32,609 bases of DNA from an uncultured OCS116 cluster bacterium. GTDB lineage: Bacteria > Pseudomonadota > Alphaproteobacteria > Rhizobiales > TMED25. The notes below the pieces were generated by a model. The model did not search any database. It saw only the letters and a program-made list of their open reading frames with translations, and was not told the origin of the DNA. The stretch covers positions 1 to 32,609 of the forward strand of contig CACPAS010000014.1 of assembly GCA_902632055.1 (NCBI GenBank), written 5' to 3'. The position numbers and the translations under genes were made by a program. Numbering within the stretch: position 1 is the stretch's first letter; each line of letters opens with the position of its first letter. This document shows positions 1 through 32,609 of the stretch, piece by piece.

Positions 1-2
1 AT

Positions 3-539
3 AAGGTGCATCATTTTTTATCAAATAAAAGGCTGATCACACAAAATGTCGATGGCTTAGACGGTAAAGCAGGAAACCCAGACTATATTGCGATTCATGG
101 AAGACTTGATAAAGCCCTTATTTATGATGAAATGGATCATCTCTCTGAACTAATTGATGCACCATGGGATGAGATTGAAGAATTAGCGGATGGAGATGAC
201 GATATAAAATCTAGACTCCTTGATGCATTTAAAATTTCAAAACAAACAAAAAAACCTGAATTAGGCAAATCTCTACGTCCCTTTATTTTATTATTTGATG
301 AATATTATACAGACCAATACAGAATGTCTGAAGCTGAAACTTGGATGAAGAATGCAAATCACATCATATTTATGGGAACATCATTTAGTGTAAACATAAC
401 AAATATTGCCCTAAGATATGCAATGCAAAATAATGCATTTATTGAAATAGTTGACCCGGAGCCAATAGATTTAGGCATACCGAAAATTAAGTATCATAAA
501 TCAACTGCGCAAGATTATATTATAAATAAATTTAGTTGA
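3..539 (+). CDS. Sirtuin-like (SIR2 family) NAD-dependent deacylase, C-terminal part, 5' end outside window
   Basis: The reading frame is open from the left edge, so the true start lies outside the window; the GTG at 6 falls mid-domain. Visible sirtuin features in order are TQNVDGLD near the beginning (NAD-pocket TQNxDxLH motif, final His replaced by Asp), AIHGRL carrying the catalytic His, LRPFILLFDE (the usual RPxVVxFGE), and MGTSFSV followed by EIVDPEP, the Rossmann part that binds NAD. Sirtuins normally carry two CxxC pairs between the catalytic His and the FGE motif; this fragment contains no cysteine at all and instead has an acidic, helical-looking insert. The Zn ribbon is therefore lost or replaced. 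Known family chemistry is NAD-dependent removal of acyl groups from lysine; whether this member is active is open. It lies 6 bases before a LysE gene. Confidence 0.75.
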   Translation, partial: KVHHFLSNKRLITQNVDGLDGKAGNPDYIAIHGRLDKALIYDEMDHLSELIDAPWDEIEELADGDDDIKSRLLDAFKISKQTKKPELGKSLRPFILLFDEYYTDQYRMSEAETWMKNANHIIFMGTSFSVNITNIALRYAMQNNAFIEIVDPEPIDLGIPKIKYHKSTAQDYIINKFS

Positions 540-545
540 TGATTA

Positions 546-1148
546 ATGAGCATTGAAATAATTTTTGCACTTTTTATTTTTGCATTTGTCTCCTCAATAA
601 CACCGGGGCCAAATAATATTATGTTGATGGCCTCTGGGACAAACTTTGGTTTCCAAAAAACCATTCCACATATAGTTGGGATAAATATTGGATTCAGCAC
701 ACTAATCTTTAGTGTTGGTATTGGTCTAATAGAAATATTTAGCCTATTTCCCTTCACACAAATAATTCTAAAATTTTTGTGTGGTGGTTATTTAACATAT
801 TTATCTTACAGAATTGCTGTATCTTCATCTGATATTGGTAAAGATGGAGAACAAAAATCAAAACCATTATCTTTCTTGCAAGCCTTATTATTCCAATGGG
901 TGAATCCAAAAGGATGGACAATGGCGCTAGCCGCGATTTCCATATATTCCCCAGCAAACGCATTCTCGAGTATTATTCTTGTAACGGCTGCATTTTCGAT
1001 TGTAAATCTTCCTTGTCAATGTTTATGGGCTCTGCTAGGACAACAATTCCGACGCCTTATGACAAACAGTTATAAATTGAGAATATTCAATTATATCATG
1101 GCTTTTTTATTGATGCTTACACTTGTTCAAATATTTATTATTAGCTAA
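546..1148 (+). CDS. LysE/RhtB family amino-acid exporter
   Basis: A 200-residue integral membrane protein with the length and about six hydrophobic segments of the LysE/RhtB family. The N-terminal helix ends in SITPGPNNIML, matching the conserved TPGPN signature, and is followed by a Gly-rich second helix (IVGINIGFSTLIFSVGIGL). The central region has QWVNPKGWTMALAAIS, also typical of the family (WxNPKxW). Members export amino acids such as lysine, homoserine or threonine; the substrate here cannot be read from sequence. The ATG at 546 is the only sensible start and follows the sirtuin stop by 6 bases, so the two are probably co-transcribed. No clear Shine-Dalgarno sequence is visible. Confidence 0.88.
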   Translation: MSIEIIFALFIFAFVSSITPGPNNIMLMASGTNFGFQKTIPHIVGINIGFSTLIFSVGIGLIEIFSLFPFTQIILKFLCGGYLTYLSYRIAVSSSDIGKDGEQKSKPLSFLQALLFQWVNPKGWTMALAAISIYSPANAFSSIILVTAAFSIVNLPCQCLWALLGQQFRRLMTNSYKLRIFNYIMAFLLMLTLVQIFIIS

Positions 1149-1174
1149 TTAAGAGCGCAGCCTTCTCGCCTTAA
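1149..1174 (+). terminator. Stem-loop directly after the LysE stop; weak terminator candidate
   Basis: TTAAG-a-GCG and CGC-CTTAA form an 8-bp stem with a single bulged A and a 9-base loop, starting at the first base after the stop codon. There is no T-run immediately downstream, so it is not a textbook intrinsic terminator. It may still end or stabilise the upstream transcript. Confidence 0.3.
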
Positions 1175-1188
1175 TTACAACTTGTAAT
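1174..1188. promoter_or_regulatory. Inverted repeat upstream of the AbrB-family gene (possible operator)
   Basis: ATTACAA-C-TTGTAAT is a perfect 7-bp inverted repeat with a one-base spacer, in the 91-base gap between lysE and the AbrB-family gene, about 55 bases before the latter's ATG. The position suits an operator, but the DNA is AT-rich and no regulator can be named. Confidence 0.3.
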
Positions 1189-1242
1189 AATAATTTATTG
1201 TATTACTTTATAACTACTCATAAATAAACAAATCCATACTTG

Positions 1243-2292
1243 ATGCAAAATTTCATTGTTAAGAATATTATCTCTCTTTTAATGGGTTTTGTTGGTGGGT
1301 ACATCTTCACACTATATAATTTCCCATTGCCATGGATGCTTGGTTCCTTTACGATATCTCTCTTTTTATCAATACCAATTGGGTATTTTGATATTGATAA
1401 TAGATTACGACGAATTGCATTACCAATTTTGGGCGTTTTGATTGGTTCGTCCTTTACGCCAGAAATTTTGAAACAAATATATAATTGGCCTAAGGGGATC
1501 TCCCTCGTATTTATTTATGCATTTATAGTCTCTGTTGTGGGTTATTTATACTACCGTAAAATTGCTAAATGGGACATGGTGACATCTATATTTTCTGCTC
1601 CACCTGGTGGTTTGGCAGAACTAGTGTTTATAGGCTCAGACGCTGGCGCTGATGAGAGGAAAATGATACTGGTTCATTCTCTACGGATCGCACTCGTGGT
1701 AATTACCAGTGCTCTTATTATTAAGTTCTATTTTAATACTGATTTTGCTCGGATAATAATAAAAAATCCACCTCTTCATCTTATTGGTTTTACCGATTGG
1801 TTTATCATGCTATTCTGCGCTGTTGTTGGCGGTGTTTTGGGTCTAAAATATAAGCTACCTGGCGGCGCCCTTTTCGGGGCATTGCTACTGAGTGCTTTTT
1901 TTCATCTAACTTCATTAACTGATGTAAAGCCCCCCTCATTCATTGTTGCTTCAGCGCAAATTATACTCGGTACAAGCCTTGGTGTGAGATTTCATGGTAT
2001 CACAAAAAGAGAATTTAAAGATACAGTTATTCATGGCTTTGTTATGGCTACCATAATGATAAGTACGGCTCTAGCCATTGCAGTTATAAGTTATAAAATC
2101 GTTGATATTGATCCAAGAGCTCTATACTTATCAATGGCGCCTGGTGGTTTCACGGAAATGCTTCTTCTCTCTTTAGCTATCGGGGTTGAGTCAGCTTTTA
2201 TCGCAACTTGTCATTGTCTCCGAATTTTTTTAATATTATCATGTATACCGTTTGCATCACATATGACAAAAAAAAATAGGAACAATGAATGA
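1243..2292 (+). CDS. AbrB family membrane protein (COG3180/AbrB duplication)
   Basis: About 349 residues with many hydrophobic helices. The AbrB membrane family (PF05145) is built from two similar halves, and both are visible: LPWMLGSF, SAPPGGLAELVFIG and HSLRI in the first half; LPGGALFGALLLSA, MAPGGFTEMLLLSLAIG and HCLRIFL in the second. The repeated APGG-x-xE and H-x-LRI elements show the internal duplication. Members are old 'ammonia monooxygenase' misannotations; some are implicated in transport or AidB-type regulation, but the function is not settled. ATG 1243 is chosen over the adjacent TTG at 1240. The stop overlaps the next gene's start (ATGA at 2289-2292), so this protein and the tartrate-dehydratase-like enzyme are translationally coupled, suggesting it may carry that enzyme's substrate. 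Confidence 0.85.
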   Translation: MQNFIVKNIISLLMGFVGGYIFTLYNFPLPWMLGSFTISLFLSIPIGYFDIDNRLRRIALPILGVLIGSSFTPEILKQIYNWPKGISLVFIYAFIVSVVGYLYYRKIAKWDMVTSIFSAPPGGLAELVFIGSDAGADERKMILVHSLRIALVVITSALIIKFYFNTDFARIIIKNPPLHLIGFTDWFIMLFCAVVGGVLGLKYKLPGGALFGALLLSAFFHLTSLTDVKPPSFIVASAQIILGTSLGVRFHGITKREFKDTVIHGFVMATIMISTALAIAVISYKIVDIDPRALYLSMAPGGFTEMLLLSLAIGVESAFIATCHCLRIFLILSCIPFASHMTKKNRNNE

Positions 2293-3443
2293 AGATTATA
2301 AGTATTAGAGAAAACCCAATAAAACTCAATCTCTCACTAAGTAATTCGATGTTTTCCTTTAAGGAAATGACAACCTCAATTGTTAAAGTGGAAGTTGATG
2401 ATGGAAAAAATATTCACAACGGTTATGCATTCAATTCAACGGGAAGGTACGCGTGCGGTGCTCAAATGCGCAACAGGTTCATACCTCGTCTTTTAGCTGC
2501 AAAAGACAATGATCTTCTTGATGACGATGGTTGTATAAATACAATGAAAGCCCTTCACGTTATGCTAGTTGGTGAAAAGCCCGGTGGGGACATGGAGAGA
2601 TCTGTAGCTATTGGTACAATTGAAACAGCCTTGTGGGATGCAATTGCAAAATCAAAAAACTTACCACTTTATAAATTATTATCTGTTAAATTTCCTAATT
2701 ATAAATCTACAAATAAAATGTTTTGTTATGTAGGTGGTGGTTATTATGACGTAGGTAAGACAATTAATGATCTCAAAGATGAAATAAAAAGAAATTTTGA
2801 TAATGGCTATCGACTAATGAAAATCAAGATAGGTGGTGCGCCTATCAAAGAAGATATAAAAAGGGTCGAGGCTGCAATTGAAGCAACTGGCTCAGCTGAA
2901 AAAGTAGCCTTAGATGCCAATGGGGGTCTAAAAGAGAGTAATTACATTGCCTACGCAAAAGAGTTATCCTCATATGGGTTAAAATGGTTTGAAGAACCAA
3001 CACATCCGTCAAATTTCTCTAGATATAATGAATTCATTAGTATATATGGTAACCCAGTTGCCGGGGGTGAAAATCTATACTCGATACAAGATTTTTTAAA
3101 TTTAGCTAGATATGGTGGCTTTCGTGAAAATCGCGATATAATTCAAATAGATGTACCCCAAAGTTATGGGATAAGCTATTTCGATGAGGTACTAAAAGAA
3201 TTAAGAAAAATTAATTGGGATGTAAATTCCATTATGCCGCATGGTGGTAACCAGATGTCACTTCATGTTGCATGTGGATTTGGTCTTGCGATGTGTGAAG
3301 CATATCCAAATGTGTTTGGAGTTTTTTCAGGATATGATGATAGTTATCAATTAAACGATGGGTATCTCCAATTAAATGATAATCCGGGCATTGGTTTTGA
3401 AGGTCAAAACGAACTATTTAATTTATTTGAGAATATTGAATAG
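2289..3443 (+). CDS. Enolase-superfamily acid-sugar dehydratase, D(-)-tartrate dehydratase (TarD)-like
   Basis: A 384-residue member of the mandelate racemase/muconate lactonizing branch of the enolase superfamily. Catalytic features are the KxK of the second barrel strand (K178-I-K180 in RLMKIKIGG), the three metal ligands D209 (LDANGG), E235 (WFEEP) and E261 (GGENL), and H318 in MPHGGNQMSLH. The N-terminal capping domain has MTTSIVKV, NSTGRY and GEKPGGDMERSVAIGTIE, which match my memory of Bradyrhizobium D(-)-tartrate dehydratase along most of its length, as does the C-terminal NPGIGFEG. The expected reaction is Mg-dependent dehydration of an acid sugar such as D-tartrate to a keto acid (oxaloacetate). 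It overlaps the AbrB-family gene by 4 bases and abuts the next gene (TAGATG). Substrate specificity is inferred; a related diacid or acid sugar is possible. Confidence 0.8.
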   Translation: MKIISIRENPIKLNLSLSNSMFSFKEMTTSIVKVEVDDGKNIHNGYAFNSTGRYACGAQMRNRFIPRLLAAKDNDLLDDDGCINTMKALHVMLVGEKPGGDMERSVAIGTIETALWDAIAKSKNLPLYKLLSVKFPNYKSTNKMFCYVGGGYYDVGKTINDLKDEIKRNFDNGYRLMKIKIGGAPIKEDIKRVEAAIEATGSAEKVALDANGGLKESNYIAYAKELSSYGLKWFEEPTHPSNFSRYNEFISIYGNPVAGGENLYSIQDFLNLARYGGFRENRDIIQIDVPQSYGISYFDEVLKELRKINWDVNSIMPHGGNQMSLHVACGFGLAMCEAYPNVFGVFSGYDDSYQLNDGYLQLNDNPGIGFEGQNELFNLFENIE

Positions 3444-4589
3444 ATGCAGAATTACAAGATTGCAATTGTTGGCTCAGGGATTATTGGTATGACATTAGCC
3501 TTACAATTGAGCGCAATTAACCATATAAACATTACTTTGTTTGGCAAAAAGCCAAAATATAGTGAATTTAAAACCACGGCCATACTGGCAACATCTTTCG
3601 ATATATACCAACAACTACTTGGGCTCACTGTACCACATCCACAAATATCCGAGTTAAAAAAATTTAAAATTATAGATGAGCTTAAACCAAAAAAGAAAAT
3701 TATTGACTTTGATGCTACTGAAATAAATCTCAATAGCTTTGCGTACAACATAAGAGATAATTATCTAGCTGATAGGCTTTATGAAGAGGTAAAAAATAAC
3801 AACTCCATCACCTACAAGAGTGAATTCATTAAAGGTTTGGAGGATGGTCTTGATAAAACAATTTTATATACCTCACATGGCTCAGTCGGGTACGACTTGG
3901 TTATTGGTGCCGACGGTCGTAATTCAGTCATAAGACAATTAGCGGGTATTAATTTTTCAAAAAAAACGTACAAAGAAAATATTCTAGTAACAGAAATTGA
4001 GCATAGTAATCAAAATAATAATACAAGTTTTGAGATTCAACGTAATGGTAGTTTGCTTACATCAGTTCCAACTGGTGATAAAAAATCGGCAATTGTCATG
4101 ATTGATCAGTCCCAAATAATTGAAAAAATGACAGTGGATGCTCTTGATAAAATTATACGAGACAGTCTACTTCCGTATCTTGGAAAAACGAAGGTGAATA
4201 AGAGATATTCAACATTTCCTAGTCAAACAATTAATGCTGAAAAATTATTCAGAAATAGAGTAATGCTAGTTGGGGAGTCAGCACATGTAATACCACCCAT
4301 TGGAGCTCAAGGTCTTAATCTCGGACTGCGCGATATAATTACTTTCTGCAAAATTTTGTCTGATAATGAAAGAAAAAATCCAGGCTCAAAAACTATCCTA
4401 AGCAGTTATAATAATTTACGTTGGCTTGATATATACAAAAGATATAAGTCTGTAAATCTATTATACCAGAGTATGATGAGCAATAATGCTGCATATTCAG
4501 CGCTGAGAAATATTGGTTTCCTAACACTAAATAAATCAAAAAGAATGAAAAAAACACTTCTCTCAGAGGGCCTATCAGTTAATAATTAG
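3444..4589 (+). CDS. UbiH/UbiF/COQ6-family FAD-dependent hydroxylase
   Basis: A 381-residue flavoprotein monooxygenase. The N-terminal dinucleotide-binding motif is GSGIIG (10-15), the DG motif is GADGRNS (155-161), and the second FAD motif is GESAHVIPPIGAQGLNLGLRD (277-297, split here as GESAHVIPPIG then AQGLNLGLRD). The GAQGLNLGLRD stretch is typical of ubiquinone-ring hydroxylases UbiH/UbiF/UbiI/UbiL. The usual GD of the last motif is GE here, a conservative change at an FAD-ribityl contact. Known members hydroxylate the benzene ring of ubiquinone precursors at the inner membrane; which ring position this one modifies cannot be decided. It starts directly after the stop of the dehydratase gene and is followed 10 bases later by the acyltransferase gene. 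Confidence 0.82.
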   Translation: MQNYKIAIVGSGIIGMTLALQLSAINHINITLFGKKPKYSEFKTTAILATSFDIYQQLLGLTVPHPQISELKKFKIIDELKPKKKIIDFDATEINLNSFAYNIRDNYLADRLYEEVKNNNSITYKSEFIKGLEDGLDKTILYTSHGSVGYDLVIGADGRNSVIRQLAGINFSKKTYKENILVTEIEHSNQNNNTSFEIQRNGSLLTSVPTGDKKSAIVMIDQSQIIEKMTVDALDKIIRDSLLPYLGKTKVNKRYSTFPSQTINAEKLFRNRVMLVGESAHVIPPIGAQGLNLGLRDIITFCKILSDNERKNPGSKTILSSYNNLRWLDIYKRYKSVNLLYQSMMSNNAAYSALRNIGFLTLNKSKRMKKTLLSEGLSVNN

Positions 4590-4599
4590 CGACAGTTAT

Positions 4600-5469
4600 A
4601 TGAAAAAGTTAAGGCAATTTATTGAATATTTATTTCTCCTATTATTTTATTTATTTATTTCATTGTTCCCCGTACATGTAGGATCAAAGATAACTGGATA
4701 TTTAAGCATGTTTATTTTCATGTCCATGTCCCTCAACAGAAAAAAGAGGGTGAAGAACCAGCTTTGTAAATATATGAATTTAAACGAAGAGGAGTCCCAT
4801 CAACACGCAAAATTAATTTATTACCATTTTGGTCAGAATATGGCGGAACTAGCAATGATGAAATCGATGCTAAAAAGAAAATATCACCTCAATTATCCAA
4901 AACCACCAAACCAAGATAATAAGGGCAATATTTATGTCACTGCTCATTTTAGTAATTGGGAGATTGTTGGCATTCCAATATCCCAATCAGGTCAAAAATT
5001 AGCCTGTGTATATAGGCACATAAGCAATCCGTTCATAGATAGGTTCGTACTGAAACGTAGATCTTTAATATACGAAGGGGGATGCTACGAAAAATTTAAT
5101 GTAACTGCAATGGACCTTGTTAAATTAATAAACAACAATATTAATGTAGCTTTACTTTGTGATATGAGATGGTTCGGGGGAATTAATATTGAATTTTTAG
5201 GACATAAAGCCAATTCAATGACAATTCCTGCTGTGTTAGCCCTGAGGACTGGTGCTGATATTTATTCAATAAAAGCCGACAGAATGACAAATTCGAATTA
5301 TTCAATTACAATTGATAAAGTTGACATTAGAAAAAACAAGGATAAAGATAATACTATCTTGAATATAACAACTAAAATAAATAATATTTATAGTAGTTGG
5401 ATTTCATCAAACCCATCCGAATGGTGGCTCTGGAATCACGAAAAATGGAAACAAAAAGATGAAGAATAG
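4600..5469 (+). CDS. LpxL/HtrB-type lipid A late acyltransferase
   Basis: A 289-residue member of the bacterial lipid A biosynthesis acyltransferase family. It has an N-terminal membrane segment (residues about 8-45) and the catalytic HX4E dyad H116-FSNW-E121, followed by ACVYRHISNPFIDRFV, which resembles the family's YRPLxNPxLD block, and LLCDMRWFGGINIEFLG with TIPAVLALRTGADI, the usual (D)QR..GI.V.FFG and GxAxLAxxTGA blocks. It should transfer a secondary acyl chain to Kdo-lipid A or a lipid A precursor at the inner membrane, implying an LPS-bearing outer membrane. The stop lies inside the start of hspQ (11-base overlap). Confidence 0.87.
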   Translation: MKKLRQFIEYLFLLLFYLFISLFPVHVGSKITGYLSMFIFMSMSLNRKKRVKNQLCKYMNLNEEESHQHAKLIYYHFGQNMAELAMMKSMLKRKYHLNYPKPPNQDNKGNIYVTAHFSNWEIVGIPISQSGQKLACVYRHISNPFIDRFVLKRRSLIYEGGCYEKFNVTAMDLVKLINNNINVALLCDMRWFGGINIEFLGHKANSMTIPAVLALRTGADIYSIKADRMTNSNYSITIDKVDIRKNKDKDNTILNITTKINNIYSSWISSNPSEWWLWNHEKWKQKDEE

Positions 5470-5791
5470 TAAAAAAGCTACATTTAATATTGGACAAATT
5501 GTAAAACATAAATATTACCCATTCAGGGGCGTTGTATTCGATATAGATCCAGAATATGCAAATACTGAAGAATATCTAATGTCAATTCCTCAAAAAATTA
5601 GACCGACTAAAGACCAACCATTCTACCATCTATTAGCTGAAAATAGTGAAACCGAATATATTGCCTATGTATCAGAACAAAACCTTGAACTTGATGACTC
5701 GGATGAACCAATCACCCATGATGAGTTGTACAATTTTTTTGATGAATATGTTGATGGCAGCTATAAATCAATAAGAAATCTTAAGCACTAG
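5459..5791 (+). CDS. hspQ: HspQ, hemimethylated-DNA-binding/YccV-like heat shock protein
   Basis: 110 residues, the standard size. The core reads IGQIVKHKYYPFRGVVFDID, then PEYANTEEYLMSIP, IRPTKDQPFYHLLAE and YIAYVSEQNLE, all close to the HspQ/YccV consensus. In enterobacteria HspQ is a heat-shock protein that promotes degradation of DnaA mutants and acts as an enhancer and substrate of Lon protease. The gene overlaps the 3' end of the acyltransferase gene by 11 bases and is the last of the plus-strand series; its stop is only 3 bases from the stop of the convergent ialB-like gene. Confidence 0.93.
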   Translation: MKNSKKATFNIGQIVKHKYYPFRGVVFDIDPEYANTEEYLMSIPQKIRPTKDQPFYHLLAENSETEYIAYVSEQNLELDDSDEPITHDELYNFFDEYVDGSYKSIRNLKH

Positions 5792-5794
5792 TTT

Positions 5795-6280
5795 CTATTT
5801 ATTGTAAGCTTTCGTAAAACCAATCAGTGAGACTGAAGCGTCTATCGATTTACCGTTTACAGATGTGAACCTCATCTTAATAACACTTCCATCCTTTAAT
5901 TGCTGTATGGTTGTGTCATCAATTTCTAGTAAACCTTGGCATCCCTGTACATTGTAACATGCATTGTAAGGCATTGAATTTGTTTGATTATCATCTATCT
6001 GATATAAAACGCCACTTTGAAGCTTAACCCCCAGTGGGGCATGTATAAATAATTTTTTTTGTTCACCATTTAGCTCTACCACCCCAACACGTGAAAACCA
6101 AACTGTTTGATCTCCATAATCCATATTTTGTCCATAGCTTATTTGGCAGATAGTATTAATATCTTCTGTTTCGCAGATCTTATCCCATGAAGGTTTATTA
6201 TCATGATTATCAGCATATGCTGTTGACATAACGAATAAAAAAACAAAAAATGTTATTATGTATCTATTTATGTGTAACAT
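5795..6280 (-). CDS. IalB (invasion-associated locus B) family secreted protein
   Basis: The likely start is the ATG at 6280, giving MLHINRYIITFFVFLFVMSTAYA, a good signal peptide with cleavage after AYA; ATGs at 6286 and 6295 are in frame but only add residues before the signal peptide. The mature part has four cysteines in two pairs (KICE/ICQI and NACY/GCQG) and VGVVELNGEQKKLFIHAPLGVKLQSGVLYQID, which fits the IalB family (PF06776), including the conserved PLGV-x-L-x-x-G. The family is widespread in free-living alphaproteobacteria as a periplasmic or envelope protein of unclear function; the invasion role comes from Bartonella and should not be assumed. It is divergent from the yejA-like gene, with 61 bases between starts. 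Confidence 0.85.
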   Translation of the reverse strand: MLHINRYIITFFVFLFVMSTAYADNHDNKPSWDKICETEDINTICQISYGQNMDYGDQTVWFSRVGVVELNGEQKKLFIHAPLGVKLQSGVLYQIDDNQTNSMPYNACYNVQGCQGLLEIDDTTIQQLKDGSVIKMRFTSVNGKSIDASVSLIGFTKAYNK

Positions 6281-6341
6281 TATCATGCAGATCAAAAATT
6301 TTAAAAGGCGTAAACGCTTTAGAAATAATAACAGATTTTAT

Positions 6342-8150
6342 ATGACATTAAACATAAAAATTAAAACAAGTTTCTCACTTCTGCTAGTCTTTTTGATTAT
6401 CCAATCCGTCACAAAAACATTTGCCACTGAAATTTATGAACGAGAGTCAATATCAATGCATGGAGAACCTGCTCTTAATTCAGATTTCGATAGTTATCAA
6501 CATGCGGAAATAAATCCAACACAAGGAGGCATACTAAGGCTTGCATCCCTTGGAACATATGACTCAATGAATCCTTTTATTGTAAAGGGCAGGTCAGCGT
6601 ATGGTATACGAAACCATGTATTTGAGAGTCTGCTATCACGAAATTATTCTGAACCTTTCTCATTATACGGACTAATTGCTGAAAAAATAACTTTCCCAGA
6701 AGATCGCAAATGGATTGAATTTCATATAAACAAAAATGCCTATTTTTCAGATGGAAAAAAAATTAGTCCATCTGATGTACTTTTCTCTTTTAACCAATTA
6801 AGAGAATTTGGAAGACCTAATCATCGAAATTACTACTCGAGAGTTAAAGAAGTTAATATAACTTCCAATGATACAATAAAATTTACAATAGACGAAAACG
6901 ATAATGATAGAGAATTAATCTTAATATTGGGTTTGATGCCGATACTACCCAAGCACGTTTATGATAATGGAAAATTTCTGGAAGCAAATCTGGAGGTACC
7001 AATTGGATCGGGCCCATATATTGTTCATAAAATTGATCAAGGCAAAAATATCACATACAAAAAAGATCCTAATTACTGGGCAAAAGATCTTGCTGTGAAT
7101 AGAGGCATGTATAATTTTGAAAAAATTTCGGTGGATTACTATTTAGATGACAATTCAAGATTCGAAGCATTTAAAGCAGGTCTTTTTGATTTTTATCAAG
7201 TATGGGACCCAACAAGATGGAATAGCCTAAAGTCTGAAAGAAAAGTTAGAGATGGTGATATATCTCTGCTGAATATCACAAGAAGAACACCCGCGGGAAT
7301 GCTGGGGTTGGCGCTAAATACAAGAAAAGAAATATTATCTGATATTAATGTCAGAAGAGCCCTATCTGCTTTATTCGACTTTGAATGGATTAATAAGAAT
7401 CTTTATCACGGCTTATACAAAAGAACAGTAGGTTTTTATGATAACTCATATTTATCATCGATAGATACACCAATTTCGTCCCTCGAGATGAAGCTCATGG
7501 GAGAGAGTGCGGTCGAAACGTACATAATAAATTCAAGAAACTCTAAATTAATTGATAAAAAAAATATGAGAGAAAGGCTGCAAAGCGCCCTGAGCATCTT
7601 TCAGTCGAATGGGTATATTGTAGAAAACTCAAAGCTTATTAACGAGAAGACACGAGAGCCTTTTGTTATTGAATTTTTAATATCAGATAAAAGACAGGAA
7701 AAATATGCCCTTAATTACAAAAAAAACCTTGAGAAAATTGGTATTGAGCTAATTATTACCATGGTTGATTCTACACAGTATCAAAAAAGGAAACAGAATT
7801 TTGACTTTGATATGATTGAGCATTTTTGGTATGCATCACTGTCACCTGGTAACGAACAATACTTTTATTGGGGAAGCGAAAGTGCTCAAGCGGTAGGCAG
7901 CAGAAATTATTCAGGTATTAACGACCAAAATATTGATAATATGATAGATAATATGATAGCAAGTAAGACTAAAGAAGATTTTATTGCAGCCACTAGGTCA
8001 CTTGATAGATTATTGATCTCGGGACATTATGTTATACCCCTTTTTCACTGGCCACATCAGTGGGTTGCAACAAGTAATAAAGTTTCACAGCCAGCGACAT
8101 TATCACTTGATGGCTACAAAATTAATAGCTGGTTCATCAATGCTGAGTAA
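6342..8150 (+). CDS. YejA-like ABC-transporter solute-binding protein (family 5)
   Basis: 602 residues from ATG 6342. This start is chosen because MTLNIKIKTSFSLLLVFLIIQ gives a normal signal peptide ending near KTFA, whereas the longer frame to 6258 runs into the divergent gene and adds a basic, unlikely N-terminus. The mature protein has the family 5 (oligopeptide/nickel binding) pattern: GGILRLASLGTYDSMNPF, then YGLIAEKI, FHINKNAYFSDGKKISPSDVLFSF, GSGPYIV, DPNYWAKD and NVRRALSALFDFEWINKNLY. The long form with an HGEPA stretch near the N-terminus is YejA-like. It should deliver oligopeptides or similar solutes to an ABC importer, but no permease or ATPase gene lies nearby, so it is an orphan here. 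Its 3' end overlaps the mfd 3' end by 14 bases. Confidence 0.87.
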   Translation: MTLNIKIKTSFSLLLVFLIIQSVTKTFATEIYERESISMHGEPALNSDFDSYQHAEINPTQGGILRLASLGTYDSMNPFIVKGRSAYGIRNHVFESLLSRNYSEPFSLYGLIAEKITFPEDRKWIEFHINKNAYFSDGKKISPSDVLFSFNQLREFGRPNHRNYYSRVKEVNITSNDTIKFTIDENDNDRELILILGLMPILPKHVYDNGKFLEANLEVPIGSGPYIVHKIDQGKNITYKKDPNYWAKDLAVNRGMYNFEKISVDYYLDDNSRFEAFKAGLFDFYQVWDPTRWNSLKSERKVRDGDISLLNITRRTPAGMLGLALNTRKEILSDINVRRALSALFDFEWINKNLYHGLYKRTVGFYDNSYLSSIDTPISSLEMKLMGESAVETYIINSRNSKLIDKKNMRERLQSALSIFQSNGYIVENSKLINEKTREPFVIEFLISDKRQEKYALNYKKNLEKIGIELIITMVDSTQYQKRKQNFDFDMIEHFWYASLSPGNEQYFYWGSESAQAVGSRNYSGINDQNIDNMIDNMIASKTKEDFIAATRSLDRLLISGHYVIPLFHWPHQWVATSNKVSQPATLSLDGYKINSWFINAE

Positions 8151-11100
8151 TACCTTTATCTAAACTATCAATTATCTGTATGGCTGACTCTGACTCGAGA
8201 ACTTCTTTATTAAAGCATTTTACGAATAACAAATTGTTCTTCTTAATTTGAGCCTGACCCTTGGTTCCCTCAATCCAAACAAATAGGTTATCATGAAGAT
8301 TAAAATATTTCTCATTGAATGATATATTAATTCCATCCCTAGCGAATTCAACTTTACTTATATTGAGATTTTTACATTTTAATTTCAGTGATAATATTAT
8401 TAATAATTCACTTACTTCGCTTGGTAACATACCGAATCTATCTATCAATTCGTTTTTCATATCCTCGAGTTCGTCTTGTTTTCTTGACTCGGATAGCCTT
8501 CGGTAAATGCTCATTCTTACTCTTATATCATTTATATAATCCTCTGGAATGTAATAAGAGTTATTTGTTTTTATAATAGGCGACCAATCCTTTCCTTCTG
8601 AAGGTCTATTTCTGATATCATTGATTTCATCCTCTAGCATTGAGTTAAATAGCTCTATGCCAACATCTTTTATATGCCCTGATTGTTTGCTACCTAGTAA
8701 ATTACCCGCACCACGTATATCTAAGTCGTGCGTAGCGAGTTTAAAACCCATACCTAAACTATCTAAATTCTGCAAAATTTGAAGCCTAGCGAGAGCATTC
8801 TTAGTCATATTGCGACGTGGAAGTGTTACATATGCTGATGATTGAATTTTTGAACGACCTACTCTACCCCTTATTTGATATATTTGTGATAAGCCAAAAT
8901 TATGTGAGTTTGTAATTATGATTGTATTTGCATTTGGTATATCAAGGCCAGATTGAACGATTGATGTTGCAATTATCAAGTCATATTTATTTTCATAGAA
9001 ATCATCCATAATTCTACTTATTTCATTATTCTTCAGTTTTCCGTGTGCGATTGCGTATTTTATCTCTGGAATATTTTTTATGACAAAGTCTTCAATTTTT
9101 GCAATATCTTTTATCTTTGGGCATATTATGAAGGACTGTCCGTTTCTTTCTTTTTCCTTCAAAATTGCGTTCCTTATTAGTGTTGGCTCAAAGTAATTTA
9201 CAGATGTCTTAATAGGGAGCCTACCCTCTGGTGGGCTAAAAATGAGTGACATATCCCGAATTCCGTTAAGAGACAATTGTAAACTTCTTGGAATTGGAGT
9301 TGCAGATAGCGATAGGATATGGGTCCTTAAAGAGTGCTTCTTCAGATACTCTTTCTGTTTGACGCCAAAACTTTGCTCTTCATCGATAACAATTAATCCT
9401 AAATTCTTAAATGTAATATTATCATTCAAGAGTGCATGAGTACCAATAATTATATCTGTTTTTCCATTTTGAATATTTTCTAGAATTTCATCGCGCTTCT
9501 TTTTTGGTGTAAACCTACTCAAGCAATCAATATTTACTGAAAATTTCTCAAACCTTTTAATAAAACTCTCAAAATGCTGTCTTGCAAGTAACGTTGTTGG
9601 AACTAATATTGTAACTTGATAACCGCTGGATACTAATAAGAAGGTAGCCCTGAGTGACAGCTCGGTTTTCCCAAAACCAACATCACCACATATGAGCCTG
9701 TCCATTGGAGTACCCTTTTTTAAATCTTCTAATATATCCTTTTCTGCTTTTTCTTGGTCATTTGTTTCAGAGTATGGAAAATGAGATATAAATTCACTAT
9801 ATCTGTTATCTGGAATTATGATAGGTGCAGTTGATATTTTTCTTTTTGCTTCAATATTTATCAATTCAAAAGCTATCTCTCTTATTTTATCTTTTGCTTT
9901 TGCTTTTCTGTATTGCCAACTCGCTGCACCCAATTTATCTAATTCGATGCTATCATTGTTGGAATGCGAATATAACGATAATAGATCTATATTCTCAACA
10001 GGGAGATGAACCTTATCATTGTTTTTATAATTCAACTCTAAGCAATCATAAGTAACTCTATTTGTTGTAATTTTTTTTAGGCTTTCAAATTTACCAATAC
10101 CGTAATCTCTATGTACAACAAAGTCTCCCACATTAAGTGACGTAATTTCTTTAAGATAATTAATCGACTTTTTATTATTTATGTTCTTAGGTTTACCCTT
10201 TATGTTGAATATTTTATCATAAGATATATATAGACAATCTTCGGTAATTATATTACCTACATCAATTTTGTTTGTTATATATATGGAGTTCTTTTCATTA
10301 ACTTCATCTTGCTGTTCTATTATTTTTGTTTGTACAGATATCGGAGCTACACTCTTAATATATGACTCAGCATTTTTTCTATTTTGCGCGCTAACTACTA
10401 TCGGATATTTTTTATAATGCTTATTTATTATGGCAATTATTTTTTCTTGTCTTTTTTTAATTTCATGATTTGTCTCCAGATAATTTTCATCAATTGGTTG
10501 AATATCTACATCAAAAAAATCATAATTTTCAATATTATCTATACTTGGTTTTTGTGGTGCCGATATTAGCAGGACTCTACTTCTAAATATCTTATCTAAT
10601 TCGTTTGCATTTACAAAAAGCTCACTTGGATTTAATGGCTTGATCATATCTTTTACAAACTCATCATTTTCATTCAGAGTTGACTTATAAGCATAGACTT
10701 CATTTATATTTTGAATAATAATATCGGCTTCAAATTTAGATGTCTCGGATACCACAATTCTCGAATTTGGGACAACTAAATTAATTGTTTCTAATTTTTC
10801 AAAAAAAAGTGGGAGATATTGCTCTAGGCCATTGATCCTACATCCTGATGTAATACTTTCATAAATGAAGTCTTTATCTTTTCTTTTAAAATTATGTATG
10901 TAAGATCGCCGAAAATTATTAACATTATCTTCAAATAAATATATCTCAGAAAATGGATGGATATTTACACTTGAAACATTTTTTATTGTTTTTTGACTTT
11001 GAAAATCAAAGTATCGGATAGACTCTACATTATCACCAAAAAAATCTAATCTAATTGGGTAGGTATAATTTGGGCTAAATAAATCAATAATCCCTCCCCT

Positions 11101-11583
11101 ATTTGTATAAGTTCCAACTTCTATAACATTATCAACTTTTTCATATCCAATCCTCTCAATGTACTCTAGAAAATTTGAGTAAGTAACATTTTCGTTGACC
11201 TGAACCTTTCTTTCTTCATAAATTTCAATATCTTGGAGCCTTTGTAATAAGCACTTTATGGTTGTTATAACTATAAATTTGTTATTATTCCTTATATATT
11301 TTTTAAGCTTTATAATATTATTTATGCGAGATGCTTTTATGGGTCTAGATGGACCAAAATTATCATAATAGGGACAATCCCACTCGCATAATTTTATAAT
11401 TTTTACAGATTTATTAATGAATTTTATTGATGAGTAACAACGATTAATCTCATCATTAGAATTGACGATATAAATAAGATTTTCATTATTTTTGGAATAA
11501 TATTGCAAGAGTGCCAGCAACTGGGAGCTAGAAGGCACACCTTTTATGCAAATATTTTTATGCAATTCATTAGCTGAGAACAT
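8137..11583 (-). CDS. mfd: Mfd, transcription-repair coupling factor
   Basis: 1148 residues, the usual length. The first part is the UvrB-like damage-recognition module (NRGGIIDLFSP and YPIRLDFFGDNVESIRYFD near 161-193). The RNA polymerase-interacting CarD-like domain begins at VGDFVVHRDYGIGKF (about 485-499). The RecG-like translocase follows with FPYSETNDQ (602-610), Walker A GDVGFGKT (633-640), DEEQ (734-737), SATPIPRS (760-767), and the motif V/VI region with VQSGLDIPNANTIII and QIRGRVGRS. A C-terminal TRCF domain follows RMSIYRRLSE. Mfd removes RNA polymerase stalled at lesions and recruits UvrA. Its ATG lies inside the end of sdhE (14-base overlap), so they form one transcript. The gene is very AT-rich with many Ile/Asn/Lys codons. 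Confidence 0.97.
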   Translation of the reverse strand: MFSANELHKNICIKGVPSSSQLLALLQYYSKNNENLIYIVNSNDEINRCYSSIKFINKSVKIIKLCEWDCPYYDNFGPSRPIKASRINNIIKLKKYIRNNNKFIVITTIKCLLQRLQDIEIYEERKVQVNENVTYSNFLEYIERIGYEKVDNVIEVGTYTNRGGIIDLFSPNYTYPIRLDFFGDNVESIRYFDFQSQKTIKNVSSVNIHPFSEIYLFEDNVNNFRRSYIHNFKRKDKDFIYESITSGCRINGLEQYLPLFFEKLETINLVVPNSRIVVSETSKFEADIIIQNINEVYAYKSTLNENDEFVKDMIKPLNPSELFVNANELDKIFRSRVLLISAPQKPSIDNIENYDFFDVDIQPIDENYLETNHEIKKRQEKIIAIINKHYKKYPIVVSAQNRKNAESYIKSVAPISVQTKIIEQQDEVNEKNSIYITNKIDVGNIITEDCLYISYDKIFNIKGKPKNINNKKSINYLKEITSLNVGDFVVHRDYGIGKFESLKKITTNRVTYDCLELNYKNNDKVHLPVENIDLLSLYSHSNNDSIELDKLGAASWQYRKAKAKDKIREIAFELINIEAKRKISTAPIIIPDNRYSEFISHFPYSETNDQEKAEKDILEDLKKGTPMDRLICGDVGFGKTELSLRATFLLVSSGYQVTILVPTTLLARQHFESFIKRFEKFSVNIDCLSRFTPKKKRDEILENIQNGKTDIIIGTHALLNDNITFKNLGLIVIDEEQSFGVKQKEYLKKHSLRTHILSLSATPIPRSLQLSLNGIRDMSLIFSPPEGRLPIKTSVNYFEPTLIRNAILKEKERNGQSFIICPKIKDIAKIEDFVIKNIPEIKYAIAHGKLKNNEISRIMDDFYENKYDLIIATSIVQSGLDIPNANTIIITNSHNFGLSQIYQIRGRVGRSKIQSSAYVTLPRRNMTKNALARLQILQNLDSLGMGFKLATHDLDIRGAGNLLGSKQSGHIKDVGIELFNSMLEDEINDIRNRPSEGKDWSPIIKTNNSYYIPEDYINDIRVRMSIYRRLSESRKQDELEDMKNELIDRFGMLPSEVSELLIILSLKLKCKNLNISKVEFARDGINISFNEKYFNLHDNLFVWIEGTKGQAQIKKNNLLFVKCFNKEVLESESAIQIIDSLDKGITQH

Positions 11584-11842
11584 TAATTTGATTGGCTTTT
11601 AGATATGCTCTAATTTTAATAACAATATCATTTAGTGCATTATCAGTTGGAACTTCAAACTTAACAATCCATTTGTATATATCAGGATCTTCTGAATTTA
11701 ATAAGGCCTCATAATCATTTATATCATCTTTGGACATTTGATTGATATTTTCAGTAATATAGTTACCAAGTATGAGGTCCAATTCCTTCGTACCTCTATG
11801 CCAAGATCTGTAGATTAGTCTATTTTGAAATTCGTTTTTCAT
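11570..11842 (-). CDS. sdhE: SdhE/SDHAF2-family FAD assembly factor
   Basis: 90 residues, the family's size. The signature RGxxE is R16-G-T-K-E20 within SWHRGTKELD, followed by DLILGNYI and the helical LNSEDPDIYKWIV, all characteristic of the SdhE/YgfY/Sdh5 family. The protein promotes covalent attachment of FAD to succinate dehydrogenase SdhA. Placement between recG and mfd is common in alphaproteobacteria and supports both the identity and the taxonomic assignment. It overlaps mfd by 14 bases and is divergent from recG, with 66 bases between the two starts that must hold both promoters. Confidence 0.93.
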   Translation of the reverse strand: MKNEFQNRLIYRSWHRGTKELDLILGNYITENINQMSKDDINDYEALLNSEDPDIYKWIVKFEVPTDNALNDIVIKIRAYLKANQINVLS

Positions 11843-11908
11843 AAAAATTAAAATAATATTATCGTACTTAATAAATTATGTCTCATTTGTGAAATTACAA
11901 TTTTTATT

Positions 11909-13993
11909 ATGGAAAATCATGAATTTAATGGATTATTCACAGACTTGTCAGTCATCAAAGGTGTTGGCAACCAGAGCTATAATAAGTATTGCAGGTTAGT
12001 TGGAAAAGAGAAGGTCCGAATAATTGACTTATTATGGCATTTTCCACACAAGATAGTCCAAAGGAATAACATTTCTAAAATAAGAGATCTCAGAGACGGC
12101 GAGATACAAACAATTTGTGGCAAAATAGAAAAACATAAGAAGGGTTTTAGGAATGCACCTCACCAATTTGATATCTATGACGGGACTGGAATATTAAATC
12201 TTATTTACTTCAAGTTACCGTTTTATATGGAATCTAAGCTAAAGGTGGGAAATACAAAGTATATTTCTGGTAAAGTAAAAGAAATTGGATCAAAGAAACA
12301 AATTGCTCACCCTGATTTAATTCTATCTTTGGACGAATTTTCATCCCAAAGAAAATTTGAGCCAATCTACTCATTGACCAGTGGTTTATCAAATAAACAA
12401 ATAATACAGACTATTGAAAATATATTTAAATTCATAGACAGGATGGAAACTTTTATTGACTGGCATTCTGAATCTTTCCTTAGGGAGAACGGTTGGAAAG
12501 GTATTATAGAGACACTCAAGGATATTCACCTACCAGATATTGATTACTTTAATGATCTCTATGAAAATCCAACAAGGAGACTTGCATACGATGAAGTTCT
12601 TATAAATCAGATTAAAATTGAGCACATAAGAAGATTACGCATGAAATCAAATGGTATAAAAATGTCCAAGGAAAACCCAATTATTGATAAATTAAGTAAG
12701 AGACTTCCCTTCAAACTTTCCGAGTCACAAAATAAGGCAATTAATCAAATATATGCGGACATGTCAAAGCCAAATCAAATGATAAGATTACTGCAAGGCG
12801 ATGTCGGTAGTGGTAAAACAATGGTATCTTTTTTCTCTGGATTGAAATGCATCTTTTCAGGCTACCAGTTTGCATTAATGTCACCTACAGAAATACTCGC
12901 CAAGCAACATTACAATAATTTTAAAAGATTTGCCTCTATTACAAAATTTAAATGTTGCTTATTAACATCCAGTACGACCGCAGAGGATAGAAAAAATATA
13001 TCAGAAAAAATAAGAAATGGGGAGATACATGCCATTATTGGAACACACTCGCTATTTCAGGAAAATATTAATTACAAAAACCTTGGTTTGGTAGTTATAG
13101 ATGAGCAGCATAGGTTTGGAGTCCATCAGAGACTATCTCTGCAGAAAAAATCTGTGGCAGGCAAAGCCGATTTATTATTGATGACTGCAACACCGATACC
13201 AAGAACACTCATTCAAATTAAATACGGTGATATTGATGTATCAGAACTTGAAAATCTTCCGAATAGAAAAGAAGTCAAAACAACCATTGTGTCTATAACG
13301 AAGATTACAACTATCATAGAAAGACTGAACAATATTTGTAATCATAAAAATAAGGTATTTTGGATATGTCCCCAAATACAATCAAACGATAATAACAATA
13401 TGTCGGTTAATGATCGCTATGATTTTTTAAAGCAAAACATGAAACAAAATATTTCAATTATTCACGGTAAAATGTCAGAAAATGATAGGGATAGCCAAAT
13501 GAATGATTTTCTTGAAGACAGGACCAATATTTTGGTTGCAACATCAGTTATTGAGGTTGGTATAGATATTAAAGCAGCAAATATAATTGTAATTGAGAAT
13601 GCAAATAATTTTGGATTAAGCCAGATCCATCAATTAAGAGGTCGCGTTGGACGAAATGACCAAGCTTCATGGTGCATATTATTACATGATAATACTCTCA
13701 ATGAGATAGCAAAGAATCGGCTAAAAATTATAAGAGATAGTAATGATGGATATAAGATTGCAAAGGAGGACATGCTAATACGCGGTTATGGAGATATATT
13801 TGGATATAGGCAGTCGGGGTTTAGAGATTTTAAGGTATTGAATGAAGCTTTGATTAGTGAGATTGGTAAGAAAGCTGAAAAAGATAGCAAGCTTATTCTT
13901 GATGGAATATTAAATAGTAACGAATACAAAATAAGATATAAAAGATTATTTGACTTCTACGAAGCTCATGAATTTAAATATATAGTCAGCTGA
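11909..13993 (+). CDS. recG: RecG, ATP-dependent DNA helicase
   Basis: 694 residues. The N-terminal wedge domain contains IKGVGNQSYNKY (helix-hairpin-helix-like), DLLWHFPHKIV and the OB-fold region to about 150. Helicase motifs are Walker A GDVGSGKT (297-304), DEQHRFG (398-404), TATPIPRTL (426-434), and in the second lobe ATSVIEVGIDIKAANIIVIENA and HQLRGRVGRND. A C-terminal TRG-type segment with RGYGDIFGYRQSG follows. RecG regresses stalled replication forks and processes recombination junctions. It is transcribed divergently from sdhE-mfd, and its stop is 4 bases from the stop of the convergent DUF502 gene. Confidence 0.97.
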   Translation: MENHEFNGLFTDLSVIKGVGNQSYNKYCRLVGKEKVRIIDLLWHFPHKIVQRNNISKIRDLRDGEIQTICGKIEKHKKGFRNAPHQFDIYDGTGILNLIYFKLPFYMESKLKVGNTKYISGKVKEIGSKKQIAHPDLILSLDEFSSQRKFEPIYSLTSGLSNKQIIQTIENIFKFIDRMETFIDWHSESFLRENGWKGIIETLKDIHLPDIDYFNDLYENPTRRLAYDEVLINQIKIEHIRRLRMKSNGIKMSKENPIIDKLSKRLPFKLSESQNKAINQIYADMSKPNQMIRLLQGDVGSGKTMVSFFSGLKCIFSGYQFALMSPTEILAKQHYNNFKRFASITKFKCCLLTSSTTAEDRKNISEKIRNGEIHAIIGTHSLFQENINYKNLGLVVIDEQHRFGVHQRLSLQKKSVAGKADLLLMTATPIPRTLIQIKYGDIDVSELENLPNRKEVKTTIVSITKITTIIERLNNICNHKNKVFWICPQIQSNDNNNMSVNDRYDFLKQNMKQNISIIHGKMSENDRDSQMNDFLEDRTNILVATSVIEVGIDIKAANIIVIENANNFGLSQIHQLRGRVGRNDQASWCILLHDNTLNEIAKNRLKIIRDSNDGYKIAKEDMLIRGYGDIFGYRQSGFRDFKVLNEALISEIGKKAEKDSKLILDGILNSNEYKIRYKRLFDFYEAHEFKYIVS

Positions 13994-13997
13994 GTTA

Positions 13998-14609
13998 TCA
14001 ATCAGGATTAACAAGGCCGGCTGAGATTATTAATTTAGCGGCATCCTCGACTGACATATCAAGAATTTTAACATCTTTTTCCGGAAGGAATAGCAGAAAA
14101 CCTGATGTTGGATTTGGGGTCGTTGGTAAAAAAACGGACAAATAAACCTCATTATCTTTTGATATTTTTTTTAGGAGTTCACCTTTCGTATTCGTAGAAA
14201 CAAAGCATACAGAATGGACACCCTTTCTTGGGTACTCTATAACAGCCGCTTTTGAAAAATTTCTCCCATCCTCAGAAAATACTGTTTCAAAAATTTGCTT
14301 TAAACCTTTGTATATACTCCTTAAAACAGGTGTTTTATTTAACAACGACTCACCAAACCTTAAGAAACCTGTGCCAAGAAAGTTAGCAGCCAGAAAACCA
14401 AATAGCGTCAAAAGAAAGAAACCAATAACTAGACCAACCCCTGGAATCGAAAATGGCAGAATATTCTCTGGTAAAAATTTATCGGGCAATAAAGGTGTAA
14501 AAATTGCATCAATTTTATTTATAAACCACCAACCAACAGCAAGTGTTATCGCAACAGGCGCAGATACAACAAGTCCTGTTAAAAAATATGAACGAATTTT
14601 CTTTATCAT
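13998..14609 (-). CDS. DUF502 family membrane protein
   Basis: 203 residues. Two strong hydrophobic segments lie near residues 8-35 (YFLTGLVVSAPVAITLAVGWW) and 55-78 (IPGVGLVIGFFLLTLFGFLA), followed by NKTPVLRSIYKGLKQIFETVF and AAVIEYPRKGVHSVCFVS, then FLPTTPNPTSGFLLFLP. These blocks are the standard DUF502 (PF04367) pattern, especially P-x-x-x-IY-x-x-x-KQ and PTTPNPTSG. Its molecular role is not known; it commonly sits beside recG in alphaproteobacteria. It starts 13 bases after the stop of the TPR/SPOR protein gene, so the two are likely one operon. Confidence 0.92.
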   Translation of the reverse strand: MIKKIRSYFLTGLVVSAPVAITLAVGWWFINKIDAIFTPLLPDKFLPENILPFSIPGVGLVIGFFLLTLFGFLAANFLGTGFLRFGESLLNKTPVLRSIYKGLKQIFETVFSEDGRNFSKAAVIEYPRKGVHSVCFVSTNTKGELLKKISKDNEVYLSVFLPTTPNPTSGFLLFLPEKDVKILDMSVEDAAKLIISAGLVNPD

Positions 14610-14622
14610 TTTTTTGCCCTGT

Positions 14623-15642
14623 TTACATTGCGCTTTCTATTGTGAAGGAGTAGTTATACTTTGTTAAGCTATCAGCTATCTTATCCATCCTAGATTTATT
14701 TGCAAAAGGTCCAATAATAATATTATACGTTTTTGAACCACCTTCATTGATATTCTCAATCATCTCGGGCCTGATCCCACTCAATGCCCTGAAATTATCA
14801 TTTACTACCTTATTTATTTTAACTTTTGCAGAGGATAAGTCTAGACCTTTGCTTATGAGAATGTAATTAACCTGTTCATTATATATTCTTTCAACATTTT
14901 TCTTTATCTCACCTTCTTCTTTTTGTACAACTTTCAAGTTTTCCTTTTCTTCTATATCAATCAGATTATTTACCTCTTTTTCATCAGAATTCTCCATAAG
15001 CATTGTACTTAGTTCTGCGCCATCATCAGATTTAAAGTTTAGAATATTATTGTATAGTTCAGCGTCCTTTAAAACATAATCGCTTGGCTTACTATCGCGA
15101 AATTCAATATCTTCTTTGCCAAAAAAGTTACCAACATTGAGTGAAAATCTATCTTTAATAGTATTTATTTTGTCCTCAACGCCGATATTCTCAATATTTT
15201 GAGCATCTAATTTCTCTTCAATTTTATCAATCTTTGATAACTTCTCTATTGTGTCAACATCTTTAATTGCAAGATCATCTTGGCCAATTTTAGAACGAGC
15301 CAAAGACCTTTTTTCTAGTGCGGTAATTTGCTCTTCTTCACTAAGAAGATCTAGCCACAGAGAATTTGTAATATCTGTTATGGCAGAAATGTAATTTTCA
15401 GACTCATAATTAGAAAGTCCTCTATAAAAGAATGCGCGTGTGAGTGTGACATCATCCAGACCACCTGACTTTATGAGATCATCTAGTATTGAAATTGATT
15501 GCTCATATTGTTCCTTTGAGTATAAGTCTATTGATTTTTCAAGATCTTCCATGTAAACGCGTGAGATCGCATCGACAGGATTAATATTAAGAAGTAAAAA
15601 TATATAAAAAAATAAAGTAAGGAATTTTTTTGGTATTTTCAT
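14623..15642 (-). CDS. Secreted TPR-like protein with C-terminal SPOR-like domain
   Basis: 339 residues. The N-terminus MKIPKKFLTLFFYIFLLLNI is a signal peptide ending near PVDA. Residues about 30-135 look like TPR helices (KEQYEQSISILDDLI, RAFFYRGLSNYESENYISAITDITNSL, KRSLARSKIGQDDLAIKDVD). A long acidic, low-complexity stretch follows to about 250. The last 45 residues (SKTYNIIIGPFANKSRMDKIADSLTK...) resemble a SPOR peptidoglycan-binding domain: the beta strand Y-x-x-x-x-GPF, then an R-x-x-x-x-A-x-x-L helix. The likely location is the periplasm, possibly cell-wall or division associated. The SPOR call rests on pattern only. It is divergent from the CPBP gene and upstream of DUF502. Confidence 0.65.
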   Translation of the reverse strand: MKIPKKFLTLFFYIFLLLNINPVDAISRVYMEDLEKSIDLYSKEQYEQSISILDDLIKSGGLDDVTLTRAFFYRGLSNYESENYISAITDITNSLWLDLLSEEEQITALEKRSLARSKIGQDDLAIKDVDTIEKLSKIDKIEEKLDAQNIENIGVEDKINTIKDRFSLNVGNFFGKEDIEFRDSKPSDYVLKDAELYNNILNFKSDDGAELSTMLMENSDEKEVNNLIDIEEKENLKVVQKEEGEIKKNVERIYNEQVNYILISKGLDLSSAKVKINKVVNDNFRALSGIRPEMIENINEGGSKTYNIIIGPFANKSRMDKIADSLTKYNYSFTIESAM

Positions 15643-15737
15643 GCGTTACAAAATATTGAAATTAACAGATATTGCTTGAATATAAATCATATTTTAATAC
15701 AACAATATTTAATAAAACATTTATTAAGCAAAAAAAA

Positions 15738-16394
15738 ATGGGAAAATTAATATTAAATAAAAAATATAAGATATCAGAGTTAATTCTTATTGGTCTAATC
15801 ACCCCAACCCTTATTCTGGTCTATCGTCTAGCAGAGAATGTAATTTTAATATTATGGTTAATTACTGTTTATGGGTGCTTTATTTACATGAAATATCACA
15901 ACCGCTCAAAACTTACACAAATATTCAATTTCCATGCCTTCACAATGAAAAACATCAACATAATATTAGTGCGGTGGCTTTTTCTTACAATTGCGATCTA
16001 CTTGATAACTTTCTATTTTTATAATGATAAATTATTCACAATTCAAAAACAGAACCCCTATTTTTTAATAATAATTTTTCTTGTCTACCCCATCCTATCA
16101 GCGCTCCCGCAAGAATTTATATTTACAACATTCTTTTTTAGCAGATACGCAGATATAATACCTAAAAAGCTACAAATCTTGACAAGTGCAATAATATTCA
16201 TGTATGCCCATGTTCTCTTCATTAACTTTATTGCACCTTTTTTATCAATCTTTGGAGGACTAATATTTGCAAATACATACAAAAAGACAAATTCACTTGC
16301 CCTTGTAACATTTGAACATTCCTTATATGGGAACTCTCTATTTTTTATGGGTCTTGGGTACTATTTTTGGGGTGGCTCAGTTGGACTTACATAA
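15738..16394 (+). CDS. CPBP/Abi family intramembrane protease-like protein
   Basis: About 218 residues from ATG 15738; an in-frame TTG at 15672 would add a basic, non-hydrophobic leader and is less likely. It is a polytopic membrane protein. The CPBP motifs are LPQEFIFTTFFFSRY (motif 1), FMYAHVLFINFIAP (motif 2, H), FGGLIFANTYKKTNSLALVT and FEHSLYGN (motif 3). Motif 1 normally reads (E/Q)ExxFR; here the Arg position is Thr, so the site is altered although the Glu and both His remain. The family includes Rce1-like prenyl-protein proteases and bacteriocin-immunity proteins; the substrate is unknown. Its 3' end overlaps the convergent DUF4359 gene by 8 bases. Confidence 0.75.
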   Translation: MGKLILNKKYKISELILIGLITPTLILVYRLAENVILILWLITVYGCFIYMKYHNRSKLTQIFNFHAFTMKNINIILVRWLFLTIAIYLITFYFYNDKLFTIQKQNPYFLIIIFLVYPILSALPQEFIFTTFFFSRYADIIPKKLQILTSAIIFMYAHVLFINFIAPFLSIFGGLIFANTYKKTNSLALVTFEHSLYGNSLFFMGLGYYFWGGSVGLT

Positions 16395-16734
16395 TATTTT
16401 GTTGAACGCCATCAATGGGGATGAATTTATTAAATAAACCCAAAACAATAATATCATCAACATTATAGCCAAATGATCTAATGACAGATGTATCTATTCT
16501 GAATCTTGAAAGAACAATGTAATTATCATGTTTAATCACACTATTCGATTGTAAAATAAGAAACGCAATTCCTGATGCCAGGTTAGCCGTATCATTATCC
16601 GCACTGATTTGCAGTGCATACTCCCGAATATAGTTGGATATGTATTGCTCAAAATCATCTTTTGATGGATTAGTTAATAATAATATTAGAAAAATGCATG
16701 CACCCAAGAAATACACATAAACCTTTTTCTTCAT
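16387..16734 (-). CDS. DUF4359 family single-pass membrane protein
   Basis: 115 residues. The N-terminus KKKVYVYFLGACIFLILLL is a signal anchor, followed directly by TNPSKDDFEQYI, the hallmark of DUF4359 proteins (TNPxxxDY/F near the N-terminus). The C-terminal half, YIVLSRFRIDTS ... VLGLFNKFIPI, also fits that family (IVxSxF ... xxLGxxGxFI). No function is known. It starts within the amidohydrolase stop (4-base overlap, 16731-16734), so it is translated from the same message. Confidence 0.7.
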   Translation of the reverse strand: MKKKVYVYFLGACIFLILLLTNPSKDDFEQYISNYIREYALQISADNDTANLASGIAFLILQSNSVIKHDNYIVLSRFRIDTSVIRSFGYNVDDIIVLGLFNKFIPIDGVQQNIM

Positions 16735-18095
16735 CTTTCTTTATTTTCTCCGATCTGTGTTTTTCTATATTGATCCATAATTCTATTTCCGCTTGCAGCA
16801 AGAGCTTCAAGCTTACTACCAAGATTTTTGGCAATTAACTCCCCATACCGTTTTAAAATTATACCGTTAACAATCACAGTATCAATATCATTCGAGTTAG
16901 AGTGAAAGATAATCGTGGATATAGGATCATGCATTGGGACAAAATTTATTTTGTTTTTTTTGAACATAATTAAGTCGGCTTTTTTACCAGGTGTGATCGA
17001 GCCAACTTTGTCATCTATCCCAAATGACCTTGCGGCATCAATCGTTGCCCATTCAAATGCTTTCCTTGTTGTAACCTTCATTGTGTTTGGGGGTAGATTG
17101 TTTATCTCATAATTTTCTAGTGTAAATTCATGCCTTACAGCCTGAAGAGCAAATCTTATCACGTTTAGCATATCGCCAGCCATTGCCGACTCAATATCAG
17201 AACCAAAATTAAAAGCACCACCTCTTTCGATTAATCTTTTTGTGAGTGGATTACCAAATCCCATCTGGAGCTCCTCTTCAGGTGTTATTGAAAATGTGCA
17301 AGACGAGTCAACTAAAACATCCAACATTTCATTTGTTATATTATTTGCATGCACAATATTTGTCTTTTTATTTAATAAATTTTCTTTTTTTAGTACATTA
17401 AATCCATCTGGTGTTAAGAAATTACCACCAACATGCATACTAATAATCAAATCAAGATCTCGCGCGAGCTGAAAGTCAGATTTACAAACTTCAAGTGTTG
17501 ACTGTTGAGGACCAAGAACAGCCATACCGAGTTTATACATATCATCATCAAAAAAATACTCTTTACTCAGACGGAGAATTTCTTCTCGAGGATGAGGTAT
17601 TTCACTGAAATGAGGCATCCCTTCTTTTGGCTTATGTTTTGGTGAACCGTGTAAGAAGATTGCCCTAACATTCGAGTCAACTAAGCCTTTTATCGCAGCA
17701 TCAGTATGATCTGGGGTTGGATTATTGTGGCACCAATCAACAATTGTTGTCGATCCAGTATTAATCTGATAGAGAGCGCCAATATAATTACCAATGTACA
17801 TATCGTCTGGTTCATAAAATGAGGCGAGTCCAGCATGAATTGAAGCTAAATAATCCGATAAAGTCCAATCAGTTGCAATTCCCCTTAAGCCAGTTTGCCA
17901 AGTATGTATGTGGCCATTAATAAAACCTGGACAGATTAGATAATTCTCTGCATCTATAATTTCCGCATCTGCACTTATATGAGGCTGCACTTGCACAATT
18001 ATACCATTATCTATTAGGATATCGGTATCTAATGGATCACCGATATGAGCGTCCATGGAAATCAAGTGTGCATTTTTTATTAAGATACGTTTCAT
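16731..18095 (-). CDS. Amidohydrolase, ATZ/TRZ-like (cytosine/guanine deaminase-related)
   Basis: 454 residues, a complete subtype III amidohydrolase. The beta-sandwich start KRILIKNAHLISMD leads to CPGFINGHIH with metal ligands H62 and H64, then H221 (ISMHVGG), H249 (IVHAN) and D300 (FGSDIESA). The C-terminus has ATIDAARSFGIDDKVGSITPGKKADLIMF, standard for the family. Most deaminases of this group carry HxxE at strand 5 (HLAE-like), where Glu is the proton shuttle; here the stretch is HVGGN, so that Glu is missing. It probably acts on a ring or side-chain amine, chlorine or amide, but the substrate cannot be named. It shares an ATGA overlap with the DUF4359 gene, and an 18-base palindrome lies just upstream. 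Confidence 0.85.
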   Translation of the reverse strand: MKRILIKNAHLISMDAHIGDPLDTDILIDNGIIVQVQPHISADAEIIDAENYLICPGFINGHIHTWQTGLRGIATDWTLSDYLASIHAGLASFYEPDDMYIGNYIGALYQINTGSTTIVDWCHNNPTPDHTDAAIKGLVDSNVRAIFLHGSPKHKPKEGMPHFSEIPHPREEILRLSKEYFFDDDMYKLGMAVLGPQQSTLEVCKSDFQLARDLDLIISMHVGGNFLTPDGFNVLKKENLLNKKTNIVHANNITNEMLDVLVDSSCTFSITPEEELQMGFGNPLTKRLIERGGAFNFGSDIESAMAGDMLNVIRFALQAVRHEFTLENYEINNLPPNTMKVTTRKAFEWATIDAARSFGIDDKVGSITPGKKADLIMFKKNKINFVPMHDPISTIIFHSNSNDIDTVIVNGIILKRYGELIAKNLGSKLEALAASGNRIMDQYRKTQIGENKER

Positions 18096-18123
18096 TGCAG
18101 ATAACCCAATTCTGACAACATAT

Positions 18124-18141
18124 CATAATATTAATATTATG
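18124..18141. promoter_or_regulatory. Perfect 18-bp palindrome before the amidohydrolase gene (possible operator)
   Basis: CATAATATTAATATTATG is fully self-complementary and ends 28 bases upstream of the amidohydrolase ATG (18095, minus strand), in the 118-base gap to the next gene. Position and symmetry suit a dimeric repressor site. AT-rich palindromes arise by chance, and no adjacent regulator gene is present. Confidence 0.35.
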
Positions 18142-18213
18142 TGTTATTTATGAAAAGATATTTGCACAAGTGATACTAAATAAAATAACGTCAATAGATA
18201 AAGTTAATTGTGA

Positions 18214-18510
18214 TCATGCAAAAAATATTGACTTAATTTTCTTTAAAAATCTGCCTTGATAAGACATAAAATAGGAGAACTGCCCTAGAGGAATTGCCAC
18301 AACCAAAACGATTATTTGATATAATATAAAGATACTTACAACTCTCAGGAATAATATCAAAAAATCATTAGTTAGGAAATTGGAAATAAAAGCTGTCAGA
18401 ATATCTGACGCATAAAGTGCAAGCATACCACTTAGAGAAAAAACAGCAAAAACTAAAAATAACTTCGAGATATTATTAACATGGAATAACTTTAATAGTT
18501 GACTGATCAT
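18214..18510 (-). CDS. Small DUF6787-like two-helix membrane protein
   Basis: 98 residues. It opens with LLKLFHVNNISKLFLVFAVFSLSGMLALYAS and has a second hydrophobic segment IFILYQIIVLVVAIPLGQFSYFMSYQGRFLKKI. The order of a short basic/aromatic start, helix with F-x-x-x-G, second helix ending in IPLGQFxFF and a basic tail resembles the DUF6787 family (small membrane proteins best known in Bacteroidetes), from memory only. No function is known. It starts 24 bases from the start of the divergent 62-residue protein gene. Confidence 0.55.
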   Translation of the reverse strand: MISQLLKLFHVNNISKLFLVFAVFSLSGMLALYASDILTAFISNFLTNDFLILFLRVVSIFILYQIIVLVVAIPLGQFSYFMSYQGRFLKKIKSIFFA

Positions 18511-18534
18511 GAAATTGATACCACTTTATTAACT

Positions 18535-18723
18535 ATGACGAAAACATCTTGGCTAATACTATTTTTACTTTTGGTCTTAATTATTGGCACGTATATCTCC
18601 CGTAATAGTAACTTACCTACACCACCACATTATGAGTGTAAAGAAAATTTATTTGAGTATGTGGTATTTAATAAATGTACGTACAGGGACCAGAATATGG
18701 ATCACTCCTCCGAGCCCGCATAA
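18535..18723 (+). CDS. Hypothetical small single-pass membrane protein
   Basis: 62 residues from ATG 18535. Residues 4-22 (TSWLILFLLLVLIIGTYIS) form one strong membrane helix, followed by a short polar domain with two cysteines (YECKENL, NKCTYRD) and an acidic end. The frame extends to an ATG at 18499, but that would overlap the divergent gene and place charged residues before the helix. No family is recognised. The hydrophobicity pattern and cysteines argue that it is real; the short length and lack of a visible ribosome binding site argue for caution. Its stop lies inside the 3' end of the convergent acyl-CoA dehydrogenase gene (22-base overlap). Confidence 0.4.
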   Translation: MTKTSWLILFLLLVLIIGTYISRNSNLPTPPHYECKENLFEYVVFNKCTYRDQNMDHSSEPA

Positions 18724-19943
18724 ATTCCTGCTGTTTCCGGCCAAAGTGCTTTTATTATCTTGAAATGTGAAATATCTACTGTTGCGTCCATGTGCAGAAA
18801 TATACTTGCATCTCTCATAAGCTTTTCAACTCCTGCATCAAGCATAGCCCCCATTCCGCCATGAAGCTCCATTGCGTTTTGACAAACATTTAGTATTTGC
18901 TGTGATGCAAATACTTTCGATTGCCAACATAAAGCATCAGCGTCACTTGTCTTCATATCACAAGCATATGCTGCTTGCATAACCAAACTTCTAACCGCCG
19001 ATACCTTTGTGGCCATATCAGCAAGTCTAGAAGCTACAATTTGATGCTTAATCAGAAGCCTACCTCCTCTGCTGTAATTTTGAACAAAATCAGCTGTTCT
19101 TTCTAGTGCAGCCTGACCAACACCCAAATTTTTTGCTGACTGAATTATTTTTCCAGGCCTGAAATATACACCAGCCTTTGATAAAGCAGCCCCCTCATAA
19201 AGCAAATTATTGTCTGGAACAAAGCAGTCAATAAACTCAAGTTCACCATTATTCATATACCTACAACCAATAGTTTCATTACATCGCGTTATACTGAAGC
19301 CTTCTGTTCCCCTTGGCACAATGAAAGAAGATGTTCCGTCCATCATACCTTTACCAGGAGAGGTGTTTGCATAAACGACATAAAGGCCTGCATCATAACC
19401 ATTGCTTATATAGTGTTTTCTACCATTAATAAGCCATCCACCGTTAACTTTTTTAGCTTTTGTGTCCATAGCGGCCTCGGGTGCATTATAGCCGAGCCAA
19501 CGATCCGATGCCCCTTTTGGTTCTGTTAAAGCATGAGCAAACAAGAAGTTAGGATCCTCCATTAATTTCGAAAACCACATATCCTGGTGCTCTTTGGATG
19601 CAAGCTCCCTGAGCAAAACAGAGACTTTCCAATTTTGTACTAATTTGTCGGCAAGACCTGAGTCACCCCGAGCAATCTCTTCTGATATGATAGCAAATGT
19701 TCTAACTTCATGTTCAGGATCTATTGGCATACCTCCATATTCCTCTGGGACAGCCAGTGTTCTAATACCTATTTTGTCTGCATCTTCAAGAATTGAATTT
19801 GGAAGCCTTGACTCAGGAGTAAGATCCCACTCAGTTTTCCAATTCTTTGATATAAATGGAATTATGGTGTTATCTACAAAACGACGGCAAACATCGCGCA
19901 TCATTATCTGATCTTCAGTGAGATCTTTATCAAAGATACTCAT
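18702..19943 (-). CDS. Acyl-CoA dehydrogenase family flavoprotein with unusual active-site position
   Basis: 413 residues with the full acyl-CoA dehydrogenase order: N-terminal helices, beta domain (FAHALTEPKGASD, GGWLINGRKHYISNG, TSSFIVPRGTEGFSI, YMNNGELEFIDCFVPDNNLL) and C-terminal helical domain with LGVGQAALERTADFV, HQIVASRLADMAT and ELHGGMGAMLDAGVEKLMRDA. The segment where most members carry the catalytic base (YEGT) reads MDAT, with D386 at the Glu position; the alternative Glu seen in isovaleryl-type enzymes (helix before LGxxQA) is Gly here. The enzyme may have weak, altered or non-dehydrogenase chemistry; an acyl-CoA substrate is still likely. It starts 20 bases after the katG stop and may be co-transcribed with it. 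Confidence 0.88.
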   Translation of the reverse strand: MSIFDKDLTEDQIMMRDVCRRFVDNTIIPFISKNWKTEWDLTPESRLPNSILEDADKIGIRTLAVPEEYGGMPIDPEHEVRTFAIISEEIARGDSGLADKLVQNWKVSVLLRELASKEHQDMWFSKLMEDPNFLFAHALTEPKGASDRWLGYNAPEAAMDTKAKKVNGGWLINGRKHYISNGYDAGLYVVYANTSPGKGMMDGTSSFIVPRGTEGFSITRCNETIGCRYMNNGELEFIDCFVPDNNLLYEGAALSKAGVYFRPGKIIQSAKNLGVGQAALERTADFVQNYSRGGRLLIKHQIVASRLADMATKVSAVRSLVMQAAYACDMKTSDADALCWQSKVFASQQILNVCQNAMELHGGMGAMLDAGVEKLMRDASIFLHMDATVDISHFKIIKALWPETAGIYAGSEE

Positions 19944-19963
19944 AAATTAATCCGTATTAAAAA

Positions 19964-22142
<2,179 letters not shown>

Positions 22143-22193
22143 ATTATGTTTAGCAAAGTCAAGTATTTTGGTCTATTGTAATCTAAGGAATAA

Positions 22194-22208
22194 ATGGGTA
22201 AGTATTGA
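22194..22208 (+). other. Four-codon open frame whose stop overlaps the hydratase start
   Basis: ATG GGT AAG TAT TGA, preceded by AAGGA with a 4-base gap, ends in TGATG so that its stop overlaps the hydratase ATG at 22208. The hydratase start has no strong Shine-Dalgarno sequence of its own, so this minigene could deliver ribosomes by re-initiation. It may also be coincidence. Confidence 0.25.
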
Positions 22209-23185
22209 TGACTAATCTTAAAATGGGACCGCATGATGTTGGCGGCGAGAAGTCCATTCCTATCGATGTAAATGATAAGGATATGACTCACTGGGAAAAA
22301 TTTGCAAATGCACTCCGCATTGTGGTCTCGTCGAAACGTATCATAACTTTGGATGAGCTCAGATACCATACAGAAGCCTTAGGCGATAAATATTTTGAGA
22401 TTGGTTATTTCGAAAGAAACTGCTTATCATTACATAATATTTGTATCCAAAAAGGTATTTATAGCCTAGATGATTTTATTAAAATAAGATCAAGAAAGAT
22501 TTCTGAATTCAATGTTCCAATTATTGAACTGCCTGATGTAAAAGACATTGAACACTTGCATAACGGAAAGCCACACAAGCATAGTGAGAAGGACTTCCAA
22601 GAAGATGAAAGTGGTGATGGTCCACCCGATTATTATTTTGATACACTTGCGATCGCTGAAATATTCGTAAGTAAAGGATTGATAACGAATGATGATATTA
22701 CCCTTAAAATTGAACAGTTTGATAACGTTTTCCCAAATAGAGGGAAAGCTGTTGTTGCGAAGGCGTGGCATAATGATTCATTCAAAAAGGAGTTAATACA
22801 TGATGCAAAAGCTGCCATATCTGATATTGGCATAGAGCTGGAGACTTTTGCTGATATTATATGCATGCCGCAAACAGACGAAGTTCATCATATTGTAGTC
22901 TGCACACTATGTTCATGTTATCCACGAACTTTACTTGGTATGCCACCTTCTTGGTACAAATCACGAAGTTACAGATCCCGAGTTGTACACGAACCACGTG
23001 AAGTATTAGCTGAATTTGGTACAATTGTACCTATCAATAAAGAAATCAAGGTTCATGACTCGAATGCCGACATGAGATATTTAATTCTACCACCAAGGCC
23101 TTCGAACACTGAAGGTTTATCCGAAATAGAATTATCAAAACTAGTGGCTCGAGATTACCTCGTTGGGGTAAGATTACCAAAGTAA
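22208..23185 (+). CDS. Fused beta-N/alpha subunit of a cobalt-type nitrile hydratase/thiocyanate hydrolase
   Basis: 325 residues from ATG 22208 (an adjacent TTG at 22205 would add one residue; positions below count that residue). Residues 8-95 match the N-terminal half of the beta subunit: GPHDVGGEKSIPI, THWEKFANAL and ITLDELRYHTEAL, where R53 aligns with the beta Arg that contacts the active-site cysteines in Rhodococcus nitrile hydratase (Arg56 there); GPHDVGGE...PI is particularly like thiocyanate hydrolase beta. A His-rich linker (HLHNGKPHKH, 117-126) follows. Residues 145-326 are a full alpha/gamma subunit: VFPNRGKAVVAKAW, VVCTLCSCYPR with metal ligands C233, C236, C238 (CTLC indicates the cobalt type), WYKSRSYRSRVV, PREVLAEFG, RYLILPPRPSNTEGLSE and ARDYLVGV. 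The reaction is hydration of a nitrile to an amide, or of thiocyanate to carbonyl sulfide and ammonia; sequence does not decide which. Confidence 0.88.
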   Translation: MTNLKMGPHDVGGEKSIPIDVNDKDMTHWEKFANALRIVVSSKRIITLDELRYHTEALGDKYFEIGYFERNCLSLHNICIQKGIYSLDDFIKIRSRKISEFNVPIIELPDVKDIEHLHNGKPHKHSEKDFQEDESGDGPPDYYFDTLAIAEIFVSKGLITNDDITLKIEQFDNVFPNRGKAVVAKAWHNDSFKKELIHDAKAAISDIGIELETFADIICMPQTDEVHHIVVCTLCSCYPRTLLGMPPSWYKSRSYRSRVVHEPREVLAEFGTIVPINKEIKVHDSNADMRYLILPPRPSNTEGLSEIELSKLVARDYLVGVRLPK

Positions 23186-23190
23186 TAGTT

Positions 23191-23475
23191 ATGGATACAA
23201 AATTCAAAATAAATGATGAAATAATCGTAGATATGAGGTCTTCGACTGGGCACTGCAGGACACCAGCATACATAAGAGGAAAAAAGGGTGTTGTTGAAAG
23301 AATTTGTGGCCAATACCCAAATCCAGAAGAGATCGCACTGTGCAAATCCAATCCAGAAATAATAACTCTATATAGATGCCGTTTTAAACAGGTGGATGTG
23401 TGGGATAATTATTCTGGTAAAGTTTCCGATACAATTGAACTTGAAATATATGAACACTGGCTTAAGAATGCATAG
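23191..23475 (+). CDS. Detached C-terminal SH3-like domain of the nitrile hydratase beta subunit (thiocyanate hydrolase alpha-like)
   Basis: 94 residues, starting 5 bases after the previous stop. FKINDEIIVDM opens the SH3-like barrel; SSTGHCRTPAYIRGKKGVVERICGQYPNPEE matches the beta-subunit block GHxRxPxYxRGKxGxI, and LYRCRFKQVDVWDNYSG with DTIELEIYEHWLKNA matches its end (Y-x-V-x-F-x-x-x-x-LW, then V-x-L-x-E-x-YL). R23 in GHCRTP aligns with the second beta arginine (Arg141 in Rhodococcus sp. N771 nitrile hydratase), which hydrogen-bonds to the oxidised cysteine. The domain matches only the second half of beta; the first half is fused to the alpha subunit in the preceding gene. It is presumably an essential part of the same enzyme. 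Confidence 0.82.
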   Translation: MDTKFKINDEIIVDMRSSTGHCRTPAYIRGKKGVVERICGQYPNPEEIALCKSNPEIITLYRCRFKQVDVWDNYSGKVSDTIELEIYEHWLKNA

Positions 23476-23487
23476 ATCGGTATATAA

Positions 23488-23997
23488 ATGATTGCTGGAA
23501 TTAGCAGAATTGGGCATATTGGCATCCGCGTAACAAACATAAAACGATCGTTAGATTTTTATAAGAATATTTTGGGCTTTAAGCTTACGGCATACTGGGA
23601 AGATAATAAGCAGTGCTTCGTTAGAATTGATGATATGCATCACGATATTGTATTCTTTGAGATTGATGAAAGCATAGATCGAAAAGATATAGATCAGACA
23701 GATACAGCAAAGAGGCCGAATACTGGTTTAGACCACATAGCCTTTGAAATTAAAGAACGTCAAGACTGGTTAAATGCAATTGAAACAATGAAATCAAATG
23801 GTATCAAATTTGTTGTCCCACCATGCGTTCATGCTTACGAGTCTGGCTTTTTCACAGAAGATGAAGCAAAGTTTTATGGAGGTGCAGGATCTCACTCTTT
23901 TTATATCACGGATCCAGATGGCAATAGATTGGAGTTCTTTTGGGGCTCAATGAAAGTAACGAAAGTATCACTTGCCGCCCCTAACCCTGAATTTTGA
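23488..23997 (+). CDS. VOC family protein (glyoxalase/extradiol dioxygenase-like)
   Basis: 169 residues with two beta-alpha-beta-beta-beta units. RIGHIGIRVTNIKRSLDFYKNILGFKLTAYW opens the first (metal His in GHIGI), GLDHIAFEIKERQDW opens the second (His in DHIAF), and HSFYITDPDGNRLEFFWG closes it with the metal Glu (LEFF). The spacing fits a two-His-one-Glu divalent metal site; DPDGNRLE is common to glyoxalases and catechol-2,3-dioxygenase-like enzymes. A long insert (VPPCVHAYESGFFTEDEAKF) precedes the last strand. The substrate is unknown. Placement 12 bases after the hydratase domain suggests that it acts on the same compound or on the hydratase product. Confidence 0.83.
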   Translation: MIAGISRIGHIGIRVTNIKRSLDFYKNILGFKLTAYWEDNKQCFVRIDDMHHDIVFFEIDESIDRKDIDQTDTAKRPNTGLDHIAFEIKERQDWLNAIETMKSNGIKFVVPPCVHAYESGFFTEDEAKFYGGAGSHSFYITDPDGNRLEFFWGSMKVTKVSLAAPNPEF

Positions 23998-24024
23998 TTA
24001 AATTAACTAATTGGGAGAAACACA

Positions 24025-24891
24025 TTGCAGAACCTTCGTGGTAGTATATTTATGATACTTGCGATGTTTGCGTTTACAGTCGAAGATTTTACATTAAAGA
24101 TAGCAACCCAATTTATACCACTCGGTGAGTTACTTTTATTATGTGGTATCATCGGTAGTATATTTTTTATGTTTTGCTCGAAACTAAAAAAAGAGCCGAT
24201 ACTACACAAGAACTCATTTAGCAAGATATTAATTATTAGATCGATATTTGAGACAATGGGGCGTGTGTTTTACGCATTAGCAATTATGTATATTCCAATC
24301 ACTAATGCTGCTTCCATTCATCAAGTTACCCCAATAGTTGTTGTACTTGGGGCAGTTTACTTTCTTAAAGAAAAAGTCAGTTGGGGCCGTTGGATTGCAA
24401 TTTTATCTGGGTTTATTGGCGTTCTGATAATAATTCAACCAGGAACGAGTGATTTTAGCATATTTTCACTATTTGCTGTTCTAGGTGTAATTGGATTTGC
24501 TGGACGAGATCTTGCAACTCGAATGAGTCCAACTGGTATCTCAAATTATCAATTGGGAAGCTATGGTTTTTTTATGGTTATATTAGCAGGATTATTATTA
24601 ATCATCTTCAATTCAATATTCATACCATCCAGCAAGATATGGGTTGATCTAAACTTTGTCGCATGGATATTTATCCTAGCAAATGCAATTGCTGGAATAT
24701 GTGCCTACTTTTGCCTCACAATCGCTATGCGCGTTGGCGATGTATCATTTGTAACACCATTTAGGTATATTCGTGTCCTGTTTGCCCTTTCATTTGGAAT
24801 TCTATTACTTGGTGAACAGCCTAATATTTTGGTGCTAGGTGGCAGTTTGATCGTTGTATTATCAGGTATTTATATTCTAATTAAGAAATGA
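24025..24891 (+). CDS. EamA/DMT family transporter
   Basis: 288 residues with about ten membrane helices in two repeats, the standard drug/metabolite transporter layout. RSIFETMGRVFYALAIMYIPITNAASIHQVTPIVVVLGAVYFLKEKVSWGRW is a typical EamA block (end of the first repeat), and SFVTPFRYIRVLFALSFGILLLGEQPN is its second-repeat equivalent. The start is taken as TTG 24025 because GGGAG stands 7 bases upstream and MQNLRGSIFMILAMFAF leads straight into helix 1. Transported compound unknown; as the last gene of the hydratase series it may move the enzyme's substrate or product. Its stop is 2 bases from the stop of the convergent ybaK-like gene. Confidence 0.88.
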   Translation: MQNLRGSIFMILAMFAFTVEDFTLKIATQFIPLGELLLLCGIIGSIFFMFCSKLKKEPILHKNSFSKILIIRSIFETMGRVFYALAIMYIPITNAASIHQVTPIVVVLGAVYFLKEKVSWGRWIAILSGFIGVLIIIQPGTSDFSIFSLFAVLGVIGFAGRDLATRMSPTGISNYQLGSYGFFMVILAGLLLIIFNSIFIPSSKIWVDLNFVAWIFILANAIAGICAYFCLTIAMRVGDVSFVTPFRYIRVLFALSFGILLLGEQPNILVLGGSLIVVLSGIYILIKK

Positions 24892-24893
24892 AA

Positions 24894-25403
24894 TTAATCA
24901 CTTGGTATATATGATATTTTATCTGATATCTGTGCACGAGTTAATTCTTTTAGTCGGTCAAATGTTGCTGGGAAAACACAGTGTGTATGACCAGCGGCAG
25001 ACCATATTTTATTAAATCTTTCCAAGGCTGAGTCCATAATAATACTGATATCTGATGGCAGACCAATTGGAGATACACCGCCAATAGAATAGCCAGTTAG
25101 ATCCTTTACAGTATTTGCATCTGGACGCTTTACCTTGCCATCAATATTAAGTATTTCAGTTATCTGATCAGTATCACAAAGCATATCACCTGATATAAGG
25201 CATACAATTGGGGTTATCCCTTCATCGTTTTGAATTACAAATATTAACGTCTTTACAATTGCCCCAACTGGAACACCGAGTGCTTTTGAAGCGTCCAATG
25301 CGGACCGAGCAGTATCAGTAAGTTCAACTACTTGTTCGCCATGCCCCATTTCACTGAGCTGGTTAATGACTTTGAGAACAGATTTTCTTTCTAAATTACC
25401 AAT
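24894..25403 (-). CDS. YbaK/ProX-like aminoacyl-tRNA deacylase, probable ATT start
   Basis: The core LTDTARSALDASKALGVPVGAIVKTLIFVI, LISGDMLCD, KVKRPDANTVKDLTGYSIGGVSPIGL and AAGHTHCVFPATFDRLKELT is the YbaK/EbsC domain (the conserved K of IVKTL and GGVSP-x-G). These enzymes hydrolyse mischarged tRNAs such as Cys-tRNA-Pro. The first in-frame ATG (25349) falls inside the domain's first helix. Upstream codons continue with family-like residues (RKSVLKVINQLSEMGHGE) back to a TGA at 25422-25424. No ATG, GTG or TTG exists in that stretch, but ATT at 25403 is preceded by GAGG with a 5-base gap. I therefore extend the gene to 25403; if that is wrong, the gene starts at 25349 and is truncated. Confidence 0.8.
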   Translation of the reverse strand: MGNLERKSVLKVINQLSEMGHGEQVVELTDTARSALDASKALGVPVGAIVKTLIFVIQNDEGITPIVCLISGDMLCDTDQITEILNIDGKVKRPDANTVKDLTGYSIGGVSPIGLPSDISIIMDSALERFNKIWSAAGHTHCVFPATFDRLKELTRAQISDKISYIPSD

Positions 25404-25514
25404 AAAATCCTCACTTTTACATCATTATACATACCAGGAAGACTCATACAAGTTTGAAAAGAATAAATCATGATTTTTCAGTCGTTGGGATATTGAATGA
25501 AAAGATTATGTCAT

Positions 25515-26054
25515 TTAGTTATATTTTGATAAGTGATAACCTTTTTCAGATCTATTTGCTGTATCAAAAAATTCGCCAAAGAGATGGATAAATAATTCAT
25601 CTAAATGCGGGCTAATAATTGAGGTTTGCGCTGGCCTGTAATCCTTTTCGTTTTCAATTTTTCCCCCAGATTGAATTATTGAAATTGCATGTGGTGTAGA
25701 ATTGAGAAAGTTATTCCTCTCATAGGTATCCTGATTATTAAAAAGATATACCTCTTTCAATGACAGAATTGCATCTTCTTTTTCCATCATAAGATCTCTA
25801 GTTTTTATGTGGGATATATCGCACATCAATATAATATTAATATCTGACTTCAGAGATCTGTTTGAACCCTTTACATCTATTAAATTTCTTACATCAGAAA
25901 TTTTTGATATCTGTTCAATATTAACTCTATAATCTTTATCATTTGCTTTATTAAAAATGAAGATATTATTCTTGCAACCTAAACAAAATTTCTTAAGATT
26001 TATCCTAAATTGATCTAATGTCTTTGGCGTCTGTATGTCCTTTATTCTTTGCAT
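25515..26054 (-). CDS. Hypothetical protein, no recognised family
   Basis: 179 residues, soluble-looking and without signal peptide or membrane helix. Visible features are an early CLGC pair (FCLGCKNN, about residues 24-27), a central INIILMCDISHIKTRDL stretch, and a conserved-looking end ISPHLDELFIHLFGEFFD. Codon choice resembles its neighbours, and there is no overlap with another gene, supporting a real gene. It lies about 110 bases upstream of the ybaK-like start on the same strand and 177 bases from the tctA stop. I do not recognise a family and give no function. Confidence 0.55.
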   Translation of the reverse strand: MQRIKDIQTPKTLDQFRINLKKFCLGCKNNIFIFNKANDKDYRVNIEQISKISDVRNLIDVKGSNRSLKSDINIILMCDISHIKTRDLMMEKEDAILSLKEVYLFNNQDTYERNNFLNSTPHAISIIQSGGKIENEKDYRPAQTSIISPHLDELFIHLFGEFFDTANRSEKGYHLSKYN

Positions 26055-26231
26055 AGACCCTGTGAAATTTTTAAATTTTTTCTTTTACAATATAGAGGAA
26101 TTCACTAAAAGTTTTTTTAAGATTAACCCATATATTTATCAGTCATCATTTATACTTGTAGCCTCTTTTTGGAAGCCCTTTTAGGTTCCATTCAAAACTA
26201 TGCTCAATCATATGAGATAAAAAACTTTTGT

Positions 26232-27737
26232 CTATTGCTCTTTATTACTTTTTCTTTTGCGAACTTCAATATATGCAAACGTTACCAAAACTAAACATGT
26301 CAAAAAGAGTATTGATGCGGCTATTGGCCTTTGAAGTAATGCTGTTAGATTACCATCAACCATAACAAGACCCCTTCTCAATGATTCTTCTAAAATTTTT
26401 GCCAAAACGAAAGATAATAGCATTGGGGCAAGCGCTATATCAAGTTTTCTGAAAATATAACCAATTATACCAAACACAAACATTACCGCTAGATCAAAGC
26501 TACTTGTCTTAACAGAATAAGTGCCAACTACACAAAATGCTACTATCAAGGAATATAATAATGCCGGTGGTATTGTCAGAATTTTCATCCACCATTTCAA
26601 AGTTAACCTTCCAAATATATATAAAGTAAATGTCGCAAATAATACTGATATGAAAAGACCATAGATTACTTCCTTATGTTCTATAATTAGGAAAGGGCCG
26701 GGCTGTAACCCTTGCGCTATTAGTGCGCTCATTAATATTGCAGTTACAATATCTCCAGGTATTCCAAATACTAACATTGGAATCATAGCAGCGCCACAAA
26801 CGGCATTGTTAGCGGCCTCTGGAGCAAGAACACCATCTAAGGTTCCTTTGCCAAACTCCTCAGGTTTTTTTGAAGCCCTTTTTGCTAATCCGTAAGCAAC
26901 CCATGGAGATGTTTCTGAGCCAATACCTGGAAGAGCCCCTATAAATGTACCTATTAAAGAGGATCGTATAATAGTTCTCAAATGTTTAGATATTATTTTA
27001 ATGTTATCTTTTAAGCTGGTGAGATAAACATTATCGCTTATACTCGTTACCTTTGATATTGGTCCAAATTTTTCAATTTGAATAAGCACTTCGGTAATGC
27101 CAAATAATCCAGTAACTAATGCGATAACATTTAATCCACCTTGGAGATGAAGAATTCCAAATGTCAATCTAGGAGTTCCACCTAAAGGATCTGTTCCAAT
27201 TAAAGCGAATAATATTCCCAAAGTTGCCGCCAGAACCCCCTTTGCTAATGATCGCCCGGAAACATAGCATATCATTGTTAGAGAGAATAAAATTAGTGCA
27301 AAAAATTCTAATGGCCCAAATTTAATTGCGATTAGAGCAAGTGCTGGCGCTCCAAAAATAAGTGCAACCGTTCCAAAAAAATCTCCAACTAAGGAAGCAT
27401 GTAGAGCACCTAGAATGGCGTCCCCAGCCTTTCCCTGTTTTCTCATTTCATAGCCATCTAATAGAGTGGCCGCATTTGCCGCAGTTCCAGGCGTACCTAT
27501 CAAAATTGCTGATACAGATCCACCAAAGGTTCCTCCTTTAAATAGACCAATTAGAAAAGGTATGCCTACCAAAGGGTGAACAAAAAATGTAAAAGGAGAT
27601 AACAATGCCATACCCATAGTTGCGCTAAGCCCAGGTATTGCCCCTATCATAAGACCAACTATCGTACCTAATGATATTGCAATTAGAGTTTTTATATTAA
27701 AAACGAGAATTGCAGCTTGTATTAAATCTTCTATCAT
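26232..27737 (-). CDS. tctA: TctA family permease, large membrane subunit of a tripartite tricarboxylate transporter
   Basis: 501 residues, the usual TctA length, with about eleven to twelve membrane helices. The N-terminus has TIVGLMIGAIPGLSATMGMALLSPFTF and YKGGTFGGSVSAILIGTPGTAANAATLLDGY-like sequence (GLFKGGTFGGSVSAILIGTPGTA), and the second half repeats it as GTFIGALPGIGSETSPWVAYGLAKR with GVLAPEAANNAVCGAAMIPMLVFGIPGD. These paired G-x-x-PG motifs define the TctA family. It is the transmembrane carrier of a Na+- or proton-driven, binding-protein-dependent uptake system for carboxylates or related small acids. It is last in the order tctC-tctB-tctA, 12 bases after tctB. Confidence 0.95.
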   Translation of the reverse strand: MIEDLIQAAILVFNIKTLIAISLGTIVGLMIGAIPGLSATMGMALLSPFTFFVHPLVGIPFLIGLFKGGTFGGSVSAILIGTPGTAANAATLLDGYEMRKQGKAGDAILGALHASLVGDFFGTVALIFGAPALALIAIKFGPLEFFALILFSLTMICYVSGRSLAKGVLAATLGILFALIGTDPLGGTPRLTFGILHLQGGLNVIALVTGLFGITEVLIQIEKFGPISKVTSISDNVYLTSLKDNIKIISKHLRTIIRSSLIGTFIGALPGIGSETSPWVAYGLAKRASKKPEEFGKGTLDGVLAPEAANNAVCGAAMIPMLVFGIPGDIVTAILMSALIAQGLQPGPFLIIEHKEVIYGLFISVLFATFTLYIFGRLTLKWWMKILTIPPALLYSLIVAFCVVGTYSVKTSSFDLAVMFVFGIIGYIFRKLDIALAPMLLSFVLAKILEESLRRGLVMVDGNLTALLQRPIAASILFLTCLVLVTFAYIEVRKRKSNKEQ

Positions 27738-27749
27738 TATCTTGCCATC

Positions 27750-28235
27750 TTAAAAAAATAATCCTTGTGGTAAATTTACATGTAGTCCGTATCTGAATAT
27801 TATACGTAATAAAATTGCAACTAATATTGCGGTAGATATGCTAACTAAAAGATTTCGATAGCCGCCAATATAACTAACAGATACAACAAAGATTATTGTT
27901 GATACTACATATCCAAAATATAAGATGCATATTAAATAAATAAAAATTCCAATTGAACCATAGATAACTTTAAGGTAATCAGATTTTGGAGTTGTTAAAG
28001 CCGGAAGAAGGGACTTGCCTCTTAAGGGGACGGTTACAATTAAATTTAATGCTGATAAACAAATCAAAATTGAAGCTAAGCGCGGGAAAAAAACTGGCTC
28101 TAGAGCAACATCAGTTGTGCCAGGAATTGTGAACGCCCAGCCTCTTACAAGGCTGGGAGAATATAAGAAGAGTAATACACCCGTAATGAATACAATTATT
28201 GCGAATGCAGACTCAATTTTACGTCCACTAGACAT
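27750..28235 (-). CDS. tctB: TctB family small membrane subunit of the tripartite tricarboxylate transporter
   Basis: 161 residues with four hydrophobic segments, the size and topology of TctB. The N-terminal SAFAIIVFITGVLLFLYSPSL, the FFPRLASILICLSALNLI block (family F-P-x-x-x-x-x-x-L) and a late double helix ending in RIIFRYGLHVNLPQGLF match the family pattern, in particular the closing F-x-x-x-L-x-V-x-LP-x-G. It partners TctA in the membrane; its exact role is poorly known. It lies 17 bases after tctC and 12 before tctA in the direction of transcription. Confidence 0.9.
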   Translation of the reverse strand: MSSGRKIESAFAIIVFITGVLLFLYSPSLVRGWAFTIPGTTDVALEPVFFPRLASILICLSALNLIVTVPLRGKSLLPALTTPKSDYLKVIYGSIGIFIYLICILYFGYVVSTIIFVVSVSYIGGYRNLLVSISTAILVAILLRIIFRYGLHVNLPQGLFF

Positions 28236-28252
28236 TGGCGAAAATACAATTC

Positions 28253-29236
28253 CTAATTAGCCAAAGCAGCTCTTAGCAATTCGCCAGCATTTTCCCAGTC
28301 GTTTTCATACGCTTCAGCGAATCCATCAACAACAAAAGTAGTGGGATCCTGTAAGGTCAACTCAAAAGCCTTTAAGAGAGCTGGATCTTCCTTAATGCCA
28401 TTCAGCGCATTTTGAAGTACGCTTACTTTGTCTGCTGATAACCCCGGAGGTGCATATATCGCAACAGATGAACCAGCTATAACATTGTATCCCAATTCTT
28501 TCATTGTTGGAACATCAGGAAATTGAGCTAGCCTTGAGTTAGCGGCAACTGCTATTGGAACTAAATCTCCAGCTTCAACGTAACCTGCAATTTCACCAGC
28601 ATCATCAAAGAAAAGGTCACCTTCACCTGCTAAAATAGCGCGCATTTTTGGGCCACCACCCCCGTGAGGGTTCCATTTGAAATTATCAGGTGAGATTCCA
28701 GCTTCTTTTAATAGCAATAGCCATCCATAATGGTCTGATGTTGCAATATCTGAAATTTCAATAGGCATACCATCAGCGCTTGAGGCGGCCGCTATAAAGT
28801 CATCCATTGTTTTAAAACCAGTGTCTGCTCCAGCGGTCATTATCCAAGGAACAAATGATACCTGTGCAATTGGAGTGAAATCAGAAGCGCCAAGGTCAAG
28901 GCCTTGTGCGATTGGAGCTATAATTGCACCACCATTATCGCATATCGCTAAATCATACCCATCCGGATCAGCAGCTGTAATGTATTGCATCGCAACTGTT
29001 CCAGAACCACCTGTAACATATTGCGGTAATAGAGACTGATCTAAATATTTAGACGCAACTCTCTCAACCATTCGCAGGTTTCTATCAACGCCACCACCCG
29101 GAGGGTAACAGGCGGCTATACTGATCGGTCTATCAGGATATACCCCAGCATCAGCATTTGTAGAAAATGCAGGGATAGTAAATATTGATAGAACAAAAAC
29201 GAATGATAAATATTTTGAAATATTAAAAATTTTCAT
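28253..29236 (-). CDS. tctC: TctC family periplasmic solute-binding protein
   Basis: 327 residues. The N-terminus YLSFVFVLSIFTIPAFSTNADA is a signal peptide. The mature start YPDRPISIAACYPPGGGVDRNLR corresponds to the family's YPxxPI-x-x-x-x-x-PPGGxxD-x-x-xR, and ADPDGYDLAICDNG, FTPIAQVSF, GGGGPKMRAILAGEGDLFFDDAGEIAGYVEAGDLVPIAV and FPDVPTMKELGYNV follow in the usual order. It captures a small ligand, typically a carboxylate, for TctAB. AGGAGA stands 6 bases before the ATG. The triple-RidA gene lies upstream on the same strand after a 188-base gap, so this operon probably has its own promoter. Confidence 0.94.
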   Translation of the reverse strand: MKIFNISKYLSFVFVLSIFTIPAFSTNADAGVYPDRPISIAACYPPGGGVDRNLRMVERVASKYLDQSLLPQYVTGGSGTVAMQYITAADPDGYDLAICDNGGAIIAPIAQGLDLGASDFTPIAQVSFVPWIMTAGADTGFKTMDDFIAAASSADGMPIEISDIATSDHYGWLLLLKEAGISPDNFKWNPHGGGGPKMRAILAGEGDLFFDDAGEIAGYVEAGDLVPIAVAANSRLAQFPDVPTMKELGYNVIAGSSVAIYAPPGLSADKVSVLQNALNGIKEDPALLKAFELTLQDPTTFVVDGFAEAYENDWENAGELLRAALAN

Positions 29237-29424
29237 GGTTTTCTCCTAAAAAATTGGTGTTTAATAAAATTAAATAAAATTGAACCATGAATTAAAAACT
29301 CTGTCGACAAGACCAAACCTTATCCACAGATAAATGTAATTCAGTTAAATAAGGCTGTGTGTTTTTTTTATTTTTATGTTATTTTTTCGCGCTAAATTTT
29401 TATTACACGACTTTATGCAATTAA

Positions 29425-30804
29425 TCATTTAAAACCAATGGCTTCTATTTGTATCCGAGCACTATAATCCGGGGCTGGATTTGGAATGATGATGCATTCT
29501 AACGCAGGAAATCTATCTTTTTGAACAAATTCGGCAAATATATTTGCAAAAGTCTCAAAATCTGCATTTTCTTTTAGATATATGGATATTTTTACTAAGT
29601 CATCTATCGAGCTGCCTGCCTGATCTGCAACTTTCTTAAGCGTATCTAAAGCTTGCCACGTTTGTGAAAATAATTGTCTATCAGATTGTAATAATTTATT
29701 TAATTTGTTATTTAGGTTTAAGATACTTGGATTATTTAAACTATCTATAATTGATCCTGAATTGTCATATCCACACATACCAGAATAAAATATTAAATTA
29801 TTCGTTACAGTTGCTGCTGGTGCATTAAATGGCGCATCAATAGGCCACTCCACATTTTCTATTTGTTTATCTTTGTTACGTTTTACTGCAGTCAATTCTA
29901 TTTCAATTAGACACCCTCTGTGCCCTACTTCAGAAAAACCAATCACGCTTAATGCGGGCTTCTTATTTGGGAAGAAATATTCATGAATCCTATGAAATAC
30001 GGAAAAATCTCTAATATCAGTTAAATAAACTGTAGAGTTTATGGTATCTGATAGTTCCAAACCGTGACTCTCCAAGGTTCTTTTTAATTCATTATATGTG
30101 TACCAGGCTTGGGCAGCTATTGGCCCATCTCTGCTATCTGGATGACTGCGCCCTGTCGCTAAAAACCGACCTTCTTCTGGTATATCCTCAAAACCCATAA
30201 CAACAGGCTTGCCTTTTGTTGACGTTTTAATTGGAATATGACCTGCTGTGAAAACCAAATCTCCGGTTTTTACAGCTTGGGAATAAAAGCCAGCAGATGG
30301 TAATTTCTTGTCATCTAATTTTGTAATTACTTCTCTTTTTGGATAATTGGAATCTTCATCTAAGCAGACAGCAATTGCATCAATACCTATTGTACCAATA
30401 TCATCACCAAAAACAGTTTCAACACCCACTCCTGAGCTAGGAGCAGGAACCTCTTGGACTTTTTTCCTAATATTCTCATATGCGGGAAAGAATCTTTTGT
30501 CTCTTTGCCACATATGCTGTCTTAGTATTTGGGTGCTATTGCTGTTACATAGATTTAGTAAATTCTCTAGCGCTGCATGAGTATGCCATGCATCATAACA
30601 AACTTGTGACTCCATTTTGTCCACCAGTGAGAAGCCTTGCTGTTTATCAGTAGCATTAACTGGAAGTTCGGAGAAATCTCTTTTAACATTTGTAGGCTGT
30701 GGACGTACACCAGATGTGAATACAAGCCCATCACATTTAATGGCATTTGGAAAACCAAAAAAGCCTTGTTTTTTTTGGTCAATAAAAATCTGGTGTTTTT
30801 TCAT
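29425..30804 (-). CDS. Three tandem RidA (YjgF/YER057c/UK114) domains in one protein
   Basis: 459 residues made of three RidA-like domains, at about 1-150, 160-308 and 320-459. Each begins with a strand like GLVFTSG / DLVFTAGHIP / NLIFYSGMCG, continues with a helix (QAWYTYNELKRTLESHG; QTWQALDTLKKVADQAG) and a D-x-x-x-STVYLTDIRDF or VKISIYLKENADF segment, and ends with an IEIELTAV / IQIEAIGF strand. In active imine deaminases the stretch FPAR carries the catalytic Arg. Here the aligned positions are Pro122 (PAPSS), Leu285 (PALSV) and Leu435 (PALEC), so all three lack it. No signal peptide, so cytoplasmic. RidA trimers normally form from single-domain chains; this chain may fold as a pseudo-trimer. 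Its neighbour is the Tct transporter. Confidence 0.87.
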   Translation of the reverse strand: MKKHQIFIDQKKQGFFGFPNAIKCDGLVFTSGVRPQPTNVKRDFSELPVNATDKQQGFSLVDKMESQVCYDAWHTHAALENLLNLCNSNSTQILRQHMWQRDKRFFPAYENIRKKVQEVPAPSSGVGVETVFGDDIGTIGIDAIAVCLDEDSNYPKREVITKLDDKKLPSAGFYSQAVKTGDLVFTAGHIPIKTSTKGKPVVMGFEDIPEEGRFLATGRSHPDSRDGPIAAQAWYTYNELKRTLESHGLELSDTINSTVYLTDIRDFSVFHRIHEYFFPNKKPALSVIGFSEVGHRGCLIEIELTAVKRNKDKQIENVEWPIDAPFNAPAATVTNNLIFYSGMCGYDNSGSIIDSLNNPSILNLNNKLNKLLQSDRQLFSQTWQALDTLKKVADQAGSSIDDLVKISIYLKENADFETFANIFAEFVQKDRFPALECIIIPNPAPDYSARIQIEAIGFK

Positions 30805-30928
30805 TTTTATAACCTACATGTAAAGCATAAGGTATGGTAGCTTTACACACAAGCATTAATGATAATTTTATAACTGACCTAAAAACGTTCTTAAGAATCA
30901 CAATCATTTCTATTCCACAGTATCGTTT

Positions 30929-31273
30929 GTGCGGTGTAGGTGGGAGTTTTCTTCAGGAGATGTTATTTTCTGTTTTAGCATAACCTACCGTCGTCCACCT
31001 TTTAATGTTCCTCAGTATTCACAATACCAATTCTTTCTCTATGAAACAATCACTGAACAAAGAAAAAAAGGAAAGACCTTTGACCAAATAGCAGAGTGGT
31101 TAAATGAAAAAGGGTACCTATCTGTGCGTGGAAAGAAGTTCAAAGGTAATCATGTTCATTCAATTGTTAAGAAGAAAAGACTAAAAAATGAAAAGTTAGA
31201 AAGAATTTATCCAGAAGTTCGTTCTGATTTTAGTTTGGAGGTAGTTGATAAGACTTTGGTAAATCTGATTTAA
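30929..31273 (+). CDS. Short recombinase-domain-like DNA-binding protein, start uncertain
   Basis: About 100-115 residues. The middle FFLYETITEQRKKGKTFDQIAEWLNEKGYLSVRGKKFKGNHVHSIVKKKRL reads like the helical 'recombinase' domain next to the catalytic part of large serine recombinases (G-x-T-x-x-x-IA-x-x-LN-x-x-G-x-x-x-x-RGK-x-F-x-x-x-x-V-x-x-ILK), but no resolvase catalytic domain is present. It is either an independent small DNA-binding protein or a remnant. The GTG at 30929 begins an odd, cysteine-rich leader with no ribosome binding site. AGGAG at 30955-30959 stands 5 bases before an in-frame ATT at 30965, giving a start closer to the conserved part. No ATG is available in frame. Confidence 0.6.
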   Translation: MRCRWEFSSGDVIFCFSITYRRPPFNVPQYSQYQFFLYETITEQRKKGKTFDQIAEWLNEKGYLSVRGKKFKGNHVHSIVKKKRLKNEKLERIYPEVRSDFSLEVVDKTLVNLI

Positions 31274-31351
31274 AACCTATTGTTCAACAAAAATCTTTAC
31301 AATATCTATAAAAATTCTAGAATGGGTGGTAGATATTTAAGGAATTTTATC

Positions 31352-31537
31352 ATGGCATTAATAGGTTCAATTATTTCATTTCTTATAGGTGCATTCTTTA
31401 TTTTTTATGCACTCAGCATACCAGCGTTCATGGCGGGTCAATACTTTATTTTAGGGTTTTTATTTCTTGCTGGAGGTGTTGCTCTTTATATTTACAGAGG
31501 TAGAAAGAAAAAATCAGATAGTGCTGATGAAGAGTAG
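31352..31537 (+). CDS. Hypothetical small two-helix membrane protein
   Basis: 61 residues. ATG 31352 is chosen because AAGGA stands 8 bases upstream; in-frame TTG 31280 and ATG 31322 would add a polar leader without a ribosome binding site. Two membrane helices (LIGSIISFLIGAFFIFYALSI and GQYFILGFLFLAGGVALYIY) are joined by a short loop, and the tail is basic then acidic (RGRKKKSDSADEE). No family recognised; the architecture is that of many small inner-membrane proteins of unknown function. The gene lies 78 bases after the recombinase-like gene and is convergent with glmS. Confidence 0.6.
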   Translation: MALIGSIISFLIGAFFIFYALSIPAFMAGQYFILGFLFLAGGVALYIYRGRKKKSDSADEE

Positions 31538-31606
31538 TTAAAGTTTATCCATTAAAAAAAAATATTTGTTTTGTCTTCACTATGATTATCTTAACAACGT
31601 AAGAAA

Positions 31607-31628
31607 AAACTTATTAATTAATTAGTTT
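31607..31628 (-). terminator. AT-only palindrome with T-run after glmS; weak terminator candidate
   Basis: AAACT and AGTTT flank the palindrome ATTAATTAAT with one mismatched pair between. Read on the minus strand, the hairpin is followed by six T and lies about 40 bases after the glmS stop. A stem made almost only of A-T pairs is a poor intrinsic terminator, so this is tentative. Confidence 0.3.
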
Positions 31629-31667
31629 CTAGTTTATCAAAATTCATATTGTTGCATACCCACAGCA

Positions 31668-32609
31668 CTATTCCACAGTTACAGCTTTTGCAAGGTTCCT
31701 CGGTTGATCAATATCCGTTCCCCTTAATTTTGCAACGTGATAAGCCAAAAGCTGGAGCGGTATAGACATAATGATAGGTATATTCAATTTACCACTAACC
31801 TCAATATTAATTCCGGTCAATTTCAAATCTTTTAGTTGATCGTTTTGAGCCTTGCCCACAAGGATAATCTTTCCCCCTCGCGAATATACCTCATTCATAT
31901 TAGATAGGTTTTTTACGTAGAATATATCATCAGGAGCCAAAACAATCACCGGTAGCTTCTTATCTACCAAAGCTATTGCGCCATGTTTGAGTTCACCTGA
32001 TGCAATACCTTCAGCGTGTATATATGAAATTTCTTTTAACTTTAATGCCCCTTCGAGAGCTAGTGGTAATGTTGCACCGCGTCCAATAAATATTGCACTC
32101 GATGATTTGTGGATATCTTTTGCGATCTTTTTAATATCATTTTCATACTTCAGTACATCCAAAACTTGACTTGGTATGTGGACCAGTTCCTCTATAAGAG
32201 CTTTCTCTTGTGATTCATTAATGTGCCTTTTTTTCTTTGCCAGAAATAATACCAAGCTTGCCAGGGTTGCTAGCTGGCATGTGAATGCTTTTGTCGAGGC
32301 TACGCCAATTTCCTGGCCAGCAAATATTGGCAGCACAAGGTCTGACTCCCTTGCGATAGTTGACTCTACTGTATTGACAACAGAAACTATTTTTTGACCG
32401 TTCTCCTTTGCATGACGAAGTGCTGCAAGTGTGTCAGCAGTTTCCCCTGACTGTGAAATAAATAAGGATAGAGATTTATTGTCGAAAAACATTTTTTTGT
32501 ATCGAAACTCAGATGCAATATCAAGGTCTACCTTCATATTGGCTATATCTTCAAACCATGACTTTGCTACCATCCCTGCAAAATATGCAGTTCCACATGC
32601 AGAGATAAT
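31668..32609 (-). CDS. glmS: GlmS, glutamine-fructose-6-phosphate aminotransferase (C-terminal part, 5' end outside window)
   Basis: The frame runs off the right edge; 313 codons are present, corresponding to the isomerase part with two SIS sugar-phosphate-binding domains. SACGTAYFAGMVAK at the edge, FISQSGETADTLAALRHAK, SVVNTVESTIARESD, AGQEIGVASTKAFTCQLA, FIGRGATLPLALEGALKLKEISYIHAEGIASGELKHGAIALVD and the terminal RGTDIDQPRNLAKAVTVE are all GlmS signatures. The C-terminal decapeptide that closes over the active site (DQPRNLAKAVTVE) is intact. It makes glucosamine-6-phosphate for peptidoglycan and lipid A. The N-terminal glutaminase domain is not visible here. Confidence 0.96.
   Translation of the reverse strand: MISACGTAYFAGMVAKSWFEDIANMKVDLDIASEFRYKKMFFDNKSLSLFISQSGETADTLAALRHAKENGQKIVSVVNTVESTIARESDLVLPIFAGQEIGVASTKAFTCQLATLASLVLFLAKKKRHINESQEKALIEELVHIPSQVLDVLKYENDIKKIAKDIHKSSSAIFIGRGATLPLALEGALKLKEISYIHAEGIASGELKHGAIALVDKKLPVIVLAPDDIFYVKNLSNMNEVYSRGGKIILVGKAQNDQLKDLKLTGINIEVSGKLNIPIIMSIPLQLLAYHVAKLRGTDIDQPRNLAKAVTVE

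Follow-up and report, generated by a model that had tools for sequence, protein, structure and literature searches.

The window analysed here, a stretch of 32,609 nucleotides from an uncultured OCS116 cluster bacterium, probably encodes a two-chain Co-type nitrile hydratase (NHase) derived from the three-subunit kind represented by ScNHase (AnhD-AnhE-AnhA), with the beta-N chaperone fused in cis to the alpha subunit. The N-terminal half of beta precedes a complete alpha subunit in one protein, and the C-terminal half of beta is a separate gene product. This layout was proposed for positions 22208-23475 in a sequence-only reading, and both the open reading frames and the Pfam domains agree with it. 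The observations underlying the assignment are the domain content, the conservation of the fusion and of its beta-C gene, the metal motif, both catalytic arginines, the lack of a detectable activator paralogue, and purifying selection.

Gene Organization, Domains, and Catalytic Residues

The window makes up one contig of a genome of 1.03 Mb (77% complete). Named relatives of this genome are an OCS116-cluster bacterium and metagenome-assembled genomes (MAGs) assigned to Rhodobiaceae/Hyphomicrobiales. The fusion gene starts with ATG at 22208 and stops with TAA at 23183-23185, and only five bases separate it from the beta-C gene (Table 1). An in-frame TTG is present at 22205, one codon 5' of the ATG. 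The gene of the VOC/glyoxalase superfamily that follows is probably on the same transcript as the fusion and beta-C genes. The five closest members of the genus have it next to beta-C; in the remaining genus loci it was not found there. Upstream, a divergent katG-like catalase-peroxidase gene (19964-22096, named by sequence inspection) is located next to the fusion, and this neighbourhood is retained in the genus genomes looked at.

Table 1. Features of the fusion locus in the window
Feature	Position	Strand	Evidence
Fusion gene (beta-N, His linker, alpha), 325 aa	22208..23185	+	ORF; orthologues
beta-N domain, residues 5-96, full-length with HDxGG arm	22220..22495	+	PF21006; TIGR03888 beta match, no TIGR03889 match
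R52, catalytic Arg of beta-N, equivalent to PtNHase betaR52	22361..22363	+	Invariant in all aligned loci
Linker, residues 97-140	22496..22627	+	Alignment, column by column
Four-His element H116xH118[DN]GxxH123xH125, predicted beta-hairpin	22553..22582	+	Alignment; model strands 115-118, 121-124
alpha-subunit domain, residues 141-325	22628..23182	+	PF02979; Foldseek to Co-type NHase alpha
Metal motif C232-T-L-C235-S-C237	22901..22918	+	Sequence and alignments
R240: Trp in classical NHases (PtNHase alphaW116), Arg in thiocyanate hydrolase (gammaR136)	22925..22927	+	Alignment
Separate beta-C gene, 94 aa	23191..23475	+	PF02211, E 4.6e-17; adjacent in all OCS116-family loci
R23 of beta-C (GHCR), second catalytic Arg	23257..23259	+	Conserved in all aligned beta-C
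VOC/glyoxalase-superfamily gene, 12 bp 3' of beta-C	23488..23997	+	PF00903, E 4.6e-20
EamA-type metabolite transporter, 27 bp 3' of VOC gene	24025..24891	+	PF00892, E 2.8e-24

The Pfam search matched NHase_beta_N (PF21006) to fusion residues 7-96 (E 2.4e-10), NHase_alpha (PF02979) to residues 147-321 (E 4.9e-66), and NHase_beta_C (PF02211) to residues 3-92 of the 94-residue protein (E 4.6e-17). Every match exceeded its gathering cut-off, and no beta-C domain was found within the 325-residue fusion protein. The position of the beta split and the order of the domains are therefore as first described. The metal motif is of the Co type, with Thr at its second position, and CTLCSC, R52, and R240 are invariant among the fusions aligned. 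According to the sequence-only reading, the motif was intact, which holds, with residue numbers (C233, C236, and C238) that proved one too high. The same reading assigned two arginines to different chains; both are conserved across all relatives aligned, R23 under the number given and R53 as R52. The locus thus possesses what characterizes the Co-type nitrile hydratase superfamily, namely CTLCSC in alpha and a beta-N and a beta-C domain each carrying a catalytic Arg, and the conserved pair presumably forms a working two-chain enzyme, as had been suggested. A betaR52A mutant of PtNHase is available as PDB 9d65, and betaR52A and betaR157A NHase mutants are both present in the PDB; by analogy, R52 of the fusion and R23 of beta-C would be positioned at the metal cysteines.

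An earlier structure model of the fusion, built from 13 close sequences, was poor (pLDDT 58.6), and the model from an alignment of 73 sequences reached a pLDDT of 89.2 and a pTM of 0.79. Its alpha part resembles the alpha chains of Co-type NHases (Foldseek TMt 0.84-0.88) and the gamma subunit of thiocyanate hydrolase (SCNase; TMt 0.76-0.80). For the N part, the matches are NHase beta chains, with a VIA Z of ~8-9, a range that is potentially unspecific for helical domains, so that the PF21006 sequence match is the stronger evidence for this part. Confidence in the packing of beta-N against alpha has to be discounted, because the alignment put the back half of beta-N on alpha columns. In the MAFFT alignment, this back half falls on helices at the N terminus of alpha (YYERW...LLxEKG against ...LLIEKG), which hints that beta-N and alpha share an old internal homology.

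The two domains are joined by a His-rich linker, as had been noticed, although the joining element is a condensed form of the His-rich tail that alpha ordinarily carries at its N terminus. A His-rich N-tail was seen in the alignment on nearly all alpha subunits as well as on SCNase gamma, which rules out the linker as a new insertion. In alpha subunits generally this tail mostly consists of low-complexity His runs, whereas the element in the OCS116 linker is short and fixed, with HxH[DN]GxxHxH kept in 12 of the 12 OCS116-family proteins aligned. The hairpin prediction for this element is of moderate confidence. The four histidines may bind cobalt, making the element a candidate metal site.

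Conservation and Distribution of the Fusion

Whole-genome searches recovered the uninterrupted fusion from 11 of the 12 genomes of the genus and from both genomes of the sister genus, all of them marine Alphaproteobacteria related to OCS116. These OCS116-family fusions are 65-87% identical to the one in the window, and each is directly followed by beta-C. They come from MAGs and also from the separate record AG-349-L15, and the sole genus genome without the fusion (G004) is 93% complete. A sequencing or assembly error (the sequence-only reading had named a sequencing-error fusion as a possible refutation) was rejected as the source of the fusion, since no stops occur in it across 13 genomes of two genera. 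The fusion is under purifying selection, with a dN/dS of 0.048 over its whole length between the window and L006, the only pair with unsaturated synonymous sites; these sites are saturated in most other fusion pairs.

Among 397 genomes of the order, fusions were present only in the OCS116 family (13 genomes), in G044 (two), and in G717 (one). No further fusion was found in the families of G044 and G717, nor among the matches listed for 398 genomes drawn across the phylum. A plasmid matching most of the fusion query turned out to be unfused, and no relatives were found on viral contigs.

The distant relative G044 carries its two fusions on contigs other than that of a lone beta-C gene (L067, G044:C59:3496-3846), which has no alpha or beta-N nearby and is flanked by a PLP enzyme of Cys/Met metabolism and an EamA transporter. 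This beta-C is probably the partner of both G044 fusions. In G717 (L125, 3482-7173), an EamA gene, the fusion, and an amidase gene overlap one another in one operon with beta-C divergent from it, and this operon is the clearest pathway context among the fusions. EamA genes therefore adjoin the G044 beta-C and the G717 fusion as well as being found in the window. A close kinship between the G044 and the window EamA was not supported, and because their similarity is only fragmentary, the recurrent neighbourhood may be a coincidence.

Relationship to Three-Chain Enzymes

Three-chain enzymes are common, with the gene orders bN-bC-alpha and bC-alpha-bN in many genomes, besides the classical alpha-beta layout and a few loci of alpha-bN-bC. 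The gene order of scnB-scnA-scnC is likewise bN-bC-alpha, and a split beta also occurs in toyocamycin NHase. These two enzymes were the three-chain cases named in the sequence-only reading, which missed the widespread three-chain enzymes, ScNHase, and the eukaryotic fusions.

The residue following CTLCSCYP separates these enzymes. Of 35 classical or alpha-bN-bC enzymes, 34 have Trp and one has Phe; 25 of 25 bN-bC-alpha and bC-alpha-bN enzymes have Arg or Lys, and the 16 fusions all carry Arg, as does SCNase. This position was probed earlier, in the SCNase mutant R136W (PDB 3vyg) and the NHase mutant alphaW116R (PDB 3vyh). At the position just ahead of the catalytic Arg in beta (residue 90 in SCNase), three-chain enzymes usually have Lys, Leu, or Met, and the OCS116 fusions have Leu.

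The tree built from alpha only (75 rows) gathers the classical NHases in a single clade (100/99) and leaves the fusions, the three-chain enzymes, and the SCNases outside it. A tree of beta-N, alpha, and beta-C together (59 rows) likewise recovered the classical clade (100/100); it unites the OCS116 and G044 fusions (100/99), places G717 with unfused bN-bC-alpha enzymes (99/97), and groups true SCNases with bC-alpha-bN enzymes (99/98). Lying outside the classical clade and carrying Arg, not Trp, the window enzyme is not a classical two-subunit Co-NHase. G717 stands apart from the remaining fusions in both trees, and its grouping with unfused enzymes points to two fusion events, so that two origins are probable, while an AU test on alpha alone did not reject a single origin (p 0.161).

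The loci L019-L022, L092-L113, and L121-L124 represent a large set of Arg/Lys-type three-chain relatives of NHase, whose plasmid members carry no annotation beyond 'nitrile hydratase' or 'SH3-like domain-containing protein'. On Planktothrix and Streptomyces plasmids, the three-chain genes are located beside asparagine synthase, or beside an aquaporin and a Ni/Co transporter. A further locus, L048 in G255, is a classical-type cluster with one alpha, a full beta, and additionally split beta-N and beta-C genes.

Possible Substrates

Scored against NCBI's curated family models, the window alpha reaches 215.6 bits with NHase alpha (TIGR01323, cut-off 249.85) and 172.9 bits with SCNase gamma (TIGR03887, cut-off 291.45), both below the respective cut-off. 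The NHase score exceeds the SCNase score for the fusions tested, and with TIGR01323 the G044 fusion (247.6) remains below the cut-off and the G717 fusion (256.2) passes it. The real SCNase L123, used as a control, gave 211.3 bits with the NHase model and 359.2 bits with the SCNase model. The usual partner of a nitrile hydratase is an amidase, which directly follows the G717 fusion; OCS116-family genomes have 3-5 amidase-family genes each, some of them presumably encoding tRNA amidotransferase, and none was found to adjoin the fusion. From the model scores, the G717 score above the cut-off, and the G717 amidase, nitrile hydration appears the likeliest reaction. Against it stand the score of the window protein, which falls short of the NHase alpha cut-off, and the Arg following CTLCSCYP, the residue found there in SCNase.

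The last point, together with a beta split as in ScnB/ScnA, is what would speak for a rearranged thiocyanate hydrolase producing COS and ammonia from thiocyanate, and the sequence-only reading had considered the enzyme closer to SCNase than to ordinary NHase. The split and the Arg are indeed shared; the overall closeness is not borne out, as the NHase score is the higher one and the SCNases are on another branch of the three-domain tree, with the bC-alpha-bN enzymes. Residue 90 of SCNase helps to select thiocyanate. Of the two SCNase arginines, the fusion has the equivalent of gammaR136 (R240), but Leu51 replaces Arg90 before the beta catalytic Arg (alignment to 2dd4_B). With an amidase in the G717 operon as well, thiocyanate hydrolysis is improbable and was dropped as the first choice on the model scores, the tree, and Leu51. 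Another small cyano or isocyano compound (e.g., cyanamide, an isonitrile, or a cyano amino acid) might be the substrate if the Arg/Lys-type three-chain family has a substrate and chemistry of its own, which would suit the sharp division at the residue after CTLCSCYP, the place of these enzymes outside the classical clade in both trees, and the EamA and PLP-enzyme neighbours of some relatives. However, the OCS116 genomic context indicates no particular substrate, and ScNHase, built from the same three parts, uses acetamiprid as a substrate (PMC7329996), leaving such a special substrate unlikely compared with nitrile hydration.

Proposed Maturation without a Separate Activator

Most classical Co-NHases require an activator that is homologous to beta-N. 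The OCS116-family genomes tested that carry the fusion each contain a single beta-N domain and a single beta-C domain, and the domain search detected no separate activator-type paralogue in near-complete OCS116-family genomes. The same search did detect a separate activator-like gene in G044, which was confirmed by the activator model TIGR03889 (E 1e-20). The cobalt transporter family CbtA was found in 7 of 8 genomes.

Because of this homology and the missing activator gene, the N domain could be imagined as an activator of the P14K/NhlE type fused to alpha instead of half a beta subunit. This is very unlikely: both the HDxGG arm and the catalytic Arg are present in the domain, which spans the whole beta-N model, whereas activators mostly match that model from position 13-24 on. 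TIGR03889, which hits the true activator in G044, does not match the N domain at E 0.01, whereas the beta model TIGR03888 does, and on this result the activator was ruled out. Moreover, no second beta-N that would complete the enzyme was found in these genomes.

The preferred reading, half a beta fused to alpha, suggests how the enzyme might mature. The Streptomyces canus enzyme ScNHase (AnhD-AnhE-AnhA) is a proven nitrile hydratase without an activator, in which the beta-N protein AnhD is a metal and subunit-swapping chaperone that forms AnhD2A with alpha (PMC7329996). Since AnhD is itself the chaperone of alpha there, the fusion looks like a permanently joined AnhD-AnhA. With beta-N fused in front of alpha and beta-C remaining a separate protein, the two chains would assemble so that R52 of the fusion and R23 of beta-C contact the two oxidised cysteines, and Co(III) would be held by C232, C235, and C237. 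The beta-N domain, perhaps aided by the four-His element, may load cobalt in cis and so replace a trans-acting activator, and the mature enzyme would hydrate a nitrile to the amide, in a pocket probably less hydrophobic than that of classical enzymes given Arg in place of Trp.

A fully self-maturing nitrile hydratase, in which the fused chaperone and a built-in cobalt-loading site at the four-His element of the linker replace both the trans-acting activator and self-subunit swapping, is a tentative extension of this scheme. The chaperone role would be carried over from a single published study, on a distantly related enzyme. As the ScNHase maturation complex contains two beta-N per alpha, a 1:1 fusion would need a second fusion molecule to copy it, and the OCS116 bacteria may use a non-homologous activator, or an activator gene may lie in the few per cent of the genomes that are missing from the assemblies. 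If true, a self-maturing enzyme would be a bacterial counterpart, composed of different domains, of the His-linked fusions in eukaryotes.

Comparison with Known Systems

Classical Co-type NHases (PDB 1ire, 3qxe) share the fold, CTLCSC, and the two catalytic arginines with the OCS116 enzyme, but they consist of two intact subunits with an activator, have Trp in place of Arg, and form a strongly supported separate clade. SCNase (ScnB-ScnA-ScnC, PDB 2dd4) shares the split beta, the Arg after CTLCSCYP, and the His-rich gamma tail; it differs in its three chains and in an Arg before the beta-N catalytic Arg, where OCS116 has Leu, and OCS116 is on a separate branch. Fusions of Monosiga brevicollis and other eukaryotes also have beta before alpha with a His-rich join (PMC2603476, PMC3323583), yet they contain a whole beta, whereas the OCS116 fusion is without the beta-C half, which is encoded separately.

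A survey in 2012 found beta-alpha fusions in eukaryotes only and none in prokaryotes (PMC3323583). Bacterial fusions with half a beta, which probably arose twice, are therefore relevant to the question of how fused nitrile hydratases originate. The open-access literature searched contained no account of such a half-beta fusion, in line with the new subunit arrangement claimed by the sequence-only reading. Fused nitrile hydratases have been engineered (PMC4709657), and for industry the OCS116 fusion is a natural counterpart of these hand-built enzymes. This work also outlines a large Arg/Lys-type three-chain group that public annotation names only partly.

The known enzyme closest in kind is ScNHase, which shares a beta split into N and C chains, a complete alpha, and the lack of an activator gene (PMC7329996); it has three separate chains in the order bN-bC-alpha, whereas in OCS116 bN and alpha are fused and bC follows. 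How cobalt enters nitrile hydratases is disputed between activator, direct insertion, and self-subunit swapping (PMC7193024, PMC7329996), and a natural enzyme in which the chaperone-like domain stays attached to alpha would allow a direct test of whether swapping is needed.

Follow-up and report, generated by a model that had tools for sequence, protein, structure and literature searches.

The window analysed here, a contig of 32,609 nucleotides (G000:C14) from the 1.03 Mb, 77% complete assembly of an uncultured OCS116 cluster bacterium, carries a gene whose product strings three Rid domains together in a single chain of 459 residues (3x-Rid), with the three genes of a tripartite importer, tctC, tctB and tctA, lying downstream of it (Table 1). 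The initial annotation had placed this open reading frame exactly, leaving its strand unstated, and had read the product as three RidA domains in one chain, which was borne out both by Pfam, with PF01042 found three times (2e-34, 118.6 bits versus a cut-off of 27.3), and by a Rid profile that was derived from 18 homologues of one domain each and with which the domain limits were set. Membership of the chain in the Rid superfamily follows from the PF01042 cut-off being passed and from the RidA fold of the model for domain 2, domains 1 and 3 being assigned by sequence only. In addition, the chain matches the profile of other triples over positions 68-422 of 425 with 125 bits. Domain 1, at 16 bits, is the most diverged copy, yet its similarities mark it as a genuine Rid copy, because it matches domain 2 of the orthologue at locus L009 with an E-value of 1e-6; within the window protein itself, BLASTP relates domain 1 to domain 2 at an E-value of about 1e-4. 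PF01042 is the sole family over its cut-off in the chain, in which Pfam found no DNA-binding, kinase or other output domain, and no signal peptide was seen by eye. An artefactual fusion through a lost stop codon was rejected, as the protein has 459-462 residues in all six cases known from five genomes.

Table 1. Position of the 3x-Rid gene, its domains and two pocket codons, the tct genes and neighbouring features within the window
Feature	Position	Strand	Basis and remarks
Nitrile hydratase genes	22205..23475	plus	Alpha chain (PF02979) fused behind beta N-terminal domain (PF21006); beta C-terminal domain (PF02211) in a separate ORF
179-aa ORF	25515..26054	minus	Downstream of tctA; no family over cut-off (Pfam)
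tctA, large membrane subunit (PF01970)	26232..27737	minus	Pfam over cut-off
tctB, small membrane subunit (PF07331)	27750..28235	minus	Pfam over cut-off
tctC, periplasmic solute-binding protein (PF03401)	28253..29236	minus	Pfam over cut-off; downstream of 3x-Rid gene
3x-Rid gene, 459 aa	29425..30804	minus	ORF and Pfam
Rid domain 3, residues 330-457	29434..29817	minus	Profile 1.2e-17; Arg position L435
Rid domain 2, residues 170-309	29878..30297	minus	Profile 5.9e-31; Arg position L285; pocket Y174, G188, H271, H295, E301
Leu285 codon	29950..29952	minus	Alignment; in place of Arg105 of TdcF/RidA
His271 codon	29992..29994	minus	Alignment; in place of Asn88 of TdcF; invariant 6/6
Rid domain 1, residues 1-146	30367..30804	minus	Profile i-E 3.3e-6, 16 bits; Arg position P122 (or S123)
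114-aa ORF	30929..31273	plus	Recombinase domain (PF07508) only, no catalytic domain of a large serine recombinase; adjoins Rid cassette
GlmS, C-terminal part	31668..32609	minus	Frame open to the window's last base; listed start 32573 is not the gene start

The order Rid-tctC-tctB-tctA, with the Rid gene directly upstream of the three transporter genes, is kept in five of the six loci that hold a protein of the window type, namely in the window and at L009, L010, L011 and L033, while L081 has the Rid gene only. Three of these cassette loci share with the window 57-69% identity in Rid, 77-86% in TctC, 55-68% in TctB and 82-91% in TctA. The linkage does not stem from a genomic background that stayed fixed, because the flanks differ between loci: the six flank genes of the window (glmS, the recombinase fragment, a small membrane protein, the 179-aa ORF, a ybaK-like gene and EamA) were found in none of L009, L010, L011, L033 and L081, the flank stretches compared being of different lengths. 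The sixth protein (L081, genome G833) lies divergent beside a branched-chain-type ABC importer, the solute-binding protein of which is assigned to Peripla_BP_6 by Pfam. Besides Rid, the four-gene cassette contains neither a catalytic gene nor a regulator. Solved Bug/TctC proteins, including some that bind terephthalate, are similar to TctC, which points no further than to a carboxylate as a plausible ligand. Elsewhere in the window, the nitrile hydratase genes listed in Table 1 are arranged unusually, with the beta C-terminal domain (PF02211) encoded by a separate 94-aa ORF; a glyoxalase-family gene and an EamA transporter come next.

The column of the catalytic arginine was assigned by alignment with E. 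coli RidA and TdcF, and it is occupied by L285 in domain 2, by L435 in domain 3 and, depending on gap placement, by P122 or S123 in domain 1, where no alignment puts an Arg. The replacement of this residue in all three domains, as claimed in the initial annotation, therefore holds, and it extends to all 18 domains of the six window-type proteins. K114, K115, K281, K282, K429 and R431 are the only basic residues that fall within eight positions of these columns, and R431 is not conserved among the orthologues. In TdcF, Asn88 orients Arg105. Seven conserved residues make up the cleft of that protein, Tyr17, Gly31, Asn56, Asn88, Arg105, Pro114 and Glu120 (PMC1884159), and the residues at the corresponding positions are F18, G32, A78, E110, S123 (P122), G133 and G140 in domain 1, Y174, G188, E239, H271, L285, G294 (with H295 adjacent) and E301 in domain 2, and A328, G342, T388, A420, L435, P445 and Q452 in domain 3. 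The pocket Gly is kept in all three domains, the Tyr and the Glu only in domain 2, and the Asn in none (E110, H271, A420). His295 lies at or next to the Pro114 position, with the alignment putting G294 there and H295 one residue off, and both H271 and H295 are invariant across the six proteins. Since both members of the Asn88/Arg105 pair are replaced, by His and Leu, and these two histidines never vary, the site of domain 2 looks remodelled, not broken. Mutation of the arginine abolishes deamination in RidA and RutC (PMC4433059, PMC8113886), and together with the loss seen here this supports the earlier suggestion that the protein is unlikely to be an enamine/imine deaminase.

Structure prediction was informative for domain 2. 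A full-chain AlphaFold model from four rows (the window and L009-L011) was too poor for use (pLDDT 31.6, pTM 0.27), and relatives in viral contigs that could deepen the alignment numbered zero. The AF2 model of domain 2, for which the nine alignment rows covered every domain of the window, L009 and L010 proteins, reached a pLDDT of 74.2 and a pTM of 0.76 and was the only usable RidA-fold model obtained. Its best match in Foldseek was 3lyb (E 5.6e-12); VIA-align 2 superposed it on 3lyb_D with a Z of 16.3 and an rmsd of 2.2 over 126 residues at 31% identity, and VIA-align on TdcF (2uyj_C) with a Z of 12.7.

The 3x-Rid gene is maintained by purifying selection and is not decaying, because whole-gene dN/dS came to 0.10, 0.16 and 0.09 in three close pairs of G832, G833 and G834; these values and the intact frames in all six cases led us to reject a pseudogene. 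Of the 459 positions, 167 are the same in every one of the six proteins, most densely in domain 2 (86 of 152), followed by domain 1 (55 of 160) and, as the least conserved, domain 3 (26 of 147), which is also the fastest, with a dN between the window and G832 of 0.40 versus 0.12 for domain 2. Judged by this pattern of conservation, the functional burden is on domains 2 and 1.

The window-type 3x-Rid is rare and patchy, because searches of family, class and phylum gave six proteins in five genomes. Among 14 genomes of its own family these are the window and G012; the family of G832, of which 61 genomes were searched, adds G832, G833 (two copies) and G834, the fourth match there, G874, carrying other types. 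No further window-type protein was found in 385 genomes of the class, which returned our own and another type in G372, nor in 398 genomes of the phylum, which returned our own and two 3lyb-like Rids. Three full-length relatives are labelled SAR116 cluster alphaproteobacteria, and by similarity (69% identity) the window would belong to the same broad group. The other triples fall into several types, Q being from the window's genome and four congeners, R and S from G832/G874, T from G372, U from G153, and V from Vibrio plasmids and G526. The number of Arg-bearing domains per triple is three in Vibrio, two in R, one in Q, S and T, and zero in U and the window type; in the G526 triple, as read from its translation, the position is Leu in the first domain and Arg in the other two, so that the Vibrio and G526 triples keep the Arg in three and two domains, whereas the window type keeps it in none. 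When the Q, S, T and U triples were combined into a profile, it matched 96 of the 398 phylum genomes; among the stop-free matches, only those in G000 (two chains) and G526 had frames of at least 400 residues, nearly all others being of single-domain length. Among plasmids, P0001 as query matched 96 records, but in no case over 80% of its length; the Q-type paralogue matched 12, three of them, all from Vibrio, over 80%, and the G372 triple matched 725, again with none reaching 80%. In a tree of 51 domains, from which four near-identical chains (12 domain rows) had been dropped beforehand as redundant, the first, second and third domains of the window type each form their own clade (support 100/100, 100/99 and 100/97), whereas the three Vibrio domains cluster together (100/100), and the triple therefore arose at least twice. 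The deep forks of this tree are weakly supported, and the link between domain 2 and 3lyb reaches no more than 88/85.

Related 3x-Rids that have the Arg in one domain (Q, S and T) are likewise found in uptake loci. The Q type adjoins a single Rid and an ABC system whose binding protein is of the SBP_bac_11 type; in the window's own genome, where this is a second uptake locus (G000:C18, L032:3288-9136), a 427-aa 3x-Rid, in which domain 2 alone has the Arg, and a 150-aa single Rid, which reads PAS at that position, flank the solute-binding protein, the ABC ATPase and the permease, an arrangement kept in four congeners, one contig being cut at its start. The T type in G372 stands beside an NMT1-type ABC system, and the S type beside genes for a Bmp-type solute-binding protein and an isochorismatase-family protein, in a locus that also holds R. 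At that locus in G874 (L082:8521-13078), two different 3x-Rid genes enclose the Bmp-type protein and the isochorismatase-family hydrolase, with a Rieske oxygenase and a molybdopterin dehydrogenase close by, so that the locus looks like a nitrogen-heterocycle catabolic cluster. The nearest families to the G874 isochorismatase are biuret amidohydrolase and RutB, but its scores of 53 and 48 bits lie far under their cut-offs of 370 and 378. The R type in G832 has an EamA gene and an FMN oxidoreductase as neighbours. By inspection, no importer was seen near the U (G153) or V (G526) triples, and transporter linkage is hence not a general trait of 3x-Rids.

Tandem Rid triples have been named '3x-RidA' and are presumed to be covalently linked trimers (Niehaus 2015, PMC4433059). 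As such, 3x-RidA proteins, for example EF_0115 of Enterococcus faecalis, likewise place three tandem Rid domains in one chain; they are described as a RidA subset, and the passages of PMC4433059 consulted do not describe Arg-less or transporter-linked triples. The nearest solved relative of domain 2 is 3lyb (KP1_3112, a putative endoribonuclease of Klebsiella pneumoniae; E 1.5e-20), which like domain 2 has a long loop before helix 1 and is also without the Arg (PVS in the alignment), but differs from the window protein in being a single domain and in replacing the Arg by Ser instead of Leu; a homologue of 3lyb, L039, has Ser at the Asn88 position, where the window type has His271. Rid4-Rid7 are, like the window type, devoid of the catalytic Arg, and no deaminase activity was found for them, but they are single-domain proteins. 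The Arg is changed to Trp in Rid4 and Rid7 and is variable in Rid5 and Rid6 (PMC4433059), and the function of Arg-less Rid domains is given as unknown in the Rid literature (PMC4433059). RutC, from the pyrimidine operon of E. coli, is a Rid protein that serves in a catabolic pathway and not in damage repair; unlike the window protein, it is a single domain in which Arg104 is present and needed (PMC8113886). The Toblerone fold of AtzD, TrzD and Bar likewise holds a YjgF-type trimer in one chain, there with a new enzymatic function. AtzD, a YjgF trimer concatenated into one chain, has its active site moved into the barrel (PMC3758960) and works with Ser-Lys dyads and a metal site.

We propose, with moderate confidence, that the 3x-Rid of the window acts in the cytoplasm as a Rid-fold protein, probably a pseudo-trimer, and that it processes an imported solute in a remodelled cleft and is not an enamine/imine deaminase. 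The three domains would most likely pack like the subunits of a RidA trimer, and the protein might serve the tripartite importer TctABC as its partner inside the cell, binding and chemically processing the solute that enters through it, or its first intermediate; that 3x-Rid would act on this solute is suggested by the conserved Rid-tctC-tctB-tctA cassette. Its chemistry would not be classical enamine/imine deamination, because the Arg that grips the carboxylate is gone from all three domains, a loss seen in the sequence, the consequence of which is taken from the published mutants. Fusion may have let the three copies diverge, such that the working cleft would be on domain 2, where Tyr174, Gly188 and Glu301 are kept and His271 and His295 are new, with domain 1 as its likely partner and domain 3, given its conservation, in a mainly structural role.

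It is possible, if somewhat unlikely, that the protein is a ligand sensor or buffer, by which the solute is bound in at least one cleft and signalled or stored with no catalysis. This would agree with the strict transporter linkage and the absence of any other enzyme from the cassette, as well as with Arg-less Rid domains having no known deaminase activity (PMC4433059, PMC8113886); however, the chain has no output domain, the cassette has no regulator, and related 3x-Rids stand among catabolic enzymes, namely the isochorismatase-family hydrolase, the FMN oxidoreductase and the Rieske oxygenase. We consider it unlikely that the protein is still an enamine/imine deaminase in which one cleft holds the carboxylate by a shifted Arg, such as R272, R296, or R219/R225 in the loop of domain 2, although these four residues are invariant in all six proteins and R272 and R296 adjoin pocket positions. 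The initial annotation had raised the matter of a shifted Arg in each cleft, and conservation speaks against this in domain 3, which has no invariant Arg and in which Q452 replaces the pocket Glu; in domain 1 R95, R104 and R113 are invariant and could serve, as could R213, R219, R225, R242, R272 and R296 in domain 2. Against a retained deaminase also stands TIGR00004, the NCBIfam model of Rid hydrolases, the cut-off of which (106.25 bits) is reached neither by the window protein (105) nor by three relatives (98, 79.7 and 82.1), while the Vibrio triple scores 255.8; in addition, a separate single-domain Rid with the Arg (L006:1486-1917) in the window's genome could do that job. No PF02423 was found in that genome.

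A second invention of a Toblerone-like enzyme, in which the fused domains would use the central barrel to open a nitrogen ring like cyanuric acid hydrolase, appears unlikely to us as well. AtzD offers the precedent of a barrel active site in a concatenated YjgF trimer (PMC3758960), R95, H97 and W99 of domain 1 are invariant on a strand that has Lys/Thr/aromatic residues in RidA, and two related 3x-Rids adjoin the G874 isochorismatase with its distant similarity to biuret amidohydrolase and RutB; but Pfam listed no match of the chain to the AtzD/Bar family at E-values up to 1, an absence that is not proof, and no Toblerone-fold chain was among the 50 VIA-align matches listed for the domain 2 model, which excludes nothing. 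That a former 3x-RidA is drifting as a relic after loss of the Arg is extremely improbable, for even though several pocket residues went with it and domain 3 evolves fastest, the low dN/dS of the whole chain, the six intact frames and the 86 invariant residues of domain 2 speak against decay.

If 3x-Rid indeed processes the solute of TctABC, we may speculate, very tentatively and with clear reservation, that fusion of a Rid trimer led to specialisation of its clefts, that the Arg chemistry was dropped and that one asymmetric site, formed by the two new invariant His of domain 2 or by the barrel, came to perform a new reaction on this solute, which would make it the second independent case, after cyanuric acid hydrolase, of a concatenated Rid trimer turned into a new enzyme. 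Tandem Rid triples and single-domain Arg-less Rids are already known; new is a coherent clade of 3x-Rids that lack the Arg in 18 of 18 domains and are linked to tct genes in five of six loci, and our searches of the open-access literature found no Arg-less, transporter-linked 3x-Rid in print. As the ligand of TctC provides a short-list substrate for the 3x-Rid protein, the question of Arg-less Rid function becomes testable, and the series of three, two, one and zero Arg across the 3x-Rids would show how a symmetric active site is relaxed and re-used after fusion. G811 (L049:5691-13264) offers another candidate system for learning the function of Arg-less Rids: there a 3lyb-like Arg-less Rid lies between a cytosine-deaminase-like amidohydrolase and a creatininase-family gene, and genes for an ABC importer of the NMT1 type and for an FAD-binding oxidase come after this trio.
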